In this document: one piece after another, positions 1-64,000 of the stretch
Layout: each line of letters starts with the position of its first letter
How positions within the stretch are numbered: position 1 is the first letter of the stretch
Assembly (NCBI GenBank): GCA_944381055.1
Contig: CALWJQ010000097.1
Location: 1 to 64,000, forward strand
DNA from: an uncultured Clostridia bacterium
GTDB taxonomy: Bacteria > Bacillota > Clostridia > Oscillospirales > Butyricicoccaceae
Length of the DNA stretch: 64,000 nt
Direction of reading: 5' to 3'
Notes under the pieces: model-generated
What the model was told of the DNA's origin: nothing
The model's input: only the letters and a program-made list of their open reading frames with translations
The model's database searches: none
Program-made: the position numbers and the translations under genes

Positions 1-284
1 GCTATGATCTTTCCATGTACAGCATCGCCTACACCTCTAACGCCATCGGCAGTTTTAACTTTGCCCGCTACCAGAACCCCGAAGTCGACTCGCTGTTCAG
101 CGAAGCGCTGGGCATCGTGGATACGGATGAGCGCAACGCCGTGTACAAGCAGATCCTGGACATTATTCAGGACGACGCGGTCTATGTCCCCATTTTCTAC
201 CCCGCCACGGGCAGCGCCGCAAACCCGGATCTCAACTATAATCTTGAGCGCGGCAACGTTTATTACGACTGGAGCTGGAAATAA
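1..284 (+). CDS. ABC transporter substrate-binding protein, C-terminal end (partial)
   Basis: The reading frame is open from the left edge and stops at TAA 282-284, so only about the last 93 residues are present. The segment with SFNFARYQNPEVDSLF, then a Y-K-Q-I helix, then DDAVYVPIFYP is the usual ending of family 5 extracellular solute-binding proteins, which capture oligopeptides, dipeptides or nickel outside the membrane for an ABC importer. The substrate cannot be told from this fragment. The permease and ATPase genes would lie upstream or elsewhere. A strong hairpin follows at once, so this gene ends its operon. Confidence 0.8.
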   Translation, partial: YDLSMYSIAYTSNAIGSFNFARYQNPEVDSLFSEALGIVDTDERNAVYKQILDIIQDDAVYVPIFYPATGSAANPDLNYNLERGNVYYDWSWK

Positions 285-287
285 GTA

Positions 288-323
288 CACAAGGGGTGCG
301 GCCGCACGGCCGCACCCCTTGTG
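288..323 (+). terminator. Perfect 17-bp hairpin after the binding-protein gene
   Basis: Arms 288-304 and 307-323 are exact reverse complements around a 2-nt centre, starting 4 nt after the stop codon. The T-run after the stem is poor (GATTTCAG), so it may work as a terminator or as an mRNA 3-prime stabiliser. Confidence 0.6.
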
Positions 324-401
324 ATTTCAGCTTGAAAAAAGCACCGTGCTCGTGTAAGATAGGGAATGGATTTTTATCAACTCCCGGGAGGATTCTCTGG
401 T

Positions 402-1754
402 ATGGACCTGCTCGCCGCCTTTTGTTTATTTCTGGCCGCCATGACGGCCTGTCTGTGCGCAGACGTTCCCATGTTTGCCGCGCTGCTCGTCGGGCTCGCC
501 TGTTTTTCCGCTGTGGCGCTGCGCCGCGGTTTTACGCTGCGCGAAATTCTAAAAATGATCGCTGGCAGCACGAAAAAGTCGCTCATTGTCGTCCGCGTCC
601 TGCTTTTGATCGGACTGGTCACCGCGCTGTGGCGTTCGAGCGGGACCATCGCCTTTTTCGTCTACTACGGCATCCAGCTGATCACGCCGTCGCTGTTTAT
701 TCTGATCACCTTTTTGCTGTCGTCCGTGCTGTCTTACGCGCTGGGCACCAGCTTTGGCGTGGCCGGCACGGCGGGCGTCATTTTCATGACCCTGGCGCGC
801 AGCGGTGGCGTCAACGAACTGATGACGGCGGGCGCCGTCATTTCAGGTGCTTATTTCGGCGACCGCTGCGCCCCCGCGTCCTCGTGCGCCAACCTGGTTG
901 CCGCAGTCACCGAGACCCGCCTGTACGACAACGTCCGCCTCATGCTCAAGACGGGGGCTCTGCCCACGCTGACAGCGGCGGCCGGATTTCTGTTCTTGTC
1001 ATCGCGCAGCCCGATTTCCGTCGTCGATCCGGCGATCCTTCAAGCGCTGCAAAGCAGTTTTGACCTGTCCTTCTGGTCGGTTCTGCCCGCGCTGCTCATG
1101 CTCATCCTTCCCTTACTGGGACTCGAGGTCCGCTGGGCGCTGACGGCCAGCATCCTGTCGGCCCTCGGCGTGACGGTGCTTGTCCAGGGCCTGCCGCTGT
1201 GGGACGCGCTGCGCGCGGCAGTGGCGGGCTACGCGCCGCAAAGCGGGGCGCTGGCCGACATCCTGTCGGGCGGCGGGCTTTTTTCCATGCTTGAAGTCTG
1301 CCTGACCGTTTTTCTGTCCGGAACCTTTTCCGGCATTTTTGACGGCACGCACATGCTAAACGGCGTTCAGGAAAAGATCGCCGGGGTTTCGGGAAAAATC
1401 GGCCTGTTCCCGACGATGGTCCTTACGAGCATCGCGACCTGCGGCGCTTTCTGCAACCAGACCATCGCCGTCATGCTCAACGCCCAGCTTCTCACCGGCG
1501 TCTACGACCGCGCCGGCGCTTCGCGCAGCGAACTTTCCATCGACATTTCCAACTCGGTTGTCACCATCGCCGGACTGGTCCCGTGGTCCATCGCCTGCAC
1601 CGTGCCGCTTCACATGCTGGGGGTTGGCGCAGCCGCCATTCCCTGTTGCCTGCTTTTGTGGCTCATCCCCCTGTGCTACGGCCTGACAAGGCGCTGGTTC
1701 TTCCCCCGTCATTCGGTTCCGGCCGCTGCTGAAACGACAAAATCCGCCGTTTAA
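402..1754 (+). CDS. NhaC-family Na+/H+ antiporter
   Basis: A 450-residue polytopic membrane protein with about 11-12 hydrophobic helices. The segments with GTSFGVAGTAGVIFM and GAYFGDRCAPASSCANL are typical of the NhaC antiporter family, which exchanges Na+ (or malate/lactate couples in some members) against protons across the cytoplasmic membrane. The start at 402 is chosen because GGGAGG lies 10 nt upstream; the in-frame ATG at 366 has no ribosome site and would put the Shine-Dalgarno inside the gene. It is monocistronic, bounded by hairpins on both sides. The transported ion pair is inferred from family only. Confidence 0.85.
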   Translation: MDLLAAFCLFLAAMTACLCADVPMFAALLVGLACFSAVALRRGFTLREILKMIAGSTKKSLIVVRVLLLIGLVTALWRSSGTIAFFVYYGIQLITPSLFILITFLLSSVLSYALGTSFGVAGTAGVIFMTLARSGGVNELMTAGAVISGAYFGDRCAPASSCANLVAAVTETRLYDNVRLMLKTGALPTLTAAAGFLFLSSRSPISVVDPAILQALQSSFDLSFWSVLPALLMLILPLLGLEVRWALTASILSALGVTVLVQGLPLWDALRAAVAGYAPQSGALADILSGGGLFSMLEVCLTVFLSGTFSGIFDGTHMLNGVQEKIAGVSGKIGLFPTMVLTSIATCGAFCNQTIAVMLNAQLLTGVYDRAGASRSELSIDISNSVVTIAGLVPWSIACTVPLHMLGVGAAAIPCCLLLWLIPLCYGLTRRWFFPRHSVPAAAETTKSAV

Positions 1755-1768
1755 AACGGCGGATTTTT
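1740..1768 (+). terminator. Rho-independent terminator overlapping the nhaC stop codon
   Basis: An 11-bp stem (1741-1751 with 1755-1765) spans the TAA stop and runs into TTTTT. It could also serve the convergent gene, since an A-run precedes it. Confidence 0.8.
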
Positions 1769-1817
1769 ATTGCTTATAAACCCGGGGCCAGCAGGCTCCG
1801 GGCCCGGCGTCCCGCAG

Positions 1818-2525
1818 TCAGCGGAACATCCAGGTGACGACGCCCTGCGAAATTTGCAAGCCCATCGAGCGCGACAGGGCGAGCGACGGGTCGTTGGTCG
1901 TCAGGATCTGCCCAAACGGCCTTTCCCCGCGATCCAGAGCGGCGTTGATGGCAGCCGCCATCAGGGCGCGCGCCAGCCCGCGGCGGCGGTAGTCCGGCAG
2001 GACCTCCAGCATTCCGAGCGCGCCTTCGGTGTGCTCGCCGATAAACCCGGCCAGCTCGGCGCCCCAAAAGGCCCCCAGCATGACGCCCGCTTCCACGCGC
2101 CCGGCAATATACTCGGCCGTCGCGTGTGTGTAAATCTTTTGCAGCGCCGGCGTCCACCGGCTGTCAAGCGGTTCAATGTGCGCCCCTTCGGGCAGCGCAG
2201 CCTCAAGGTGCTTTTCCCGGGTGTAAACCGAATGGTAGCAGCGCATACGCCCCGCCCGTTCGGGCAAAGCGGACGCCAGACGCTCTTCGGCAAAGTCCTG
2301 GTGGACGACGACGTCCAGATTGCTCTGCCGGATGGTTTCGACCCACGGTTCGAGCGCCGCAGGCGAGACAAAGCTGGCCTGCATGGTCTCGGCGACAGGA
2401 TCCCGCAGCAAGACGCCGTCCTGCCCGGCATAAAGGATTTCGGCATGGCCGCGGCGGATACTTTCAGACATGCAGACGTGCAGCAGCGGATCGCGGCTGA
2501 GCCATTGCAGGGCGGCGTTTTTCAT
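1818..2525 (-). CDS. GNAT-family N-acetyltransferase
   Basis: 235 residues. The C-terminal half carries the acetyl-CoA binding signature of GNAT enzymes, V-L-P-D-Y-R-R-R-G-L-A-R-A-L, preceded by the usual beta strands (GAFWGAELAGFIGEH). The N-terminal half is poorly conserved and probably selects the substrate, which cannot be predicted. The start codon at 2523-2525 lies one base from the typA stop, so the two are almost certainly cotranscribed. The enzyme acts in the cytoplasm on a small molecule or protein amine. Confidence 0.8.
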   Translation of the reverse strand: MKNAALQWLSRDPLLHVCMSESIRRGHAEILYAGQDGVLLRDPVAETMQASFVSPAALEPWVETIRQSNLDVVVHQDFAEERLASALPERAGRMRCYHSVYTREKHLEAALPEGAHIEPLDSRWTPALQKIYTHATAEYIAGRVEAGVMLGAFWGAELAGFIGEHTEGALGMLEVLPDYRRRGLARALMAAAINAALDRGERPFGQILTTNDPSLALSRSMGLQISQGVVTWMFR

Positions 2526-2526
2526 G

Positions 2527-4347
2527 CTACTTCCCCCCGAATTTCTGCTTCATGCGCTGCTGGTTGTTGAGAATCCGCTTGCGGATGCGCAGGTTTTTGG
2601 GCGTGACCTCAATGAGCTCATCGTCTTTGATAAACTCGATACACATTTCAAGGCTCATGATACGCGGCGGGGTCAGGCGCAGCGCCTCGTCAGACCCGCT
2701 GGCGCGCATATTGGTGACATGCTTTTTCTTGCACACGTTGACGGTGATGTCTTCGCTTTTGGGCGACTGTCCGACCACCATGCCCTCGTACACCTGGGTG
2801 CCCGGGGTGATGAACAGAATCCCGCGTTCCTGCGCGTTGTAAAGGCCATAGGTGACGGCTTCGCCCGTTTCAAAAGCGATGAGCGATCCGGTCGGCCGGG
2901 TCGGGATTTCTCCCCTGTACGGCTGGAAGCTGTCGAACACCGAACTCATGATGCCTTCGCCGCGCGTATCGGTCAAAAACTCGTTGCGGTAGCCGAACAG
3001 CCCGCGCGAGGGAATGAGGTATTCGATGCGCATCCGGTCGCCCTGCGGGCTCATCTGCTGCAGCTCGCCCTTTCGCGCGCCCAGCTTTTCCATGACCGCA
3101 CCGACATAATCGGCCGGGACGTCGCAGACAAACCGCTCGACCGGCTCCATCGTGACGCCGTTTTCTTCGTGCAGCAGCACTTTGGGGGCGCCGACCATGA
3201 ACTCGTACCCTTCGCGCCGCATGGTCTCGATGAGAATGGACAAATGCATTTCACCGCGCCCCGCAACACGGAAGCTCTCCGTCGTGTCGGTGTCCTGCAC
3301 ACGCAGCGACACGTCCTTTAACAGCTCGCGCTGCAAGCGTTCGCGCAGATGGCGCGAGGTGACAAACTTGCCTTCGCGCCCGGCAAAGGGGCCGTTGTTG
3401 ACCGAAAAAGTCATTTCAACCGTAGGTTCTGAAATCTTGACAAAGGCCAGAGCCTCAGGGTGCTCGACGTCGCAGATGGTGTCGCCGATAGTAATGTCGG
3501 CAATGCCCGACAGGCTGATGATGTCGCCGGCCTTCGCCTCTTCAATCGGGGTGCGCTTAAGCCCCTCGATCTGGAACAGGTTGACCGCCTTGGCCTTGTA
3601 ATCGGGGTGGTTCTGGTGGTAGTGGGTGACCACGACTTCCTGGTTTTTGCACAGCACGCCGCGCTCGATGCGGCCGATGCAGGTGCGGCCGACATAGTCG
3701 TTGTAGTCGATGGACGACACCAGCATTTGCAGCGGGCCGTCCGGATCGCCTTCGGGCGGATCGATATGGGACAAAATGGTGTCGAACAGCGGCGTCAAAT
3801 CGACCATCGGCCCGCTGGGCGACAGCGACGCCGTCCCGTCGCGTCCGGAGCAGAAAAGAACCGGGCTGTTGAGCTGGTCGTCGCTCGCGTCCAGGCTGAT
3901 GAGCAGATCGAGCACTTCGTCGAGCACCTCGTCGATGCGCGCGTCAGGGCGATCGACCTTGTTGATAACGACGATGACCTTGTGGCCCAGCGCCAGCGCC
4001 TTTTGCAGCACAAACCGGGTCTGGGGCATGGGGCCTTCAGCAGCGTCGACGAGCAGCAGCACACCGTTGACCATTTTCAAAACGCGCTCGACTTCGCCGC
4101 CGAAATCGGCATGGCCCGGCGTATCGACGACATTGATTTTGACGCCCTTGTAATACACCGAAGTGTTTTTCGCCAGAATGGTGATGCCGCGTTCGCGTTC
4201 CAGGTCGCCCGAATCCATCACGCGATCGGCCACCGCCTGATTCTCGCGGAAAACGCCGCTCTGCTTGAGCATCTCATCAACCAGTGTCGTCTTCCCGTGA
4301 TCGACGTGCGCGACAATGGCGATGTTGCGCAAATCGTTTCTGATCAT
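2527..4347 (-). CDS. typA: Ribosome-associated GTPase TypA/BipA
   Basis: 606 residues, normal for TypA. The G domain has AHVDHGKTT (P-loop), the switch DTPGHADFGGE and NKVDRP, followed by EF-Tu domain II-like, EF-G domain III/V-like and the BipA-specific C-terminal regions. TypA binds the 70S/50S ribosome and supports ribosome assembly and translation under stress. I place the start at ATG 4345-4347 with GAGG 8 nt upstream; a TTG two codons earlier is possible. It has its own consensus promoter inside the end of the VanZ-like gene and runs on into the GNAT gene. Confidence 0.95.
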   Translation of the reverse strand: MIRNDLRNIAIVAHVDHGKTTLVDEMLKQSGVFRENQAVADRVMDSGDLERERGITILAKNTSVYYKGVKINVVDTPGHADFGGEVERVLKMVNGVLLLVDAAEGPMPQTRFVLQKALALGHKVIVVINKVDRPDARIDEVLDEVLDLLISLDASDDQLNSPVLFCSGRDGTASLSPSGPMVDLTPLFDTILSHIDPPEGDPDGPLQMLVSSIDYNDYVGRTCIGRIERGVLCKNQEVVVTHYHQNHPDYKAKAVNLFQIEGLKRTPIEEAKAGDIISLSGIADITIGDTICDVEHPEALAFVKISEPTVEMTFSVNNGPFAGREGKFVTSRHLRERLQRELLKDVSLRVQDTDTTESFRVAGRGEMHLSILIETMRREGYEFMVGAPKVLLHEENGVTMEPVERFVCDVPADYVGAVMEKLGARKGELQQMSPQGDRMRIEYLIPSRGLFGYRNEFLTDTRGEGIMSSVFDSFQPYRGEIPTRPTGSLIAFETGEAVTYGLYNAQERGILFITPGTQVYEGMVVGQSPKSEDITVNVCKKKHVTNMRASGSDEALRLTPPRIMSLEMCIEFIKDDELIEVTPKNLRIRKRILNNQQRMKQKFGGK

Positions 4348-4384
4348 GAACAAAACCTCACAAAAGTTGGATTTTCAACAGCTT

Positions 4385-4414
4385 ATTATACATCGTGCGC
4401 GCCTTTGCTGTCAA
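4385..4414 (-). promoter_or_regulatory. Sigma-A type promoter for typA
   Basis: On the minus strand TTGACA (4409-4414), an 18-nt spacer and TATAAT (4385-4390). It overlaps the 3-prime end of the preceding gene, so typA can be expressed independently. Confidence 0.75.
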
Positions 4415-4985
4415 TTCTCCGGCGCAAAAAACGCAGCAGGGCAAAACAGGCATATCCCAGCAGCGCGCCCAGCGTGTTCAGAATGACATCGTCGACGTCG
4501 ACCGACCGGAACGTAAAGATTTGCAGGCATTCGACGGCAGCAGAAACCCCCAGGCCGAGCAGGGCCGTTCGATACCATTTTCGCCACCGCTTCCACAAAA
4601 GCGGCGGAAAAAAGCCCAAAGGCACAAAAATGCCGATGTTCCCCAGGATATTGATGAGAAAGAGTTCGCCGTTCCCGCGGGCAAAATAAGACGAGATGGT
4701 GAAAAAGGGCCTGAGATTCACACCCTGCCGCCGGTCCTCCCAGCCCCGGGAAAAGACGGTGTCCGCGTGTATACCGGCCTGGCCGACGGTAAACTCGGGC
4801 AGCACGGTCTGCGATGCCAGCCCGATGCAGAACAGCACAAAGCACAGCAAAAGCCCCTCGCGCAGCCAGGGGATACGCGGGGGCACGTTGCGGCGCAGCC
4901 GGATGTAACGGGCCGTCAGATAAACCGGCAGGCCGATCAGCATCCACGGCAGCATTTCACCCACATAATGCCAGATTGCGCCCAA
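4386..4985 (-). CDS. VanZ-like membrane protein
   Basis: 199 residues with four to five hydrophobic helices and the VanZ-type segment NILGNIGIFVPLGF followed by S-A-A-V-E-C-L-Q near residue 150. VanZ proteins confer low-level teicoplanin resistance in enterococci; most chromosomal relatives have unknown roles. The start is a TTG preceded by GGGGAG at 7 nt, and it abuts the stop of the upstream gene, so the two are one transcription unit. An internal ATG 10 codons in is the alternative start. Confidence 0.8.
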   Translation of the reverse strand: MGAIWHYVGEMLPWMLIGLPVYLTARYIRLRRNVPPRIPWLREGLLLCFVLFCIGLASQTVLPEFTVGQAGIHADTVFSRGWEDRRQGVNLRPFFTISSYFARGNGELFLINILGNIGIFVPLGFFPPLLWKRWRKWYRTALLGLGVSAAVECLQIFTFRSVDVDDVILNTLGALLGYACFALLRFLRRRIDSKGAHDV

Positions 4986-6035
4986 TCACTTTCTCCCCTT
5001 TTTCCCAGCCTGTCCGGACAAGCTGCCAAGCAGGCGCCGCGCCTCGGGGTCGCCCAGGCGCGCCATCAGGTGCACGGCGTCCAGATCCCTTTCTTCACAC
5101 CGGTCGGCAACGTAGCTTTTTGCCAGCGTGCTGCCCGCGCGGATGGCGCGGCCGTAATATTCGTACGCCTTTTGCAGGTTCTTTTCCACCAGTTCCCCGG
5201 TTTCAAAGGCGCGGCCGACGGCAAACAGCGCCCCTGCGTCGCCTTTTTTTGCCCGGTCCAGCCTGTCTATGAACTCGCTCAGCCGGGCGCGCAGGGCGCC
5301 CGCTTCGGCGCTGCCCGCCTTTTCGGCCCTTTTCAGCCATTTCAGCGCACGCGGATAATCGGGCCGCACGTCGCCGCCGCAGTACAGCCGCGCAAGAAAA
5401 AGCATGGCGGGCGCATAGTTTTGTCCCGCCAGCTCGGTACACAGACGGATTGCTTCGGAAGCACGGCCCTTTTCCACCAGTTCGGCGCACTGCAAAATCT
5501 GCCGTTCAAAGGGCTGCGCCGGACGTTCGGACACCCATCCGCTTCCGCTTGTCAGGCGGTGCGCGAAGTCGTCGATACGCCCGTCCAGCGCACTGTCAAA
5601 ACGCGCCAGCCCAAAAGCGGACGCTGCCAGCGCCGTCTGCCCGAACAGCACAGCGGTCAGCGCCAGGCGCTCGCGCGCAGTCAGTTCGGCGGCGTGCGCC
5701 GCGTCATTGCGCGCTTCCCGCAGAGCGTTGATCGCATCGGCGCCCCTGTCGCCGTAAGCGCGGGTCAGGTCTGCGTATTTTTCATCATAAAGCAGCACGG
5801 CGGCGCTGACCGTGATGTCCATCTGTTCGGGTCCGAACCTTTCGCCGTGTTCCCGTACAAACGCCCCATAACGGCTCCCGGCCCCGGGCGCCTCCCCCCG
5901 GATCATCCGCGGGCGCAGCTCTTTTTCAAACCAGTCCGGGCCGTACTTTCCGCCCAGCACATGCCCCATCACGCTGACCATCAGGTCGGCTGCCAGCGCA
6001 AGCGCGTCGTCGAGATCGCGGGAGTAGTCGCGCAT
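4986..6035 (-). CDS. HEPN-like plus Sel1-repeat protein
   Basis: 349 residues. The N-terminal 120 residues form a helical region ending in L-R-E-A-R-N-D-A-A-H, an R-x4-H motif (R109, H114) like that of Swt1-type HEPN domains, many of which are ribonucleases. Residues from about 190 to the C-terminus contain Sel1/TPR-type repeats (A-M-L-F-L-A-R-L-Y-C-G-G-D-V-x-P-D-Y and a second copy ending A-Y-E-Y-Y-G-R-A-I-R-A-G). Sel1 repeats usually bind partner proteins. The start is either ATG 6033-6035 or GTG 6036-6038, both behind AGGAGG. It is first in the leftward group with the VanZ gene. Nuclease activity is an inference. Confidence 0.6.
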   Translation of the reverse strand: MRDYSRDLDDALALAADLMVSVMGHVLGGKYGPDWFEKELRPRMIRGEAPGAGSRYGAFVREHGERFGPEQMDITVSAAVLLYDEKYADLTRAYGDRGADAINALREARNDAAHAAELTARERLALTAVLFGQTALAASAFGLARFDSALDGRIDDFAHRLTSGSGWVSERPAQPFERQILQCAELVEKGRASEAIRLCTELAGQNYAPAMLFLARLYCGGDVRPDYPRALKWLKRAEKAGSAEAGALRARLSEFIDRLDRAKKGDAGALFAVGRAFETGELVEKNLQKAYEYYGRAIRAGSTLAKSYVADRCEERDLDAVHLMARLGDPEARRLLGSLSGQAGKKGRK

Positions 6036-6181
6036 CACAGCCTTCCCTCCTGCAAAAAAGGTTCCGCCAGATCGTGCGCCCCGCTGGCAAAAGTCCTAAC
6101 CTTCGCCGTCCGGTATTCCGGACCGACCCGTTTTCCCATTGTCCCACTCTCTTCCCTTTGGCAGCCGCCGTATTTAATTTG

Positions 6182-6210
6182 ATTTTATCAGGGCGGGCCG
6201 GCTTTGTCTA
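6182..6210 (-). promoter_or_regulatory. Probable promoter for the HEPN/Sel1-VanZ operon
   Basis: On the minus strand TAGACA (6205-6210), a 17-nt spacer and TAAAAT (6182-6187). It leaves a leader of about 140 nt before the gene; I see no clear riboswitch in it. Confidence 0.5.
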
Positions 6211-6227
6211 CCATTGCGCAAAAACTT

Positions 6228-6256
6228 TTGCTTCCTTTGGTAAAAGAGTGTATAAT
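6228..6256 (+). promoter_or_regulatory. Promoter for pncB
   Basis: TTGCTT (6228-6233), 17-nt spacer, TATAAT (6251-6256), about 56 nt before the pncB start. Confidence 0.7.
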
Positions 6257-6311
6257 ACGGGTAAACAAATGCGCGGGCAGCCGCGCTAAAATGCCTGATG
6301 GGGGACAGATC

Positions 6312-7754
6312 ATGCTTTTAAAAACCAATTATTCCATGCTGACCGACTTTTACGAGTTCACCATGTCCAACGGCTACCTGGAACAGGGCGTCGGCGACAC
6401 CGTCGCCTATTTTGACATGTTTTTCCGCAAAGTTCCCGACGGCGGCGGATACGCCATCATGGCGGGCGTAGAGCAGCTGGTCAGCTATCTGAAAAACCTC
6501 AGCTTTGCCGAAGAAGACATCGAATACCTGCGTTCGAAAAACTGTTTTTCTGAACGTTTCCTGGATTATATCAAAAACTTCCGGTTTGAATGCGACGTCT
6601 GGGCCGTGCCCGAAGGCAGCCCCATCTTCCCCGGCGAGCCCATTGTGACGGTGCGCGGGCCTGTCATGCAGGCGCAGTTTATCGAAACCATGCTGCTGCT
6701 CACCATCAACCATCAGAGCCTGATCGCCACCAAAGCCAGCCGCATGGTGCGCGCCGCGCAGGGCCGCACCGTACTGGAGTTTGGATCGCGCCGGGCCCAG
6801 GGGGCCGACGGCGCCGTCCTGGGCGCGCGCGCCGCCTATATCGGCGGCTGCGCCGGCACGGCCTGCGTTTTGTGCGACCGCGACTACTCCGTCCCTGCGG
6901 CCGGAACCATGGCGCACAGCTGGGTGCAGATGTTCGAATGCGAATATGACGCCTTCCGCGCCTATGCCGAAACTTACCCGCAGGACTGCACGCTTCTCAT
7001 CGACACTTACAACGTACTCAAAAGCGGCCTCCCCAACGCCATCCGCACCGCCCGCGAGGTGCTTGAGCCGCGCGGCTGCCGTCTGAAAGGCGTGCGTATC
7101 GACTCGGGCGACATGGCTTATCTCAGCAAGCAAATCCGCAAAGTCCTGGATGAAAACGGGCTGAAGGACTGCAAGATCGTCGTTTCCAATTCTCTCGACG
7201 AGTTTCTGATCCGCGATCTTATTTTGCAGGGCGCGCAAATCGACACCTTCGGCATCGGCGAACGGCTCATCACCTCACGTTCCGAACCGGTTTTCGGCGG
7301 GGTTTACAAGCTGGCAGCCATTGAAAACGGCAAAGGCGACATTATCCCGCGCATCAAAATATCGGAAAACGTCGAAAAAATCACCAATCCCCACTTTAAA
7401 AAGGTCTGGCGGCTGATGGACAACGAGACCGGGCAGTATCTGGCCGACGTGCTCACCCTACACGACGAAGTCATCGACGGTTCGCAGCCCTATACCATTT
7501 TTGACCCTGATCACACCTGGAAGAAAAAGACCCTGAGCAATTTCACTGCCATCCCCCTGCTCGAACCGGTTTTTGAAAAAGGGCGGTGCGTTTACACCCC
7601 GCGCGATGTGCATGAAATCCGCGCGTCCTGCCAGGATAAGCTTTCGCATCTGTGGGCCGAGATTACCCGCTTTGAAAACCCCCACCCGTACTATGTCGAT
7701 CTTTCCCAAAAGCTCTGGGACGTCAAAAATTCGCTTTTGCAGAAGTTTAACTAG
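6312..7754 (+). CDS. pncB: Nicotinate phosphoribosyltransferase
   Basis: 480 residues, the length expected for the Firmicutes type. It joins nicotinate to PRPP in the NAD salvage (Preiss-Handler) pathway in the cytoplasm. Visible signatures are the N-terminal LTDFYEFTMSNGYL, the phosphate-binding segment FGSRRAQGADGA, and RIDSGDMAYLSKQIR for PRPP and ribose contacts. I chose ATG 6312 because GGGGGAC lies just upstream; ATG 6291 is an in-frame alternative that adds 7 residues. It is monocistronic, with its own promoter and a terminator. Confidence 0.95.
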   Translation: MLLKTNYSMLTDFYEFTMSNGYLEQGVGDTVAYFDMFFRKVPDGGGYAIMAGVEQLVSYLKNLSFAEEDIEYLRSKNCFSERFLDYIKNFRFECDVWAVPEGSPIFPGEPIVTVRGPVMQAQFIETMLLLTINHQSLIATKASRMVRAAQGRTVLEFGSRRAQGADGAVLGARAAYIGGCAGTACVLCDRDYSVPAAGTMAHSWVQMFECEYDAFRAYAETYPQDCTLLIDTYNVLKSGLPNAIRTAREVLEPRGCRLKGVRIDSGDMAYLSKQIRKVLDENGLKDCKIVVSNSLDEFLIRDLILQGAQIDTFGIGERLITSRSEPVFGGVYKLAAIENGKGDIIPRIKISENVEKITNPHFKKVWRLMDNETGQYLADVLTLHDEVIDGSQPYTIFDPDHTWKKKTLSNFTAIPLLEPVFEKGRCVYTPRDVHEIRASCQDKLSHLWAEITRFENPHPYYVDLSQKLWDVKNSLLQKFN

Positions 7755-7769
7755 AAACCCGCCAAACGC

Positions 7770-7805
7770 AGCGCCGGAACCCTGTCAGGGTCCCGGCGCT
7801 TTTTC
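7770..7805 (+). terminator. Terminator of pncB
   Basis: A 15-bp stem with one mismatch (7770-7784 with 7786-7800) is followed by TTTTT at 7801-7805, between convergent genes. Confidence 0.85.
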
Positions 7806-7839
7806 CGGCGCGCAGCGCTTTGACGCGGCGCAAGGCTGT

Positions 7840-8808
7840 TTATTCTTTTTTATCTTTCTTTTCCGGCGGCTGGGGCGCGCGCTGCGCGCGTTTCTTGCGG
7901 CGGCGGCGAATCAGGACGATGGCCCCGGCAGCGACGGCTGCGAGCAGCGCAAGCCCCACAATATTGCCCGCCACAAAAACGACGATATTTTCCGCCGTGC
8001 GGCGCATGGACGCCATGCTGCGCGCAAATTCGTTGGCAATGCGCTCGCCGAGGCCCTTGGGCATGCCCTGCTCCGGCGAATACTCATACACTTCCTGAAC
8101 GGAAATGTTGACCGTCGACATCGCGATCTGTGAATCAAGACGCCGCAAAGCACCTTGCAGGCTTTCGATCTGGTAACGGACGTCGGCCAGCGAGTTTTCC
8201 AGCTCGATGACCTCGGACAGCTGCTCGGCCTTGGACAGGATTTCAAGCAGCCGCTCTTCCTGCAATTCCAGGCTGCGCAGATGGGCTTCGGTATCATAAT
8301 AATAATCCGTGACTTCTTCGGTGTAATAGCTGCTGTTGGTCACGCTGCCGCAGCCGCTCAGCGCGCCGCCGAAATCCTGCAGTCCCTCTGCCGGCACACG
8401 GGCGGTAAAGTGCGCCCAGCGCGCCTGATAATAATCGCCCGTCGCGCCGCTGCCCGTAGTCTGGCTGCTTTCGACGTACCCGCCGCTCTGCTCGACAAGC
8501 GTTTCAATGGCGGCGACAGTCTGGTCATAATCGAGGGTTTCCAGCGAAAAATCAGCGTTTTGAATGATCTTGCGTTCTGTTTCGGCGGCGGACGCGTCCA
8601 GCCCCGCCCCTTCCCCGGTCATCTCGGCCGCGGCTCCGTTCTCTTCCGGGGCGGGATCCGGCGCCTGGGGTTCCATCACGGCATCGGTGTCCCAGGCCGT
8701 AGAGCTTTCTGTCGACTGACTGTTGTCCGAGCCCGCCGCAGCGCAGCCGCCGAGCGTTGCCGCCAACAAAACAAAAGCAAGGGACAGTGCAAATATTTTC
8801 CGTTTCAT
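7840..8808 (-). CDS. DUF4349 lipoprotein
   Basis: 322 residues. The signal peptide ends in an L-G-G-C lipobox at about residue 22, so the protein should be lipid-anchored outside the membrane. The central DUF4349 region (about 95-270) has the E-R-K-I-I-Q-N-A-D-F-S-L start, a G-G-Y-V-E-S-S-Q turn and a long charged coiled coil, then a transmembrane helix (V-G-L-A-L-L-A-A-V) and a basic tail. Lipid anchor plus C-terminal helix would tether both ends. The start at 8808 follows GGAGGG. DUF4349 function is unknown; relatives are often next to anti-sigma factors, but no such gene is here. Confidence 0.85.
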   Translation of the reverse strand: MKRKIFALSLAFVLLAATLGGCAAAGSDNSQSTESSTAWDTDAVMEPQAPDPAPEENGAAAEMTGEGAGLDASAAETERKIIQNADFSLETLDYDQTVAAIETLVEQSGGYVESSQTTGSGATGDYYQARWAHFTARVPAEGLQDFGGALSGCGSVTNSSYYTEEVTDYYYDTEAHLRSLELQEERLLEILSKAEQLSEVIELENSLADVRYQIESLQGALRRLDSQIAMSTVNISVQEVYEYSPEQGMPKGLGERIANEFARSMASMRRTAENIVVFVAGNIVGLALLAAVAAGAIVLIRRRRKKRAQRAPQPPEKKDKKE

Positions 8809-8903
8809 GTCATTTCCCTCCTTGCTTTTTTGACGGCAGCGGACACAAAAGGTTCCCTTTTCCGCATATTTGTAGTACAATATTTTCAGCCGGAAAAACA
8901 GCT

Positions 8904-8929
8904 GGGGAGCCGCCCGCAGGCGGCTCCCC
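8904..8929. other. 11-bp GC-rich hairpin between divergent genes
   Basis: Arms 8904-8914 and 8919-8929 are exact complements with a CGCA loop. It lies between the divergent DUF4349 gene and rpe, so a plain terminator role would be odd; it may be part of the rpe leader or a terminator for unseen upstream transcription. Confidence 0.5.
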
Positions 8930-8934
8930 TATGA

Positions 8935-9014
8935 AAACAGCAGCAGCCGGCCGCACAAAGCCGTCCGGCCCTTGCGGCGGCCGGCCCGCCCGCTGGAAAC
9001 CAGCGCTGCTGTTT
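8935..9014. other. Three-way-junction-like structured region upstream of rpe
   Basis: An outer 10-bp stem (8935-8944 with 9005-9014) encloses an 8-bp stem (8947-8954 with 8977-8984) and a 6-bp hairpin (8991-8996 with 9000-9005). It ends about 30 nt before the rpe start. I do not recognise it as a known riboswitch; GC-rich DNA can give such pairing by chance. Confidence 0.35.
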
Positions 9015-9043
9015 CACTATATGCGTAAAGGAAGTGTTTTGTC

Positions 9044-9691
9044 ATGGCTCTGCTCTCCCCTTCCATCCTGTCGGCCGACTTCTGCCAGCTGGGCCGCGAC
9101 GTTGATCGCGTGGTGCAGGCCGGCGCCGATATGATCCACGTCGACGTGATGGACGGGCATTTTGTGCCCAATATTTCCATCGGCGTGCCCGTCGTACAAT
9201 CGCTGCGCCGCCACACCGACGCGTTTCTCGACGTCCACCTGATGATTTCACAGCCTGAAAAATACATCGACGCTTTTGCCAAAGCGGGCGCCGACCTTAT
9301 CAACATCCATTTTGAGGCCGAGGGCGACCTTCCCGCCCTGCTCGGGCACATCCGAACGCTGGGCAGGCAGGCTGCCCTGACCATCAAGCCCGCCACGCCG
9401 GCCGAGGCGGTCTTCCCGCTTCTTCCCCTGGCCGACATGGTGCTTGTCATGTCCGTCGAGCCGGGCTTTGGCGGGCAGAGCTTCATGCCTGAAAGCCTGC
9501 CCAAACTGCGCGCCCTGCGCGCCGAAATTGCGCGGCGGGGACTTGCCTGCCGGCTGGAAATCGACGGCGGCATCACGCTGGAAACGGCCCCTCTCGCCAT
9601 TGAAGCCGGGGCCGACATCCTGGTCGCCGGATCGGCTGTTTACGGCGCGTCCGACACGGCAGAGCGGGTGCGCGCCTTTAAAGCCCTGTAA
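9044..9691 (+). CDS. rpe: Ribulose-phosphate 3-epimerase
   Basis: 215 residues, a standard length. The TIM-barrel enzyme interconverts ribulose 5-phosphate and xylulose 5-phosphate in the pentose phosphate pathway. Motifs seen are SPSILSADF at the N-terminus, H-V-D-V-M-D-G-H-F-V-P-N with metal ligands, DVHLMI, M-S-V-E-P-G-F-G-G-Q and E-I-D-G-G-I near the C-terminus. GGAAG precedes the start. In other Firmicutes rpe often follows rsgA and prkC, which are absent here. Confidence 0.95.
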   Translation: MALLSPSILSADFCQLGRDVDRVVQAGADMIHVDVMDGHFVPNISIGVPVVQSLRRHTDAFLDVHLMISQPEKYIDAFAKAGADLINIHFEAEGDLPALLGHIRTLGRQAALTIKPATPAEAVFPLLPLADMVLVMSVEPGFGGQSFMPESLPKLRALRAEIARRGLACRLEIDGGITLETAPLAIEAGADILVAGSAVYGASDTAERVRAFKAL

Positions 9692-9747
9692 ACGGATCCT
9701 GCGGTTTTGCCCATCGATAACCGATTTTTATGGAGGTTCCCAGAGAA

Positions 9748-10290
9748 ATGACGACTGGCACGGATACGCGTGGCGGCATTTCGTTTTCCCTGCTTGACAA
9801 GGCCGACGCCGAAAAAATGTCAGACGTTCTTTTTCAAATTTTATACAACAACATGAACGCCATCGCCCCTTCCGGGGGCAGCTGCGAAGAAGATAAGCAG
9901 CATTGGGTTCCCTGTATTCTTTCAGCGCTGAAAGACCCGCGCCGGCAGATCCTGTTAATCTGGTCCGGCACGGAGCTTGTCGGATATTTCATGTACGCTC
10001 TCACCGGGACGACTTTTGTGATGGAAGAAATACAGTTTATTCCGCAATGGCAGGGAACCGGGCTTTTCCGAAAGCTGTACCGGCACCTTTTTACCCTGAT
10101 TCCGCAGGATATACAGTTTGTGGAAGCATATGCCCACAAAAAGAATGATAAGTCACAGGGCATCCTTGAACACCTGGGGCTTCAGCGCATAGGGGAAAAC
10201 GGCAGCGGCAGCTGCTTTCATTACCGCGGCCTTTATCGGAATTTATGCGGCTATATCCTGGCAAAAGAACCCGGAACGCAGACATGGTAA
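9748..10290 (+). CDS. GNAT-family acetyltransferase
   Basis: 180 residues. The central segment I-Q-F-I-P-Q-W-Q-G-T-G-L-F-R-K-L-Y matches the GNAT acetyl-CoA loop (Q/R-x-x-G-x-G/A), with the usual strand before it (L-V-G-Y-F-M-Y). The substrate is unknown. I choose ATG 9748 because GGAGG (9732-9736) lies 11 nt before it; ATG 9730 has no ribosome site. It starts 56 nt after rpe in the same direction and may be cotranscribed. Confidence 0.7.
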   Translation: MTTGTDTRGGISFSLLDKADAEKMSDVLFQILYNNMNAIAPSGGSCEEDKQHWVPCILSALKDPRRQILLIWSGTELVGYFMYALTGTTFVMEEIQFIPQWQGTGLFRKLYRHLFTLIPQDIQFVEAYAHKKNDKSQGILEHLGLQRIGENGSGSCFHYRGLYRNLCGYILAKEPGTQTW

Positions 10291-10310
10291 GTCTGCATTC
10301 CGGGTTCTTT
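10264..10310 (+). terminator. Bidirectional terminator overlapping a stop codon
   Basis: A 20-bp imperfect stem (10264-10283 with 10291-10310) contains the GNAT stop in its loop and has an A-run on the left arm and CTTTCC on the right. It can serve both convergent genes. Confidence 0.75.
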
Positions 10311-10349
10311 CCTTGGCCGTCTTTAAGTGAAAAGAGCGGGCTTTTCAAA

Positions 10350-11288
10350 TCAGATCAGCCCCAGCTGTTTAAAGGCAAAGATCCACAAAAACAGTGTGAC
10401 GCATGACAGCGCCGACGTCATGACCACGGCTTCGGCGGCCAGCTCGCCGTTGCTGTCCATCTGCTGGGCCATGGTAAACGAACTGACGGCCGTCGGCGCG
10501 GCCAGCATGACGAGCAGCGTGGCAAGTTCTAAGCCGCGGAATCCCAACAGCGCGCCGCCGGTCACAAAAACCAGCGGTGCGGCGACCAGCCTCCCCAGCA
10601 CACAGATGATCAGGTTGCGCAGGTTCCCGGCAAAGCGGCTGAGCTGGATAGACGCGCCCAATACAACGAGCGACACCGGCGTCGCCGCTTTGGATAAATC
10701 CTGTACGGCGGTGTACAGGAAGTCCGGCAGCGTGACGCCGAGCAGCATACAGCCGAACCCAAGCAGCGAAGCGATGATAAGCGGGTTTTTGATGATTCCC
10801 AGCAGCACCTTGCCCCATTTGACGTGCCCGCCGCGAAAAACCTCGAGCGTAACGACGGCCAGTACGTTGAACACGGGGACAATGACTGCAACGACGACCG
10901 ACGTCACGCCCAAATCCTGCCCCTCGAACAGCGTCTGCACAATCGGCAGGCCGAGCAGAACAAAATTGCTGCGGAAAATAGCCTGGATCATGGCCCCGCG
11001 GTTTTTGTTGTCTTTTTCGAGCAGGCAGACGGCGATCACCGCCAGGCCGTACATGGCGAGCGCCGCAAACAGCGCATACCCGAGCAGCCGGGGCGAAAAG
11101 GCCGACGCCACGTCGGTGGAATACAAATTGCTGAACAGCAGCGCGGGCAGGAAGGCGGTAAAGGCCAGGCTGTTCAGCTGCGACAGCGCGTCGCTGCGCA
11201 GCAGGCCCTTTTGACGGATAAAAAAGCCGATAATAATGAGCAAAAACAGCGGCGCAATGGCATTAAAAGAAACGATTAGATTCTGCAA
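10350..11288 (-). CDS. AEC-family (auxin efflux carrier-like) transporter
   Basis: 312 residues with about 10 hydrophobic helices in two halves. Typical AEC features are the N-terminal segment FLLIIIGFFIRQKG, the half-membrane loops F-L-P-A-L-L-F-S-N-L and R-S-N-F-V-L-L-G-L-P-I, and A-P-T-A-V-S-S-F-T-M-A near the end. Bacterial members export or import malate, malonate or other organic anions; the substrate is not predictable. The start is TTG 11286-11288 behind GTGGAG at 5 nt; extending further upstream gives residues that do not look like this family. Confidence 0.85.
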   Translation of the reverse strand: MQNLIVSFNAIAPLFLLIIIGFFIRQKGLLRSDALSQLNSLAFTAFLPALLFSNLYSTDVASAFSPRLLGYALFAALAMYGLAVIAVCLLEKDNKNRGAMIQAIFRSNFVLLGLPIVQTLFEGQDLGVTSVVVAVIVPVFNVLAVVTLEVFRGGHVKWGKVLLGIIKNPLIIASLLGFGCMLLGVTLPDFLYTAVQDLSKAATPVSLVVLGASIQLSRFAGNLRNLIICVLGRLVAAPLVFVTGGALLGFRGLELATLLVMLAAPTAVSSFTMAQQMDSNGELAAEAVVMTSALSCVTLFLWIFAFKQLGLI

Positions 11289-11377
11289 ACGGATCTCCAC
11301 CTTTGGGGCAAAACGCCCATACTTCCCTGCCAGTATACCACAAACAGCAGAAAATTGCGAGCCCCGCAACCCCCCGC

Positions 11378-12304
11378 TCAGAAGACCGTTTCGATAAGCT
11401 TGCCCGTACTGTTTTCCGGCGTATATCGCCAGCGGTCGATGTGCCCGCCCGTGATGAAGTAATCTGACGCAGAGACCGTTTTGCAGGTGCTGCACTCGAG
11501 CGCGTCGATGATGACCAGCTTGATCTTCATCCGTCCGGGGATAATGGACTTGATATACACGGCGACCGGCATCCCGGTGTGTACGCCCTCGTGCCGCTCG
11601 GCCAGGCCGGACAGGTTGGGGGTCAGCTCTACAAAAACGCCGTAGTCTTCAATGCCGCGGACAATCCCTCCCACCGTCTCGCCCGCTTCCAGCCGGGACG
11701 CGTTCTGTTCCCATGTGCCCAAAAGCTCGCGGTGCGACAGACAGACGCGCCCCGCCCCGGGATCAACCGATGTGACGACGGCGCAGATTTCCTGCTTGGG
11801 GTAAAAGCGCTCGCGCGGGTGCGCGATGCGCGACACCGAAATGTTTTCAATGCCAATCAGGGATGCGTTCCCGCAGCCGATGTCGACAAAGGCGCCGAAC
11901 GGTTCCAAATGGGTAACCCGGGCATGGATGACGTCGCCGGGGCTCAGCGTCCGCAGCAGCTGCGTCATGCACTGTTCCTGCGCCCTGCGGCGCGACAGGA
12001 CGTACCGCCCGTCCCGGAAGCCGACGACCTGGAAGCAGACCGGTTTTCCCACCCGCGATAAAATGGCGATTTCACGCGTCCGGCCCGATTCAATGCCGGA
12101 TGCCGCTTCGACGCGCGGGATGACGCCGACCGCGTCCCCCAGTTCGACGGTCAGATTGTGCGCCGCGTCGCAGTGTACCGCCATGGCCTCCAGAATCCGT
12201 CCCTCTTCCATGGCGCGCTGCAGCAGCGCGGGGTTTTGTGTGTATGCCCGGTTTTGCGGAGTGTTGAGCAGAGAACCTTCCGGCAGATATCCCCCCTGCG
12301 GCAT
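11378..12304 (-). CDS. S1 RNA-binding domain protein (ribosomal protein S1-like)
   Basis: 308 residues. At least two S1 folds are visible: residues about 130-200 (GDVIHARVTHLEPFGAFVDIG) and about 215-285 (G-G-I-V-R-G-I-E-D-Y-G-V-F-V-E-L), with a degenerate first S1-like region before them. The spacing and the linker with R-V-C-L-S-H-R-E-L resemble short Firmicutes S1 homologues that act in translation or mRNA binding. AAAGGAGG lies 7 nt before ATG 12304. It is separated from the AEC gene by 89 nt and could share its transcript. Confidence 0.8.
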   Translation of the reverse strand: MPQGGYLPEGSLLNTPQNRAYTQNPALLQRAMEEGRILEAMAVHCDAAHNLTVELGDAVGVIPRVEAASGIESGRTREIAILSRVGKPVCFQVVGFRDGRYVLSRRRAQEQCMTQLLRTLSPGDVIHARVTHLEPFGAFVDIGCGNASLIGIENISVSRIAHPRERFYPKQEICAVVTSVDPGAGRVCLSHRELLGTWEQNASRLEAGETVGGIVRGIEDYGVFVELTPNLSGLAERHEGVHTGMPVAVYIKSIIPGRMKIKLVIIDALECSTCKTVSASDYFITGGHIDRWRYTPENSTGKLIETVF

Positions 12305-12398
12305 AGGTTTTCCTCCTTTTTTGCGGCCCCGCCTATGCGCGGCGCCGGTTTTTATCCTGTAAACCCATATATATGCCCGCCGCACGCCGTTCTGAACC

Positions 12399-12426
12399 TT
12401 GTAATTTGCGTTTTCTCTGGTACAAT
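12399..12426 (+). promoter_or_regulatory. Promoter for the DUF951 gene
   Basis: TTGTAA (12399-12404), 16-nt spacer, TACAAT (12421-12426), 20 nt before the start codon. Confidence 0.6.
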
Positions 12427-12445
12427 AGGACAGGGAGGGAAAGAT

Positions 12446-12637
12446 ATGCCCATGGACATCCGCGTCGGGGACATTGTAATCCTCAAAAAAAAACACCCCT
12501 GCGGCTGCGACCGCTTCTCAGTGCTGCGCGTCGGGATGGATTTTAAGCTGCGCTGCCAGGCCTGCGGGCGCGAGCTGATGATGCCGCGCGTCAAGGCGGA
12601 AAAAAGCATCCGCCGCGTCGAGCGCCCGGATGCATGA
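12446..12637 (+). CDS. DUF951 small Cys-rich protein
   Basis: 63 residues. The pattern K-K-x-H-P-C-G-C-D-R-F-x-V-L-R-V-G-M-D-F-K-L-R-C-x-x-C-G-R is that of DUF951 (YyaB/YkvS-like), a short SH3-like zinc-ribbon protein widespread in Firmicutes and of unknown function. GGGAGGGA precedes the start; a second ATG two codons in is an equally good start. It is expressed alone from its own promoter and ends at a strong terminator. Confidence 0.85.
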   Translation: MPMDIRVGDIVILKKKHPCGCDRFSVLRVGMDFKLRCQACGRELMMPRVKAEKSIRRVERPDA

Positions 12638-12638
12638 C

Positions 12639-12685
12639 AAAAAACGCGATCCCCTGAAAACGGCTTCAGGAGATCGCGTTTTTAT
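12639..12685. terminator. Bidirectional terminator
   Basis: A stem of about 18 bp with flanking A-run and T-run lies between the convergent DUF951 and DUF1294 genes and overlaps the stop of the latter. Confidence 0.85.
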
Positions 12686-12966
12686 TGACTGCATAGGATA
12701 ACCAGAGCCGTCACCGCCGCCAGCTGCGCGAGCAGTACGGCAGGCACGCCCCAGACGAAGGCCGAATGCCGCGTTTTGTGGCGGAAAACGCCCATGCCGC
12801 ACAGCATCCCCGCAGCGCCGCCCGCCCATGCCAGCGCCCACAGCGTCCGCTCCGGCACCCGCCGCGCACCCCTGCGCGCGCAGCGCTTGTCCCAGCCGCA
12901 CACCGCAAAGGCGGCGGCCGAACAGGCAAGCCCCCACCACAGCAAGGCCTTGATCAGCAGCGTCAT
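12682..12966 (-). CDS. DUF1294 membrane protein
   Basis: 94 residues with three hydrophobic segments. The core W-D-K-R-C-A-R-R-G-A-R-R-V-P-E-R-T-L and the later F-R-H-K-T-R-H-S-A-F are diagnostic of DUF1294, found as a stand-alone protein or after a cold-shock domain. Its function is unknown. The start codon overlaps the stop of the upstream SGNH gene by 4 nt, so translation is coupled. Confidence 0.85.
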   Translation of the reverse strand: MTLLIKALLWWGLACSAAAFAVCGWDKRCARRGARRVPERTLWALAWAGGAAGMLCGMGVFRHKTRHSAFVWGVPAVLLAQLAAVTALVILCSQ

Positions 12967-13544
12967 CTGAGCCAGTCAAAAACCATCCGGGCGATTTCGC
13001 GGGTCGCCGCGGGGCTGTAATGGCGCTTAGGCGTCTGCGTTTCGTTAAAATAGCGATCCGGATCGGCGGCAAAGGGAGTATAGGTGTCCAGCACCCGCAC
13101 GCCGTACCGTGCGCACAGCGACCGGAGCGCTTCGTTCCATACCGGGATGCGCTGCTGCCCCTCAAGGCCGCAGTAATCTTCGGCATACCAGGGAATGAGC
13201 AGGGCCGCCGTCTTCACCCCGCCGCCGGCGCATTTTTTCAGCATGGCTTCAAACTCGGCAAGATACCGGGCCAGGTCGGCGTCGGGCTGGCGGATGTTGT
13301 TGGTGCCGTAGCCCAAAATACAGACGTCCGCCCCGCGCGCCGTGACGTTTTCTTCAAAGTGCGCGACGCCGAAATCGGTCTGCATGTCGGGGTACCCGCA
13401 GTTGAAGACCGTGACGTCGGTCCGGCCCGCATCGCGGAACAGCTGCTGCAAAACCGAGGGGTAGGAATCGGCGTCCGGCCCGTCCTGCTGCCTGTCGCCC
13501 AGGTAATAGCGGGTATTGGAATCCCCGTAGCACGATATAATCAT
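12963..13544 (-). CDS. SGNH/GDSL-type hydrolase
   Basis: 193 residues. Block I is C-Y-G-D-S-N-T-R with the nucleophilic serine at residue 9, block III is G-Y-G-T-N-N-I-R, and the C-terminal block has R-H-Y-S-P with the expected histidine. The aspartate normally three residues before that histidine is missing (proline is there), so the catalytic set may be a dyad or use another acid. There is no signal peptide, so it should act in the cytoplasm as an esterase or lipase-like enzyme. GGAGG lies 7 nt upstream of the start, and a terminator separates it from pckG. Confidence 0.8.
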   Translation of the reverse strand: MIISCYGDSNTRYYLGDRQQDGPDADSYPSVLQQLFRDAGRTDVTVFNCGYPDMQTDFGVAHFEENVTARGADVCILGYGTNNIRQPDADLARYLAEFEAMLKKCAGGGVKTAALLIPWYAEDYCGLEGQQRIPVWNEALRSLCARYGVRVLDTYTPFAADPDRYFNETQTPKRHYSPAATREIARMVFDWLR

Positions 13545-13556
13545 AATAAAACCTCC

Positions 13557-13587
13557 AAAAAGCGCGGGGCGGGAAGGATCCCGCCCC
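13557..13587 (-). terminator. Terminator of pckG
   Basis: Minus-strand 9-bp GC stem (13579-13587 with 13566-13574), then GC and TTTTT at 13561-13557. It stands between pckG and the SGNH gene. Confidence 0.8.
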
Positions 13588-13594
13588 TGCCGCA

Positions 13595-15391
13595 TCAGTC
13601 TTTCAAGTTGTTTTCCAGCGTTTCCAGGCAATCGCGCAGCTCGCGGGGCAGGCGGTCGCCGATAGTCGCATAAAACTCGCGGATGCTCTCGACGTCTTCA
13701 CGCCAGTACGGCTTTTCAATCGTCAGGATGCTTTTCAGCGTGTCGACGGTAAACTTTTGATCGCCTTCGATGGTGTAATCCAGCCCGTCAAGGTTGATGT
13801 CTTCGGGACGGGGGACATAGCCGATCTCGGTCTCGACCGCGTCGACTTCGCCGTCGCAGCGCTTGAGAATCCATTCAAGCACGCGGAAATTGTCGCCGAA
13901 CCCAGGCCACAGGAAGGCGCCGCTGTCGCTGAGGCGGAACCAGTTGACGTTAAAAATTTTGGGTTTTTTATCGTCGTCGATCATCTTGCCCATGTCGATC
14001 CAGTGCTGGAAGTAGTCGCCCACATGATAGCCGATAAAGGGGCGCATGGCCATGGGGTCGCGGCGCACGACGCCGACGGCGCCCGTCGCGGCGGCCGTTG
14101 TTTCAGACGCCATGACCGAGCCGACAAAGACGCCGTGGTTCCAGTCGCGGGACTGGTAAACCAGCGGGGCGGTCTTGGCGCGGCGGCCGCCGAAGATAAT
14201 GGCTGACAGCGGAACGCCCTGCGGGGCTTCCCATTCGGGCGAGATGCTCGGGCAGTTTTTAGCCGGCGCGGTAAAGCGGGAATTGGGGTGCGCGCCCTTT
14301 TCACCGGAATCGGGATCCCACGGCTCGCCCTTCCAGTTGAGCGCGCCCCTGGGCGGGTTTTTGTCCATGCCTTCCCACCACACCGTGCCGTCTTCGGGCT
14401 TGTAGACCACGTTGGTAAAAATGGTGCCCTGCTGCGTGCTGGCCAGCGCGTTGGGGTTGGACTTCTGGCTGGTGCCCGGCGCGACGCCGAAGAACCCGGC
14501 CTCGGGATTGATGGCCCACAGCCGGCCGTCGGGGCCCTTGCGGATCCAGGCGATATCGTCACCGACCGTCCAGACCTTATAGCCCTTTTTGCGGTATGTC
14601 TCGGGCGGGATGAGCATGGCAAGGTTGGTTTTGCCGCACGCCGACGGGAAGGCTGCCGCGACATACCGGGTGTTGCCCTCGGGATCCTCGATGCCCAGAA
14701 TGAGCATATGCTCGGCCATCCAGCCCTCTTCACGTCCCTGGTAGGACGCAATGCGCAGGGCGAAGCATTTTTTGCCCAGCAGCACGTTGCCGCCGTAGCC
14801 GGAATTGCAGCTCCAGATGGCGTTGTCTTCGGGGAATTGCAGAATATAGCGGTCCTCTTCGCTGAGTTCGCACTTGCCGTGCAGGCCGCGGACAAAGTCG
14901 TCGCTGTCGCCGAGCGCGTCCAGCACATTCTGCCCGACGCGGGTCATGATGGCCATGCTGACGACGACGTAGATCGAGTCGGTGATTTCAATGCCGATCT
15001 TGGAAAAGGGTGACCCGACCGGCCCCATGGAAAACGGGATGACGTACATGTCGCGCCCCTTCATCGAGCCGCGGAAAATATCGGCCGCCATAGCGTACGC
15101 TTTCTGCGGATCCATCCAGTTGTTGGTCGGGCCGGCGTCCTCTTCCTTCCGGGTGCAGATGTATGTACGGCCTTCAACGCGCGCAACGTCGTTGAGAGCC
15201 GAGCGGTGATAGTAGCAGCCGGGCAGTTTTTCCTGATTGAGCTTGATAAGCTCCCCTGTCTGCATCGCCTGCTGCCGCAGCTCTTCCAGCTGCTCTTCGC
15301 TGCCGTCGATCCAGACAACCTTTTCGGGCTGCATGAGTTTCTGCGCCATTTCGACAAATTCCAGGACTTTTTTGTTGGCAGTCAATGCCAT
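13595..15391 (-). CDS. pckG: Phosphoenolpyruvate carboxykinase (GTP)
   Basis: 598 residues, the size of the GTP-dependent enzyme rather than the shorter ATP type. It interconverts oxaloacetate and PEP with GTP/GDP; in anaerobes it often runs toward oxaloacetate. The phosphate loop P-S-A-C-G-K-T-N-L with the active-site cysteine, the Mn-binding region and the guanine-binding NFRVLEWILKR are all present. The start at ATG 15391 follows GGGGGA. Its promoter overlaps the rsmA terminator. Confidence 0.95.
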   Translation of the reverse strand: MALTANKKVLEFVEMAQKLMQPEKVVWIDGSEEQLEELRQQAMQTGELIKLNQEKLPGCYYHRSALNDVARVEGRTYICTRKEEDAGPTNNWMDPQKAYAMAADIFRGSMKGRDMYVIPFSMGPVGSPFSKIGIEITDSIYVVVSMAIMTRVGQNVLDALGDSDDFVRGLHGKCELSEEDRYILQFPEDNAIWSCNSGYGGNVLLGKKCFALRIASYQGREEGWMAEHMLILGIEDPEGNTRYVAAAFPSACGKTNLAMLIPPETYRKKGYKVWTVGDDIAWIRKGPDGRLWAINPEAGFFGVAPGTSQKSNPNALASTQQGTIFTNVVYKPEDGTVWWEGMDKNPPRGALNWKGEPWDPDSGEKGAHPNSRFTAPAKNCPSISPEWEAPQGVPLSAIIFGGRRAKTAPLVYQSRDWNHGVFVGSVMASETTAAATGAVGVVRRDPMAMRPFIGYHVGDYFQHWIDMGKMIDDDKKPKIFNVNWFRLSDSGAFLWPGFGDNFRVLEWILKRCDGEVDAVETEIGYVPRPEDINLDGLDYTIEGDQKFTVDTLKSILTIEKPYWREDVESIREFYATIGDRLPRELRDCLETLENNLKD

Positions 15392-15429
15392 GACTGATCC
15401 CCCCATGTCTGTATTTGGGTAGTGTGCAG

Positions 15430-15462
15430 AAAAAGACTGGCTCCTGAACGAACAGTCTTTTT
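15430..15462 (-). terminator. Terminator-like hairpin between rsmA and pckG
   Basis: On the minus strand a 10-bp stem (15462-15453 with 15439-15430) ends in a T-run. It fits as the rsmA terminator, but its first arm also covers the predicted pckG transcription start. Confidence 0.65.
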
Positions 15463-15465
15463 AGT

Positions 15466-15494
15466 ATCATAACGCAAAACAGGGCAAAAGACAA
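15466..15494 (-). promoter_or_regulatory. Promoter for pckG
   Basis: Minus strand TTGTCT (15489-15494), 17-nt spacer, TATGAT (15466-15471); transcription should begin near 15459. Confidence 0.6.
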
Positions 15495-15515
15495 TGGCAA
15501 ACCGCAAAAATACAG

Positions 15516-16379
15516 CTAAAATTTTTCTTTGCAGAAGGCGTTGCTCAAAACGGCGAACTCATCGATCGACAGCGTCTCCCCGCGGCGGCCTGGATCAATC
15601 CCGCAGGCGCGGACGCATTCTGCCAGCTTATCCCTGCCGGCGCTGCCGGAAAACGCGGCGGACAGGCAGTTGAGCAGCGTTTTGCGCCGCTGCGCAAACG
15701 CCGCTTTGACAATGCGGAAAAACATGGCCTCGTCTTCAACCCGCACCGGCGGGGCGGGCCGGATGTCGAGCCGGACGACCGACGAATCGACATTGGGGCT
15801 GGGCACAAAGCTCGTCCGATCGACTTCTAAAAGGATCCCCGGTTCGGCGTGCCACTGCACAAACACGGTAAAAGCGCCGTAGTCCGCCGTCCCCGGCCGG
15901 GCACAGATGCGGCGGGCCACTTCGCGCTGGACCATGACGGTCGCCGCGTCAAGCCGGCGGCTTTCGAGCAGCGCCGCGATAGCCGGACTGGTGATGTAAT
16001 ACGGCAGGTTGGCGCAGGCGACAACCCGCGCCGCGCCGAACTCACGCCCGCACAGCGCGGCGATGTCAGTTTTCAAAATATCGCCCTGCACCAACGTAAA
16101 GTTGCCGTGCCCGGCCATGGTTTCGCGCAGGACCGGCCCCAGACGGGTATCGAGTTCGACGGCAACCACCTTTTGCGCCCGGACGCACAGCTGTTCCGTC
16201 AGGCAGCCGATGCCCGGGCCGACTTCGAGCACGCAGGTGTCCTTATCGATCCCCGCCCCTTCGGCGATTGCACGCGGGACGGCCGGATCGCATAAAAAAT
16301 TCTGTCCCAGCCCCTTCGAAAACCGGAACCCGTGCCGTCCGAGCAGGGCGCGGATGTCGCTGATATTGCAAAGATCCAT
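15516..16379 (-). CDS. rsmA: 16S rRNA (A1518/A1519) dimethyltransferase
   Basis: 287 residues. It dimethylates two adjacent adenines in helix 45 of 16S rRNA late in small-subunit assembly, using S-adenosylmethionine. The SAM loop E-V-G-P-G-I-G-C-L-T and the catalytic N-L-P-Y-Y-I-T-S-P are present, preceded by the family's S-K-G-L-G-Q-N-F-L. AGGAGG lies just upstream of the start. In Bacillus the ribonuclease M5 gene sits between yabE and this gene; here it is absent and a terminator separates the two. Confidence 0.95.
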   Translation of the reverse strand: MDLCNISDIRALLGRHGFRFSKGLGQNFLCDPAVPRAIAEGAGIDKDTCVLEVGPGIGCLTEQLCVRAQKVVAVELDTRLGPVLRETMAGHGNFTLVQGDILKTDIAALCGREFGAARVVACANLPYYITSPAIAALLESRRLDAATVMVQREVARRICARPGTADYGAFTVFVQWHAEPGILLEVDRTSFVPSPNVDSSVVRLDIRPAPPVRVEDEAMFFRIVKAAFAQRRKTLLNCLSAAFSGSAGRDKLAECVRACGIDPGRRGETLSIDEFAVLSNAFCKEKF

Positions 16380-16390
16380 ACATCCTCCTT

Positions 16391-16419
16391 AAAAAAAGCG
16401 ACCCATGGGGGCCGCTTTT
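16391..16419 (-). terminator. Terminator after the YabE-like gene
   Basis: Minus-strand stem built on AAAAGCGG / TCGCTTTT with imperfect centre, followed by seven T. It sits just before the rsmA ribosome site. Confidence 0.6.
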
Positions 16420-16427
16420 GCAATATT

Positions 16428-17249
16428 TTAATCTTCCAGGACATAGACCACGGCGTTGCGGACGCCGAAGTAAATACATTCGTTGTACGTGTTCAGGAAA
16501 ATATCGACTTTATTGCCTTTTACGCCGGTATCTTCTGCCGTGGCAATGCCGTAGCACCAGCTTCCGTCGGCTGCGACAATGTACAGTTTTGTGCCGAGCG
16601 GAATGACGTCACGGTCAACAGCAACAGCGCCGACACGGGCCGTCGTGCCTGACGCCGTCCACTTCCACGATTTATTTTCCGTCGTATAGGCGGTGGCCCG
16701 CATGTTGATGACACGGGAGTAATTGTAGGTTTCGCCGTCAATGACCAGTTCGCCGCCGGCCCCGCGGCAGACGACCTCGTCCACCGGCTGCACAGTGACT
16801 TCTTCGCCGACCTTTTCGCGGGCGGTTTCCTGTCCGTCGTGCAGGGTCAGCCGGTAAGTGACCACCTTTTCGCCCGTTTTCCCGGGCGTCACGACATAGG
16901 GCTGCGCCCCTTCCCGTTCGACGCCGATGTAACGGGTGCTGTACGGCACCTCTTCCGTACGGGTTTGCAGGCGGCTGGTGACGTGGACAATGTTTTTTCC
17001 GGCCTCGCCCAGCTTCTGTCCGATGACCGGTTCGGCTTCGCTGTCCATCTGCGACAGCGCAAGGCCGGCCATGTGCAGGGCCTCAGGACGTTCGACCGAC
17101 GCGCGCAGGGCGGCCGTTTTGCCGCCTTTAGCGGCGGCGTCCCACGCCGGATCCGGCCGGGGCGCGCCAAGCGCCGTCAAAATACACAGCATCACCGTGG
17201 CCAGGGTTGTAACGCCCAGCCAGCGTGACGCCGGCTTTTGTGTGTTCAT
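16428..17249 (-). CDS. YabE-like G5 and 3D domain cell-wall protein
   Basis: 273 residues. An N-terminal signal anchor (L-A-T-V-M-L-C-I-L-T-A-L) directs export. A G5-type domain (about 95-165, with E-E-V-P-Y-S-T-R-Y-I) is followed by a C-terminal 3D domain (about 180-273) with its three aspartates: D-V-I-P-L-G-T, A-E-D-T-G and K-V-D-I-F. 3D domains are lytic-transglycosylase-like, related to resuscitation-promoting and stationary-phase survival factors, so a role in peptidoglycan remodelling is likely. I take ATG 17249, with AGGAGG 11 nt upstream; ATG 17270 adds 7 residues. The position beside rsmA matches Bacillus yabE. Confidence 0.85.
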   Translation of the reverse strand: MNTQKPASRWLGVTTLATVMLCILTALGAPRPDPAWDAAAKGGKTAALRASVERPEALHMAGLALSQMDSEAEPVIGQKLGEAGKNIVHVTSRLQTRTEEVPYSTRYIGVEREGAQPYVVTPGKTGEKVVTYRLTLHDGQETAREKVGEEVTVQPVDEVVCRGAGGELVIDGETYNYSRVINMRATAYTTENKSWKWTASGTTARVGAVAVDRDVIPLGTKLYIVAADGSWCYGIATAEDTGVKGNKVDIFLNTYNECIYFGVRNAVVYVLED

Positions 17250-17344
17250 GGGGTTAGATTCCTCCTTCATTCTTCACGCAGGACTCTCCCGACCACAGAA
17301 ACCAAGTGGTCAAAAGAGCTGAAATCATTGCCGCAATAACGTTT

Positions 17345-17373
17345 ATTATACGCCACATTGTCCATTTTGTCCA
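17345..17373 (-). promoter_or_regulatory. Promoter for the YabE-like gene
   Basis: Minus strand TGGACA (17368-17373), 17-nt spacer, TATAAT (17345-17350), about 95 nt before the start codon. Confidence 0.65.
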
Positions 17374-17624
17374 GTGGTTTTTGTGCGAAACGCCCGAACA
17401 CACCGTTTCCCGGCGCCTGACTTACGTTGACACCGTCTATAACGCCGTTGGTTTCATCAGCGATGAGTGGGGTTACAAAACTTTCATGCAGGCTTTACAG
17501 GCACGCGGTGGCGCGCCGTCCGGGGCTGCGCTACAATAAAAGCAGAAAACCGCAGCACAAGGAATGATTGGATATGCCCGGCCGCTCTCAGCTTTTGTCC
17601 GTTTCCGCCTTTTGCTTGTTTTAT
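17374..17624. other. Non-coding stretch without a recognised gene
   Basis: No convincing coding region. A possible 40-codon frame starts at ATG 17574 behind AAGGAATG, but its low-complexity translation (Ser/Pro/Leu-rich) overlaps the next hairpin and resembles no family I know. A TACAAT at 17531 lacks a good -35 partner. Confidence 0.4.
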
Positions 17625-17666
17625 CAGAGCCTTCCCTCGCCGTCTTCGGACGGCCGGAGGGCTCTG
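17625..17666 (+). other. Long stem-loop with a TTCG tetraloop
   Basis: CAGAGCC at 17625 and GGCTCTG at 17660 form the outer arms and GCCGTC/GACGGC the inner arms around TTCG, with a small internal loop. It lies 48 nt before the next gene. It could be a terminator of a short transcript or a leader element; there is no T-run. Confidence 0.45.
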
Positions 17667-17713
17667 ACCGCTTTTATCCCCCATACTGCAATCTGATACA
17701 GGAGTGATTTTCC

Positions 17714-17908
17714 ATGCTGCCCTGCCAGTCTGCCTGCACGCTCTTTCACACCGGATGCCATAAGACCTGCCCCGCCTGGCGCGTTTACCAGGAAGACCAG
17801 CGTCTGGAGCGGGAAAAGAAAAAGAGCTACCTGCAATATCACAACCACCGCTGCCGGCAGGTGACGCGCCAGCTTTTGCAGATGCAGGCTCGCCGCCTGG
17901 CGTGGTAA
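17714..17908 (+). CDS. Small Cys-rich protein
   Basis: 64 residues. Four cysteines and a histidine cluster at the N-terminus (C4, C8, H12, C15, C19), followed by P-A-W and a long basic, glutamine-rich helix. This is a likely zinc-binding head on a charged tail. AGGAG sits 9 nt upstream. I recall similar short proteins in Clostridia and their phages but cannot name a family. Function unknown. Confidence 0.5.
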   Translation: MLPCQSACTLFHTGCHKTCPAWRVYQEDQRLEREKKKSYLQYHNHRCRQVTRQLLQMQARRLAW

Positions 17909-17913
17909 ATGCC

Positions 17914-18024
17914 GCGCCGCGGGGCTTGACGGCTCCCGCGCAACCCCGCGCCATGCGCGGAGCTGCCGCCGCTTCCGCGGCGCACGCAAAAAGGCTTCGC
18001 TTTTTGCGTTCCGGTATGGTATAA
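17914..18024 (+). repeat. 111-bp direct repeat, copy 1
   Basis: Copy 1 matches 18055-18165 at all but one base (a G/A difference in the CTCCC-CGCAA segment), with a 141-bp period and a 30-bp unrelated linker. The unit has internal palindromes: CCGCGCCATGCGCGG, a CCGCCGC/GCGGCG stem, and a 9-bp AT-rich hairpin with arms CGCAAAAAG and CTTTTTGCG. Confidence 0.9.
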
Positions 18025-18054
18025 CCCCCGCGGCTTCCCCCAAAGCTCCGCTTT

Positions 18055-18165
18055 GCGCCGCGGGGCTTGACGGCTCCCACGCAACCCCGCGCCATGCGCG
18101 GAGCTGCCGCCGCTTCCGCGGCGCACGCAAAAAGGCTTCGCTTTTTGCGTTCCGGTATGGTATAA
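18055..18165 (+). repeat. 111-bp direct repeat, copy 2
   Basis: Second copy. The repeat ends in GGTATAA, and here the following T completes a perfect TATAAT, so the repeat end supplies the likely promoter of the next gene. Copy 1 is followed by C instead, giving TATAAC. Confidence 0.9.
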
Positions 18166-18166
18166 T
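18138..18166 (+). promoter_or_regulatory. Promoter at the end of repeat copy 2
   Basis: TATAAT at 18161-18166 with a weak TCGCTT (18138-18143) 17 nt upstream. The -35 lies in the right arm of the AT-rich hairpin. Confidence 0.5.
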
Positions 18167-18233
18167 ACCCCTATAAAGCCGGGCGGGCTTCTGTCAGCCG
18201 CGCTCCCGGCCTGCAAACAAGGGGGAATCGGCC

Positions 18234-19697
18234 GTGGAAATCAGACGCGGCGACATTATTATACGCGACATCTGTCCGTCGGACATTGCCGATCATGTGC
18301 GCTGGCGCACGGTGGACACCGAATGGATGAATTGGGATGCCCCGTGGCGGCAGCCCACCCTGCCTCCTGCCGAAGCCGAGCGTTTCCTGCGCCGTCTGGC
18401 CGCATCCCCCCTGCCCGCAGTGCGCACCCGCTTTGAGATCGCGCTCGACACCGGCGAACACATCGGCTGGATGAATTCCTATTCCCTCGACGCCGCACCG
18501 GGCGGGCTGGCCATCGGCATTGACATTGCCGAACCGCGCTTCCGCGGCGGCGGGCGCGGCGAACGGGCTTTTTCCGCCTTTATCCATTACCTGTTTTCCG
18601 CCGGGCTGACCCGGGTTTATACCGAAACGTGGTCCGGCAATCTGCCCATGATCCGTCTGGCGGGCAAATGCGGTTTTGAACTGATTCAGCGCGGCCAGAA
18701 AGATCGGCAGGTTCGGGGCGAAGCTTACGACAGCCTGCTGTTTTGCGTCACGCCGGCCGCATTTTACGAAAAGCAGGCCTTTGAACCGACGCCGGATGTC
18801 CGCCGGCCGCTCAGCCGCTGCGGCTGGGCGCTGACCGCCCTGATCGGCCTGGGGCAGCTGAGCGCCCTGGCGCTGGCGCTGCTTTCACGCCTGTTTTTCC
18901 CCGAACTCCTCGGCTCGGCGGCCGGCGCGCTGCTGCTGTCTGACCTTTCGCTGTACGGCGTCGGGTTGACCGCGCTGGCGCTCATTTTACGCAAGATGCC
19001 GGCGCCGCCGCTGCCGCAGCCCGATCAGCCGCCCGACACCCCGGCGCTGCTCAGACTGCTGACGCTCTGCCTGGGCATGGGATACCTCGGCCAGCTGGCC
19101 GGCACAACGGCTGTCACCCTGCTGGAGTACCTGTTCGGCCGCAGCTATGCCGACCCGCTTGCCGGCCTCTTTACCCTGTCGAACCCGTCGGTTATCTTTG
19201 TGTTTGCCGTTGTTCTGGGCCCGGTGTTTGAAGAACTGATTTTCCGCGATATTTTGCTGCGCCGCCTGCTGCCATACGGGCAGGCTTTTGCCATTCAGGC
19301 CACCGCCGTCGCCTTTGCCCTGTTCCACTGCAACGTCGCGCAGTTTTTCTATGCTTATGCTGCCGGCGTCATCCTGGCCTATGCCGTTGTTTCAACGGGA
19401 CGGCTGCACATCGGGATCCTGCTGCACGCCTGTTTTAACCTGGTCGGCTCGCTGCTCATGCCGGCGCTGCTGCAAACCGGAAACTCGGCGGTCATCGGCT
19501 TGGCGAGCATCGCCGTCATGGCCCTGATGGCAGGCAGCCTGATTCTGCTTGCCCGCGGGAAAAGCCGCGTGCGCCTTGACGCCGGCTCCATGCCGCTCAG
19601 CGAAGAGCAAAAACGCCGCCTGGCGCTTCAGTCCCCCGGCGTACTGGTCTTCGTCGCAATCAGCCTGGGGCTCACCGCGTGGACTTTCTTTTCCTGA
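18234..19697 (+). CDS. GNAT acetyltransferase fused to a CPBP-family membrane protease
   Basis: 487 residues. Residues 1-175 form a GNAT domain of the RimJ/ribosomal-protein type (I-A-E-P-R-F-R-G-G-G-R-G-E-R-A-F, then E-T-W-S-G-N-L-P-M-I-R-L-A-G-K-C-G-F). Residues 195-485 form about eight membrane helices with the CPBP (CAAX protease/bacteriocin-processing) signature: E333-E334-x3-R338, F-A-L-F-H365, and H398-x3-N402. CPBP enzymes are intramembrane glutamic proteases. The GTG start is preceded by AGGGGGAA. The frame is continuous, so this is a true fusion. The cytoplasmic GNAT part could modify or bind the protease substrate; this is inference. Confidence 0.85.
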   Translation: MEIRRGDIIIRDICPSDIADHVRWRTVDTEWMNWDAPWRQPTLPPAEAERFLRRLAASPLPAVRTRFEIALDTGEHIGWMNSYSLDAAPGGLAIGIDIAEPRFRGGGRGERAFSAFIHYLFSAGLTRVYTETWSGNLPMIRLAGKCGFELIQRGQKDRQVRGEAYDSLLFCVTPAAFYEKQAFEPTPDVRRPLSRCGWALTALIGLGQLSALALALLSRLFFPELLGSAAGALLLSDLSLYGVGLTALALILRKMPAPPLPQPDQPPDTPALLRLLTLCLGMGYLGQLAGTTAVTLLEYLFGRSYADPLAGLFTLSNPSVIFVFAVVLGPVFEELIFRDILLRRLLPYGQAFAIQATAVAFALFHCNVAQFFYAYAAGVILAYAVVSTGRLHIGILLHACFNLVGSLLMPALLQTGNSAVIGLASIAVMALMAGSLILLARGKSRVRLDAGSMPLSEEQKRRLALQSPGVLVFVAISLGLTAWTFFS

Positions 19698-19739
19698 CGT
19701 ATTTTTTCCTGCCGTGGAAAACGGCCTTGTAACACGCAG

Positions 19740-19789
19740 AAAAGCAGGCCGGCCCGCCTGAAAACGGCGGCCGGCCTGCTTTTTGTTTT
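19740..19789 (+). terminator. Terminator of the GNAT-CPBP gene
   Basis: A 14-bp perfect stem (19741-19754 with 19769-19782) is followed by TTTGTTTT. Confidence 0.9.
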
Positions 19790-19816
19790 GCAAAGAAACG
19801 GCATCAATGGTATAAT
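19788..19816 (+). promoter_or_regulatory. Promoter-like sequence antisense to the EamA gene
   Basis: TTGCAA (19788-19793), 17-nt spacer, TATAAT (19811-19816) on the plus strand, pointing into the 3-prime end of a minus-strand gene with no plus-strand gene behind it until 20822. Confidence 0.45.
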
Positions 19817-19818
19817 CA

Positions 19819-20682
19819 TCACACCGCCATACCGCGGCGCTTCGCGCGTTCCGGGGGGAGCAGCGCATCCAGCAGCATTCCCGCCAGGATAAAGGCGAAC
19901 CCGACGAACACCATGGGGCTCGGGTATTCCCGCAGGAAAAGCGCCACCCAGACAGGGCCCAGGATCATTTCCCACAGCGCAATGACCGACGCCTTCCGGG
20001 CGGATACCTTTTGAACCCCCATGTTGTAAAAGGCGTAGCCGCCCCCCACCTGGATCACTCCGAGGATCAGCATAAGCACCCACTCGGCGCCGTCCATCTG
20101 ACCCAGCCCGGACAGCGTCCCCGGAAAAATCAGGAAAACGGCAGCCGCGGTAAACAGGTTGGCCACGGCGGTCAGCCCCACCGGATTGGACCCGGCCGCC
20201 TTTTGTGAGCTGACCGTCATCAGGGCGAAAAACACCCCTTCGGACAGCGCAATCAGGTTGCCGGCCCGGCTGGACGCGTCCGTTCCTGAACACATAAAAA
20301 ACACCACGCCGGCAAAAATGACCGCCACCGGAATAAACCCGCGCAAATGAAAGCGCCGCGTCGTCACACAGTGGGCCAGAAACAGCCAGATGGCCGCCGT
20401 ATACTGCATCCCGACGGCGATCGGCGCAGATGTCGACCCCAGCGCGGCAACGATGCTCAGGCACAGCCCGGCATACGAACAGACGTAAAGCGCCATCCAG
20501 CCGTTCCATTTCAGCTGCCGGGGCCGGACAGCAGCCGCCAGCGCCAGCGCCGCAATGAGCGATCGCAGCCCGCAAATCAGGACGGAATCCAGCGTAAGAT
20601 ATTTGACAATCGGGGAATTGAGGCTCCAGAACACGGCCCCCAGAAAGACCAGGAAGCCGCCCGGCAGCGGTCGACGGTTCAT
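19819..20682 (-). CDS. EamA (DMT superfamily) metabolite exporter
   Basis: 287 residues with ten hydrophobic helices in two EamA repeats. Typical segments are F-L-G-A-V-F-W-S-L-N-S-P at the start, G-M-Q-Y-T-A-A-I-W-L-F at the end of helix 4, and E-M-I-L-G-P-V-W-V-A-L-F-L-R-E in the second half. Members export amino acids, nucleosides or other small metabolites. ATG 20682 is chosen because the predicted transcription start (about 20728) lies downstream of the alternative ATG at 20733. It is divergent from a TetR gene, which is the likely regulator. Confidence 0.85.
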   Translation of the reverse strand: MNRRPLPGGFLVFLGAVFWSLNSPIVKYLTLDSVLICGLRSLIAALALAAAVRPRQLKWNGWMALYVCSYAGLCLSIVAALGSTSAPIAVGMQYTAAIWLFLAHCVTTRRFHLRGFIPVAVIFAGVVFFMCSGTDASSRAGNLIALSEGVFFALMTVSSQKAAGSNPVGLTAVANLFTAAAVFLIFPGTLSGLGQMDGAEWVLMLILGVIQVGGGYAFYNMGVQKVSARKASVIALWEMILGPVWVALFLREYPSPMVFVGFAFILAGMLLDALLPPERAKRRGMAV

Positions 20683-20734
20683 GTTGTGCGCGCCCTTTCC
20701 TGCAGTTTTCAACCGCGATAATTTTTCAATCATG

Positions 20735-20763
20735 ATTATAATTCGCCCGATTGGCCTTGTCAA
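20735..20763 (-). promoter_or_regulatory. Perfect-consensus promoter of the EamA gene with an adjacent palindrome
   Basis: Minus strand TTGACA (20758-20763), 17-nt spacer, TATAAT (20735-20740). A 10-bp palindrome AATCATGATT (20728-20737) overlaps the -10 and the start point, a natural operator position for the divergent TetR protein. Confidence 0.8.
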
Positions 20764-20821
20764 GGCCCATGTCCCGGCGTTTACAGCCGTTTTATCCTGC
20801 GTGAAAGGAGAAGTGCCTGAT

Positions 20822-21499
20822 TTGAAATCGAAAACCAGACCTTTTTACCTGCCGCTGACGCTGAAGCGCAAGCGGATCATGATCTATTTTATCGAAGCCA
20901 CGGAAAAGCTGCTCCGCAGCGGGGGCCTTGCGGGGCTGTCGATCCGGGGGATCGCCGCCGAAGCCGGATACAACAGCGCCACGATTTACAGTTATTTTGA
21001 CAGCCTGGAGCAACTGGCCATGTTCGGATCGGTTTGCTATCTGCGGGAATATGTCGCTCAGCTGGAACAGGAGCTGACGCCCGGTATGCGGGCGATTGAC
21101 CGCTACCGGACGATTTACCGCTGCTTTAACATCCACGCCCTGCAAAACCCGGAAATTTACCACCATCTGTTCTTCGGGAAATACAGCGATATGCTGGGCG
21201 ACGTGCTGCGCCTTTATTACGAGGATCTGTTTCCCGGCGAACTTGAACATTTCAGCGATGAAATGCGTGACATGCTGATGCGCGGCAGCATGGCGCAGCG
21301 CGATCGCGTCGTCATGGATCGCATGGTTTCAGAAGGCGACATCCGGCCGGAAAAATCGGCTGTCACCATGGATCTGATCATCGCCCTGCATCAGAACTTT
21401 CTTTACGAAGCCTGCCTGCGGCCAGACAGTCTCGACGCGTCGGCGCGCCGCGAAACCTTCCGGCAGCAGTTTGAATACCTGCTCGCCGCGGGGCGCTGA
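20822..21499 (+). CDS. TetR/AcrR-family transcriptional regulator
   Basis: 225 residues. The N-terminal helix-turn-helix (about residues 18-65) has G-L-A-G-L-S-I-R-G-I-A-A-E-A-G-Y-N-S-A-T-I-Y-S-Y-F, the TetR signature; the C-terminal ligand domain is not recognisable. Start is TTG 20822 behind AAAGGAGA; no ATG is available before the DNA-binding domain. It faces away from the EamA exporter gene, so it probably represses that gene and responds to its substrate. Confidence 0.85.
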   Translation: MKSKTRPFYLPLTLKRKRIMIYFIEATEKLLRSGGLAGLSIRGIAAEAGYNSATIYSYFDSLEQLAMFGSVCYLREYVAQLEQELTPGMRAIDRYRTIYRCFNIHALQNPEIYHHLFFGKYSDMLGDVLRLYYEDLFPGELEHFSDEMRDMLMRGSMAQRDRVVMDRMVSEGDIRPEKSAVTMDLIIALHQNFLYEACLRPDSLDASARRETFRQQFEYLLAAGR

Positions 21500-21532
21500 A
21501 CGGTTTTCCTTGCCCAGATGCCAAACGCGCCT

Positions 21533-21562
21533 GCCGAACCTTCCGGCAGGCGCGTTTTTTAT
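21533..21562. terminator. Terminator between tetR and the DnaD-type gene
   Basis: A 12-14-bp stem AAACGCGCCTGCC / GGCAGGCGCGTTT followed by TTT on the plus strand, serving two convergent genes. Confidence 0.85.
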
Positions 21563-22764
21563 TGTCCGGCCGCAGCGCGGCGTTCCTCTTCTTCACGGCA
21601 GGCGCGCTCAAAGCACTCGCACATGCTGCTGCCGATGTACCCGCGGTCCCCGCATTTGGGGCAGTCAGGCCGGTCTTCAAGCCAGTCGGGCGGAAGCCCG
21701 TTCTGGCGCAGCAGCTCCTGCCGCGCCCGCAGCAGCCCGTCCCGGCGTTCTTCCAGCCCTGCGCGGGCGTCTTCGCCGCCCAGGGCGGCGCGCGCTGCCC
21801 GCGACGCGCACAGCCTCAGCTGTTTTTCGTTTTCCGCAAACCGCGGATCGCTGTTCATCAGGTTTTCCAGCCGCTCACGAATGCGCTGTTCACGCATTTT
21901 CCGCTTTTTCTCAAACGCGCGCGTCACCGTCTGCACGACGCTGTCGCGCTCGCGCCCGGCGTTTGCCCGCTGCGCCGGCTTTTTGTCCCCCGTTTCGACC
22001 TGCCGCGCCGTCTCAAAGCCCTGGCTGTGCCAGTTTTCCAGAATTTTATTCATATAGCGCCATTCCAGTTTCCCGCACCGCAGAACCGTGCGGTCATACG
22101 CCAGGCGCAGCAGCTCGTCCGATATGCCCCAGTCGCTCCAGCGCTCGATGTACTTGCCTTCCGATTCCGACGGGCGGCGGTCGTAAATGCCCAGCATCCG
22201 CAGCACGCGCGCCCCTTCGGCCCGCAGGCGCTGCTGGCGGCGCATATGCCGCTCCGCATCTTCATATGTGGTCAGCCCGGCGTCGGCCCAGCGATACGCC
22301 TGCCGCTCGATTTCCCGCGCGCTCAGGTTGTCGCGCATACTGCAATCGTTGACGAGCAGCATTAAAACGTCGGCCGGCAGGTTGAGCTCTGTGTAAACGC
22401 TGTACAGCGTTTCGAGTTCACGGCGGCGCAGCACGCGCCCCAGCATGTTTTCCGTATACCGGACAACCCCCCTGAAAGCGACATCTTCACGCTGCAATTT
22501 CAAAATATCACCGGGATCCGCCTCAGCTTCTCCGCGCGGCGGCGGCAGGGCGGCATCGCGCCCCAACCCGTACATGACAAGCAGGCGGGCCGCCTTCTGC
22601 GTCCGCTCCTCGTCCATGCGCAGCGTATCGGCCGCTGTTTTCAAAGCGATTGTCCCCCCGGCGGCAGCGGCGCAGGCGTACAGCAGCGCCGCGTCGCCGT
22701 CGGCCGCCTGCGTCAGCAGCTGCATAGCCCCGCGGATGTCTTTCTGCACCTCAATCCTTCTCAT
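21559..22764 (-). CDS. DnaD-type replication protein ending in a DnaC-like N-terminal zinc domain
   Basis: 401 residues. The N-terminal 100 residues are a winged-helix-like segment; residues about 115-195 and 210-280 are DnaD-family (DnaB_2) regions with Y-S-V-Y-T-E-L-N-L-P-A-D-V-L and W-R-Y-M-N-K-I-L-E-N-W. From about 300 on, the charged helical stretch ending R-Q-E-L-L-R-Q-N-G-L-P-P-D-W-L and then C-P-K-C-G-D-R-G-Y-I-x5-C-E-C looks like the front of clostridial DnaC helicase loaders. The loader's AAA+ ATPase does not follow: the protein stops 20 residues later at a terminator. DnaD proteins help open DNA and load helicase at replication restart or initiation. The start follows AAGGGGGG. Confidence 0.75.
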   Translation of the reverse strand: MRRIEVQKDIRGAMQLLTQAADGDAALLYACAAAAGGTIALKTAADTLRMDEERTQKAARLLVMYGLGRDAALPPPRGEAEADPGDILKLQREDVAFRGVVRYTENMLGRVLRRRELETLYSVYTELNLPADVLMLLVNDCSMRDNLSAREIERQAYRWADAGLTTYEDAERHMRRQQRLRAEGARVLRMLGIYDRRPSESEGKYIERWSDWGISDELLRLAYDRTVLRCGKLEWRYMNKILENWHSQGFETARQVETGDKKPAQRANAGRERDSVVQTVTRAFEKKRKMREQRIRERLENLMNSDPRFAENEKQLRLCASRAARAALGGEDARAGLEERRDGLLRARQELLRQNGLPPDWLEDRPDCPKCGDRGYIGSSMCECFERACREEEERRAAAGQ

Positions 22765-22791
22765 GGCCGTCCCCCCTTTTGCACGCTGCCT

Positions 22792-22819
22792 ATTATAGCA
22801 CAAAACACAGATTGTGCAA
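22792..22819 (-). promoter_or_regulatory. Promoter for the DnaD-type gene
   Basis: Minus strand TTGCAC (22814-22819), 16-nt spacer, TATAAT (22792-22797), 27 nt before the start codon. Confidence 0.75.
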
Positions 22820-22864
22820 AGCTGTCGAAAAGTGTAAACGCTTTGTTTTTTTACCGTAAAAACC

Positions 22865-22893
22865 TTGGTTTTTTCTGCCGAATATGCTATACT
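22865..22893 (+). promoter_or_regulatory. Promoter for the glmU-like operon
   Basis: TTGGTT (22865-22870), 17-nt spacer, TATACT (22888-22893), divergent from the DnaD promoter. Confidence 0.65.
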
Positions 22894-22945
22894 GGTAATG
22901 TGCCGTTTTTGCGGCGCGCAAATGACATTTAAAGGATGGGAGCGC

Positions 22946-24127
22946 ATGGAGCTCATCGACACTCTGATTCTTGTCCCCCCGCAGGACGCGGCTTATCACA
23001 TTGAGCTGCTGTCCTGTACGGTTTTTGATCACATTGCCTCGGCGGCGGCCGCTTTTTCGCCGCAGCGCGTCTTCAGCCGCGGCCTGTGCGCAGGCAAAAG
23101 CGAATATGCCCAGTGCCTGGCTGCCGACGACCTGCCCGGTCTGGTCGACGCCTACCTGATGGCGTCCGACGCGCCGTCGGTTCTTTTGATCACCCGCCCG
23201 ACCCCGGCGCTGTCGCCCCAGACGCTGAACGCGCTGGCGCTGCTGGCCGAATCGGCCAACGGATCGGCCGTGCTGCGCGACGGCGACGGCGTTCTGGCCG
23301 TGCTGCTGCCGCGCGAATCGCTCGAAGCGTATGATTTCGATGGTTTTTCCGGCCTGTCGGCTGCGCAGCTGTGCGAGGATCTCAACGCCGTGGCGCATGA
23401 CGTGCCGCCTGACGAACGGCATGTGGTGACCGACACGGTCAGCGCCTATTACGCGCAGGAAGTGCTGCGCGCCCGCATCAACGTCTACTGGATGGAACAA
23501 GGCGTCTTGCTCGTCGACCCCAACACCACTTACATTTCCCCGCTGGCGCGCATCGGCGCAGGCAGCGTCGTCCTGCCCGGGTGCTTTTTCAACGGCCGCA
23601 CCCGTGTCGGCGAAGGCTGCCGCATCGGCCCCAACGCCTTTTTGCAGGACGCCGACATCGGCGACGGCGTCACCGTCAATTCTTCGCAGATCTTTGAAAG
23701 CTCGGTCGGCGCCGGCACGACGGTCGGACCCTTTGCCTATATCCGCCCCGGCTGCCAGGTGGGCGAAAAGGCGCGCATCGGCGATTTTGTCGAACTGAAA
23801 AAAGCACAGATAGGCGACGGGACCAAAGTGGCGCACCTGACCTATCTGGGCGACATCACGCTGGGGCGCCGCGTCAATGTCGGCTGCGGCGTGGTCGCCG
23901 TCAATTACGACGGCAAAGCCAAGCACCATTCCACAGTGGGCGATGACAGCTTCATCGGCTGCAACGTCAACCTGGTCTCGCCCGTCGAAGTGGGGCAGGA
24001 TGCCTACATCGCCGCCGGCACGACGGTGACCGAGGCAGTGCCCGGCGGATCGCTGTGCATCGGCCGCGCCCGGGCTGCCGTCAAGCCGGACTGGGTGAAA
24101 AAGCGGCGCGACAGCGGCAAGCTGTAA
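22946..24127 (+). CDS. glmU: GlmU-like protein with intact acetyltransferase and degenerate uridyltransferase half
   Basis: 393 residues, against about 450-460 for normal GlmU. The C-terminal 200 residues form a left-handed beta-helix with the GlmU acetyltransferase core H-L-T-Y-L-G-D, N-Y-D-G-K-A-K-H and A-A-G-T-T-V-T, which makes N-acetylglucosamine 1-phosphate. The N-terminal 190 residues lack the nucleotide loop L-A-A-G-x-G-T-R-M and the metal-binding G-D-x-P (I-T-R-P-T-P is found there), so UTP transfer is unlikely. The linker R-R-x-N region before the helix is recognisable (L-R-A-R-I-N-V-Y-W-M). Gene order with prs, pth and mfd supports orthology. The start follows AAAGGATGGGAG. Confidence 0.8.
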   Translation: MELIDTLILVPPQDAAYHIELLSCTVFDHIASAAAAFSPQRVFSRGLCAGKSEYAQCLAADDLPGLVDAYLMASDAPSVLLITRPTPALSPQTLNALALLAESANGSAVLRDGDGVLAVLLPRESLEAYDFDGFSGLSAAQLCEDLNAVAHDVPPDERHVVTDTVSAYYAQEVLRARINVYWMEQGVLLVDPNTTYISPLARIGAGSVVLPGCFFNGRTRVGEGCRIGPNAFLQDADIGDGVTVNSSQIFESSVGAGTTVGPFAYIRPGCQVGEKARIGDFVELKKAQIGDGTKVAHLTYLGDITLGRRVNVGCGVVAVNYDGKAKHHSTVGDDSFIGCNVNLVSPVEVGQDAYIAAGTTVTEAVPGGSLCIGRARAAVKPDWVKKRRDSGKL

Positions 24128-24164
24128 ATCATTTTTAAAAATAGAATCTTGGGGGTAACTACGT

Positions 24165-25124
24165 ATGATTCCGCACGGGACAAGCATCAAGATCTTTGCA
24201 GGCAATTCCAACCCTGCCCTGGCGCTTCAAATTGCGACTTCGCTGGGGCTCGAGCTGGGCAAGGCCGTCGTCACCAAATTTTCAGACGGCGAGATCTCGG
24301 TTTCCATCAACGAAACGGTGCGCGGCGCCGACGTTTTTGTCGTGCAGTCGACCTGTAACCCGGTCAACGACAACCTGATGGAAATGCTCATCATGATCGA
24401 TGCCTTCCGCCGCGCCAGCGCCGGCCGCATCACGGCGGTCATGCCCTATTTCGGCTATGCGCGCCAGGACCGCAAGACCAAAGCGCGCGACCCCATTTCG
24501 GCCAAGCTGGTCGCCGACCTTATTGAAGCGGCGGGCGCCGATCGTGTGCTGACCATGGATCTGCACGCATCGCAGCTGCAGGGGTTTTTCAACATCCCGG
24601 TCGACAACCTGCTGGGCACCTCGGTGCTCATCCCTTATTTTGCTGACAAATACGGCATGGGCAACGACAACGTTGTCGTCGTTGCGCCCGATCTCGGCTC
24701 GGTCGGCCGCGCCCGCAAGTTCACCGAGCGCCTTGACCTGCCGCTGGCCATCATCGACAAACGCCGCCAGCGCGCCAACGTGTCCGAAGTCATGAACATC
24801 ATCGGTGACGTGCGCGGCAAGCAGGTCATTCTGGTCGACGACATGATCGACACCGCCGGCACGCTGTGCAACGCCGCGGCGGCGCTCATGGATATCGGCG
24901 GCGCTAAAAATGTCGTTGCCTGCGCAACCCACGCCATTTTGTCCGGGCCCGCCATCGAACGGCTGGAAAACAGCGCGATTTCTGAAGTGTATTTGCTCGA
25001 CACCGTTCCCTTGCCGGCCAGCAAAAAGATTGATAAAATCAAGGTGCTGCCGGTTTCCAACATGTTCACCGAGGCCATCCGCCGCATTTACGAAGAGGCT
25101 TCTGTGTCCGAGATCTTTTCGTAA
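24165..25124 (+). CDS. prs: Ribose-phosphate pyrophosphokinase
   Basis: 319 residues, standard length. It makes PRPP from ribose 5-phosphate and ATP for nucleotide, histidine and NAD synthesis. Signatures are F-S-D-G-E-I at the N-terminus, D-L-H-A-S-Q-L-Q-G-F-F, and the PRPP loop V-D-D-M-I-D-T-A-G-T-L. It lies 37 nt after the glmU-like gene, as in Bacillus, with GGGGGT before the start. A hairpin follows it. Confidence 0.97.
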   Translation: MIPHGTSIKIFAGNSNPALALQIATSLGLELGKAVVTKFSDGEISVSINETVRGADVFVVQSTCNPVNDNLMEMLIMIDAFRRASAGRITAVMPYFGYARQDRKTKARDPISAKLVADLIEAAGADRVLTMDLHASQLQGFFNIPVDNLLGTSVLIPYFADKYGMGNDNVVVVAPDLGSVGRARKFTERLDLPLAIIDKRRQRANVSEVMNIIGDVRGKQVILVDDMIDTAGTLCNAAAALMDIGGAKNVVACATHAILSGPAIERLENSAISEVYLLDTVPLPASKKIDKIKVLPVSNMFTEAIRRIYEEASVSEIFS

Positions 25125-25191
25125 CGTGTATCCTTCCGCCGCGGGCCCGTCACAAACCCGGCGGCGCGGCGGATCCCGTATGTCTGACATG

Positions 25192-25220
25192 GCCGGCGGC
25201 TTTGGCCGCCGGCTTGTTTG
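25192..25220 (+). terminator. Hairpin with T-rich tail between prs and pth
   Basis: A 9-bp perfect GC stem (25192-25200 with 25205-25213), TTTG loop, then TTGTTTG. It may attenuate readthrough into pth. Confidence 0.6.
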
Positions 25221-25221
25221 C

Positions 25222-25854
25222 ATGTACCCGACAAAGGAAGTGTTCCCCATTTTCAGACGACACAAATCCCCCGCCGTGCAGACGGCGGACTTTATTGTGG
25301 CCGGGCTGGGCAACCCGGGCCGGCAGTATGAGACGACGCGCCACAACGCCGGCTTCATGGCGCTTGATCTGCTGGCCGAACGGCTGGGCGCCGGGCGGCT
25401 GACCCAAACGCGCTTCCGCTCGACTTACGCGGTCTGTACGCATGGCGGCAAGACCGTAGTGCTTATGAAGCCGCAGACCTATATGAACCTGTCCGGCGAG
25501 GCGGTGCGTGATATGGCCGCCGCCCTTTCGGTGCCGCCCGAACGGATTATTGCCGTGTTTGACGACATTTCCCTGCCGGCAGGGCGCATACGGGTGCGCC
25601 GCAGCGGTTCGGCCGGCGGGCACAACGGCATTAAGAACATTATTTATCAATTACAGTCCGACGCGTTTCCCCGCGTCAAAATCGGCGTCGGATCGCCGCA
25701 GAAGGGCGACGGGGATTTAAAAGACTTTGTTCTGGACACGCTCGGCAGCGACGCCTATGCGGGTGTGCGCATGGCGCCCGACGCCGTCCTGGCGATTATC
25801 GATCAGGGCGTCGACGCGGCGATGCAGGAATTCAACGGAAAGACGGCCGGCTAG
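25222..25854 (+). CDS. pth: Peptidyl-tRNA hydrolase
   Basis: 210 residues from the chosen start. It frees tRNA from stalled peptidyl-tRNA. Catalytic motifs are G-L-G-N-P-G (Asn), T-R-H-N-A-G-F (His) and F-D-D-I-S-L-P (Asp), with S-A-G-G-H-N-G-I-K later. The start is uncertain: ATG 25222 lies just past the terminator-like hairpin but has no good ribosome site, whereas AAAGGAAG at 25233-25240 would suit a start at or after 25240 (GTG 25240 is very close to it). Core function is unaffected. It is followed by mfd after 25 nt. Confidence 0.92.
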   Translation: MYPTKEVFPIFRRHKSPAVQTADFIVAGLGNPGRQYETTRHNAGFMALDLLAERLGAGRLTQTRFRSTYAVCTHGGKTVVLMKPQTYMNLSGEAVRDMAAALSVPPERIIAVFDDISLPAGRIRVRRSGSAGGHNGIKNIIYQLQSDAFPRVKIGVGSPQKGDGDLKDFVLDTLGSDAYAGVRMAPDAVLAIIDQGVDAAMQEFNGKTAG

Positions 25855-25879
25855 GCCGCCTTCGGTTTAGCGAGGGTTT

Positions 25880-28800
25880 ATGGATAATACGCACAAAGTA
25901 CTGCTCGATTTGATGCGCGGCCTGCCGGAATACCGGCAGCTGGCCGCGGAAGCGCAGAGGGACGGCCCGCGGGTCGTCTCTCTTTACGGCGTTTCACACA
26001 TTCACAAAGCGCACATCGCTGCCACGCTGCTCGCCGATCTGGGCCGCCCTGTATGCGTCGTCACGCGCGACGAACAAAGCGCCCGGCGCATGGCGCTGGA
26101 CATCGAGGGCTTCTGCGGCCGGAAAGCCGCTTTTCTCCCGGTGCGGGATCTGGTGTTCCACAACATCGACAACGTCTCGCGTGAATACGAGCACCAGCGC
26201 ATCGGCGCGCTGCACGCCTTTGCTTCCGGGGAAGCGCAGGTGCTGGCCGCGCCCGTCGAAGCCATGATGCTGTCGACGCTGCCTCCCGATATTATGCACA
26301 GGGCCTCTGTCCGCCTCTGCATGGACGAGGACTATGATTTAAACCGCCTGGCAGCCCGTCTGACTGAGGCCGGGTACACAAACGCGCTGACCGTCGAAGG
26401 GCCGGGGCAATTTGCCCTGCGCGGCGGGATTCTGGATGTGTTCCCCGTCGGCGGGGAAGCCCCGGTGCGCGCCGAGTTTTTCGGCGACACCGTCGATTCG
26501 CTCGGCGTTTTCGATCCCATGACCCAGCGGCGCAGCCGCAATATCGACGCCTGCGACATTTTGCCTGCCCGTGAGACGCTGCCGCACATGGCCAAAGACG
26601 GCATCGCCGGCCTTGTCAAAACGCTGACCGCCCTGTCGCGCCGGGCAAACGACGCGCTGCGCGCCACGCTGCGGCAGGACATCGAGCGCCTGACCCAAAA
26701 CGGTCTGTTCGCCGCCTGCGACCGGTATCTTCCGCACATCTACCCCCGGCAGGCTTCGGGCTTTTCCTACCTGCCGGACAACGCCGTCATCATTGTCGAC
26801 GACACGCCCGCCGTCCTTGAAAGCGCGCGCGCCATGACCTACCGCCAAAACGAAGACCAGACCCACCTGCTCGAAGACGGCGTCCTCGCCCCCATGCGTT
26901 ACGGGTTTTCGCTGTCCGACGGCGAAGTGCGCAGCGTCATCGAGTCGCATACTGCCGTCCTGCTCGACGCCTTTTTGAGCCAGACCCCGCTGCGCCCGCA
27001 GGCTGTCATCGCGCTCGGGTGCAAGCAACTGCCCTCGTACGGCGGCAGCCTGGACACCGCGGTCAGCGACCTTGAAAGCTACCTGTCGATGCGGTACGCC
27101 CTGTTCGCCCTGGCCGGCGGCAGCCAGCGGGCGGCCAGCCTGCGCGAGCTGCTTGAAAGCCGGGGGCTTCCCTGCGTCACCGATGCCGCGCAGGCCGGGC
27201 CGGGCCGCATCTGCATCCTGCCGCAGAACCTGTCGGCCGGTTTTGAATACCCATATGCCATGACGGCGGTTATTACCGAAGGCCAGCTCGGGATGCAGCG
27301 CCCCAAACGCAAAAAAGAAGGGAAAAAGGACGCGCGCAACCGGCTGAAAAGTTATTCCGATCTGACGCCGGGCGACCTTGTCGTCCACGATCACCACGGC
27401 ATCGGCCGTTTCTGCGGCGTCGAGCGTATGACGGTCGACGGCGTGCAGCGGGATTATATCAAAATCGCCTACGCGGGCACCGACGTCGTCTTTGTCCCCG
27501 CGACTTCGCTCGACCTTGTGTCCAAATACATCGGTGCCGGCGAAGCCGATACCGTCAAGCTGAGCAAGCTGGGCGGCACAGCGTGGCAAAAGACCAAATC
27601 GCGCGCCAAAAAGGCGGCGCAGGATCTGGCCGCCGGGCTGATCGCCTTGTATTCGGCGCGCATGAAGCGCCCGGGGTTTGCCTTTTTCCCGGACGACGAC
27701 ATGCAGCTGGCCTTTGAAGAAAGCTTCCCTTATGACGAAACCGAGGATCAGCTGACCTGTGCGCGCGACATCAAGCGCGATATGGAAAAGCCGCACCCCA
27801 TGGACAGGCTTTTGTGCGGCGACGTCGGCTTCGGCAAGACCGAGGTCGCGTTCCGCGCCGTCATGAAATGCGTGCTTTCAGGCAAGCAGGCTGCTATTCT
27901 GGTTCCCACTACCGTGCTCGCCCGCCAGCACTACCTGACGGCCTGCCAGCGTTTTTCCGGCTACCCCGTCAAAATTGAAATGATGTCCCGCTACCGCACG
28001 GCCGGGCAGATGCGCGAAACGCTGCACCGGCTGCGCACCGGCCAGTGCGATGTGCTCATCGGCACTCACCGCATTTTGCAGAAGGACGTGCATTTTAAAG
28101 ACCTCGGCCTGCTCGTCGTCGACGAGGAACAGCGGTTCGGCGTGTCACACAAAGAGCAAATCAAGCAGATGACGACCTCGGTCGACGTGCTGACGCTGAC
28201 CGCAACCCCCATTCCCCGCACGCTCAACATGGCGCTGTCCGGCATCCGCGACATGTCGGTGCTTGAAGAGCCGCCGCTCGGCCGCCAACCGGTGCAGACC
28301 TATGTGCTCGAACACGACAACGCCATCATCCGCGACGCCATCCGGCGCGAATTGTCGCGCGGCGGCCAGGTCTACTACCTGCACAACCGCATCGACTCCA
28401 TCGAACAGACGGCGTCGTTTCTGCGGCAGCAGTTCCCCGAAGCCGTCGTCGCCACGGCGCACGGCCGCATGAGCGAAGAGCAGCTGTCCGACGTCATGAG
28501 CCGGACCTACGCCGGCGAAGTCGCCATTCTGGTGTGCACCACCATCATCGAAACGGGCGTCGATATTCCCAACGTCAACACACTCATCATCGAAAATGCC
28601 GACGCCATGGGCCTTGCGCAGCTGCACCAGATCCGCGGCCGCGTCGGCCGTTCGGCCCGGCATGCCTATGCCTATTTTACCTACCGTCGCGGCAAAGTGC
28701 TGTCAGAAATTTCGCAAAAGCGCCTGTCCGCCATCCGCGAGTTCGCCGAGTTCGGCTCAGGGTTTAAAATCGCCATGCGCGACCTTGAAATCCGCGGCGC

Positions 28801-29389
28801 GGGCAACGTCCTGGGCGCCGAACAGAGCGGCCACCTGATGAACGTCGGCTACGACCTGTATCTGCGGCTGCTGGAAGAAGCGGCGGGCGAGCTGTCGGGC
28901 CAGCCGGCGGCCGAACGCACCGAGTGTACCGCCGACATCCTGGTCTCGGCCAGCCTGCCGCAAAGCTATATTCCCGACGCCGGCACCCGCGTCGACCTGT
29001 ACCGCCGCATCGCCCTCATCCGTTCGCAGGACGACTATCTCGACATGCAGGACGAACTCATCGACCGTTTCGGCGACCCGCCGCAGCCGGTGCTCAACCT
29101 GCTGTCCATCGCCCTTTTGCGTGCGCACGCGTCAGAGTGCGGGGTCAGTGAAATCAACCACCGGTCCGGCTCCATGCAGTTTGTCTTTACCCCCGGCGTG
29201 CTGCAAAGCGCCTCGGCCGTCTGCGCCGATCCGGCCCTGCGCGGCCGGATTTTGATGAGCGCCGGCGAAAAGCCCTATCTTTCCCTGCGTCTCAAACCGA
29301 CGGACGACGTTTTAAAGGCGGCGTCTGATCTTGTCGCCCTGTGGAAGAGCAAGACCGACGAAATTCACGCTGCCGGCGATGCAAAATGA
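25880..29389 (+). CDS. mfd: Transcription-repair coupling factor
   Basis: 1169 residues, full length. Mfd removes RNA polymerase stalled at DNA damage and recruits UvrA. Domains in order: UvrB-homology N-terminus (to about 330), a degenerate D3, the CarD-like polymerase-interacting domain at about 490-560 (G-D-L-V-V-H-D-H-H-G-I-G-R-F), then the RecG-like translocase with Walker A G-D-V-G-F-G-K-T, D-E-E-Q-R-F and the motif VI Q-I-R-G-R-V-G-R, and the C-terminal TRCF domain. GAGGG precedes the start. Position after pth matches the Bacillus order; the small spoVT-like gene between them there is missing. Confidence 0.97.
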   Translation: MDNTHKVLLDLMRGLPEYRQLAAEAQRDGPRVVSLYGVSHIHKAHIAATLLADLGRPVCVVTRDEQSARRMALDIEGFCGRKAAFLPVRDLVFHNIDNVSREYEHQRIGALHAFASGEAQVLAAPVEAMMLSTLPPDIMHRASVRLCMDEDYDLNRLAARLTEAGYTNALTVEGPGQFALRGGILDVFPVGGEAPVRAEFFGDTVDSLGVFDPMTQRRSRNIDACDILPARETLPHMAKDGIAGLVKTLTALSRRANDALRATLRQDIERLTQNGLFAACDRYLPHIYPRQASGFSYLPDNAVIIVDDTPAVLESARAMTYRQNEDQTHLLEDGVLAPMRYGFSLSDGEVRSVIESHTAVLLDAFLSQTPLRPQAVIALGCKQLPSYGGSLDTAVSDLESYLSMRYALFALAGGSQRAASLRELLESRGLPCVTDAAQAGPGRICILPQNLSAGFEYPYAMTAVITEGQLGMQRPKRKKEGKKDARNRLKSYSDLTPGDLVVHDHHGIGRFCGVERMTVDGVQRDYIKIAYAGTDVVFVPATSLDLVSKYIGAGEADTVKLSKLGGTAWQKTKSRAKKAAQDLAAGLIALYSARMKRPGFAFFPDDDMQLAFEESFPYDETEDQLTCARDIKRDMEKPHPMDRLLCGDVGFGKTEVAFRAVMKCVLSGKQAAILVPTTVLARQHYLTACQRFSGYPVKIEMMSRYRTAGQMRETLHRLRTGQCDVLIGTHRILQKDVHFKDLGLLVVDEEQRFGVSHKEQIKQMTTSVDVLTLTATPIPRTLNMALSGIRDMSVLEEPPLGRQPVQTYVLEHDNAIIRDAIRRELSRGGQVYYLHNRIDSIEQTASFLRQQFPEAVVATAHGRMSEEQLSDVMSRTYAGEVAILVCTTIIETGVDIPNVNTLIIENADAMGLAQLHQIRGRVGRSARHAYAYFTYRRGKVLSEISQKRLSAIREFAEFGSGFKIAMRDLEIRGAGNVLGAEQSGHLMNVGYDLYLRLLEEAAGELSGQPAAERTECTADILVSASLPQSYIPDAGTRVDLYRRIALIRSQDDYLDMQDELIDRFGDPPQPVLNLLSIALLRAHASECGVSEINHRSGSMQFVFTPGVLQSASAVCADPALRGRILMSAGEKPYLSLRLKPTDDVLKAASDLVALWKSKTDEIHAAGDAK

Positions 29390-29418
29390 TTGCCAAAGAC
29401 TTGGCGGCGTGATATGAT
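29390..29418 (+). promoter_or_regulatory. Promoter for the foldase gene
   Basis: TTGCCA (29390-29395), 17-nt spacer, TATGAT (29413-29418), overlapping the mfd stop codon. Confidence 0.65.
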
Positions 29419-29454
29419 TAACAGGATCTCTCCGCCTGAGGAGGCTTATCTATC

Positions 29455-30444
29455 GTGAAAAAAACACTGCTTTTAGTCCTTGCGCTCTGCCTGCTGCTGT
29501 GCGGGTGTTCGCCCAGCCCGGCGGCCATTACGGTCGGCCCGCGCCAGGTCGATCTTGCAACCTATGCTTTTTACATCCATTACAACCTGATGAATCTGAC
29601 CACCGAATACGGCTATACGCCTGATACGCTTTATTCCGACGAAATGACCGCGCAGATCAAGTCGGACGCGCTCAACCAGGCGGTGACCGCCGAAGTCATC
29701 CGGATCAAATGCGGCGAGCTGGGGCTTGAGCTTTCCGACGAACAGAAAGAATCGCTGGAATCTGACAAAAAAGAGTTCATCGAGTCGCTGGGCGGCAAGT
29801 ACGAGTACCTGTCCTATCTGCGCGAGTCGGCGATGACCGACCGCAGCTATGACGCTTTTCAGGAAAACTCACTGTATTACGACCTGCTGTACGAGTACCT
29901 GTGCGCCGAGGCAGCCGAGTTTTACAACGACGAAAACCTGCGGCAGTTCTTTGCCGAAAACTACATCACCGTCCGGTATATCCGTCTGGGCACCCTTGAC
30001 AGCGCCGGCGCCCCGCTCAGCGAAGTCGACGCTGCCGCCAAGCTGACGCTTGCCAACAGCCTGCTGATGCAGGCGCAGCAGCCGGACGCCGATTTTGAAG
30101 CCCTGATCGCGGAATACAACGACGACCCCATTATGGACATGAACCCTGACGGCCTTGTGGTCAGCGTCGCTTCCGCACAGGAAATCGATTACCTGGCCCC
30201 GGCTTTTTCACTGGCTGAAAACGAAGTCGGGGGCGTCTATACCGGGTCTGAAGGCTACTATATTGTCCGGCGCACCCCTGTCAGTGCCAGCTATTTTGAA
30301 GAAAACCGGGATATGATTCTGCAAAACGCGCTGGACTGGTATTTTGAAAGCTCGCTGGAGCAATGGAAGGCGGACACCGCCGTCACGACGACCGCGGCTT
30401 ATGAACAAATCAACCTTGACAATTACATGGAATATGTCAAATAG
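29455..30444 (+). CDS. PrsA-like peptidyl-prolyl isomerase lipoprotein
   Basis: 329 residues. The signal peptide ends L-L-C-G-C, a lipobox with Cys at about 18, so the protein is anchored outside the membrane. A SurA/PrsA-type helical region is followed by a PpiC-like rotamase domain (about 160-280) with N-Y-I-T-V-R-Y-I-R-L and the closing G-V-Y-T-G-S-E-G-Y-Y-I-V-R-R. Such foldases help exported proteins fold. Start is GTG behind GAGGAGG. Its place after mfd is common in Clostridia. The rotamase active site is not strongly conserved, so chaperone activity without isomerisation is possible. Confidence 0.85.
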   Translation: MKKTLLLVLALCLLLCGCSPSPAAITVGPRQVDLATYAFYIHYNLMNLTTEYGYTPDTLYSDEMTAQIKSDALNQAVTAEVIRIKCGELGLELSDEQKESLESDKKEFIESLGGKYEYLSYLRESAMTDRSYDAFQENSLYYDLLYEYLCAEAAEFYNDENLRQFFAENYITVRYIRLGTLDSAGAPLSEVDAAAKLTLANSLLMQAQQPDADFEALIAEYNDDPIMDMNPDGLVVSVASAQEIDYLAPAFSLAENEVGGVYTGSEGYYIVRRTPVSASYFEENRDMILQNALDWYFESSLEQWKADTAVTTTAAYEQINLDNYMEYVK

Positions 30445-30448
30445 GCGT

Positions 30449-31060
30449 TCAGCCCGGCTGCCCCCGTTCTTTTACGGCAGACGAATCGTTCCTGCTCCCT
30501 TTGCTTAAAAAACAGCCTTCGTCGTGTGAATCAACGACACCCACCGCCTGCATCCAGGCGTAGACAATCACGGTTCCCACGAACTTCATGCCGCGCCGCT
30601 TCAAATCCCGGGATACCGTGTCGGACAGCGGCGAGCGGTCCTTCCCTGTTTCAAAGATTTTCTTTCCCCCTGTCCAGCGCCAGAGATACCGGTCAAAGCT
30701 GCCAAACTCCTGCTGGATTTCCCGGAATACCCGTGCGTTGGTCACTGCCGCCCGGATTTTCAGCCGGTTGCGGACAATGCCTGGGTCGTTTTGCAGCGCC
30801 GACAGCTTGTCTTCATCATAATTGCCGACGATTTCCGGGTCAAAGCCGTCAAAGGCACATCGGAAGGCCTCGCGCTTGTTCAGGATACACTCCCACGACA
30901 GCCCTGCCTGAAAGCCCTCCAGCACCAGCATTTCAAAAAGCTTCCGATCGTCGTGGACCGGCACGCCCCATTCCTCGTCATGATAGCGGATGTACAAAGG
31001 GTTTTTCGGATTGGCCCAGGCGCACCGCACCCGTCCATCCGGCCACTGCGGTCGATTCAC
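30449..31060 (-). CDS. tag: DNA-3-methyladenine glycosylase I
   Basis: 203 residues. It excises 3-methyladenine from alkylated DNA. The N-terminus has R-C-A-W-A and Y-H-D-E-E-W-G-V-P-V-H-D-D, the middle Q-A-G-L-S-W-E-C-I-L-N-K-R, and F-V-G-T-V-I-V-Y-A-W-M-Q-A near the end, all Tag signatures; the zinc-binding Cys/His positions are partly visible (C-A-W, H-D-E-G-C-F). Start is GTG 31058-31060 behind AAAGGG. Its stop lies 4 bp from the foldase stop in the convergent direction, with no clear terminator. Confidence 0.93.
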   Translation of the reverse strand: MNRPQWPDGRVRCAWANPKNPLYIRYHDEEWGVPVHDDRKLFEMLVLEGFQAGLSWECILNKREAFRCAFDGFDPEIVGNYDEDKLSALQNDPGIVRNRLKIRAAVTNARVFREIQQEFGSFDRYLWRWTGGKKIFETGKDRSPLSDTVSRDLKRRGMKFVGTVIVYAWMQAVGVVDSHDEGCFLSKGSRNDSSAVKERGQPG

Positions 31061-31103
31061 GGTTTTATCATCCCTTTCACTGCCGGATCTGTCTGCTGCC
31101 CCC

Positions 31104-31132
31104 AGTATAGCCGAATCCGGCACAAGAATCAA
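31104..31132 (-). promoter_or_regulatory. Promoter for tag
   Basis: Minus strand TTGATT (31127-31132), 17-nt spacer, TATACT (31104-31109). Confidence 0.6.
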
Positions 31133-31174
31133 CCGCCAAGCTCTGCTGGGTTTGGCCTGCCATGAGGAAACGCC

Positions 31175-31735
31175 ATGACCAATACGACCAAACAGGCGCT
31201 CGAAGCCTCGCTCAAGCACATGCTTTTAAAAAAACCGCTGGACAAAATCACCATCCGGGACATTACAGACGACTGCGGTATCAGCCGCATGGCATTTTAC
31301 TACCATTTCAAAGACATTTACGATTTGGTGGAATGGAGCTGCATCGAAGACGCTGCCAGGGCGCTGCAAGGGAAAAAGACTTATGACACCTGGCAGGAAG
31401 GCCTGGCGCAAATTTTTGAAGCGGTCCTTGAGAATAAACCGTTTGTCCTCAACGCCTGCCGCTGTATTCCGCGGGAACAGATGGAACGCTTCCTGTTTCA
31501 AATCACCTACCGCCTCATCCGCGGCGTGGTAGACGAGCAGAGCCGCGGCGCGTCCGTTTCAGAAGAGCAGAAGGCGTTTATTGCCGATTTTTACAAGTAC
31601 AGTTTTGTCGGGCTGATGCTGAAATGGATTCGGCAGGGCATGACGGAAGACTACGCCGTGCTGGTCCGCAACATCAGCCTGACCGTAAAGGGCAGCATTG
31701 CAAACGCCGTCCGCAATTTTTCACAGCCGCAATAA
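31175..31735 (+). CDS. TetR-family regulator (DhaS-like C-terminal domain)
   Basis: 186 residues. The helix-turn-helix reads K-I-T-I-R-D-I-T-D-D-C-G-I-S-R-M-A-F-Y-Y-H-F-K-D-I-Y-D-L, which is the TetR subgroup with the DhaS-like C-terminal domain. GAGG precedes the ATG. It is directly upstream of, and codirectional with, the oleate hydratase gene, with a perfect 24-bp inverted repeat between them, so control of fatty-acid hydration is the natural guess but not shown. Confidence 0.85.
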   Translation: MTNTTKQALEASLKHMLLKKPLDKITIRDITDDCGISRMAFYYHFKDIYDLVEWSCIEDAARALQGKKTYDTWQEGLAQIFEAVLENKPFVLNACRCIPREQMERFLFQITYRLIRGVVDEQSRGASVSEEQKAFIADFYKYSFVGLMLKWIRQGMTEDYAVLVRNISLTVKGSIANAVRNFSQPQ

Positions 31736-31739
31736 AGGC

Positions 31740-31792
31740 TTTACAATCGGGGCCCGGTGATAAGATTTTTATCACCGGGCCCCGATTGTAAA
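31740..31792 (+). terminator. Perfect 24-bp inverted repeat after the tetR gene
   Basis: Arms 31740-31763 and 31769-31792 are exact complements with a 5-nt loop, 5 nt after the stop codon. No T-run follows. Such a long perfect palindrome can terminate, or act as a protein-binding site ahead of the next gene. Confidence 0.65.
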
Positions 31793-31884
31793 TGGCGCCG
31801 CCGCCCTGCGCCGTGTAAAATAAAGCCACAACAGCAAAACAAAGCCGTATCAAACGGCGCAATGCAGAAAGGCGGTTTTACAAC

Positions 31885-33843
31885 ATGAACAAAAACCTGA
31901 AAAAAGCCACCGCGGCGGCCTGCATGGCAGGCGCCGGTACGACGGCCGTGATTCTGAAACGCCAGCGCGCCCGGCGCGCCGAAGCGCCGGCCGGTTCCGG
32001 CCGCAGCTACCGCAACACCGAGCTGGGAAAACAGCGGAAGAATGCAAAAGGCATCTACTATTCCAGCGGCAACTACGAAGCCTTTGCGCGGCCGGAAAAG
32101 CCGGCCGGCGCTGATAAAAAAAGCGCCTACATCGTCGGCAGCGGCCTGGCGGCCCTCGCCGCTGCCTGTTTCCTGGTGCGCGACGGCCAGATGCCCGGAT
32201 CGCACATTCATATTCTGGAAGCCATGGACGTGGCCGGCGGCGCCTGCGACGGCATCTACGACCCCTCCCGCGGCTACATCATGCGCGGCGGCCGCGAAAT
32301 GGAAGACCACTTTGAATGCCTGTGGGATCTGTTCCGCTCCATCCCCTCGCTGGAACAGCCCGGCGCGTCGGTGCTGGACGAGTTTTACTGGCTCAACAAG
32401 CACGATCCAAACTATTCCCTGTGCCGCGCCACAGTCAACCGGGGGCAGGACGCCCATACTGACGGCCAATTCAATCTGAGCCGGAAAGGCTGTATGGAAA
32501 TCATCCGGCTCTTTATGACCCCCGATGAAGATCTGTATGACAAGACCATCGAGAACGTGTTCGATGATGAAGTCTTCTCGTCCACCTTCTGGCTGTACTG
32601 GCGGACCATGTTCGCCTTTGAAAACTGGCACAGCGCCCTGGAAATGAAGCTCTACTTCCAGCGCTTCATCCACCACATCGCCGGTCTTCCCGACTTCAGC
32701 GCCCTGAAGTTTACCCGGTACAACCAGTACGAATCGCTGATCCTGCCCATGCAGAAATACCTGGAAAACGCCGGGGTGGACTTCCGCTTCGGCGTCGAAG
32801 TGACCAATGTGCTCTTTGAGCGCCAGGGCAGCCGGAAGATCGCCACCGCCATCGAATACCGGGCCGGCGGCAAAGAAACGGGAATCCCCCTGACGGAAAA
32901 CGACCTGGTCTTTGTCACCAACGGCTCCTGCACCGAAGGGACCGTCTACGGCGACCACAGCCATGCGCCCAACGGCGACGCCGAGGTGCGCACCAGCGGC
33001 TGCTGGAACCTGTGGAAAAACATCGCCCGCCAGGATCCAGCCTTTGGCCGGCCCGAAAAATTCTGCTCGGACATCGCCAAAACCAACTGGGAATCGGCCA
33101 CCGTCACCACTCTGGACGACAAAATCCTGCCCTATATCGCCAATATCTGCCAGCGTGATCCCCGCACCGGCAATGTCGTCACCGGCGGCATCGTCAGCTG
33201 TAAAGATTCCAGCTGGCTGATGAGCTGGACCGTCAACCGGCAGGGACAGTTCAAAAAGCAAAATCCCGAACAGGTCTGTGTCTGGGTCTACGGACTGTTC
33301 ACCGACGTCCCGGGCGATTTTGTAAAAAAACCCATGCGCGAATGTACCGGAAAAGAAATCACCGAAGAATGGCTGTACCATATCGGCGTACCCGAAGATC
33401 AGATTCCCGGGCTGGCCGAGCACAGCGCGGTCTGCGTCCCCACCATGATGCCGTACATCACCGCCTTTTTCATGCCGCGGGCAAAGGGCGACCGGCCCGA
33501 CGTCATCCCGGACGGCTGCGTCAATTTTGCCTTCCTGGGCCAGTTCGCCGATACGCCCCGGGACACGGTGTTTACCACGGAATATTCGGTGCGCACCGCC
33601 ATGGAAGCGGTCTACGGCCTGCTGGGCGTCGACCGCGGTGTGCCCGAAGTGTGGGGCAGCGTGTACGACATCCGCTGCCTGCTGGACAGCTCTGTCTGCC
33701 TGATGGACGGCAGGTCGCCGCTTGACATGAAGCTGCCCGGACCGATCGGCGTTTTTCGCAAGCCGATGTTAAAACTGATTCGGGGCACGGTCATTGAAAA
33801 ACTTTTACGGGATCATCATGTCCTGCGGGACGACAGGACGTAA
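31885..33843 (+). CDS. Oleate hydratase (MCRA family)
   Basis: 652 residues. The FAD enzyme adds water to the cis-9 double bond of oleate or linoleate giving 10-hydroxy fatty acids, often a detoxification step in gut Firmicutes. Residues 90-110 hold the FAD loop I-V-G-S-G-L-A-A-L-A-A-A, the active-site region is R-G-G-R-E-M-E-D-H-F-E, and the lid region W-L-Y-W-R-T-M-F-A-F is conserved. The N-terminus has an extra segment (about residues 10-25, hydrophobic, then R-Q-R-A-R-R) that could be a membrane anchor. AAAGGCGG lies 9 nt upstream. Preceded by a TetR gene. Confidence 0.93.
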   Translation: MNKNLKKATAAACMAGAGTTAVILKRQRARRAEAPAGSGRSYRNTELGKQRKNAKGIYYSSGNYEAFARPEKPAGADKKSAYIVGSGLAALAAACFLVRDGQMPGSHIHILEAMDVAGGACDGIYDPSRGYIMRGGREMEDHFECLWDLFRSIPSLEQPGASVLDEFYWLNKHDPNYSLCRATVNRGQDAHTDGQFNLSRKGCMEIIRLFMTPDEDLYDKTIENVFDDEVFSSTFWLYWRTMFAFENWHSALEMKLYFQRFIHHIAGLPDFSALKFTRYNQYESLILPMQKYLENAGVDFRFGVEVTNVLFERQGSRKIATAIEYRAGGKETGIPLTENDLVFVTNGSCTEGTVYGDHSHAPNGDAEVRTSGCWNLWKNIARQDPAFGRPEKFCSDIAKTNWESATVTTLDDKILPYIANICQRDPRTGNVVTGGIVSCKDSSWLMSWTVNRQGQFKKQNPEQVCVWVYGLFTDVPGDFVKKPMRECTGKEITEEWLYHIGVPEDQIPGLAEHSAVCVPTMMPYITAFFMPRAKGDRPDVIPDGCVNFAFLGQFADTPRDTVFTTEYSVRTAMEAVYGLLGVDRGVPEVWGSVYDIRCLLDSSVCLMDGRSPLDMKLPGPIGVFRKPMLKLIRGTVIEKLLRDHHVLRDDRT

Positions 33844-33849
33844 AGATAA

Positions 33850-33890
33850 AGCGCAGCGCAGGCTTTTATGCCTGCGCTGCGCTGTTTTTG
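33850..33890 (+). terminator. Terminator of the oleate hydratase gene
   Basis: A 14-bp perfect stem (33850-33863 with 33870-33883) then GTTTTTG; may also serve the convergent SLH gene. Confidence 0.9.
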
Positions 33891-33925
33891 TTTTGCCCCT
33901 GCGCGCCGCTTTCCGGCCGCCGGGC

Positions 33926-35818
33926 TTACTTGAGGATACTGCTGTTGTTGACGACCGCCGCGCCGAACAGCATCAGCACATCGGCGTTTTCAAAATCGAC
34001 GTACTGCGGCAGAAGGCTGCTCGGCATAAACCGCAGATCCACGACCGTGACGCGGGAATATTGCTCGAGCAGCAGCGGGGCCAGGCTGCTGCCGTACGAA
34101 TCAGAAATCAGCACCAGGTGCCTGTCCCGCTCGGACTCGGGGCTTTCGATGACGGTCAGCGGGCTCAGGCCGGACAAAAAGACGTTATAGGCGGTGTCGC
34201 TGTCCAGAAGGCCGGTGTTGTACACCATTGTCCCATCCGGCGTCTGCATGTTGTCGACCGTCGCGGCGTCGGTGTAATCGCTGCGCAGCCAGGTGATGGT
34301 CTCGGGCTCGATGTCCTGAACCAGCCGCCCATAAGAACCGACAAAGCCGTCATAGCTTTCTGCGGTAAAGGCGCTGTGGTCAATGGAAAAACCCATGGTC
34401 TCGCCCAAAAGGTCGACGACGTCCAGAATATCCGGCTGGTCCCAGTGCGGATCGGTCTTGTAATAGTCTGACAGGGTCAGCGCCCCCGAAAGCTCGACGA
34501 CGTTCCAGTCATACAGCCACTCGCGCAGCGCGGCGGTCATGGATTCGTGATTAAGGTAGTTTGCGATTTCACCGCGGGCATAATAGCTTTTGTCGGGGAT
34601 GACCGACAGGTAGACGTTGTTTTCCGCAAAGTTTTCGTCACGCAGGGCGATCATCTTTTCGGCGAACGTCACGATGGAATCGCGGTCCATTTCGGCCGGA
34701 TCTTCAATATAGGTGTCGCCCAGCTTGATCATCCCGTTGGCGTCAGGCCTGGGCAGGCTGCCGTCCAGCGCGCGGAAAGCTGCGGCAATGCCGGCGCCGC
34801 AGTTGTTGTCCATGGCGAGCAGCACCAGATTGTCAATGCTCTCGACATAGACATTGCTTTCGTCCACACCGACACAAATCCATTTGCGCGGATTGACATT
34901 TTCGCGGATCAGCTGCTTGGCGGTTTCAACGTCGGCGCCTTCGGGCAGGCGGAGCAGGCAGACCGAGTGCGCCTGCGCCGTCATCAGGGGTTCGACGGCC
35001 AGCCCTTCGGTAAACTCGACCTCATCCGTACCCAAAAAGCCCTTGACATTGTCCGGCGTCATCTCGGTCTCGTTCATGTAACGGATCGACACGCTGTCGC
35101 GCACCGACGCGTACAGATAAGCCATAATGTCGGCCAGCGGGCTGTCCGCGGTCACGGCTTTGCCCGTGATCGCCCGGCCGATGCGCAGCGCAAGGTCACT
35201 CACACGCCCGTCTTCAACCAGCTTTTCCGCCAGCGTCATCCCTGCCCCCTGCACCTGCGCGTCCAGCGCAGCATAACACAGCGACACCATGTCGCCGCGC
35301 AGGAAGTTGCTTAAATCAACGTCAGCGGGTACGTTCACACCGTTTTCAAGCAGATTCTGCCAGTTGTCCCATACGCTGCCCTGCTCGCCGTCCTCATAGC
35401 CGAGGGCGCGCAGGACAAAGGTGGCGAACATCTGCGCGCTGGCCGTCGACTCGGGGTCAAAATGCGTGCTGTCAGCCCCGGTGGTCAGCCCGGTCGAGTA
35501 GGCATAGGCCAGATAGTCCGACGCGCCTTCCCAGCCGGGGGCGTCGACAAAGGGGTGCGTATACCCCCCATCGCTGTACAGCGCCTCGTTTTCCTGCCCC
35601 AGCAGGCGGATCAGCATGATGACCGCTTCAATGCGCGTCGGCGCGCGATCGAGCTCGTATCCCTGGTCCGACCCTTGAAAAAGGCCCATGACGCCCAGCG
35701 CCTCCGCCTTGAGGACGTCCGGGTCCGCGGCGTCCGCCGCCGCGGCGGGCAGCGTCAGCGACGCGCACAGGCACAGGGCCAGAAGCGCCGCCGTCAGCTT
35801 GCGTGCAATGCGATTCAT
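33926..35818 (-). CDS. SLH-DUF4358-DHHW fusion protein (surface-anchored)
   Basis: 630 residues with a signal peptide (ending A-A-A-A near residue 25). Residues 30-190 contain S-layer homology repeats (A-P-T-R-I-E-A-V-I-M-L-I-R-L-L and F-D-P-E-S-T-A-S-A-Q-M-F), which bind cell-wall polymer. The middle, about 230-350, resembles DUF4358 (C-L-L-R-L-P-E-G-A-D-V-E-T-A-K then N-Y-V-E-S-I-D-N-L-V). The C-terminal 250 residues resemble DHHW/SGNH acyl-transfer proteins: K-T-D-P-H-W-D and L-I-S-D-S-Y-G with the serine. In other Firmicutes DUF4358 and DHHW are separate genes beside an MBOAT O-acyltransferase; no MBOAT is here. A role in acylating surface polymers is inferred. AAGGAGAAA precedes the start. 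Confidence 0.75.
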   Translation of the reverse strand: MNRIARKLTAALLALCLCASLTLPAAAADAADPDVLKAEALGVMGLFQGSDQGYELDRAPTRIEAVIMLIRLLGQENEALYSDGGYTHPFVDAPGWEGASDYLAYAYSTGLTTGADSTHFDPESTASAQMFATFVLRALGYEDGEQGSVWDNWQNLLENGVNVPADVDLSNFLRGDMVSLCYAALDAQVQGAGMTLAEKLVEDGRVSDLALRIGRAITGKAVTADSPLADIMAYLYASVRDSVSIRYMNETEMTPDNVKGFLGTDEVEFTEGLAVEPLMTAQAHSVCLLRLPEGADVETAKQLIRENVNPRKWICVGVDESNVYVESIDNLVLLAMDNNCGAGIAAAFRALDGSLPRPDANGMIKLGDTYIEDPAEMDRDSIVTFAEKMIALRDENFAENNVYLSVIPDKSYYARGEIANYLNHESMTAALREWLYDWNVVELSGALTLSDYYKTDPHWDQPDILDVVDLLGETMGFSIDHSAFTAESYDGFVGSYGRLVQDIEPETITWLRSDYTDAATVDNMQTPDGTMVYNTGLLDSDTAYNVFLSGLSPLTVIESPESERDRHLVLISDSYGSSLAPLLLEQYSRVTVVDLRFMPSSLLPQYVDFENADVLMLFGAAVVNNSSILK

Positions 35819-35886
35819 ATCATTTCTCCTTTGTGTTGTTTTGGTGCCACGCTGCATAAGACGCGCAAAAAACAAAAAGGTTCCAT

Positions 35887-35921
35887 AAAAAACGCACATT
35901 CCGGTGAATGTGCGTTTTTCT
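35887..35921 (-). terminator. Terminator of the lysC-dapABH operon
   Basis: Minus-strand 13-15-bp stem AACGCACATTC / GAATGTGCGTT followed by TTTT, directly after dapH. Confidence 0.9.
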
Positions 35922-35922
35922 T

Positions 35923-36618
35923 TTACAGCGCGCGCAGTGCGTCGACGATTTCGGTTTTCTGCATGGTGCGCTCGTCTTTTTGCTTGATAACGCGGGCAGG
36001 CACGCCGGCGACCACGACGCCGGGCGGCACGTCGCTGACGACGACGGCCCCGGCCGCGACGACGGCTCCCTCGCCGACGCGGCAGCCTTCGAGCACGACG
36101 GCGTTGGCGCCGATCACAACGTTGTCTTCCACAACGACAGGGACGGCGCTGGCCGGTTCAATGACGCCGGCCAGGACGGTGCCCGCCCCGATGTGGCAGT
36201 TTTTCCCCACCGTCGCCCGGCCGCCGAGCACAACGCCCATGTCAATCATGGTGCCCGCGCCAATAACGGCGCCGATGTTGATGACAGCGCCCATCATGAT
36301 GACGGCGTTGTCGCCGATTTCGACCTGTTCGCGGATGATGCAGCCCGGCTCGATGCGGGCGTTGATGTTTTTAATGTCCAGCAGGGGGATGGCGCTGTTG
36401 CGCCGGTCATTGTCAATGACCATTTTTTCAATGTCGGCGGCGCGGGACGTCAGCACCGGCTCGATGTCCCGCCACTCGCCGCAGACGATTTTGAGCGCCC
36501 CTGATCCGAACACCGTGCAGCCGGGAAAGTCAATGGGGGTTTTCTCGCTCAAAGTGACGCGCACCGGCGTCTTTTTATCCGCCGTGCGGATATATTCGAT
36601 AATTTCTTGTGCATTCAT
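35923..36618 (-). CDS. dapH: Tetrahydrodipicolinate N-acetyltransferase
   Basis: 231 residues. It acetylates tetrahydrodipicolinate with acetyl-CoA in diaminopimelate synthesis. An N-terminal alpha/beta region is followed by a left-handed beta helix with hexapeptide repeats ([14 protein letters not shown] and [10 protein letters not shown]). The motif [15 protein letters not shown] is typical of DapH rather than the succinylase DapD. GGAGG is 10 nt upstream. Last gene of the operon, 3 nt after dapB. Confidence 0.95.
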
Positions 36619-36621
36619 GTT

Positions 36622-37362
36622 TTATTTTCCTCCAAACAATGCGTCGTCCATGGTGTACAGGCCGTTGGGCGCCCCGGCGACAAACTGCGCGGCGCGCAAA
36701 GCGCCCGCCGCAAACAGCCGCCGCGACTGTGCCGAATGACGGATGCTTAAAACCTCGTCCTCGCCGGCGAACATGACCTCGTGCTCACCGACGATGGTGC
36801 CGCCGCGCACGGCATGAATCCCGATTTCGCCCTTTTTTCGCGGAGCGACGCCGTCGCGCCCGTGGACTTCAACAAAATCGCCGCAGCTTTCGGCGGCCTG
36901 CGCCAGCGCCAGCGCCGTACCTGACGGCGCGTCGATTTTACGGTTGTGGTGCCGTTCGATGATTTCGATGTCAAATCCCGCCAGAATGGGCGTCACCATG
37001 CGAACCACCCGTTCCATGACACAGACGCCGAGCGACATGTTGCGCGACCGCAGAATGGGCGCGCGGCCGGCCAGCGCCGCCACCTGTTCGTCGTCGCGCG
37101 GCGAATAGCCGGTCGTACACAAAACGGCCGGCGTGCCGTGCTCTGCAATGTAGTCTGCCAGCATGGGCAGGTTTTGCGGGTGGGAAAAATCAATGATCAC
37201 GTCAAACGGCTCCGCCACCGCGCCGAGCGACGGCAGGCAGGGCGGCCCGGCCAGGCGGTCGACCACAGCGCACAGCTCGAGATCCATACTGCCGCGCAGA
37301 AGCTCTTCCACGTTTTTGCCCATCGCGCCGTAGCCAACCAGCACAACGCGTATCTTTTTCAT
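36622..37362 (-). CDS. dapB: 4-hydroxy-tetrahydrodipicolinate reductase
   Basis: 246 residues. It reduces hydroxy-tetrahydrodipicolinate with NAD(P)H. The Rossmann loop is G-Y-G-A-M-G-K, and the substrate motif E-R-H-H-N-R-K-I-D-A-P-S-G-T-A is intact; the family usually has F-H-H-x-x-K there. The protein is a little short compared with the E. coli enzyme. A weak GAAAGGAAAGAGG precedes the start. It lies 27 nt downstream of dapA. Confidence 0.95.
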   Translation of the reverse strand: MKKIRVVLVGYGAMGKNVEELLRGSMDLELCAVVDRLAGPPCLPSLGAVAEPFDVIIDFSHPQNLPMLADYIAEHGTPAVLCTTGYSPRDDEQVAALAGRAPILRSRNMSLGVCVMERVVRMVTPILAGFDIEIIERHHNRKIDAPSGTALALAQAAESCGDFVEVHGRDGVAPRKKGEIGIHAVRGGTIVGEHEVMFAGEDEVLSIRHSAQSRRLFAAGALRAAQFVAGAPNGLYTMDDALFGGK

Positions 37363-37389
37363 TGGCTTTCCTCTTTCCTTTCAGCGGGC

Positions 37390-38277
37390 TTACTTCAGCA
37401 CTTCCAGGCTGCGGCGCAGCGTTTCGGCGTTTTTCTCATCCATGGGGCCCAGGGGCAGGCGGCACGCGCCGCAGTCAAACCCGATCATTTCCATGGCGCG
37501 TTTGACGGGGACCGGGTTGGTTTCGATGAACAGGGCGTTAATAAGGGGCAGCAGGGACAGCTGCAAATCGCGGGCGCGCGCCGTATCGCCGTCCAGATAA
37601 GAGCGCACCATATCGTGCGTCTGCCGCGGCGCGACGTTGGCCAGCACCGAAATAACGCCCGACCCGCCAAGCGACAAAAGCGGCACCACGCTGTCGTCGT
37701 TGCCCGACAGCAGGCAGAAGCTGTCGCCGACCAGGCGGGCGCACTGCGCGACATAGGAAATATCGCCGCTGGCCTCTTTAATCCCGACGATATTGGGGAC
37801 TTTGGCAAGTTCAGCCAGCACGTCGATCGAAATGGAACAGCCGGTGCGCCCGGGCACGTTGTACAAAATAATGGGCAGCGACGTCGCCGCGGCGATCGTT
37901 TCAAAATGGGCGCGCATCCCGCTTTTGTTGGCCTTGTTGTAATAGGGGGTGACGACGAGCAATCCGTCGGCGCCCAGCCCTTCGTAATGGCGCGCCAGTT
38001 CGGCGGCGTGGCGTGTATTGTTGGATCCCGCGCCGACAATGACGGGGATCTTCCCGCCGGCGCGGCCGATCACGCGCTGTGCGACGGCGGTTTTTTCCTC
38101 GTCGGTCATGGTCGGCGTCTCCGCAGTCGTGCCCAGCGCGACAATGCCGTCGGTGCCGTTTTGCAGATGAAAATCGACCAGACGGTCGAGCATGTCAAAG
38201 TCGACGCCGCCGGCTGCCGTAAAGGGGGTGACGAGCGCGACAAGCGATCCGCTGAAGGTTCTGACAGGCTTTTGCAT
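37390..38277 (-). CDS. dapA: 4-hydroxy-tetrahydrodipicolinate synthase
   Basis: 295 residues. It condenses pyruvate and aspartate semialdehyde; Schiff-base lysine sits in G-I-K-E-A-S-G-D and the tyrosine in Y-N-V-P-G-R-T-G. The start at ATG 38277 follows GAGGAGG at 6-7 nt. The codons upstream of it do not look like the family. Located 50 nt after lysC in the operon. Confidence 0.97.
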   Translation of the reverse strand: MQKPVRTFSGSLVALVTPFTAAGGVDFDMLDRLVDFHLQNGTDGIVALGTTAETPTMTDEEKTAVAQRVIGRAGGKIPVIVGAGSNNTRHAAELARHYEGLGADGLLVVTPYYNKANKSGMRAHFETIAAATSLPIILYNVPGRTGCSISIDVLAELAKVPNIVGIKEASGDISYVAQCARLVGDSFCLLSGNDDSVVPLLSLGGSGVISVLANVAPRQTHDMVRSYLDGDTARARDLQLSLLPLINALFIETNPVPVKRAMEMIGFDCGACRLPLGPMDEKNAETLRRSLEVLK

Positions 38278-38327
38278 AAAGGTTCCTCCTCTTCTAATTG
38301 CAGGTACTGTTTGCCAGTCCGGTTGCT

Positions 38328-39530
38328 TTACAGTCCAAAGGCGCGGCTGAGCGCCCCGACCGCTTTGCTTTTGTTGCACGGGTCAATGGTAAAGGAAATG
38401 GAAATTTCCGACGTGGTGATCTGATAATACGATATGCCCTCTTCCGCCAGAACGCCAAACACTTTGGCCGCGACGCCGGTGTGCGTCGCCATTCCGACGC
38501 CGACCACGCTGATCTGGGTGTAACCGCTGCGGATGTCCGGCCTCAGCGCCGACAGCGCAGCGTCCCCTTTGAGCGCGGCGCACAGTTCGCCCGCCTGGCC
38601 GTCCGGACAGCTGAACGAAAACGCGATTTTTTCGCCGACGAGGTTCTGATTGATAATATCCAGGTTGATATGGCTGCGGGCGATCAGACTGAAAACGGCG
38701 GCCACGCTGCCCGACGCCGTTTCCATGGGCGGAAAGGACACAATGGTGCAGCCGTCCTTGATGCTGATGCCGGTGACAGGCATATCCTCAAACATGATTT
38801 TTTCCTGTGCCATGACCACAGTCCCCTTTCTTTCCGCTTCCAGCGTGCGCCCGAGATAAAGCTCAACGCCGTATTTTTTGGCCAGTTCCACGCATCGGGT
38901 TTCCAGGACGCCGGCGCCGCAGGCCGACATTTCCATCATCTCTTCGTATGAAATGCGCGGCAGCGCGCGCGCGTCCGGATAGAGCCGCGGGTCGACGGTG
39001 TAAACGGCGTCGACATCGGTGTAAATTTCACACCGGCAGCCGAGCGCCGCGGCCAGCGCCACCGCCGTCGTGTCCGAACCGCCGCGGCCCAGCGTCGTGA
39101 TGTCGCCGTCTTCGGTAATGCCCTGGAACCCGGCCGCGACAACGACCTTGCCTTCGTTCAGGCACCGCTCGATGCGGTCGGTCCGCACCTCTTTGATAAA
39201 AGCCCGCGAGTGGACGTCGTTGGTGATAAACCCCGACTGAAAGCCGGTCATCGACACGGCGGCGCAGCCCAGTTTTTGCAGAGCCATCGCCATCAGCGTC
39301 ACCGTCTGAATCTCGCCCGTCGACAGCAAAGCGTCCAGTTCACGCTTGTTCGGCGCGTCCGAAATCTGTTCGGCCATGGCGATCAGGCCGTTGGTCGTCT
39401 TGCCCATGGCCGAGCACACGACGACCAGCTCGTGCCCGTCCCTGTGCAGTCCGGCGATGTGCCGGGCGATGGCTTCGATCTTATCGAGCGTCGCCACCGA
39501 ACTGCCTCCGTACTTATGAACCATTCTCAT
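38328..39530 (-). CDS. lysC: Aspartate kinase
   Basis: 400 residues: kinase domain with V-H-K-Y-G-G-S-S-V-A at the N-terminus and R-G-G-S-D-T-T-A-V at about 155, then two ACT domains (about 265-400) that sense lysine or threonine. It phosphorylates aspartate, first step to lysine, methionine and threonine. ATG 39530 is chosen with GGAGG 10 nt upstream; ATG 39524 is possible. It is first in lysC-dapA-dapB-dapH, under a lysine riboswitch. Confidence 0.96.
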   Translation of the reverse strand: MRMVHKYGGSSVATLDKIEAIARHIAGLHRDGHELVVVCSAMGKTTNGLIAMAEQISDAPNKRELDALLSTGEIQTVTLMAMALQKLGCAAVSMTGFQSGFITNDVHSRAFIKEVRTDRIERCLNEGKVVVAAGFQGITEDGDITTLGRGGSDTTAVALAAALGCRCEIYTDVDAVYTVDPRLYPDARALPRISYEEMMEMSACGAGVLETRCVELAKKYGVELYLGRTLEAERKGTVVMAQEKIMFEDMPVTGISIKDGCTIVSFPPMETASGSVAAVFSLIARSHINLDIINQNLVGEKIAFSFSCPDGQAGELCAALKGDAALSALRPDIRSGYTQISVVGVGMATHTGVAAKVFGVLAEEGISYYQITTSEISISFTIDPCNKSKAVGALSRAFGL

Positions 39531-39576
39531 GTCCGTTCTGCCTCCCCGGGTCAAAGCCCGTCAAGCTTCTCCCGAC

Positions 39577-39616
39577 GAAAAAGGCCGGAAGAGCAGCAGA
39601 AATGCTCTTACCGGCC
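39577..39616 (-). terminator. Lysine-riboswitch-controlled terminator
   Basis: Minus-strand stem GGCCGGTAAGAGCA / TGCTCTTCCGGCC (39616-39603 and 39595-39583) with T-run 39582-39578, between aptamer and lysC. Confidence 0.85.
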
Positions 39617-39638
39617 AAACAGAAATACAGCAAAGTAA

Positions 39639-39797
39639 GATAGCACAACTGCAAATACATTGCAGACAGTCCTGCGGCTGTTCACCGCAGGCCCACCGCC
39701 CGCGCACGCCTGCCCGGGCAGTTCGGCGGATGTGCCTTTCCCCGCCCTCTCAGCCTGCCGGCTCCGGTGGGTACTCATCGTCTCCGCGCCTCTATCA
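39639..39797 (-). promoter_or_regulatory. Lysine riboswitch (L box) aptamer upstream of lysC
   Basis: The minus-strand RNA starts with T-GATAGAGGCGCG then GAGTA, as in L boxes, and contains GGGGAAAGGCACATCCGCCGAA, followed by GGGCCTGCGG hairpin parts and ACTGTC. P1 pairs GATAG at the 5-prime end with CTATC at 39643-39639. High lysine should close the aptamer and favour the downstream terminator, shutting off lysC, dapA, dapB and dapH. The start agrees with the predicted transcription start. Confidence 0.85.
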
Positions 39798-39805
39798 ACG
39801 GCCTT

Positions 39806-39834
39806 ATCATATCATGCCCGGGACAAATTGTAAA
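39806..39834 (-). promoter_or_regulatory. Promoter of the lysC operon
   Basis: Minus strand TTTACA (39829-39834), 17-nt spacer, TATGAT (39806-39811); start near 39799, immediately before the riboswitch. Confidence 0.75.
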
Positions 39835-39862
39835 CATCTGCGGCCAAAATTACAATCAAATC

Positions 39863-39890
39863 TTGCAAGTTGCCATGAAACGTGTATAAT
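39863..39890 (+). promoter_or_regulatory. Promoter of the M20 deacetylase gene
   Basis: TTGCAA (39863-39868), 16-nt spacer, TATAAT (39885-39890). It is divergent from the lysC promoter and outside the riboswitch. Confidence 0.75.
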
Positions 39891-39931
39891 CGGATCAGGT
39901 TCTTTATGAAAAATGATCGGAGGACACCCTT

Positions 39932-41041
39932 ATGAAAAACTATATTCAGTACCGCCGGGATCTGCACGCCATCCCCGAAGTCGGCCGCCAGGAACGCAGA
40001 ACCGGCCAATATATTGCCAATCATCTGTCCCGGCTCAACTGCCGGCTTGAACGCGTCGTCGAGACGGGCAGCGCCGCTTTTTTTGACAACGGCGCCGGCG
40101 ACACGGTCGCCTTCCGCGCCGACATCGACGCGCTGCCCATCGCCGAAGAAACGGGGCTCGCCTTTGCTTCTTCCAACGGCTGTATGCACGCCTGCGGCCA
40201 CGACGCCCACATGGCCATGCTCCTTTCGCTGGCCGACTATTTAAACGAACATCACTCGGAATACAAGAAAAACATCCTGTTGATCTTCCAGCCTTCGGAA
40301 GAGACCATTGGCGGCGCAAGGCCCATCTGTGAATCCGGGGTGCTCGACCGCTACCATGTCAGCAAAATCTTCGGCCTGCACGTCTGGCCCAAAGTCAAGG
40401 CCGGCGCGCTCGCATCGCGCCCCGGCCCGCTTATGGCGCAGGCGGCCGAAATGCGCCTGACCGTCCACGGCAAAAGCGCGCACTGCGCCCGCCCCGACCT
40501 GGGGATCGATGCGCTGGCGGCCATCGCCGATTTGATAGCCGAGCTCAACCGCATCAAGCGCGAAGACATTCCCGCCGGCACCGAATACCTGCTGCACATC
40601 GGCACCATCAGCGGCGGCGACGCCGGCAATATTGTCTGTGAAACCGCCCAGGCCAAGGGCAGCGTCCGCGCCTTTGACACCGCGGTGTTTGACGAGCTGT
40701 GCGGCAAGGTACGGCAGGCGGCGGCCGCCGCTGATGCCCGCTACGGCACCACAACGGAAGTTTTCTTCAGCCCTGCCTATCCGCCGGTCAACAACGACCC
40801 CTCGCTGTATGCAGAATATCAGGAAGCCATGCGCAGAGCCGGCATTGAACTGCTTACCGCTGACAAAACGGTCATCAGTGAAGATTTTTCGGAATACCAG
40901 AAACGCGTGCCCGGCGTGTTCGCCTTTTTAGGCCTGGGCGACGTGCCGTCGCTGCACAACAACCGCTTTGATTTTGACGAAGAGCTGATGGAAACCGGCA
41001 TCCGGGCCCTTACCGCACTGCTTGACTATTTCGCCAAATAA
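39932..41041 (+). CDS. M20-family amidohydrolase, probable N-acetyl-diaminopimelate deacetylase
   Basis: 369 residues. It has the M20D metal ligands A-C-G-H-D-A-H near residue 90, P-S-E-E at about 118 and an H-x-W segment in the middle (G-L-H-V-W-P), with the inserted dimerisation domain. Family members hydrolyse N-acyl amino acids (hippurate, N-acetyl-cysteine, N-acetyl-DAP). Divergence from the dapH operon makes N-acetyl-diaminopimelate the likely substrate. The start follows GGAGG. A generic amidohydrolase cannot be excluded. Confidence 0.8.
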   Translation: MKNYIQYRRDLHAIPEVGRQERRTGQYIANHLSRLNCRLERVVETGSAAFFDNGAGDTVAFRADIDALPIAEETGLAFASSNGCMHACGHDAHMAMLLSLADYLNEHHSEYKKNILLIFQPSEETIGGARPICESGVLDRYHVSKIFGLHVWPKVKAGALASRPGPLMAQAAEMRLTVHGKSAHCARPDLGIDALAAIADLIAELNRIKREDIPAGTEYLLHIGTISGGDAGNIVCETAQAKGSVRAFDTAVFDELCGKVRQAAAAADARYGTTTEVFFSPAYPPVNNDPSLYAEYQEAMRRAGIELLTADKTVISEDFSEYQKRVPGVFAFLGLGDVPSLHNNRFDFDEELMETGIRALTALLDYFAK

Positions 41042-41093
41042 TCCCGCGCAGGCGCGCTTTCCGTGGTTTTTCATAAAAAAAGGAGGTTTCGCC

Positions 41094-41501
41094 GTGGAAA
41101 AGAAAGGTTTTTCCGCCCTGGTTCCCCTTGCGGCCGCGCTGATTCTGGAAATCCTGCCCTATGGCGCGGTCTGCAACTTCGCCCGTCCTGCCGAAGACGG
41201 GACCATCGGCCGCTTTCGGGTGTTGTATTCCTATTTTGATCTTGTGCCTTTCGGGTACGCCAATTTCGGCCCTTTTCTCACGGCGATCCTCACCTGCGTC
41301 ATTCTGGTTCTGACCGTCGCCTGCTGCCTGACTGGAAAGCGGAAAATCCTGCCTGCTGCAAAGGCCCTGCTCTGCGCTGCGATCGTTTTGTCTCTGTGCC
41401 CGCTGCTGCTCGGCGCCGACTTTTTTTCCGTTGTCGGCGCGCTGATCACCGCGTCCCTGGGAGCCGGGCTGTTTCTGCTTTCGCGCGCCGGGACTCCCTG
41501 A
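41094..41501 (+). CDS. Hypothetical four-helix membrane protein
   Basis: 135 residues from GTG 41094, chosen for AAAGGAGG 8 nt upstream. It has an N-terminal hydrophobic segment, an extracellular loop (R-P-A-E-D-G-T-I-G-R-F-R-V-L-Y), then three more helices. No family recognised; similar short membrane proteins with Y-F-D-L-V-P-F-G-Y-A occur in Clostridia. It is 52 nt from the M20 gene and may be cotranscribed. Confidence 0.65.
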   Translation: MEKKGFSALVPLAAALILEILPYGAVCNFARPAEDGTIGRFRVLYSYFDLVPFGYANFGPFLTAILTCVILVLTVACCLTGKRKILPAAKALLCAAIVLSLCPLLLGADFFSVVGALITASLGAGLFLLSRAGTP

Positions 41502-41621
41502 TTTCCTTTCAGGCTGATCTGCGATTTCAGTTTTGGCAGAAACCTGACTGCCGTGCCAAAGCTTTCACGGGTTTTCTCTCTTGGTTTCGTCGTGACTGGT
41601 TAGCTTCTTTCCACCTGCGGG

Positions 41622-41656
41622 CAAAAGAAAAGGGCAGCCGATTTTCTCGGCTGCCC
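41622..41656 (-). terminator. Terminator of the sigma/anti-sigma pair
   Basis: Minus-strand 10-bp stem (41656-41647 with 41641-41632), loop of 5, then TTTTCTTTT. Confidence 0.85.
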
Positions 41657-41675
41657 TGGCAGGCGTTATTTATTC

Positions 41676-42287
41676 TTATGAATAATTGGTCGGAAAGCTC
41701 GAAATAATATCTGATTCATCAACCGAAATACCGGAACCATCTCCATTGGTAACAAAATTAAACATATACCCATATTCCGGGTTTCCTGCAAAAAGCGACA
41801 GTTCGCTTTCTGTAAAATAGCCGACAACAACAGTGTAGTATAGTTTTTCGCCTTTTCCTTGATATGCCCAACATTCGGCTGTATAAAGTTTATAGCCCAG
41901 TGAAATGAGCCGTTGATATTCCACAGTTCGTTCCTCATCTGTTAGTTCGCCAGTCTCTTTGAATATATCAAAAGACAGCAGAAATATTACATTTTTCCCA
42001 TTATATTTCTCCCGGGCTGCTCTTACTTCACTTGCAAAGTTTACCTCGCCTGGGTAGGGGACAGCATAACTGCCAGACGAATTCGTATGATATTCGCTGA
42101 TTACACGTCTGCCATCGTAAGTTGTTGGGTTCCAAAAGACGACGCCAACAATCAGCATCAGGCACGCCGCGGCTGCCCCCCATTTTACCCAGACGGGCTT
42201 CTTGGATTTCTTTTTATAATTGAGAGCTTCGTCAATGTACTTGCTGTCCAGCTCGCTCATAGCGTCGGAAAACTTCTTTGCGTTCAT
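41676..42287 (-). CDS. Probable membrane-bound anti-sigma or sigma-associated protein
   Basis: 203 residues. A cytoplasmic N-terminal segment (about 30 residues, D-A-M-S-E-L-D-S-K-Y-I-D-E-A) precedes a single transmembrane helix (W-G-A-A-A-A-C-L-M-L-I-V-G-V-V-F-W) and an extracytoplasmic domain without known family. Similar N-termini are seen in proteins next to ECF sigma genes in Clostridia. Start overlaps the sigma stop by 4 nt, so the two are coupled. Base composition is richer in A/T than its neighbours. Confidence 0.7.
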   Translation of the reverse strand: MNAKKFSDAMSELDSKYIDEALNYKKKSKKPVWVKWGAAAACLMLIVGVVFWNPTTYDGRRVISEYHTNSSGSYAVPYPGEVNFASEVRAAREKYNGKNVIFLLSFDIFKETGELTDEERTVEYQRLISLGYKLYTAECWAYQGKGEKLYYTVVVGYFTESELSLFAGNPEYGYMFNFVTNGDGSGISVDESDIISSFPTNYS

Positions 42288-42844
42288 ACAAATACCTCTC
42301 TTTCAATCAAGTATTGTTTCATCTTTTCGCGGATACGGGTCAGCCGGACGGAGATGTTTTTCTCCGAAAGCCCCATAAATTCGGCTATGTCCTTGTAGCT
42401 GTCGGCAAACCAATAGCGGCGCATGAAGATAACACGGTTTTCGACGGTCAGCGTGTCCAAAAACTCCCCAATGATACGGGCTAACTCTCTGGCTTCCATT
42501 TCGGCCTCTACTGTCTTGGGGTCTGCTATGCAGGCTTCAATTTCCTCCATAGCAATCGTATAGGCACTTCTTCGTTTGGCTGCTTCCTTTCTCCAATAGG
42601 TTTTGAGTGAAATATTCCGAACGATTTTCACAATGTAGCTGAGCAGCGGGTCAGGGTGTACCGGGGGAATGGCGTTCCATGCGCCTAAGTAAGCGTCGTT
42701 GACACATTCCTCTGCGTCCTGCCTGCTTCCTACGATGTTGTACGAGAGGTTGTGGCAGATTTTTCCGTATTTCATGTCCAGTTCCCGGATGGCTTGCTGG
42801 TCACGCTCAAAGAACATTTCTATGATTTTTTCATCGGCTGTCAT
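42284..42844 (-). CDS. ECF-type RNA polymerase sigma factor
   Basis: 186 residues. Region 2 has D-A-E-E-C-V-N-D-A-Y-L-G-A-W-N-A-I and region 4 ends D-I-A-E-F-M-G-L-S-E-K-N-I-S-V-R-L-T-R-I-R, the family helix-turn-helix. It likely switches on a regulon including itself when the partner membrane protein senses a signal. AAAGGAGG is upstream of the start. AT-richer DNA than around it suggests later acquisition. Confidence 0.85.
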   Translation of the reverse strand: MTADEKIIEMFFERDQQAIRELDMKYGKICHNLSYNIVGSRQDAEECVNDAYLGAWNAIPPVHPDPLLSYIVKIVRNISLKTYWRKEAAKRRSAYTIAMEEIEACIADPKTVEAEMEARELARIIGEFLDTLTVENRVIFMRRYWFADSYKDIAEFMGLSEKNISVRLTRIREKMKQYLIEREVFV

Positions 42845-43014
42845 CCCACCGCCTCCTTTCCGGCTTCACCTATATACTACGGTTTTCGCGGCGAATACTA
42901 CATCAAATCCAAAAATTTTTCATTCTGCATCATTGCCGGCTTTCCCTGATTGGTCAAACCGACGGAGTTTGGGCCATCACTGCCATCCTGCACAAGGGGC
43001 CTCGGGGAGCGCGC

Positions 43015-43043
43015 TTGACAGATTCATCTAAATAAACTATAAT
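43015..43043 (+). promoter_or_regulatory. Perfect sigma-A promoter of the selenoprotein gene
   Basis: TTGACA (43015-43020), exactly 17 nt, TATAAT (43038-43043), about 40 nt before the ATG. Confidence 0.9.
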
Positions 43044-43085
43044 TATAGAAACAGTTATTATGAATCCGGATATCAGGAGGCGCTT

Positions 43086-43376
43086 ATGCATAAAGTAGTC
43101 TTGTACAGCAACCCGCACTGAGGGGGCTGCGGACCGGTCAAAGAGGTTCTTTGCCAGAATAACGTCAAATACGCCATTGTCGACATCACGTCCGGCATCA
43201 CGCCGCTGCGGTCGTTTCTGAAAATCCGCGATACGTCAGATACACATGCCGCCGCCCGTGAAAAGCACACCATTGGCCTGCCCACACTGGTGATCGACGA
43301 CGAAATCTTTATCCCCTCGCCCGATCAGACGCAGGAACTGATCGACAAATACGGACTGAAAGACTCTGCCAATTAA
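43086..43376 (+). CDS. Selenocysteine-containing glutaredoxin-like protein (UGA read through at codon 12)
   Basis: 96 residues if TGA 43119-43121 encodes selenocysteine. The frame opens at ATG 43086 (CAGGAGG 5 nt before) and, apart from that UGA, stays open to TAA 43374-43376. The translation reads M-H-K-V-V-L-Y-S-N-P-H-U-G-G-C: the redox motif of a thioredoxin fold with U replacing the first Cys of C-x-x-C. Later G-L-P-T-L-V-I-D-D-E-I-F is the cis-Pro segment of glutaredoxins. A SECIS-like hairpin starts 14 nt after the UGA. Selenocysteine-containing glutaredoxins are known in Clostridia, so this fits. A plain gene call would miss it or begin after the UGA. It needs SelA, SelB, SelC and SelD encoded elsewhere. 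Confidence 0.85.
43136..43155 (+). promoter_or_regulatory. Bacterial SECIS-like stem-loop
   Basis: The RNA GG-U-CAAAG / AGGUU / CUUUG-CC forms a 7-bp stem with a single bulged U (43138) and a loop holding GGU. A bulged U and a GGU-type loop at this distance from UGA are hallmarks of the E. coli fdhF element that SelB recognises. Confidence 0.75.
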
Positions 43377-43381
43377 GCGGC

Positions 43382-43415
43382 AAACGCCTCCGGCCATGCG
43401 GCCGGAGGCGTTTTT
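43382..43415 (+). terminator. Terminator of the selenoprotein gene
   Basis: A 14-bp perfect stem (43382-43395 with 43100+ region 43400-43413) with a 4-nt loop and a T-run. Confidence 0.9.
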
Positions 43416-43439
43416 CATCTTTTTCCCTCTTTCCGCCGA

Positions 43440-44546
43440 TTAAAGCAGCCAGAGCGGGATGAGGAACAACAGGTTAAAAAGGGTAAAAACCAGCAAATAA
43501 CGCTGCCTGCGCTGCGGATACTGCCCCGCGATCTGCTTATAGGAAATCAGGCTGGCCATCGATGCGATGAGCGTCCCCAGGCCGCCGACATTGGTTCCGA
43601 CGATGAGCTGCGGGATGTTATCGGTGTACCCCGACAGAAGCATGGCGGCCGGCACATTGCTGATGACCTGGCTGCTGAGGATGGCCGCCGTTTTTTCATG
43701 GCCGTCGAGCAGCGAAATCATCAGCCCGCGCACGCTTTCAATGCGGTTTAAGTTGCCGGTGAACACAAAGAAAAACACAAAGGTCAGAAGCAGCGCGTAG
43801 TCTGCCCGCAGAAACAGGCGTCTGTCCGACAAGAGCACGCCGGCCGCCACGGCGGCGAGCAGCACGGCGTGCGGCAGCACGCCGGCGACGGTCAGCAGGC
43901 ACAGCGCAAACAGCGCGGCGTACAGGGCGACCTTCGCCTTTTCCGGGGGACGCGGCCGCCCCAGCGACACTCCATGCGCCGGCTGCCGGCACCCCGCCAG
44001 AATACAAACGGCCAGCAGCGCGGCCGAAACCGCTGTATAAGGCAGCATCAGGGCCAGAAACTGCACAAGCCCCATGCCGGACAGCGAAAACAGGTAGAGG
44101 TTCTGCGGGTTGCCGATGGGCGTCAGCATACTGCCCAGGTTGGCGGCAATGGTCATCAGCACGACGATATAGCACACCCCGCCGCTCAGCCCGGCCATTT
44201 CCAGAATCATAATGCCAAAGGGGACAAAGGTGATAAGCGCCACGTCGTTTGTGATCAACATGCTGCTGAAAAAGCACAGGAACACCAGCACAAAGGCAAT
44301 GCCCCTGCCGCTTTTAACCCGCTGCAGCAGCTGCCCGCCTGCGATTTGAAACAGGCCCTGTCCCCGCAGCCCCTCGACAATGAGCATGAGGCACAAAAGC
44401 AAAGCCAGCGTTTCAAAATCGATGTACCCCAAATATTCCCCGTCGGGCGGCACCGCCAGGCAGGACAGCGCCGCCAGCACCAGCGAAACGCTCAGAACAA
44501 CGTCTTTTTTGAAAAGGCGCACGGCGGCGCCCCATCCCCGCTTCAA
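43440..44546 (-). CDS. Anion permease of the ArsB/NhaD (SLC13-like) superfamily
   Basis: 368 residues with about 10 helices. Characteristic loops are S-S-M-L-I-T-N-D-V-A-L-I-T-F-V-P-F and G-N-P-Q-N-L in the first half, S-N-V-P-A-A-M-L-L-S and G-T-N-V-G-G-L-G-T-L in the second, as in ArsB/NhaD and citrate-type carriers. The transported ion is unknown. TTG 44546 (GGGGAG at 9 nt) is chosen; the open frame before it runs into rnpB and is not coding. Confidence 0.85.
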   Translation of the reverse strand: MKRGWGAAVRLFKKDVVLSVSLVLAALSCLAVPPDGEYLGYIDFETLALLLCLMLIVEGLRGQGLFQIAGGQLLQRVKSGRGIAFVLVFLCFFSSMLITNDVALITFVPFGIMILEMAGLSGGVCYIVVLMTIAANLGSMLTPIGNPQNLYLFSLSGMGLVQFLALMLPYTAVSAALLAVCILAGCRQPAHGVSLGRPRPPEKAKVALYAALFALCLLTVAGVLPHAVLLAAVAAGVLLSDRRLFLRADYALLLTFVFFFVFTGNLNRIESVRGLMISLLDGHEKTAAILSSQVISNVPAAMLLSGYTDNIPQLIVGTNVGGLGTLIASMASLISYKQIAGQYPQRRQRYLLVFTLFNLLFLIPLWLL

Positions 44547-44570
44547 AACAACCGACTCCCCTTTTCCGAC

Positions 44571-44607
44571 TGTAAAACAGGCGAAAATCCGAGGATTTTC
44601 GCCTGAA
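44571..44607 (-). terminator. Terminator of rnpB
   Basis: Minus-strand stem CAGGCGAAAATCC / GGATTTTCGCCTG followed by TTTTAC, directly after the rnpB 3-prime end. Confidence 0.85.
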
Positions 44608-44608
44608 C

Positions 44609-44967
44609 GCAAGCAAGCCTGTAAGCCGGGTTCTGTTAAAAACAGCCATCTGTCTGGGTCGCGCGTCGCCGCGCGCCTCAAGCCACCCTTTTGGGGAACG
44701 GGCCGAGCAAGCCCTGCGCCATGCGCTGTTCCCGCTTGATGTTGCTTCGGATAGAGTTTACAGGTGCCCATTGTCACCAATGGGTTCAGTGAGCTCTTAC
44801 CTCGCTTTTCCACCCTTACCCCGGCACAGGGCCGAGGCGGTATATTTCTGTTGCACTTGTCCTAAAGTCGCCTTTGGCGGACGTTATCCGCTATCCTGCT
44901 CTGTGAAGCCCGGACTTTCCTCCCACGCAGCCTTACGCTGCGCAGGCGGCTGTTCCGCTTACTTGCC
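44609..44967 (-). ncRNA. rnpB: RNase P RNA (class A)
   Basis: About 359 nt on the minus strand. Universal landmarks are the near-5-prime GAGGAAAGTCCGGGCT, then ACAGAGCAGGATAGCGG, and near the 3-prime end ACAGAACCCGGCTTA. The termini pair as helix P1 (GCAAGTAAGC at 44966-44957 with GCTTGCTTGC at 44618-44609, one mismatch). It is the catalytic RNA that matures tRNA 5-prime ends. Exact ends are estimated to a few nt. Confidence 0.95.
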
Positions 44968-44972
44968 CTATG

Positions 44973-45002
44973 ATTATACCCGCAAACCCGCAGGTCTGTC
45001 AA
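44973..45002 (-). promoter_or_regulatory. Promoter of rnpB
   Basis: Minus strand TTGACA (44997-45002), 18-nt spacer, TATAAT (44973-44978), start near 44967. Confidence 0.85.
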
Positions 45003-45032
45003 CAGAGCCCTGCCTTTTCGCCGCAAAACCCT

Positions 45033-45060
45033 TTGACAAGCGCGCAAATTGCGGTACAAT
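45033..45060 (+). promoter_or_regulatory. Promoter of murD
   Basis: TTGACA (45033-45038), 16-nt spacer, TACAAT (45055-45060), divergent from rnpB. Confidence 0.8.
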
Positions 45061-45093
45061 AAGAGGTGAAAATCCTACCAAGGGAGCTTTGCA

Positions 45094-46497
45094 ATGACAG
45101 CTTTTGAAGAATACCTGCACGCCGTGCGCGGCAAAAAAGTCGCTGTGCTGGGCATCGGCGTTTCCAACACGCCCCTGCTGCGGCTTCTGGTCCGCGCGGG
45201 CGCCCGCGTCACCGCCTGCGACAAAAAAAGTGAAGACGAGCTGGGCGAGCGCGCCGCCGAACTGCGCGCCCTGGGCGTCCAGCTCTATACCGGTCCCGAC
45301 TACCTCGACGGCGTCGAAGCGTCGGGCGCCGAACTGGTTTTCCGCACGCCCGGCATGCGGCCCGACCTGCCCGCCCTGATGCGCGCCCGTGCGCGCGGCG
45401 CCGAGATCACCAGTGAAATGGAAGTCTTTTTTGCCGTCTGCCCCTGCCCCATCATCGCCGTCACCGGTTCAGACGGCAAAACGACGACCACAACGGTCAT
45501 CGCTGAAATGCTGCGCGCCGCCGGACGGCGGGTCTTCCTGGGCGGCAATATCGGCACGCCGCTGCTCGACCGCACCGGCGAAATGTCGGCGGACGATCTG
45601 TGCGTACTCGAGCTTTCATCCTTCCAGCTCATGAGTATGCGCCAGAGCCCGCACATCGCCGTCGTTACCAATCTTGCGCCCAACCACCTGGACGTACACC
45701 GCGGCATGGAAGAATACGTCGACGCTAAGCGCAATATTTTCCGTTTCCAGGCTCCGGACGACGTCCTGGTGCTCAACCTGGACAACGCCGTCACCCGTTC
45801 GTTCGCCGCTGAAAGCCGGGCCGAAGTGCGCTTCTTTTCGCGTCTGGACCGGCCGGTGCACGGCGTCTGGCTCGACGGCACCCGCATCGTCTGCGACGGG
45901 CAGGAACTGATGAATCGCAGCGACATCCGTATCCCCGGCGATCACAACGTCGAAAACTACATGGCCGCCTGCGCCGCCGTCGCCGGGCTGGTTCCCCCTG
46001 CTGTCATGCGGCAGGTCGCCCGCGAATTCCCGGGCGTCGAACACCGGCTGGAACTGGTGCGTGCAATCGGCGGCGCGATGTGGTATAATGATTCCATCGC
46101 ATCCAGCCCGACCCGCGCCATTGCCGGCCTTAAATGCTTTGACGGCCCCATCATCCTCATTGCGGGCGGATACGACAAGCACATTCCCTTTGACGGGCTG
46201 GGCCGTGAAATTTGCGCCCGCGTCGGCACGCTGTTGTTATGCGGCGCCACGGCCGACAAAATCGAGGCTGCCGTCCTTGCGGCCGAAGGCGGGCAAAAAC
46301 CCCGTATTTTCCGGCTGGACAGCCTGGAAGAGACTGTGCATAAGGCCTGGGAGCTGGCGCAGCCGGGCGACACCGTGCTCTTTTCGCCGGCGTGCGCGTC
46401 CTTTGATCAGTTCCCCAATTTCATGAAGCGCGGCGAGCGCTTCAAAGATCTGGTACGTGCCCTGCCCGAACCCGGCCGGGACGGCAGTTTGCGGTAA
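45094..46497 (+). CDS. murD: UDP-N-acetylmuramoyl-L-alanine--D-glutamate ligase
   Basis: 467 residues. It adds D-glutamate to the muramyl peptide in peptidoglycan synthesis. The ATP loop is T-G-S-D-G-K-T-T-T-T, followed by L-E-L-S-S-F-Q-L, N-L-A-P-N-H-L-D-V-H-R and Y-N-D-S-I-A-S-S-P-T-R, all Mur ligase marks. GGGAGC precedes the start. Unusually it is not in a dcw (mraY-murD-murG-ftsW) cluster but stands alone beside rnpB. Confidence 0.96.
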   Translation: MTAFEEYLHAVRGKKVAVLGIGVSNTPLLRLLVRAGARVTACDKKSEDELGERAAELRALGVQLYTGPDYLDGVEASGAELVFRTPGMRPDLPALMRARARGAEITSEMEVFFAVCPCPIIAVTGSDGKTTTTTVIAEMLRAAGRRVFLGGNIGTPLLDRTGEMSADDLCVLELSSFQLMSMRQSPHIAVVTNLAPNHLDVHRGMEEYVDAKRNIFRFQAPDDVLVLNLDNAVTRSFAAESRAEVRFFSRLDRPVHGVWLDGTRIVCDGQELMNRSDIRIPGDHNVENYMAACAAVAGLVPPAVMRQVAREFPGVEHRLELVRAIGGAMWYNDSIASSPTRAIAGLKCFDGPIILIAGGYDKHIPFDGLGREICARVGTLLLCGATADKIEAAVLAAEGGQKPRIFRLDSLEETVHKAWELAQPGDTVLFSPACASFDQFPNFMKRGERFKDLVRALPEPGRDGSLR

Positions 46498-46552
46498 GAC
46501 GGGGGCGACCTCCCCCTGCTTATAGAGAAAATATGAATGAGAGGTGTTGTCA

Positions 46553-47593
46553 TTGGAACTTCGGGACAAACTGAAAAAGCTCGTCAATGCCTATGGCGTT
46601 TCCGGCAATGAGTACGACGTAAGCGCCATTGCTGCCGAGCTGCTGCGCCCCTACGTCGATGAAGTCGACGTCGACGGGTTCGGCAATGTCACCGGTATCC
46701 GCCGCTGCGGCATTCCGGGCGCGAAAAAAGTCATGCTCGACGCGCACTTGGACCAGATCGGTTTTCTCGTCACCGAGATCACCGACGAGGGCTTTCTGCG
46801 TTTCATGGGCATGGGCGTTGACCAGCGGATGCTGCTGGGCAGCGAGCTGACGGTTCTCACCCAGACAGGCAAGCGCCTGCCCGGCGTCGTCGCCGCCATG
46901 CCGCCCCACCTGCAAAACCCCGGGGACAACAAAAAGTCCGTGCCTATCGATAAAATGGTCGTCGACATCGGCATGACGGGCGAGCAGGCCAAAAAAGAAG
47001 TCCGCATCGGCGATTACATGGCCTTTGCCGGCGACGCCATGGATCTTCTGGGCGACGTTGTCTGCGGCAAATCCATGGACGACCGCGCCTGCTTTGTCTG
47101 CATCCTGCACGCGCTGGAGCTGCTCCGCGGCAAGCCGCTGGCCGTCGACGTCATCGTCACCGGCACCGCCAAAGAAGAGGTCGGCGGCCACGGCGCGATG
47201 ACCCGCGCCTGGCACGAGCGGCCTGACCTTGCCATCGCGATCGACGTCTGCCACGCCAAGACCCCCGACGCCGGCCCGGGCGACCGCGTCCACGAGTTTG
47301 GCGGCGGCGCAGTCGTCACCGTGGGCATCAATTCCAACCCGCATTTTGCCCGCCGAATGATGGAAGTGGCGCGCGCCAAAAAAATCCCCTACCAGGTCGA
47401 TGCCGCGCCGTCGCACACCGGCACCAACGCCTGGGGCATCCAGGTCATTGCCGAGGGCATCACCACCCTGGTCGTTTCGCTTCCGCTCAAATACATGCAC
47501 TCGCCGGTCGAAATGCTGTGCATGCGCGACGTCGAGCATGTCGGCGCACTGCTGGCCGCCTTTGTCGAGGATTTAAAGGAGGGGCAGTTATGA
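46553..47593 (+). CDS. M42-family aminopeptidase, first of three
   Basis: 346 residues. Metal ligands are in D-A-H-L-D-Q-I-G, S-M-D-D-R-A, T-A-K-E-E-V-G-G, A-I-D-V-C-H and M-H-S-P-V-E, matching the two-zinc/cobalt TET peptidases, which form dodecamers and clip N-terminal residues from peptides. The start is TTG 46553 behind GAGAGG at 8 nt. The 4-nt overlap of the next start (ATGA) shows a translationally coupled operon. Specificity is not visible. Confidence 0.88.
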   Translation: MELRDKLKKLVNAYGVSGNEYDVSAIAAELLRPYVDEVDVDGFGNVTGIRRCGIPGAKKVMLDAHLDQIGFLVTEITDEGFLRFMGMGVDQRMLLGSELTVLTQTGKRLPGVVAAMPPHLQNPGDNKKSVPIDKMVVDIGMTGEQAKKEVRIGDYMAFAGDAMDLLGDVVCGKSMDDRACFVCILHALELLRGKPLAVDVIVTGTAKEEVGGHGAMTRAWHERPDLAIAIDVCHAKTPDAGPGDRVHEFGGGAVVTVGINSNPHFARRMMEVARAKKIPYQVDAAPSHTGTNAWGIQVIAEGITTLVVSLPLKYMHSPVEMLCMRDVEHVGALLAAFVEDLKEGQL

Positions 47594-48615
47594 AAGAGCT
47601 TTTAAAAGAGCTGTGCTCGCTGGACGGCGTCGCCGGTTACGAAGACGAGGTCCGCGAGGCCATTATGGAAAAGGCGGCCCCCTATGCCGCTGAAATGACC
47701 GTTGATCCGCTGGGCAACCTGATTGTGTTCAAAAAGGGCGCGCAGCCGCGCAAGCGCCCCGTCGTGCTGTGCGCGCATATGGACGAGGTCGGTTTTCTGG
47801 TTCGCGACATCACGCCAGACGGCATGATCCGTCTGGCCACGGTCGGCGGCATCGACCCGCGCGTACTTGTCGGCCGCCGTATGAAGGTCGGGCCCAAAAA
47901 AGTCCCCGGCGTCATCTCGATCAAGGCCATCCACCTGACAACGGCCGAAGATCGCAAAACAGCCCCCGGTATTGACCAGCTGTATGTCGACATCGGCGCC
48001 CAGAGCCGTGCCGAGGTGGAAAAGCTGACGCAAATCGGCGATCCCGTCTTTTTTGACAGCGCTTTTTACGAAATGGGCGACCGCTGCGTCAAGAGCAAGG
48101 CCATCGACGACCGCGTCGGCTGCGCCGTGCTCGTCACCCTGCTGCAGGAAGATCTGCCCTATGACACCTATTTCGTCTTTTCGGTCGGCGAAGAAGTCGG
48201 CCGCGGCAGCGTCGTCGCCGCACAGCGCCTGAACGCCGGCACGGTCTGCGCCGTCGAAGGCACTTCGGCCGCTGACATTCCCGATGTCCCCAAGCACGGC
48301 CAGTCGACCGCGCACCGCGCGGGCGCCGTCGTGTCCATCATGGACAAAGGCACCGTTTACGACCGTGAACTGTACCGCCAGATCACGGCCGAGGCCGACC
48401 GCCAGGGCGTGCGCTGGCAGTACCGCAAGAGCGCCAACGGCGGCACTGACGCCGGCAGCATGCACAAAGCCAATGCCGGCGCGCGCGCCTTTGGCCTGGC
48501 CGCGCCGACCCGCTACATCCACTGCGCCTGCAACGTCGTCCACCTGCCCGACGTCGACGAAGTCGTCAAAATGGCGCGCATTTTCATCAAAGAAACGGGG
48601 GAAAACAATGTTTAA
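47590..48615 (+). CDS. M42-family aminopeptidase, second of three
   Basis: 341 residues. The same set of ligands is found: C-A-H-M-D-E-V-G-F, A-I-D-D-R-V-G, V-G-E-E-V-G and Y-I-H near the end; the fourth ligand site reads V-E-G-T-S-A-A-D, as in many members. GGAGGGG precedes ATG 47590. It overlaps both neighbours (4 nt upstream, 8 nt downstream). Confidence 0.88.
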   Translation: MKELLKELCSLDGVAGYEDEVREAIMEKAAPYAAEMTVDPLGNLIVFKKGAQPRKRPVVLCAHMDEVGFLVRDITPDGMIRLATVGGIDPRVLVGRRMKVGPKKVPGVISIKAIHLTTAEDRKTAPGIDQLYVDIGAQSRAEVEKLTQIGDPVFFDSAFYEMGDRCVKSKAIDDRVGCAVLVTLLQEDLPYDTYFVFSVGEEVGRGSVVAAQRLNAGTVCAVEGTSAADIPDVPKHGQSTAHRAGAVVSIMDKGTVYDRELYRQITAEADRQGVRWQYRKSANGGTDAGSMHKANAGARAFGLAAPTRYIHCACNVVHLPDVDEVVKMARIFIKETGENNV

Positions 48616-49627
48616 CATCGTCGAAATCCAGAAAAAGCTTGTCGCCGCGGCTCTGCCGTCCGGCTTTGAAAAGAACGTGGGCGAAGTCCTGGCCGATCTG
48701 GCCCGTCCTTTGGTCGACGAAGTCTACACCGACGTCATGGGAAACGTCATCTGCCACAAAAAGGGCGACGGCAAGCGCCTGATGATGCCCGCCCATATGG
48801 ATACCATCGGCTTTATGGCCACCTATATCGAAGACGGCGGCTTTATTCGCTTCGAAGGCATCGGCGGCCACACCCCCGTCCTGCTTGTCGGCGTCCCCGT
48901 CCGTTTTGAGAACGGCGTGTGCGGCTGCATCCGCGCGGCCGGCCAGAATGAGCTGATCACCAAACCGGCCAACTCGTTCAAGCTGACCGACCTGTACATC
49001 GACATCGGCGCCAAAGACAAGGAAGAGGCCGAAAAACTGATCAAAATCGGCGACGTCGCCGTCTTCAACAGCCCGACCGTCGAACTGGCCGGCAACAACG
49101 TCATGACCCCCTATGCCGACGACCTGATCAGCTGTGTTGTTCTGCTGCTCGCCATGGAGCACCTCAAGGACAAAAAGGTTAAAAACGACCTGTATTTCGT
49201 CTTCTCCGTCCAGGAAGAAGTCGGCCTGCGCGGCGCGATGACGGCGGCTTACCACATCGACCCGTACATGGGCATCGCCGTCGATGTGTGCGGAACGGGC
49301 GACACCCCGACGTCGACTATCAAAATGGCCGTCAAGGTCGGCGAAGGCCCGACCATCAAAATCAAGGACGGTTCGCTCATCTGCAACCCGCAGGCCGTCG
49401 CCCACATGCGCAAGGCTGCCGACGAGATCGGCGTCAAATACCAGGACGAAATCCTGCTGTCCGGCGGCACCGACAGCGGCGCCATGCAGCGCACCCGCGG
49501 CGGCGTGTATTCGGGCTGCATCAGCATCCCCACCCGCCACATCCACTCCCCCTCTGAAATCTTCAACAAAAAAGATGTCGAAGATGCGGGACGCCTTCTG
49601 GCGCAGTGTGCGCTCAACGAACTGTAA
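48608..49627 (+). CDS. M42-family aminopeptidase, third of three
   Basis: 339 residues. Ligands lie in A-H-M-D-T-I-G-F, Y-A-D-D-L-I-S, V-Q-E-E-V-G-L, A-V-D-V-C-G and I-H-S-P-S-E. GGGGG lies just before the ATG. It diverges from the other two throughout, so the copies are old duplicates, possibly with different specificities or assembled into mixed particles as in archaeal TET systems. Confidence 0.88.
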   Translation: MFNIVEIQKKLVAAALPSGFEKNVGEVLADLARPLVDEVYTDVMGNVICHKKGDGKRLMMPAHMDTIGFMATYIEDGGFIRFEGIGGHTPVLLVGVPVRFENGVCGCIRAAGQNELITKPANSFKLTDLYIDIGAKDKEEAEKLIKIGDVAVFNSPTVELAGNNVMTPYADDLISCVVLLLAMEHLKDKKVKNDLYFVFSVQEEVGLRGAMTAAYHIDPYMGIAVDVCGTGDTPTSTIKMAVKVGEGPTIKIKDGSLICNPQAVAHMRKAADEIGVKYQDEILLSGGTDSGAMQRTRGGVYSGCISIPTRHIHSPSEIFNKKDVEDAGRLLAQCALNEL

Positions 49628-49718
49628 TTTTCCGTTCTTCATCCACCAGGGGGGACAAACCGTCCCCCCTGATTCTTGCTGCTTTTACTTCGGAACAAAC
49701 CATAAAGGAGCTGCATGT

Positions 49719-50975
49719 ATGCAGGATTTTTCATTTTCGCCCGAGCTGCTCGCGCTGGCCGACAGGGCAGAAGACAAGGCCCGGCGGCGCTTTGCGGCCA
49801 TCGACGCCGTTTCGCAGCAGTGTACGGCGCGGGTTCTGGCGGCCTTTGCACGCCACCGGGTCTCGGACGCATGCTTTGGCGGCACGACGGGCTACGGCTA
49901 TGACGATGTCGGCCGCGAGCGCTTAGAGGCCGTTTATGCCGATGTATTCGGCTGCGAAAAGGCGCTGGTGCGCCACAGCTTTGTCAACGGGACGCATGCC
50001 ATCGCCTGCGCCATGTTTTCCGCTGTCAAGACGGGCGACACGCTTCTGTCCGTCACGGGCGGCGTATACGACACCCTGCGCACCGTCGCCGGCGCGCACG
50101 GCGCGCTGGGCGGCACCTTTGCCGACTACGGCATCGGCTACCGCGAAGTGCCTCTTAAAGGCGGCGCGCCCGACTTCCCCGCCATCCGCGAAGCGGCGGC
50201 CGCAAAAGACGTCCGGGCCGTTTTCATCCAGCGTTCGCGCGGGTACGGCGACCGCAAAAGCCTGACAAGCGCCGAAATCGGTGAGCTCTGCGCCCTTGTC
50301 CGGTCGGTCAACCCCGGCGCCGCCGTCATCGTGGACAACTGCTACGGCGAGTTCTGCGAGACGGCTGAACCGACGCACCACGGCGCCGATCTCATTTGCG
50401 GTTCGCTCATCAAAAATCCCGGCGGCGGCCTGGCGCCTTCGGGCGGATACGTCGCCGGGCGCGCCGACCTGGTCGAAAAGGCGGCTTTCCGCCTGACTGT
50501 GCCCGGAATCGGCGGCGAATGCGGGCCGACGCTTGGACTCAACCGCGCGCTCTTCCAGGGCTTTTTCATGGCCCCGCACACGGTGGCGCAGGCGTTAAAG
50601 ACAGCCGTTTTCTGTGCCGCGCTGCTTGAAGATCTGGGCTGCGACCTGTCCCCCCGCTGGGACGAGGATCGCTGCGACATCATCCAGACCATCCGCTTCG
50701 GCTCGCCCGATCCCCTTTTGGCGTTCTGCCGCGGCATCCAGGCCGGCGCGCCGGTCGACGCCTATGTCACGCCCGAGCCGTGGGACATGCCGGGTTATGA
50801 CTGCCCGGTCGTCATGGCGGCCGGCGCTTTTGTCCAGGGGGCTTCCATCGAACTTTCCTGCGACGCACCTATGCGTCCGCCCTATATCGCCTATTTACAG
50901 GGCGGCCTGACTTATGAATCGGGCAAGCTGGGCATCCTGACGGCGGCGCAGGGCATGATCGACGCAAAAAAATAA
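49719..50975 (+). CDS. Methionine gamma-lyase-family / aluminium-resistance-type PLP protein
   Basis: 418 residues, the YnbB-like family. The PLP-enzyme core is visible: F-V-N-G-T-H-A-I-A-C near residue 87, V-D-N-C-Y-G-E-F near 208, and the putative Schiff-base lysine in G-S-L-I-K-N-P-G-G-G. Annotations of this family (methionine gamma-lyase, aluminium resistance) rest on weak evidence; the substrate is probably a sulfur or other amino acid. AAAGGAG precedes ATG 49719. It begins 91 nt after the M42 genes and may be in the same transcript. Confidence 0.85.
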   Translation: MQDFSFSPELLALADRAEDKARRRFAAIDAVSQQCTARVLAAFARHRVSDACFGGTTGYGYDDVGRERLEAVYADVFGCEKALVRHSFVNGTHAIACAMFSAVKTGDTLLSVTGGVYDTLRTVAGAHGALGGTFADYGIGYREVPLKGGAPDFPAIREAAAAKDVRAVFIQRSRGYGDRKSLTSAEIGELCALVRSVNPGAAVIVDNCYGEFCETAEPTHHGADLICGSLIKNPGGGLAPSGGYVAGRADLVEKAAFRLTVPGIGGECGPTLGLNRALFQGFFMAPHTVAQALKTAVFCAALLEDLGCDLSPRWDEDRCDIIQTIRFGSPDPLLAFCRGIQAGAPVDAYVTPEPWDMPGYDCPVVMAAGAFVQGASIELSCDAPMRPPYIAYLQGGLTYESGKLGILTAAQGMIDAKK

Positions 50976-50984
50976 AAATTTCCG

Positions 50985-51026
50985 GCTGCCGAAGCGCTTG
51001 TCTGTCTTCGGCAGCTCTTTTATTTT
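50985..51026 (+). terminator. Terminator of the PLP-enzyme gene
   Basis: A 10-bp stem (50985-50994 with 51006-51015), then TCTTTTATTTTG. Confidence 0.85.
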
Positions 51027-51100
51027 GTCACGGATAAAACGCGGCATCCGGCGAAAAATAACTGCGTAAGCACCCAATTTCACATTGCGGAGGGATTTTT

Positions 51101-51658
51101 ATGAAAAAAAAGGCAACGCTGTGCCTGGCGCTTTCGCTGGCCCTGCTGCTTTTTGCCGCCGGCTGCAGCCGTGACGACGATAAAACGACCGGCACGAACA
51201 ACGACGCCGCCCCAAACGCCCCGTCGGACAGCACAGACGAAAACACCGGCAGCGATTCCGACGCTGCGCAGCCCGGCGAAGGCAGCGAAACCGCCAAAGA
51301 CAACATGTCGACGCTGCGCGGACTGATCGGCAAAGCGGACGACGAACTTATCAAAGCCTTTGGCGAGGGCGAGGCCGTCGTCGAAGACGCGCTGACCACC
51401 GGCCGCCGCTACACCATGAACCTTTTGGGCGAAGACATGCCGGTCCACGTTGCGCTGGACAAGGACGGCAAAGTGGTTTCGGCCAACGCCGAACTGCCCG
51501 ACAGCGACGAAGACCGCTGGAACAAGGCGCTGACCGACGCTTTCGGCGACCCCGAAACCGTTGACGACCGCCCCCAATGGATCAAGGACGGCATGATTTA
51601 TTCCATTCAAAAGGCCAACGACAAGCTGGCCCTGATGATCACCGGTCAGTCTGCCTGA
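51101..51658 (+). CDS. Hypothetical acidic lipoprotein
   Basis: 185 residues. The signal peptide ends F-A-A-G-C (Cys near 22), so it is lipid-anchored outside the membrane. A disordered, Asp/Asn/Ser-rich linker (to about 65) leads to a small folded domain with R-G-L-I-G-K-A-D-D-E-L and Y-S-I-Q-K-A-N-D-K-L. Family not recognised. GGAGGG lies upstream. Confidence 0.75.
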   Translation: MKKKATLCLALSLALLLFAAGCSRDDDKTTGTNNDAAPNAPSDSTDENTGSDSDAAQPGEGSETAKDNMSTLRGLIGKADDELIKAFGEGEAVVEDALTTGRRYTMNLLGEDMPVHVALDKDGKVVSANAELPDSDEDRWNKALTDAFGDPETVDDRPQWIKDGMIYSIQKANDKLALMITGQSA

Positions 51659-51664
51659 CCGCAA

Positions 51665-51688
51665 GACGGCGCAAGCCGTCTTTTTTTG
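51665..51688 (+). terminator. Terminator of the lipoprotein gene
   Basis: A 6-bp stem GACGGC / GCCGTC with GCAA loop, then seven T. Confidence 0.85.
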
Positions 51689-51691
51689 TTC

Positions 51692-51720
51692 TTGTCCGCG
51701 CCTGCCCCCTGTGCTACAAT
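51692..51720 (+). promoter_or_regulatory. Promoter of lrgAB
   Basis: TTGTCC (51692-51697), 17-nt spacer, TACAAT (51715-51720). Confidence 0.6.
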
Positions 51721-51747
51721 AAAGGCAGTCTGACAAGGGGGAATTTC

Positions 51748-52104
51748 ATGAGCCTTATCTTTGAATTCGGCGTGATCCTGGCCGTCTGCCTGGCCGGCGA
51801 GCTGCTGCACGCCCTGCTTCCGCTGCCCGTTCCCGCCAGCATTTACGGCCTTTGCCTTCTTCTGCTCCTGCTGCTGACCGGCGTTGTCAAAGAACGGCAA
51901 ATCGCCCGCGCCTCTGGCTTTTTGCTGGACATCATGGCTCTTTTGTTCGTTCCCGCTGCGGCGGGGATTCTGGCCGTGCGCGATGAAGCCAGCCGGCTGC
52001 TGCTGCCGCTCATGATCGCCGTCCTGCCGGTCACAGCAGGCGTTATGGCCGTGACCGGGCTGAGCGTACAGGCGGTTCGGCGGCGCCAGAGGAAAAACAA
52101 ATGA
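51748..52104 (+). CDS. CidA/LrgA-type holin-like membrane protein
   Basis: 118 residues, four hydrophobic helices, with L-P-V-P-A-S-I-Y-G-L in the first third and L-F-V-P-A-A-A-G-I in the second, the family marks. LrgA/CidA proteins modulate murein hydrolase release and overflow-metabolite transport. GGGGG precedes the start; the stop overlaps the lrgB start. Confidence 0.88.
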   Translation: MSLIFEFGVILAVCLAGELLHALLPLPVPASIYGLCLLLLLLLTGVVKERQIARASGFLLDIMALLFVPAAAGILAVRDEASRLLLPLMIAVLPVTAGVMAVTGLSVQAVRRRQRKNK

Positions 52105-52796
52105 TGGATCTTCTGATAAACTCGTCATATTTTGCCGTTTTGCTGACCATCGGCGCCTTCTATGCCGGACAGGCGGTCCGCCGCCGCACCGGGCTCGACA
52201 TCGCCAACCCCCTGCTCATTGCGGTGCTCATTGTCATCGCTGTTCTGCTCGCGCTCGGCGTCGATATTGAAACCTATCAGGCCGGCGCGCAGTTCGTCAG
52301 CTGGCTTCTGACGCCGGCGACCGTCTGCCTGGCCCTGCCCCTGTACCGCCAGATCAGCGTGCTGCGCCGCAATGCGGCCGCCGCCATCACCGGCGTGCTG
52401 ATGGGAGTGTTGTCAAGCGCTGTTTTTATCGCACTGCTCGCGCTGGTTTTGGGGCTGAACGCACGCGAAACCGCGACACTGCTTCCCAAGTCGGTGACCA
52501 CGGCCATCGGCGTCGGGATTTCCGAAGAGCTGGGCGGCATCCCGGCCCTGACGGTAGCCGCTATCATTTTGACCGGGTTGTGCGGGAACCTGATGGCGCG
52601 GCCGCTGTGCCGCCTGCTGAAAATCACCGATCCGGTGGCGCGCGGCCTGACCATCGGAGCGTCAAGCCACGCCATCGGGACGGCCAAAGCGCTGGAAATG
52701 GGCGAGGTCGAGGGTGCGATGAGCTCGGCCGCCGTTGCGGTCTGCGGTCTGGTCACGGTTTTTGCAGCACCGCTTTTCATGCGTTTTTTCGCCTGA
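52101..52796 (+). CDS. LrgB-type membrane protein
   Basis: 231 residues with about 7 helices; L-L-P-K-S-V-T-T-A-I-G and G-A-S-S-H-A-I-G-T-A-K-A are the LrgB signatures. It partners LrgA, and plant and bacterial relatives move glycolate or pyruvate. The ATGA overlap (4 nt) gives coupled translation with lrgA. Confidence 0.93.
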   Translation: MMDLLINSSYFAVLLTIGAFYAGQAVRRRTGLDIANPLLIAVLIVIAVLLALGVDIETYQAGAQFVSWLLTPATVCLALPLYRQISVLRRNAAAAITGVLMGVLSSAVFIALLALVLGLNARETATLLPKSVTTAIGVGISEELGGIPALTVAAIILTGLCGNLMARPLCRLLKITDPVARGLTIGASSHAIGTAKALEMGEVEGAMSSAAVAVCGLVTVFAAPLFMRFFA

Positions 52797-52804
52797 GCAG
52801 GCAA

Positions 52805-52833
52805 AAGGCCCGGCATTCCGTGCCGGGCCTTGT
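52805..52833. terminator. Terminator after lrgB
   Basis: An 11-bp stem AAGGCCCGGCA / TGCCGGGCCTT with short loop, between convergent genes; the T-tail is weak on the plus strand. Confidence 0.65.
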
Positions 52834-53120
52834 TACAGCAGGCATCCCAGTGCAATGTCCTGCCACGCCTGGTAAAACGCTTTCCCTTCGAGCAGCGCGT
52901 GCCGGACAAGGGATTCTGTGCTGTCAAACGCCTGTTCCTGCTCGTCCAGCCACAATGAAACGGTTTTTGCAGACCCGGATCGGGATATAAACCCCGGCCT
53001 GCCCTGCCAATCAAATTCCAGTTCACGGCCATGATCGATCAGCCAGATAAGCGCGGAAAGCGCTTTTTTGTCAAACAATTCACGGACTATCCGGTCGTGC
53101 AGCGAAACGGTTTCCTGCAT
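52833..53120 (-). CDS. Small hypothetical protein downstream of larA
   Basis: 95 residues, acidic/aromatic mix (R-I-V-R-E-L-F-D-K-K-A-L-S-A-L-I-W-L-I-D-H-G-R-E-L-E-F). No transmembrane helix or known family. It begins 9 nt after larA, and GGGAAAAA precedes the ATG, so it is expressed with larA. Confidence 0.6.
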   Translation of the reverse strand: MQETVSLHDRIVRELFDKKALSALIWLIDHGRELEFDWQGRPGFISRSGSAKTVSLWLDEQEQAFDSTESLVRHALLEGKAFYQAWQDIALGCLL

Positions 53121-53129
53121 TGTTTTTCC

Positions 53130-54404
53130 CTACTGCGCGACAACGACGGCCACGCCGTCGGGAATGACGACGACACGCGCTTTCTCACCCACCAGCCTGC
53201 GGGCCGCGGCCAGCGCCTCGTCGGGTGTGCGCGCCGGAATCATATTGGCTGCCCGGATCTTTTCAGGCGGCAGGCGGTCGCTGACCAGGATGACCTGATG
53301 GTTTTTGAGCGCGCGGGCATACACCTGTACGTTCCACTGTTCGGGAATACTCTCTCTGGGCGGGATTCCCGACAGGTACCGCTCGATTTCCAGCGGCGTG
53401 CCCATGGTCATCAGTCTTTCAAAATGAACCCCACCCATGCCGTCGGCACAGCCGCAGCACATGACGATGACACCGCCGTCGCGGCAGCAGGCGGCGGCCG
53501 TCGACACCGCCTTGACCGACTGATACAGGTTCTGATCCAGCGGATACCCGCCGTTCGAGGTGACGACAATGTCGCCCTCTGTCCGCGGGCACTGCGCCAG
53601 CGAGCGGACAAATTCCACACCTGCTTCATGGGCGCGTTCAAAGTGCCCGGCAAAGGCGGCGATGATTTCTTTGCCGCCGCCCAGGGCCACATTGAAGATA
53701 AATTGCAGGTTGACGCGGCGCGCCGCCTCGATCATGTCCTGGTGAATGGGGTTTTCATCCAGCACCCCGGCTTGCGCAAAGGGACTGGCAACGGCGCGGA
53801 ACGAATGGTTTTCGTTGACCGTTTCCGCTGAACAGATGCCGGGCAAAATGCTCTTGCGGCCGCCGGAAAATCCGGCAAAAAAATGCGGCTCGATAAACCC
53901 TTCGGCCACCAGCAGGTCGCACTGCGCCGCCAGGCGGTGAACAAAAAACGAAGCGCCGGACGGCAGCGTTCCCATATCGGTAAAATCATCTGGGCAAAAG
54001 GCGTCGCTGACAACGATGCGTTCATGATCGACAATATCGTCCCCAAACATGCGGCGCTGCTCTGCTTCCGTCGTTTTCCGGTGCAGGCCGGTCGCTATCA
54101 GGATGGTGATGCGGGCGCCGGGACTGCCGAGGCGGATTTCGCGCAGCAGCGCCGGCAGCGTCAGCCGGCTGGGCATTGCCCGCGTGTGATCGCTCGTCAC
54201 CAGCACGACGTCGCGCTTTCCGGCCGCCAGTTCGCGCAGCGGCCGCGAAGCAATGGGATTTTGCAAAGCCTGTTCGATAATGTCCGGCTCGCTCCGCCCG
54301 GGCTGAAAATCATGTGTCCGTGCGGTAATGACGGCCGCCAGCCGCTCTTCTTCGACGTGGAGCAGCAGGGAGCCGGTATGGTACGGAATGGGAATGGTTC
54401 TCAT
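53130..54404 (-). CDS. larA: Nickel-dependent lactate racemase family protein (LarA-like)
   Basis: 424 residues. The conserved histidines and lysine of LarA fit: V-T-S-D-H-T-R-A-M, A-E-G-F-I-E-P-H-F-F-A-G-F-S-G-G-R-K-S-I-L-P-G and then N-E-N-H. The lysine carries the pincer nickel cofactor, made by LarB, LarC and LarE, none of which is here. It racemises lactate or a related 2-hydroxy acid. ATG 54404 is chosen (AGGAGA 6-7 nt before); ATG 54410 would be too close. Confidence 0.85.
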   Translation of the reverse strand: MRTIPIPYHTGSLLLHVEEERLAAVITARTHDFQPGRSEPDIIEQALQNPIASRPLRELAAGKRDVVLVTSDHTRAMPSRLTLPALLREIRLGSPGARITILIATGLHRKTTEAEQRRMFGDDIVDHERIVVSDAFCPDDFTDMGTLPSGASFFVHRLAAQCDLLVAEGFIEPHFFAGFSGGRKSILPGICSAETVNENHSFRAVASPFAQAGVLDENPIHQDMIEAARRVNLQFIFNVALGGGKEIIAAFAGHFERAHEAGVEFVRSLAQCPRTEGDIVVTSNGGYPLDQNLYQSVKAVSTAAACCRDGGVIVMCCGCADGMGGVHFERLMTMGTPLEIERYLSGIPPRESIPEQWNVQVYARALKNHQVILVSDRLPPEKIRAANMIPARTPDEALAAARRLVGEKARVVVIPDGVAVVVAQ

Positions 54405-54434
54405 CGGCATTCTCCTTTCACTCTGGCTGTTATC

Positions 54435-54463
54435 AGCATACCCGCCGCGGGCAAAAAAGTCAA
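54435..54463 (-). promoter_or_regulatory. Promoter of larA
   Basis: Minus strand TTGACT (54458-54463), 17-nt spacer, TATGCT (54435-54440). Confidence 0.65.
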
Positions 54464-54535
54464 TCCCAGCGCTCACATCCCGCCGCGTTCCGGCATAGGA
54501 TAGCAAGGAATCCTGCCGGAAAGGGGCTGACGCTT

Positions 54536-55045
54536 ATGGCGTTTGAAATTCATCCGTACGACCGTGAAGCCGCCGTCGCCTATGCCCACAAATGGGCGTA
54601 CAGGCGCAACCCGAAATATCTGGATTTTGAAAATATCGGCGGCGACTGCACCAACTTTGCCAGCCAGTGCCTGTATGCGGGCAGCGGCGTACAAAACTAC
54701 ACGCCCGTGTACGGCTGGTACTACATCACCCCTGACCGGCGTTCCGCGTCGTGGACCGGGGTTCAGTATTTCTATAATTTTCTGATCGGGAACCGCGGCG
54801 TGGCCCCTTTCGGCCGTGAAGTGTCGATCGACGCCGTCGAACCCGGGGATTTTGTCCAGCTGGCGACCCACCGCGACCAGTACCACCACACGCCGGTCAT
54901 CGTCGCAGCGGGCGCGCAGCCGCGGCTGCAAAACATCCTGGTTGCCGCCCATTCCTATGACGCTGACAACCGGCCGCTAAGCAGCTACGACATCCGAAAA
55001 ATCCGCTTTATCCACATCGAAGGCGTGCGCCGGCTCGCGCTGTAA
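54536..55045 (+). CDS. Amidase_6-domain protein
   Basis: 169 residues, nearly all one domain. G-G-D-C-T-N-F-A-S-Q with catalytic-type Cys, and the later T-P-V-I-V-A-A-G and H-S-Y-D, fit Amidase_6 (NlpC/P60-like papain fold). No signal peptide is visible, so it may be cytoplasmic or a spore/forespore protein. GGAAAGGGG precedes ATG 54536. Substrate unknown. Confidence 0.8.
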   Translation: MAFEIHPYDREAAVAYAHKWAYRRNPKYLDFENIGGDCTNFASQCLYAGSGVQNYTPVYGWYYITPDRRSASWTGVQYFYNFLIGNRGVAPFGREVSIDAVEPGDFVQLATHRDQYHHTPVIVAAGAQPRLQNILVAAHSYDADNRPLSSYDIRKIRFIHIEGVRRLAL

Positions 55046-55050
55046 AACAG

Positions 55051-55084
55051 AAAGCGGCAGCCCGCTTGCAGGCTGCCGCTTTGA
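55051..55084. terminator. Bidirectional terminator
   Basis: A 12-bp perfect stem (55051-55062 with 55071-55082) between the convergent Amidase_6 and rny genes. Confidence 0.8.
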
Positions 55085-56635
55085 TTATTTCGCGTATTCT
55101 ACAGCGCGGGTCTCGCGCACGACGTTGACCTTGATCTGTCCGGGATAATTGAGTTCGCTCTCGATCTTCTTGGCCAGTTCGCGGGCCAGCAGAACCATCT
55201 CGTCGTCTTTAACCTCGTCGGGCTTGACAACAATGCGGATCTCCCGCCCCGCCTGGAAGGCGAAACTCTTCTCTACGCCCTTCATGCTGTCAGCAAGCTC
55301 TTCCAGTTTTTCCAGGCGCTTGATGTAAGCTTCCAGGTTCTCGCGGCGCGCGCCGGGGCGCGCCGCCGAAATGGCGTCGGCCGCCTGCACAATGCAGGCC
55401 ACGACCGTCTGCGCTTCCACGTCGCCGTGGTGCGCGTGAATGGCATGGACAACCTCGGCGTTTTCACGGTACTTTTTGGCCAGATCCACGCCGATGTTGA
55501 CGTGGCTGCCCTCGACCTCGTGCGTGACGGCCTTGCCGATGTCGTGCAGCAACCCGGCGCGCTTGGCCAGCATGACGTCAGCCCCCAGCTCGCCCGCCAG
55601 CAGGCCGGCGATATGGGCGACCTCGATGGAGTGGTTGAGGACGTTCTGCCCGTAGCTTGTGCGGTAATGCATCCGCCCGAGCAGCTTGAGCAGTTCGGGA
55701 TGAATCCCGTGCAGCCCTGTTTCGAACAGCGCGCGCTCGCCTTCCTGCCGGATGACGTTTTCAACCTCGCGGCGCGACTTTTCAACGGTTTCCTCGATGC
55801 GGGCGGGGTGGATACGGCCGTCCAGGATGAGCTTTTCAAGCGCCAAACGGGCGACTTCGCGGCGTACCGGATCAAAGCTCGACAGCGTGATGGCCTCGGG
55901 CGTATCGTCAATAATCAGGTCGACGCCGGTCAGCGTCTCCAGCGTCCGGATATTACGTCCTTCGCGGCCGATAATGCGTCCCTTCATTTCGTCATTGGGC
56001 AGCGGCACAACCGAAACGGTCGCTTCGCTGACATGATCGGCCGCACAGCGCTGGATGGCGACAGACAGGATCTCACGCGCTTTCTGGTCGCTGTCTTCCT
56101 TGAGCTGGCGCTCGATTTCCTTGAGCTTGAGCGCCGCGTCATGGCGCGCTTCATTTTCCACCTGCTCGACCAGATAGTTTTTGGCTTCCTCTGCCGTCAG
56201 GCCGGAAATGCGCTCGAGCACCTCGAGCTGGCTTTTCTTCAAAGCGTTCACTTCCTGCTGCAAATCTTCGGTCTGCTTAAGCTTCTGGGCGAGCTTTTCC
56301 TCTTTCTGCTCTACGCTTTCGTACTTGCGGTCAATGGACTCTTCTTTTTGCTGCAAACGCCGCTCCTGCTTCTGCTGTTCGGCACGGCGTTCCTTGGTTT
56401 CCTTGTCAAACTCAGCGCGGGCGCGGTAGATCTCCTCGCGTGCTTCCACAACGGCTTCACGCTTTTTCGCCTCGGCGCCTTTGATTGCCTCGTTGATGAT
56501 GCGCGTCGCCTCATCTTCGGCACTGCCGATTTCTTTTTCTGCGATTTTTTTGCGATAGGTATACCCGACAAAAAGACCTGCGGCAGCGCCGACCAGCAGA
56601 GCGACAACACAAAACAACCATCCCTGTGGTGGCAA
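55085..56635 (-). CDS. rny: Ribonuclease Y
   Basis: 516 residues, normal. N-terminal membrane helix ([15 protein letters not shown]), a long coiled coil (to about 190), KH domain with [12 protein letters not shown], then the HD domain with L-L-H-D-I-G-K-A. It is the main endonuclease initiating mRNA decay in many Firmicutes. Start is TTG 56635 behind GGAGGG at 6 nt. Confidence 0.97.
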
Positions 56636-56738
56636 GCTGTACCCTCCTTATAAAATGTAAATGTCGATGAATAGCAGCAGTGCGGCTACGTCGAACAAAA
56701 CGGGCAAAACCGCACAAAACTCCATATTATCTTGTTTA

Positions 56739-56767
56739 ATTTTAGCTCGAATCGTATACAATGTCAA
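56739..56767 (-). promoter_or_regulatory. Promoter of rny
   Basis: Minus strand TTGACA (56762-56767), 17-nt spacer, TAAAAT (56739-56744). Confidence 0.7.
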
Positions 56768-56817
56768 GTATCTGGCGCAAAAACCGCAATTTTGCGTCGG
56801 CGGCGGCGCGCTGTACA

Positions 56818-56846
56818 TTGCATTTTGACACAAAAAATAATATAAT
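56818..56846 (+). promoter_or_regulatory. Promoter of the HD-GYP/kinase operon
   Basis: TTGCAT (56818-56823), 17-nt spacer, TATAAT (56841-56846), 40 nt before the start. Confidence 0.7.
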
Positions 56847-56886
56847 AAATCGGAACAAAACACACAGAAAACAGCGGGGAATATTT

Positions 56887-58005
56887 ATGCAGCCATCCAG
56901 CCTTTGGGTCAACGGGGCCGAAGTCCCCAACACACTTGTGATTATCGACGATTCCGACATCAACCGCGCCGTGCTGGAAAGTATTTTTTCCGACGTTTAC
57001 GCCATCGAACATGCCTCTGACGGCCGTGAAGGGCTTGAACTGCTCCAGCGCGGCAAAGACGACGTCTGCGCGGTGCTGCTCGACGTCGTCATGCCGGTTA
57101 TGGACGGCGTCGAACTGCTCAGGCAGCTTGACAAACAGGGCCTTTTGCCGCAGATCCCGGTTTTTCTCGTCACGGCCGAAGCCAGCAGCGAAGTCACCCG
57201 CCTGGCTTACGACCTGGGCGTGGTCGATGTGATCAGCAAGCCGGTCATCCCCTATATCGTCCGCCGGCGGGTCAGCTCGGTCGTTGAGCTGTACCAGGCC
57301 CGGCGCCGCCTGGGCGGCGTGGTCGAGCAGCAGCAGTCCCGCCTGCTCGAACAGGCGCGGCAGATCGTCGACCTGAGCATCGGCATGATTGAGGCACTTT
57401 CCACAGCCATTGAATTCCGCAGTGGCGAATCGGGCAGCCATGTCCGGCGCATCCGTGACATCACGGCGTTTCTGCTGCGTGAAACCGAACTGGGGGACGG
57501 CCTGTCCGGCGAGCAGATTGACCAGATCGCGCTGGCGGCCGTCATGCACGATGTGGGCAAAATCGCCATCCCGGACGCCATTTTGAACAAGCCCGGACGC
57601 CTGACGCCCGAAGAATTCGAGATCATGAAGACTCACACCGTCCAGGGCAGCGTCCTGTTGTCCAAAATCCCGCAGATGCGCGCCCACCCCATTTACGGCT
57701 ATGCGCGCGACATCGCCCTGCACCATCACGAGCGCTGGGACGGGCGCGGGTACCCCGAGGGGCTCAAAGGCGATGAAATCAGCATTTGGGCGCAAATTGT
57801 CTCGATCGCCGACGTTTACGACGCCCTGGTCAGCCCCCGCGTTTACAAAAGCGCTTTCGGCTTTGACGAAGCCGTGGCCATGATTTCCGGCGGGCAGTGC
57901 GGCGTGTTCAGCCCCCGGCTGCTGCGGTGCTTCCTGCGCGTCGAAAGCCGGCTGCGCTCGCTGTATGAATGCCCCGGCTCGCCGGGCGCGGAGGACCCGT
58001 CATGA
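56887..58005 (+). CDS. Response regulator with HD-GYP output domain
   Basis: 372 residues. An N-terminal receiver domain (V-I-I-D-D-S-D-I-N-R; phospho-Asp in L-L-D-V-V-M-P-V-M-D-G) is joined to an HD-GYP domain with M-H-D-V-G-K-I-A-I-P and H-H-H-E-R-W-D-G-R-G-Y-P. HD-GYP proteins cleave cyclic-di-GMP. GGGGA precedes the start. The stop overlaps the start of the kinase gene (ATGA), so this is a cognate pair. Confidence 0.92.
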   Translation: MQPSSLWVNGAEVPNTLVIIDDSDINRAVLESIFSDVYAIEHASDGREGLELLQRGKDDVCAVLLDVVMPVMDGVELLRQLDKQGLLPQIPVFLVTAEASSEVTRLAYDLGVVDVISKPVIPYIVRRRVSSVVELYQARRRLGGVVEQQQSRLLEQARQIVDLSIGMIEALSTAIEFRSGESGSHVRRIRDITAFLLRETELGDGLSGEQIDQIALAAVMHDVGKIAIPDAILNKPGRLTPEEFEIMKTHTVQGSVLLSKIPQMRAHPIYGYARDIALHHHERWDGRGYPEGLKGDEISIWAQIVSIADVYDALVSPRVYKSAFGFDEAVAMISGGQCGVFSPRLLRCFLRVESRLRSLYECPGSPGAEDPS

Positions 58006-60533
58006 GCCTGCGCAAAACCGGGTGGCGGCAGGTCGCCCGGGGGATGCGGTTTTATGCGCTCATCCTGCTGGTCTTCCTGGCCGCTTCGGTCACCTGCCTG
58101 CACATTTTGCAATCCGAACTGCTGAAAAACGCCCAGCAGACCGGCAGTACGCTGGCGCGCAGCTACGCGCTCGAAGACGAGCGCAGCACCGCCGCCTATG
58201 AAGCGCTGCTGCGGACGGGCGCGGCCAGCCTGGAGCGCATGTCCGGCGAAGGGGCCGGCCATGCGGAGATCCGCAGCTGGCTCATCGGTTTTTTTGAAGA
58301 CATCCGCGCCATGACAGGCGACAGCATCGTCGACCCTTACGCCGTCGTGGACGGACAGATCATTGCGGCCAACGCGTGGGGCGGCGACGCGGACTATGAC
58401 TACGCTTCCGCCCCCTGGTACCGCATGGCGCTGGACGCCGGCGGCGACGTCGTTTACACCGACGCCTACATCGACGCCGTGCACAATAGGACCGTCATCA
58501 CGCTGGCCATCCAGAGCGGCAGCCGGGGCGACGTGCTCGCCTTTGACATTTTCCCTGAGTACTTTCACTTTGCCGAAAACTCTGTGTCGCTGCCCGAGGG
58601 CAGCTCGTACTTCCTCTGCGATCGCCGCGGGACCCTGCTGTACGCGCAGACCGGGATGGCGGCCGGCCGCGATGAATTGCAGGCCTATCTGGATCGCGTG
58701 ATCGAAGCGCTCAAAAGCGGCGGGCTCAGCCGGCCGGATTCCTATGTGTACGACATGGAAGGCCGGCAGCGGGGCGTTTACTTCCACCTGGCCGACAACG
58801 GCTGGCTTTCCATCGTAACAGTGCCGTACCGCACCATTTTGAGCGACCTGCGCGCTGCCACGCTGGTGTTTTCCGCCGTGTTCCTGCTCTTTCTGCTGTT
58901 CACCGTTGTCATCAGCGTGCGCAGCTACCGGCTCAGCCGGCGTGTCGAACGCACCAATGAAACGGTCCGCGTGCTGGGCAATTCGTATTACGCCGTTTAC
59001 CGGGTGGACTTTGAGCAGGGAACCTACGATATGATCAAGGGCTCGGACTACCTGCGCCAGCGCCTGCCCCAACAGGGCGCATACCACGACTTTCTGACCG
59101 TCGCCGCCCAGGTCATTGAGGAAAAAGCCTGCCAGGAGTTTATCCAGAGCTTTTCGCTTGACAACATCCGCCAGCTGGTTCAAAAGCGCGTCCGCGATTA
59201 CGGCGGCGATTTTCTGCGCCGGTTCGGTGAAGCGTACCGCTGGGTCAACGTGCGGATGCTGTTCGACGAGTCCCTCAACCCGGGCGAAGTCGTCATCTGT
59301 TTCCGCGAAATCGACATGGAAAAGCAGGCGCAGCTGCAGCAGATGCGCCTGCTGGAAAACGCGCTGGACACGGCGCGCAAAACCGAAGAGTCGCAGGGGC
59401 GTTTTTTCTCGTCCATGTCCCACGATATGCGCACGCCGCTCAACGCCATCATCGGCCTGTCTGAGCTGGCGGCGGAAAACGCCGGCGATCCCGGGCGGGT
59501 GCGTGAGTACCTGGGCAAAATCAGCCACTCCAGCCGCCAGCTCCTGGGGCTTATCAATGATATCCTTGAACTGTCGCGGCTGGAGCATGGCAAGCTCGAT
59601 TTAAACCGCGAACCCTTTGACCTGACCGAGTGCCTCAGCGAATGCGTCGGCGTTTTCCTGCCGCAGGCGCAGCGTGAAAACAAAACGCTGACCCTGTCCT
59701 TTGACATCCAGGACGCACAGGTGCTGGGCGATTCCTTCCGCATTGCGCAGATCATGAACAACCTGCTTTCCAACGCCGTCAAATACAGCGACCCGGGCAG
59801 CTCGGTTTCCGTACGCGTGCGGCAGATGGAACCGCAGAAGTACGCAAAATACCAGTTCGTCGTCTCGGACACGGGGCGCGGCATGTCGCCGGAGTTCCTG
59901 CACAAACTCTTCGAGCCCTACGAACGCGAAGTCCGGTTCGGCGCGCGCAACGTTTCGGGCACCGGCCTGGGGATGCCCATCGTCAAAAGCATTGTCGCCC
60001 AGATGGACGGGCAAATCACCGTCGAAAGCGAACTGGGCAAAGGCAGCACCTTTACCGTGACCCTGCCGCTCGAAACAGCGGGAAGCCGCCCGCCCGAAAC
60101 ACCTGCCGAACCTTCGGCCGCGCCCGCTTCAGCGGCGCTCGCGGGGCGGCGTATCCTGATCGCTGAAGACAACGAAGTCAACATGGAAATCGCCACCGAG
60201 CTGCTTTCCATGCAGGGCATGGAAGTCACGCAGGCATGGAACGGCCGCGAGGCCGTGGAGCGGTTTTCGGCGTCGCCGCCGGGCTATTTCGACGCCATTT
60301 TGATGGACATGCAGATGCCCGAAATGAACGGCTGCGACGCAGCCCGCGCCATCCGCGCAATGGATCGTGCCGACGCGGGGACGGTCCCCATTCTGGCCGT
60401 GACGGCCAACGCCTTTGCCGAAGACATTGCCGCCACCACCGAGGCCGGCATGGACGCCCACATTTCCAAGCCCATTGACTTTCCGTCCCTTTACCAGACC
60501 CTGGCCGGCCAAATCGCCCGCCGCGGCAGCTGA
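58002..60533 (+). CDS. Hybrid sensor histidine kinase with a Cache-type sensor
   Basis: 843 residues. TM1 (about 17-35), a Cache-like extracellular domain (A-P-W-Y-R-M-A-L-D-A-G-G-D-V-V-Y-T-D-A-Y-I-D, about 40-280), TM2 (about 290-310), a PAS-like segment, HisKA with S-H-D-M-R-T-P-L-N-A, HATPase with N-L-L-S-N-A-V-K-Y, D-T-G-R-G-M and G-T-G-L-G-M, then a C-terminal receiver domain (L-I-A-E-D-N-E-V-N; D in M-D-M-Q-M-P). It should phosphorylate its own receiver and the adjacent HD-GYP regulator. GGAGG precedes the ATG. Confidence 0.92.
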   Translation: MSLRKTGWRQVARGMRFYALILLVFLAASVTCLHILQSELLKNAQQTGSTLARSYALEDERSTAAYEALLRTGAASLERMSGEGAGHAEIRSWLIGFFEDIRAMTGDSIVDPYAVVDGQIIAANAWGGDADYDYASAPWYRMALDAGGDVVYTDAYIDAVHNRTVITLAIQSGSRGDVLAFDIFPEYFHFAENSVSLPEGSSYFLCDRRGTLLYAQTGMAAGRDELQAYLDRVIEALKSGGLSRPDSYVYDMEGRQRGVYFHLADNGWLSIVTVPYRTILSDLRAATLVFSAVFLLFLLFTVVISVRSYRLSRRVERTNETVRVLGNSYYAVYRVDFEQGTYDMIKGSDYLRQRLPQQGAYHDFLTVAAQVIEEKACQEFIQSFSLDNIRQLVQKRVRDYGGDFLRRFGEAYRWVNVRMLFDESLNPGEVVICFREIDMEKQAQLQQMRLLENALDTARKTEESQGRFFSSMSHDMRTPLNAIIGLSELAAENAGDPGRVREYLGKISHSSRQLLGLINDILELSRLEHGKLDLNREPFDLTECLSECVGVFLPQAQRENKTLTLSFDIQDAQVLGDSFRIAQIMNNLLSNAVKYSDPGSSVSVRVRQMEPQKYAKYQFVVSDTGRGMSPEFLHKLFEPYEREVRFGARNVSGTGLGMPIVKSIVAQMDGQITVESELGKGSTFTVTLPLETAGSRPPETPAEPSAAPASAALAGRRILIAEDNEVNMEIATELLSMQGMEVTQAWNGREAVERFSASPPGYFDAILMDMQMPEMNGCDAARAIRAMDRADAGTVPILAVTANAFAEDIAATTEAGMDAHISKPIDFPSLYQTLAGQIARRGS

Positions 60534-60548
60534 CGCGGCGGGGTCCGG

Positions 60549-61541
60549 TCATGCCGCCGGGATGATCAGCGTCTGGCCGGGGTAGATGAGGTTTGGGTTT
60601 TCAATGTGGTTAAGGTTTGCCAGCGCCGCGACGGTCGTCCCGTACCGCTGCGCGATGCCCCACAGCGTATCCCCCGGTTGTACGGCGTACCGCGCCTGTA
60701 CCGCCGGAACGTCCAGCACCTGGCCGGGGTAGATGAGATTGGGGTTTTCAATGTGGTTGAGGCTTGCCAGCGCCGCGACGGTCGTCCCGTACCGCTGTGC
60801 GATGCCCCACAGCGTATCCCCCGGCTGTACGGCGTACCGGACGGTCTCCCCGCCGGGCGCGGATTCTGCGTTCAGGAAGACCCCGGCGGTGAAGCGGTCG
60901 AGGTCGACGTTTCCTGCAATGCCGGGGATCTTTCCCGCGTCGCTGTACTGAAAACCGGTCCAGCCGCTCCAGATCCCGCTTGTAATATCGGGTTCACCGG
61001 GGCCGTAATCGGCCGCCCACAGCGGATACTTCCCGACGCCGCCCTGCCACACGGTATCGGCCGCATAAGCGTCGGTATACACCAGCGGCCTCTGTCCGGT
61101 CTGTTCTTCCAGCTCCTGCAAAAACGCCAGGCCGACGGCGTTGACTTCGGCCCGCGACAGCCCGGAAAAATTCTCAAAATCCATGGCGGGGCGGCAGTCG
61201 TACCCCGTCCCCGCGATCAGGCTGCTGAAAAAGCGCGCCTGCCCGCGCGCCTGTTCTGCCGTGCGCGCCGTGACATACAGGTAAAACCCGACATGCAGCC
61301 CGGCCTCCCGCGCCGCTTTCCAATTCCTTTCAAAGTTCCTGTCCGCCGTCGTGCCGTATCCCGCGCGGATATACACGACCTGCACGCCGCTGGCCGCCGC
61401 GCGCTGAAAGTCGATTTCCCCCTGGTAAACGCTGACGTCGATACCGGAATACACCGCGCTTTCTGCCGGACCCAGCGCTGCACAAGGCGTCAAAATCAAA
61501 ACAGCTGCCAAAAACACGGCTGTCAGTCTGCTGGCTTTCAT
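60549..61541 (-). CDS. GH25 lysozyme with two LysM repeats
   Basis: 330 residues. A signal peptide (to about 25) is followed by a GH25 muramidase domain ([16 protein letters not shown] and the N-V-D-L-D-R-F end) and two nearly identical C-terminal LysM modules. It hydrolyses the glycan of peptidoglycan outside the cell; LysM holds it to the wall. ATG 61541 follows GGGAGG. It is convergent with the kinase operon and 16 bp from it. Confidence 0.92.
60606..60840 (-). repeat. Intragenic tandem LysM repeat, 147-bp period
   Basis: The segments starting at 60606 and 60753 (minus-strand coding) match except for a handful of bases over about 85 bp and at the protein level over 40 residues; one period is 49 codons. 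It points to recent duplication or gene conversion of the LysM module. Confidence 0.85.
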
Positions 61542-61807
61542 ACCGCCATCCCTCCCGTGCATTCTATGCGGGGACGCGGCGGACGGTGATTTGCCGCTAT
61601 TCGTGCGCATTTTCCTGCGCCGTACGGGCGAAAACCGCTTCAAAACAGCGGCAATCCCTGCGAAAGCCCGTGTGTTCATAGATTATTTACAACCATTCAA
61701 TAACCATGTAAAAATTATACTATAAGGTAGCGGAAGAACGCCGGGCGCTTTTTCTGTCGCGAGCGCCCGCGTCCGGAAAACCGAACAACACAGGGAGGGC
61801 GAATTCT
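61542..61807. other. AT-rich intergenic region
   Basis: 266 bp between divergent genes. Around 61686-61721 there is TTTACA and an AT-rich run with TATACT; I see no well-spaced -35/-10 pair and no gene. Confidence 0.4.
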
Positions 61808-62833
61808 TTGATTGAAGTGCGCGATCTTGTCAAGCGCTACGGCAGCCGAAGCGCTGTCGATCACCTGAGCTTCACGGTGGAAAAGGGCCAGGTCTATGGC
61901 TTTCTGGGCCCCAACGGCGCCGGGAAATCGACGACCATGAACATTATGACCGGGTACCTGGGCGCGACCGAGGGCGAGGTCATCATCAACGGCCACAACA
62001 TTCTCGAAGAGCCTGAAGCCGCCAAAAAGTGCATCGGCTATCTTCCCGAGCAGCCCCCGCTGTACCTTGACATGACGGTCAGCGAGTACCTGCAGTTCGC
62101 GGCGGAGCTCAAGGGCATTGCCAAAGCCGAGCGCGCGCAGCAAATTGAGCGCGCCGTGTCCATGACCCACCTGGAAGACGTAACCGGCCGGCTGATCAAA
62201 AACCTGTCCAAAGGCTACCGGCAGCGCGTCGGCCTGGCGCAGGCAGTGCTCGGTTTTCCCGAGATTCTCATTCTTGACGAGCCGACCGTGGGCCTGGATC
62301 CCCAGCAGATCATTGAGATCCGCGACCTGATCCGCGAGCTTGCAGACGAGCACACCATTATTTTGAGCTCGCATATCCTGTCTGAAGTCCAGGAAGTCTG
62401 CGATCAGGTGCTCATTATCCATCACGGGAAGCTGCTGGTCAGCGATTCGCCCGAAAACCTGGAAAAACGCATGCGCCATGCCGGTTCCCTTGAAATGCTG
62501 CTGCGCGGCACGATGCCCGCGGTCGAGCAGGCCGTTTCGTCTGTCCAGGGCATCGTCCATTACGACATTGCCCCGGCCGAACGCCAGGAGGGCTGCGTTT
62601 CCCTGACCGTCGAAGCCGAAGAGGGCGCCGATGTGCGCGAGGCGCTGTTCTATGCCTGCGCCGAAGCCAAAACCCCCATTCTGATGCTCAAGCCGGCCAA
62701 TTTCTCGCTCGAAGAGATCTTCCTCGAACTGACCCAGCAGGCGGACGCCGCGCCGGCCGGCGCGGAAGCCGAAGGCCAGGCCCCCGGCGAACCCGGGCAG
62801 CCGGCTGACGAAAGCGAAGGTGATGTGCAGTGA
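61808..62833 (+). CDS. ABC transporter ATP-binding protein (GldA-like)
   Basis: 341 residues. Walker A G-P-N-G-A-G-K-S-T-T, signature L-S-K-G-Y-R-Q-R-V-G and Walker B L-I-L-D-E-P-T-V-G-L are intact; the C-terminal 100 residues are a substrate-independent extension rich in Glu/Ala/Pro. The TTG start follows GGGAGG. Its neighbours (a permease, then a GldG-like protein) match the gliding-motility-type exporters found widely outside gliding bacteria; here the role is unknown. Confidence 0.93.
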   Translation: MIEVRDLVKRYGSRSAVDHLSFTVEKGQVYGFLGPNGAGKSTTMNIMTGYLGATEGEVIINGHNILEEPEAAKKCIGYLPEQPPLYLDMTVSEYLQFAAELKGIAKAERAQQIERAVSMTHLEDVTGRLIKNLSKGYRQRVGLAQAVLGFPEILILDEPTVGLDPQQIIEIRDLIRELADEHTIILSSHILSEVQEVCDQVLIIHHGKLLVSDSPENLEKRMRHAGSLEMLLRGTMPAVEQAVSSVQGIVHYDIAPAERQEGCVSLTVEAEEGADVREALFYACAEAKTPILMLKPANFSLEEIFLELTQQADAAPAGAEAEGQAPGEPGQPADESEGDVQ

Positions 62834-63696
62834 AAGCCATTTACAAGCGTGAAGTGCGCTCTTATTTCAACTCGATGACGGGGTATATTTTCATCGCCGT
62901 CGTCGTCGCCTTTACCGGCGTCTATTTTATGGCCGCCAACCTGTTCGGCGGCTACCCGTATTTTTCCGAAGCCCTGATGAGCTCTTTGTCGGTCTTCATG
63001 TTCGCCATTCCCGTCCTGACCATGCGTTCGCTGGCTGACGAGCGCCGCAGCCGCACAGACCAGCTGCTGCTGACCGCCCCGGTCTCGCTGACGCGTATTG
63101 TGCTGGGCAAATACCTGGCGATGGTCACCGTGCTGGCCATTCCCACCCTTCTGTTCTGTTTCTGCCCCGTCATCATCATGATGAACGGCACGGGCTATCC
63201 TGTTTCCGACTACGCTTCGATTTTTGCTTTCTTCCTCTGCGGCTGCGTGTTCATCGCCATCGGCATGTTTATCTCGTCGCTGACCGAAAGCCAGATCATC
63301 GCCAGCGTGTGTACCTTTGGCGTTCTGTTTGCCATTTACCTGTGGCCCAGCCTGGTCAACTACCTGCCGACGTCGGCTTTCGGTTCGCTGGTCGGCTTCC
63401 TCGCCCTTCTCGTCATTGTGTGCGCCGTCTTGTGGAACATGACGCATCATGCGCTGCTGACCGCCGGCGTCGGCGTCATCGGCGCGGCCACGGTATTCGC
63501 GCTGTACCTGTTCCAGGATCAGGCCCTGGCCGGCACCTTCCCCGCCATGCTCAGCGTCTTCTCGCTGCGCGATACCTTTACCAACTTTGCTGCCTACCGG
63601 GTGTTCGACCTGAGCGGTATTGTTTTGTACCTGTCCTTCATTTTTGTCTTTGTTTTTCTGACCGTGCAGACGCTGCAAAAGCGTCGCTGGAGCTGA
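62830..63696 (+). CDS. ABC-2-type permease (GldF-like)
   Basis: 288 residues, six hydrophobic helices; Y-K-R-E-V-R-S-Y-F-N-S-M-T-G-Y at the N-terminus and R-S-L-A-D-E-R-R-S-R-T-D-Q-L-L-L-T-A-P near residue 65 are typical. Start is GTG overlapping the ATPase stop by 4 nt. Forms the membrane pore with the following GldG-like protein. Confidence 0.9.
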   Translation: MKAIYKREVRSYFNSMTGYIFIAVVVAFTGVYFMAANLFGGYPYFSEALMSSLSVFMFAIPVLTMRSLADERRSRTDQLLLTAPVSLTRIVLGKYLAMVTVLAIPTLLFCFCPVIIMMNGTGYPVSDYASIFAFFLCGCVFIAIGMFISSLTESQIIASVCTFGVLFAIYLWPSLVNYLPTSAFGSLVGFLALLVIVCAVLWNMTHHALLTAGVGVIGAATVFALYLFQDQALAGTFPAMLSVFSLRDTFTNFAAYRVFDLSGIVLYLSFIFVFVFLTVQTLQKRRWS

Positions 63697-63711
63697 GAGG
63701 AGGGAACCCTG

Positions 63712-64000
63712 ATGGACAAGAAAAAACAAAGCCTCTCGTCCCGGCTGGGGACGTACGCCGTCGGGCTCTCGGTCCTCGTCGTCGCCATCGTCGTCGTGCT
63801 CAACCTCGCGGTGGCGCAGCTGCCCGAATCGGCGCGGGAGTTTGACATTTCGGACAACCGGCTGTACAGCCTGACCGACACATCCAAAGACTTTCTCGCC
63901 ACGCTCGACCTCGACGTCCGGCTGGTCGTGCTTGCTTCCCCGGACAACATCGACGGGCGCATCACGCGCTTTTTGAGCAATTACGACGCCGCGTCGGATC
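63712..64000 (+). CDS. GldG-like ABC-system protein, N-terminal part (cut by window end)
   Basis: 96 residues are visible; the gene runs off the right edge. One transmembrane helix (V-G-L-S-V-L-V-V-A-I-V-V-V-L) follows a basic start, then D-N-R-L-Y-S-L-T-D and a segment typical of GldG/DUF7088 extracellular domains. GGAGGG precedes the ATG and it is 15 nt after the permease, so it belongs to the same operon. Confidence 0.85.
   Translation, partial: MDKKKQSLSSRLGTYAVGLSVLVVAIVVVLNLAVAQLPESAREFDISDNRLYSLTDTSKDFLATLDLDVRLVVLASPDNIDGRITRFLSNYDAASD

Follow-up and report, generated by a model that had tools for sequence, protein, structure and literature searches.

The stretch of DNA analysed here (the window; 64,000 nucleotides) carries an ortholog of glmU in the gene order glmU-prs-pth-mfd, with prs, pth and mfd as the neighbours of this frame, as the preliminary description of the locus had stated. 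The features are listed in Table 1. The late beginning of the family match in the pth frame places the true pth start near or before position 25294.

Table 1. Features of the glmU locus, and murD, in the window
Feature	Position	Strand	Basis
glmU ortholog, 393 aa, ATG start; acetyltransferase half intact, uridyltransferase half degenerate	22946-24127	+	ORF, profile, alignment, fold, motifs
N-terminal domain, residues 1-160; shortened GT-A fold (predicted) without uridyltransferase motifs	22946-23425	+	profiles, model, motif scan, dN/dS ~0.16
Codons 84-87 (RPTP), opposite the GDAP metal site of full GlmU	23195-23206	+	alignments
Linker helix, residues 164-184	23435-23497	+	secondary structure of model
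Left-handed β-helix acetyltransferase domain, residues 186-376	23501-24073	+	invariant residues, structural match
prs, ribose-phosphate diphosphokinase	24165-25124	+	synteny
pth ORF, aminoacyl-tRNA hydrolase	24910-25854	+	family match begins at residue 129
mfd, transcription-repair coupling factor	25880-29389	+	synteny
murD	45094-46494	+	TIGR01087, 363 bits, cut-off 212

The NCBIfam GlmU models listed for the protein all give alignments that start at residue 144 or later. PRK14354 (model positions 217-447; 300 bits, cut-off 450) and TIGR01173 (model positions 223-451; 259 bits, cut-off 366.85) cover the C-terminal part of the protein, which falls below both curated cut-offs. Pfam assigns hexapeptide-type families only, with no match to a nucleotidyltransferase family, and TIGR03991 (alt_bact_glmU) is not among the best 25 of the 53 families listed. 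Among PDB sequences, residues 159-382 match S. aureus GlmU best. The left-handed β-helix acetyltransferase domain of GlmU is present by profile, PDB and structural matches, and Arg267, Lys285, His297, Tyr300, Asn311, Asn320, Tyr321, Lys326, Cys339 and Arg374 are identical in all 38 aligned sequences, in agreement with the earlier statement that the catalytic residues of this half are kept. The ten include the residues that align with the active site of E. coli GlmU, from which their catalytic role is taken. This half is intact and, judged from its sequence, is predicted to be active.

The N-terminal half was scored for five uridyltransferase motifs: the nucleotide loop, GTG, GDxP, GYGR and ExN. 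None of the five occurs in residues 1-160, and of the 18 full GlmU proteins in the sample of the order, 17 have all five and one has four. In alignments with full GlmU, Arg84-Pro85-Thr86-Pro87 stand opposite GDAP, and three other stretches (nucleotide loop, GTG, GYGR/ExN) are deleted, which rules out that the motifs are merely shifted. The preliminary description had noted a shorter N-terminal half without the nucleotide loop and the G-D-x-P site and had proposed an alignment of this half with GlmU; the alignments and the model bear these losses out, with the motif segments deleted or replaced and the GT-A fold kept in the model. Loss of the uridyltransferase function appears, from these motifs, close to certain.

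An AlphaFold model, computed from an alignment of 38 sequences of which eight were full GlmU, has a pLDDT of 92.8, and its residues 3-376 superpose on S. pneumoniae GlmU (PDB entry 4aaw) with a Z-score of 38.3 and an r.m.s.d. of 2.6 for 367 residues. In this model the N-terminal half adopts the GT-A fold of GlmU in shortened form. Profiles of the N-terminal domain were built for three groups, with 15 (one being the window's protein), 18 and 10 sequences, and for 10 full GlmU proteins. For the Butyricicoccus group against full GlmU the probability is 95% (E value 3e-8), and for the window's group against the Butyricicoccus group it is 94%; compared directly with full GlmU, the window's group gives a weak match (21%, 32 columns) and the Flavonifractor group one of 34%. 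The maximum among column-shuffled controls, 40 per group, is 2.3%. The case for homology of the window's N-terminal domain to that of GlmU is made by the link through the Butyricicoccus group, by the fold and by the synteny.

Compared with L226, an 82% identical relative, the N-terminal domain has a dN of 0.114 and a dS of 0.737 (dN/dS ~0.16), and the C-terminal domain has a dN of 0.101 and a dS of 0.530 (dN/dS 0.19). The N-terminal domain is under purifying selection and at short range is about as conserved as the active half, and these ratios rule out a decaying remnant that has no function. At longer range it diverges faster, with 27% identity to L237 compared with 59% for the C-terminal domain.

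A scan of GTDB species genomes gave 80 loci, with the reading frame recovered in all but one, and in 65 of these 79 relatives none of the five motifs is found. The carriers include Butyricicoccus pullicaecorum DSM 23266 (L246), Agathobaculum desmolans ATCC 43058 (L250), A. butyriciproducens DSM 100391 (L279), Intestinibacillus massiliensis (L252) and Flavonifractor sp. AGMB03687 (L290). Motif-less GlmU is a clade-wide state, and its recurrence in 65 of 79 relatives rules out a sequencing, assembly, frameshift or gene-calling artefact. By tblastn, prs lies downstream in 62 of the 65 loci that lack the loop motif and have at least 1.3 kb of downstream sequence. Within the order sample the size of the N-terminal domain ranges from complete through ~190 and ~120 residues to absent. 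The earlier interpretation of the gene as a changed ortholog is upheld by the synteny with prs (62/65), the profile matches (95% and 94%) and the predicted fold; an unrelated acetyltransferase is ruled out by synteny and fold.

The genome to which the window belongs (G000; 2.1 Mb, 97% complete) has the genes for GlmM and GlmS side by side on contig C35. The murD gene in the window implies that the cell makes peptidoglycan and therefore needs UDP-GlcNAc, and with GlmM and GlmS the precursor GlcN-1-P can be made. A search of this genome with PF00483 returned a single match, a protein of 302 residues on contig C41 (C41:981-1889), and no GalU; a PF12804 search added IspD (C32) and two sub-threshold matches, and UDPGP gave no match. 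The search for a stand-alone uridyltransferase that the preliminary description had proposed thus yields one candidate. The C41 protein matches PDB entry 3pnn over its whole length (E value 2e-84), an entry with the title 'Conserved domain protein' and no named function; the function that we propose below comes from genome context. We take the source organism of this structure to be Porphyromonas gingivalis (Bacteroidetes). Residues Ala14, Ala15, Gly16, Arg20, Lys25, Gln26, Gly104, Thr105, Ala108, Asp126 and Asp127 (numbered by the reference sequence of the 43-member alignment) are invariant in 43 of 43 members of the 3pnn family, and the C41 protein keeps the nucleotidyltransferase signature and the metal-site aspartate. 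It is the likely candidate for a replacement uridyltransferase.

Contig C41 has a G+C content of 0.61 (window, 0.60) and also carries genes for PBP1A and a UgtP-like glycosyltransferase. At the end of the contig, the 3pnn-type gene is immediately preceded by an IS481-type transposase (L001:19-876, contig C41). The gene tree places the 3pnn-type proteins of the window's family in two clades, so a single acquisition followed by inheritance does not account for them. The transposase and the two-clade tree hint at horizontal transfer of the 3pnn-type gene.

The distribution of uridyltransferase classes was compared across 117 genomes of the order, which we take to be Oscillospirales; the sampled genomes are grouped by family numbers f1 to f26. 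The 3pnn type occurs in 59 and UDPGP in 6; among the matches listed (to an E value of ~5e-13), full GlmU occurs in 18 and a stand-alone GlmU N-terminal domain in 19. Co-occurrence is rare: the 3pnn type is found with full GlmU in 2/117 and with the stand-alone domain in 2/117 among the matches listed (G031, G063, G087 and G095), and with UDPGP in 0/117. Exactly one of the two classes, the 3pnn type or a GlmU uridyltransferase domain or UDPGP, is present in 93 of the 117 genomes among the matches listed; 20,000 within-family label shuffles averaged 73, went no higher than 87 and never reached the observed value. With UDPGP left out the count is 88/117, against a shuffle mean of 74, and was reached once in 20,000. 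Kinship is ignored by Fisher tests and is controlled by the label shuffles at the family level only. These results support mutual exclusion of the 3pnn type and GlmU uridyltransferase domains beyond family structure.

All eight genomes of the window's family have the 3pnn type, GlmM and the GlmU acetyltransferase, and none of the eight has a GlmU-type or UDPGP uridyltransferase. Family f26 is mixed: full GlmU stands alone in G067 and G108 and is accompanied by the 3pnn type in G031 and G095, and G050 and G082 combine a motif-less GlmU with the 3pnn type. In a sample of the phylum, full GlmU is present in 276 of 299 genomes and the 3pnn type in five, all of them among the 23 genomes that lack full GlmU; three of the five carriers lie outside the window's order. 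Neither the 3pnn type nor a GlmU-type or UDPGP enzyme was found in 20 of the 117 order genomes among the matches listed, 11 of which are at least 90% complete, so other solutions exist. The GlmU acetyltransferase is present and full GlmU absent in seven of these 20, and all 20 have PF00483 proteins, many of them GalU-sized.

In 15 of the 34 order genomes that carry both genes, the 3pnn-type gene adjoins a relative of N-acetylhexosamine 1-kinase (NahK). These 15 genomes span six families, and the gap between the two genes is 106 bp or less. One linked kinase sequence was searched and matched N-acetylhexosamine 1-kinase (PDB entry 4ocu) with an E value of 7e-98. A NahK-type neighbour points to a HexNAc-1-P as the likely substrate of the 3pnn-type enzyme. 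GalE is another neighbour of the 3pnn-type gene in several genomes. A NahK relative occurs in 23 of the 25 order genomes without GlmM and in 36 of the 92 with GlmM, which suggests GlcNAc salvage in place of de novo synthesis in the former; none of the eight genomes of the window's family has one. At G087:C15:702-2637 a stand-alone GlmU N-terminal domain lies beside a NahK relative, in the place taken elsewhere by the 3pnn-type gene.

We consider it probable, at roughly 0.7, that in the window's GlmU an acetyltransferase is joined to a pseudo-uridyltransferase domain and that UDP-GlcNAc is made by the 3pnn-type enzyme. The route would run from GlmS through GlmM and the GlmU acetyltransferase to the 3pnn-type enzyme. 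The window's GlmU would have kept the conversion of GlcN-1-P and acetyl-CoA to GlcNAc-1-P and lost the formation of UDP-GlcNAc, with its N-terminal domain retained as a catalytically dead, shortened GT-A domain that probably serves folding, trimer stability or regulation. The reaction of GlcNAc-1-P with UTP to UDP-GlcNAc would fall to the stand-alone 3pnn-family nucleotidyltransferase on contig C41. The preliminary description had supposed that the two GlmU steps may have separated and that another uridyltransferase must be at work; we infer the same from the C41 candidate, its standing as the sole PF00483 match and the exclusion pattern in the order and the phylum. Counterpoints to replacement are the 20 order genomes with neither class and the four with both, the two clades of the 3pnn-type proteins in the window's family, and the position of the 3pnn-type gene on another contig than glmU, in an assembly that is 97% complete.

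The 3pnn-type enzyme might instead have taken the place of GalU and make UDP-glucose, with UDP-GlcNAc coming from an unrecognised uridyltransferase. The absence of a recognised GalU from G000 makes a UDP-glucose role possible, either instead or in addition, and the UgtP-like glycosyltransferase on the same contig fits it, as known UgtP relatives use UDP-glucose; the GalE neighbours and the PF00483 proteins in 20 of 20 genomes that lack both enzyme classes, many GalU-sized, point the same way. However, the exclusion concerns GlmU uridyltransferase domains, and does so within families, order and phylum, the neighbouring kinase belongs to the N-acetylhexosamine 1-kinase family, and the PF00483, PF12804 and UDPGP searches gave no other uridyltransferase candidate in G000. 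We therefore regard this assignment as unlikely; an enzyme of dual specificity would fit both roles. Far less probable is a dependence on outside GlcNAc or salvage with the window's GlmU as a relic: the NahK relatives in 23 of 25 GlmM-less order genomes speak for it, but GlmM is present in G000 and its family, GlmS is present in G000, NahK relatives are found in 0/8 family genomes and the acetyltransferase residues are invariant. Equally improbable is an N-terminal domain that still acts as a uridyltransferase through a rebuilt active site, which the kept fold and purifying selection (dN 0.11, dS 0.74) would allow, but which would have to do without the nucleotide loop, metal-site aspartate, GTG and GYGR/ExN, in a domain that diverges fast (27% against 59% identity to L237) and is down to ~120 residues or nothing in relatives.

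GlmU counts as a textbook essential enzyme and as a drug target; to our knowledge it is usually taken to be universal and bifunctional in bacteria. The window's protein shares with bifunctional GlmU (TIGR01173, PRK14354) the locus, the acetyltransferase domain with its catalytic residues and the overall fold, but it lacks the uridyltransferase motifs and ~60 residues of the N-terminal domain and scores under both curated cut-offs. With the NahK route (PDB entries 4ocu and 4wh1) the order shares a kinase relative next to the 3pnn-type gene in 15 genomes; the window's genome and family differ from that route in having no NahK relative and in having GlmM and the GlmU acetyltransferase. The titles and opening parts of abstracts in the open-access literature gave no earlier report of a GlmU that has lost its uridyltransferase half, or of its replacement. 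A mirror image is described in the excerpted text on rickettsial GlmU, which likewise has lost one half in a lineage, there the acetyltransferase domain, with host GlcNAc-1-P proposed as the source (PMC5615194). The excerpted text of PMC7725333 describes several genomes from Bacteroidetes and related phyla that have lost GlmS or GlmU and reads this as pathway loss, to which replacement by another enzyme is a testable alternative.

Where the GlmU acetyltransferase is missing, genomes of the order often encode a stand-alone protein of ~221 residues, in several cases beside glmM; examples are L209:5159-5821 (-) and L219:3173-3841 (+). Two such proteins were examined and correspond to the archaeal GlmU model TIGR03992 in its acetyltransferase half (E values of 2e-42 and 5e-36), and one, compared with the PDB, matches entries 2ggo and 5z09 best (Sulfolobus tokodaii ST0452). 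The archaeal acetyltransferase half thus occurs as a stand-alone gene in these genomes, whereas in G000 none was seen beside glmM and the GlmU acetyltransferase is kept.

The order seems to have rebuilt the route to UDP-GlcNAc in several ways. A wider reading, to which we give slightly less than even odds, is that the order has dismantled bifunctional GlmU on many occasions; that its uridyltransferase step has passed to the 3pnn family, as a new UDP-GlcNAc pyrophosphorylase of general use, to a stand-alone GlmU N-terminal domain or to UDPGP; that its acetyltransferase step has passed to an archaeal-type enzyme beside glmM; and that GlmM has given way to NahK salvage. If true, the GlmU gap published for Bacteroidetes (excerpted text of PMC7725333), the source group of the 3pnn structure, would be closed by the 3pnn family as well. 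Common gut bacteria (Butyricicoccus, Agathobaculum and relatives of Flavonifractor) carry a GlmU of which one half is, by its motifs, almost certainly dead, and the 3pnn family, with a solved structure and no assigned function, gains a specific and testable role.

Two families of the order show further arrangements. In family f10 (G009, G034, G053, G069, G083, G096 and G109) GlmU, GlmM and the 3pnn type were not found, and all seven genomes have a NahK relative and PF00483 proteins. In family f7, G030, G049 and G094 carry two tandem copies of the 3pnn-type gene, together with a GlmU frame of only ~331 residues in which the N-terminal domain measures ~120 residues.

Follow-up and report, generated by a model that had tools for sequence, protein, structure and literature searches.

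A single TGA interrupts a 97-codon frame in the window, that is, in the whole 64,000-nucleotide stretch of DNA analysed here, and the question is whether this triplet marks a decayed gene or is read as selenocysteine (Sec). A sequence-only reading, made from the letters and their open reading frames, had proposed a hidden gene for a glutaredoxin-like protein with a U-G-G-C active site. The comparative sequence evidence assembled below makes it nearly certain that UGA would be decoded as Sec at codon 12 of an intact glutaredoxin-like gene, by means of a SelB/SECIS-like hairpin. The source organism is a close relative of Candidatus Ventrousia (Clostridia), and its genome was examined as a 2.1-Mb assembly in 98 contigs that is 97% complete.

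Organisation of the gene unit

The candidate gene and its signals comprise the following features.

43015–43043, forward strand: sigma-70-type promoter, TTGACA-17-TATAAT, agreeing with the consensus at 12 of 12 positions
43075–43080, forward strand: Shine-Dalgarno sequence AGGAGG, 5 nt before the ATG, assigned from the sequence
43086–43376, forward strand: predicted Sec glutaredoxin-like gene, 96 aa with a UGGC active site when TGA is read through
43119–43121, forward strand: predicted UGA Sec codon (codon 12), occupied by TGA in 42 distinct homologues and by a Cys codon in 35 others
43128–43130, forward strand: codon of the resolving Cys15, invariant in a 22-sequence alignment
43136–43155, forward strand: bacterial SECIS-like hairpin, GG-U(bulge)-CAAAGA-GGU-UCUUUG-CC, conserved in Sec genes and lost in Cys genes
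43382–43413, forward strand: intrinsic terminator, strong, with a 14-pair stem

As the sequence-only reading had it, the frame contains one in-frame TGA and is otherwise open to a natural stop, a TAA that is included in the 97 codons. Reading through gives a product of 96 residues in full, MHKVVLYSNPHUGGCGPVKEVLCQNNVKYAIVDITSGITPLRSFLKIRDTSDTHAAAREKHTIGLPTLVIDDEIFIPSPDQTQELIDKYGLKDSAN, with the active site U12-G-G-C15. The promoter, ribosome-binding site and strong terminator of the earlier description were likewise recovered; moreover, the TTGACA and TATAAT hexamers are invariant across three species of the genus, the two congeners being Candidatus Ventrousia excrementavium and a third species. 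The gene stands alone and would form a monocistronic unit under its own promoter. Conservation of the adjacent genes ends at the level of the genus, and gene neighbourhood was therefore dropped as a clue to function.

Several other elements lie close by in the window. Just upstream of the gene, an islet of about 1.5 kb (41488–43006) has been inserted, which contains an ECF-type sigma factor (42284–42844, reverse strand) and an adjacent unassigned protein (41676–42287, reverse strand); in Ca. Ventrousia excrementavium the corresponding site lacks it and the two flanks directly adjoin. A lysine riboswitch (39633–39802, reverse strand) is located upstream of aspartokinase/dapA genes, and a class A RNase P RNA is found at 44606–44965 (reverse strand).

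The UGA site and the selenocysteine machinery

Homologues were sought in 197 near relatives and, at the levels of order, class and phylum, in about 400 genomes each, from which 77 distinct homologues were read out, occurring across the Bacillota. Codon 12 is TGA in 42 of them and TGC or TGT in the remaining 35, always at the same site, and the Sec form is present in 11 family-level groups. The UGA had been placed at the first Cys of a C-x-x-C motif, and homologues do carry Sec (TGA) or Cys at exactly this codon. On viral contigs, no relatives were found either by profile or by a SECIS/UGA DNA pattern, and a plasmid collection held only distant relatives with less than 35% identity; one of these is a chromosome-sized record of Acetoanaerobium noterae, with Cys at the site.

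These data bear on the reading of the locus as a pseudogene, in which a Cys glutaredoxin gene has been inactivated by a change of TGC or TGT to TGA. The triplet is indeed one base away from both Cys codons, and annotation under the standard code would call codon 12 a stop. Against this, the identical TGA occupies the same codon in all 42 distinct homologues from the 11 family-level groups, the promoter is conserved, the hairpin is kept only alongside TGA, and purifying selection acts on both sides of the triplet. In comparisons with three congeners, dN/dS after the UGA amounts to 0.03, 0.15 and 0.27, thus the downstream part appears to be translated and constrained, which a pseudogene would not be. 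Inactivation is accordingly given a vanishingly small probability, and sequence conservation already refutes this reading.

The Sec pathway implied by an in-frame Sec codon is encoded in the source genome, where selA, selB, selC and selD all score above their family cut-offs (4/4). The first three lie in a row on one contig (G000:C13:63840-67305), scoring 602 bits (selA), 396 bits (selB) and 71.8 bits (tRNA-Sec); a lack of selA, selB and selC in the genome, which had been named as an observation that would speak for a pseudogene, was thus not encountered, nor was a lack of Cys/Sec homologues aligning through codon 12. The selD gene (G000:C16:2269-3192) itself has an in-frame TGA near the N-terminus (GGUGAKIGPGVL) and is likely a second selenoprotein gene of this genome. 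Across genomes, selA was detected in 38 of the 41 that have the Sec form versus 7 of the 32 that have the Cys form alone (Fisher p = 4e-10), and in 0 of 7 relatives with neither form. The three Sec-form genomes in which selA was not found are 92%, 88% and 81% complete.

Two further observations concern the sel region. A second, divergent selA with the start of selB is located on another contig (G000:C87:1-3078) and has the same neighbours as the cluster on C13; contamination by a sister species probably accounts for this contig, the alternative being a second copy. Upstream of selA on C13, a small Cys-containing protein is encoded (positions 3285–3746 of locus L019), which resembles the C-GCAxxG-C-C family.

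The same evidence weighs on the possibility that UGA stands for another amino acid (Trp or another recoding), or acts as a truncating or regulatory stop with reinitiation downstream. Nothing specific was found in favour of either. In homologues the alternative residue at the site is always Cys and never Trp, a product of reinitiation would lack the catalytic part of CxxC, and selA, selB, selC and selD are present, with the presence of selA tracking the TGA form. We hold these possibilities to be extremely improbable, and decoding as Sec is the reading followed below.

The hairpin after the UGA

In the hairpin, two pairs are followed by a bulged U (43138) and an upper stem of six pairs; the loop of three bases, GGU (43145–43147), starts 22–23 nt after the UGA. 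According to the published bacterial SECIS model, the upper stem has 4–16 pairs, the distance from UGA to the loop is 16–37 nt and the energy is at most −7.5 kcal/mol (PMC13188914, Fig. 2A). The stem of the window copy (six pairs, or eight with those below the bulge) and its spacing lie within these ranges, and the loop (A-GGU-U) follows the loop rule of the model; its energy of −5.4 kcal/mol alone, or −6.9 kcal/mol with flank, is weaker than the −7.5 kcal/mol of the model. An Rfam search over the gene returned no SECIS or other family at the gathering score, and an energy z-score was rejected as evidence on the hairpin, being uninformative (−0.14 for the window copy).

Conservation is close to complete among the 42 Sec sequences, of which 40 have all six pairs of the upper stem, one has five and one has a broken stem; none of the 35 Cys sequences has the complete stem. 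The loop reads GGT, GGC, GTT, GTG or GTA in 41 of the 42, and the bulged base of the Sec-gene hairpins is U or C. The sequence with the broken hairpin (G918:C136:4172-4414) has TGA at the Sec codon and comes from a genome, 81% complete, in which selA was not found; Sec decoding may have been lost recently here, or the assembly may be incomplete.

Since the stem overlies the conserved peptide V-K-E-[VF]-L-S, the protein may be a selenoprotein and the hairpin a mere by-product of conserved codons rather than a SECIS. Consistent with such a codon constraint, two homologues with A-W in place of E-[VA] (L026 and L028) form the pairs by chance recoding in 6–15% of cases. However, synonymous recodings seldom keep the stem: with the protein held fixed, all eight pairs arise in 0.45–0.67% of recodings of the window copy, and in 0.005–0.13% for most relatives of other genera, so the protein sequence does not force the hairpin. 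The initial set of 15 Sec relatives has pairing in 95.8% of cells, and compensation is seen at three of the pairs (G-C/C-G, A-U/C-G and G-C/A-U), where double changes from C-G to G-C, A-U to C-G and G-C to A-U keep the pairing. The covariation score is 0.195 versus 0.043 in shuffles, is reached in 0 of 500 shuffles and drops for any column offset of the partner strand. Furthermore, AAA GAG GKT CTT TC persists across families, though the preferred Leu codon of the window is CTG, and the stem is lost in Cys homologues, one of them a tandem paralogue. Codon constraint in place of a SECIS is therefore considered very improbable, and a SECIS-like function of the hairpin is preferred.

The earlier claim of a hairpin with a bulged U and a GGU loop holds in that the structure is present and conserved; it does not hold for the isolated window RNA, the minimum-energy fold of which differs from the SECIS hairpin. 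The whole region folds at −10.9 kcal/mol in a different structure. In the competing fold, which is absent from the three congeners compared, the loop side is taken up by pairing with GGACC, the bases that directly follow the UGA. Folded from the base following the UGA, the RNA forms the SECIS hairpin with a probability of 0.10; leaving out the first 8–12 nt after the UGA raises this to 0.93–0.99. These 8–12 nt would be expected to be unavailable once a ribosome reaches the UGA, and the SECIS hairpin would then take over.

Protein family, predicted function and Sec/Cys interchange

The label "glutaredoxin-like" proved apt, as the window protein (with C for U) passes the Pfam Glutaredoxin model PF00462 with 29.8 bits against a cut-off of 22.9, yet it has an extra helical segment around F-L-K-x-R-D, which follows the second strand and precedes the cis-Pro. 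Positions 12 (Sec/Cys) and 15 (Cys), the cis-Pro P66, and R48 and D49 are invariant in the 22-sequence alignment. The AlphaFold2 model built from this alignment is confident (mean pLDDT 92.8), and the PDB structures closest to it in fold are glutaredoxins (TM of about 0.6–0.65 on the query), with cGrx1 and cGrx2 of Clostridium oremlandii among them; at the sequence level, the PDB entry that the family profile matches best is 7c10 (dithiol cGrx1; E 2e-8). The window protein is a member of the established class of Sec glutaredoxins, in a subgroup with a helix insert of its own.

In UxxC oxidoreductases, Sec attacks the substrate disulfide and Cys resolves. For the present gene, SelA, SelC and SelD would supply selenocysteyl-tRNA(Sec), and SelB carrying it would bind the hairpin right after the UGA and insert Sec at codon 12, as the machinery genes found suggest. 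The product would be a small cytosolic oxidoreductase of the thioredoxin fold, in which, by analogy with the UxxC family mechanism, the selenolate of U12 would attack a target disulfide or an oxidised thiol or selenol, and C15 would resolve the mixed selenosulfide.

The closest characterised counterpart is cGrx1 from Clostridium (Alkaliphilus) oremlandii (PDB 7c10, 7c12, 7c13), which is natively a selenoprotein and has the active site U(C)PxC (PMC7642778). Like the window protein, it is clostridial and combines the thioredoxin fold with a Sec active site; in contrast, it has 84 instead of 96 residues and no counterpart of the F-L-K-x-R-D segment, the profile alignment covering the first half and, weakly, the region of the cis-Pro. 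The enzyme has been proposed to reduce a Sec-MsrA; in the 97% complete source genome MsrA was not found, and it was rejected as a partner. Neither was PF04262, the glutamate-cysteine ligase of classical glutathione synthesis, found there, hence a dependence on glutathione is not implied. Ferredoxin-thioredoxin reductase, hinted at by the fold match 7pwe, was rejected too, as PF02943 was not found in the source genome. With these three missing from the search results, the reductant is more likely of the thioredoxin-reductase type or an acquired thiol; re-reduction would thus probably proceed via a thioredoxin-reductase-type or low-molecular-weight-thiol system rather than via glutathione made by the cell.

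A 2026 inventory of 119 prokaryotic selenoprotein families has glutaredoxin (PF00462, UxxC) as experimentally verified (PMC13188914, Table 1), and the finding therefore adds a member to a known kind of selenoprotein. Shared with this listed family are the Pfam cut-off, the UxxC motif, the N-terminal active site and the invariant cis-Pro; the F-L-K-x-R-D subgroup with the insert helix is not singled out in that table and may already fall under this heading. The UXX-star families 1–3 and Uxx_star (NF041114, NF041211, NF047338, NF041212) are likewise glutaredoxin-like selenoproteins, with weak profile similarity for many members; the window protein scores far below the cut-offs of the two models listing it (19.4 versus 100 and 17.7 versus 66 bits) and is not among the matches of the other two. 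The best NCBIfam match is GlrX_YruB (TIGR02196), which all 22 aligned members match; the window protein scores far below its cut-off (36.3 versus 88.55 bits), and the aligned part of the profile is the shorter of the two, with 60 positions against 72 residues. NCBIfam has no dedicated model for the subgroup.

Chances are about even that these proteins form a distinct, widespread and so far unlisted subfamily, the "F-L-K-x-R-D" glutaredoxins of the Bacillota, marked by a near-invariant SECIS, GAAAGAGKUUCUUUC, that fixes V-K-E-[VF]-L-S, and by repeated Sec/Cys interchange, including tandem pairs. Standard annotation would overlook the present gene or break it in two at the UGA, and a whole set of uncultured Bacillota carries Sec glutaredoxins with a common, easily recognised SECIS sequence, a pattern that could help to find more of them.

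In a phylogeny built from 88 columns of the 77 proteins, in which many forks are weak, the Sec/Cys labels need 5 changes versus about 26 in shuffles. Sec and Cys copies occur in tandem in two genomes, G245 (contig C3, L053/L072) and G045 (contig C157, L040/L030), and the Cys copies of both pairs have lost the intact hairpin; as far as the sequences tell, such pairs would fit a duplication followed by a switch to Cys. This Sec/Cys series with its tandem pairs offers a ready system for asking what selenium buys a glutaredoxin and is suited to the study of SECIS decay after a switch to Cys. In a further genome, two Sec copies lie in tandem (G027:C2).
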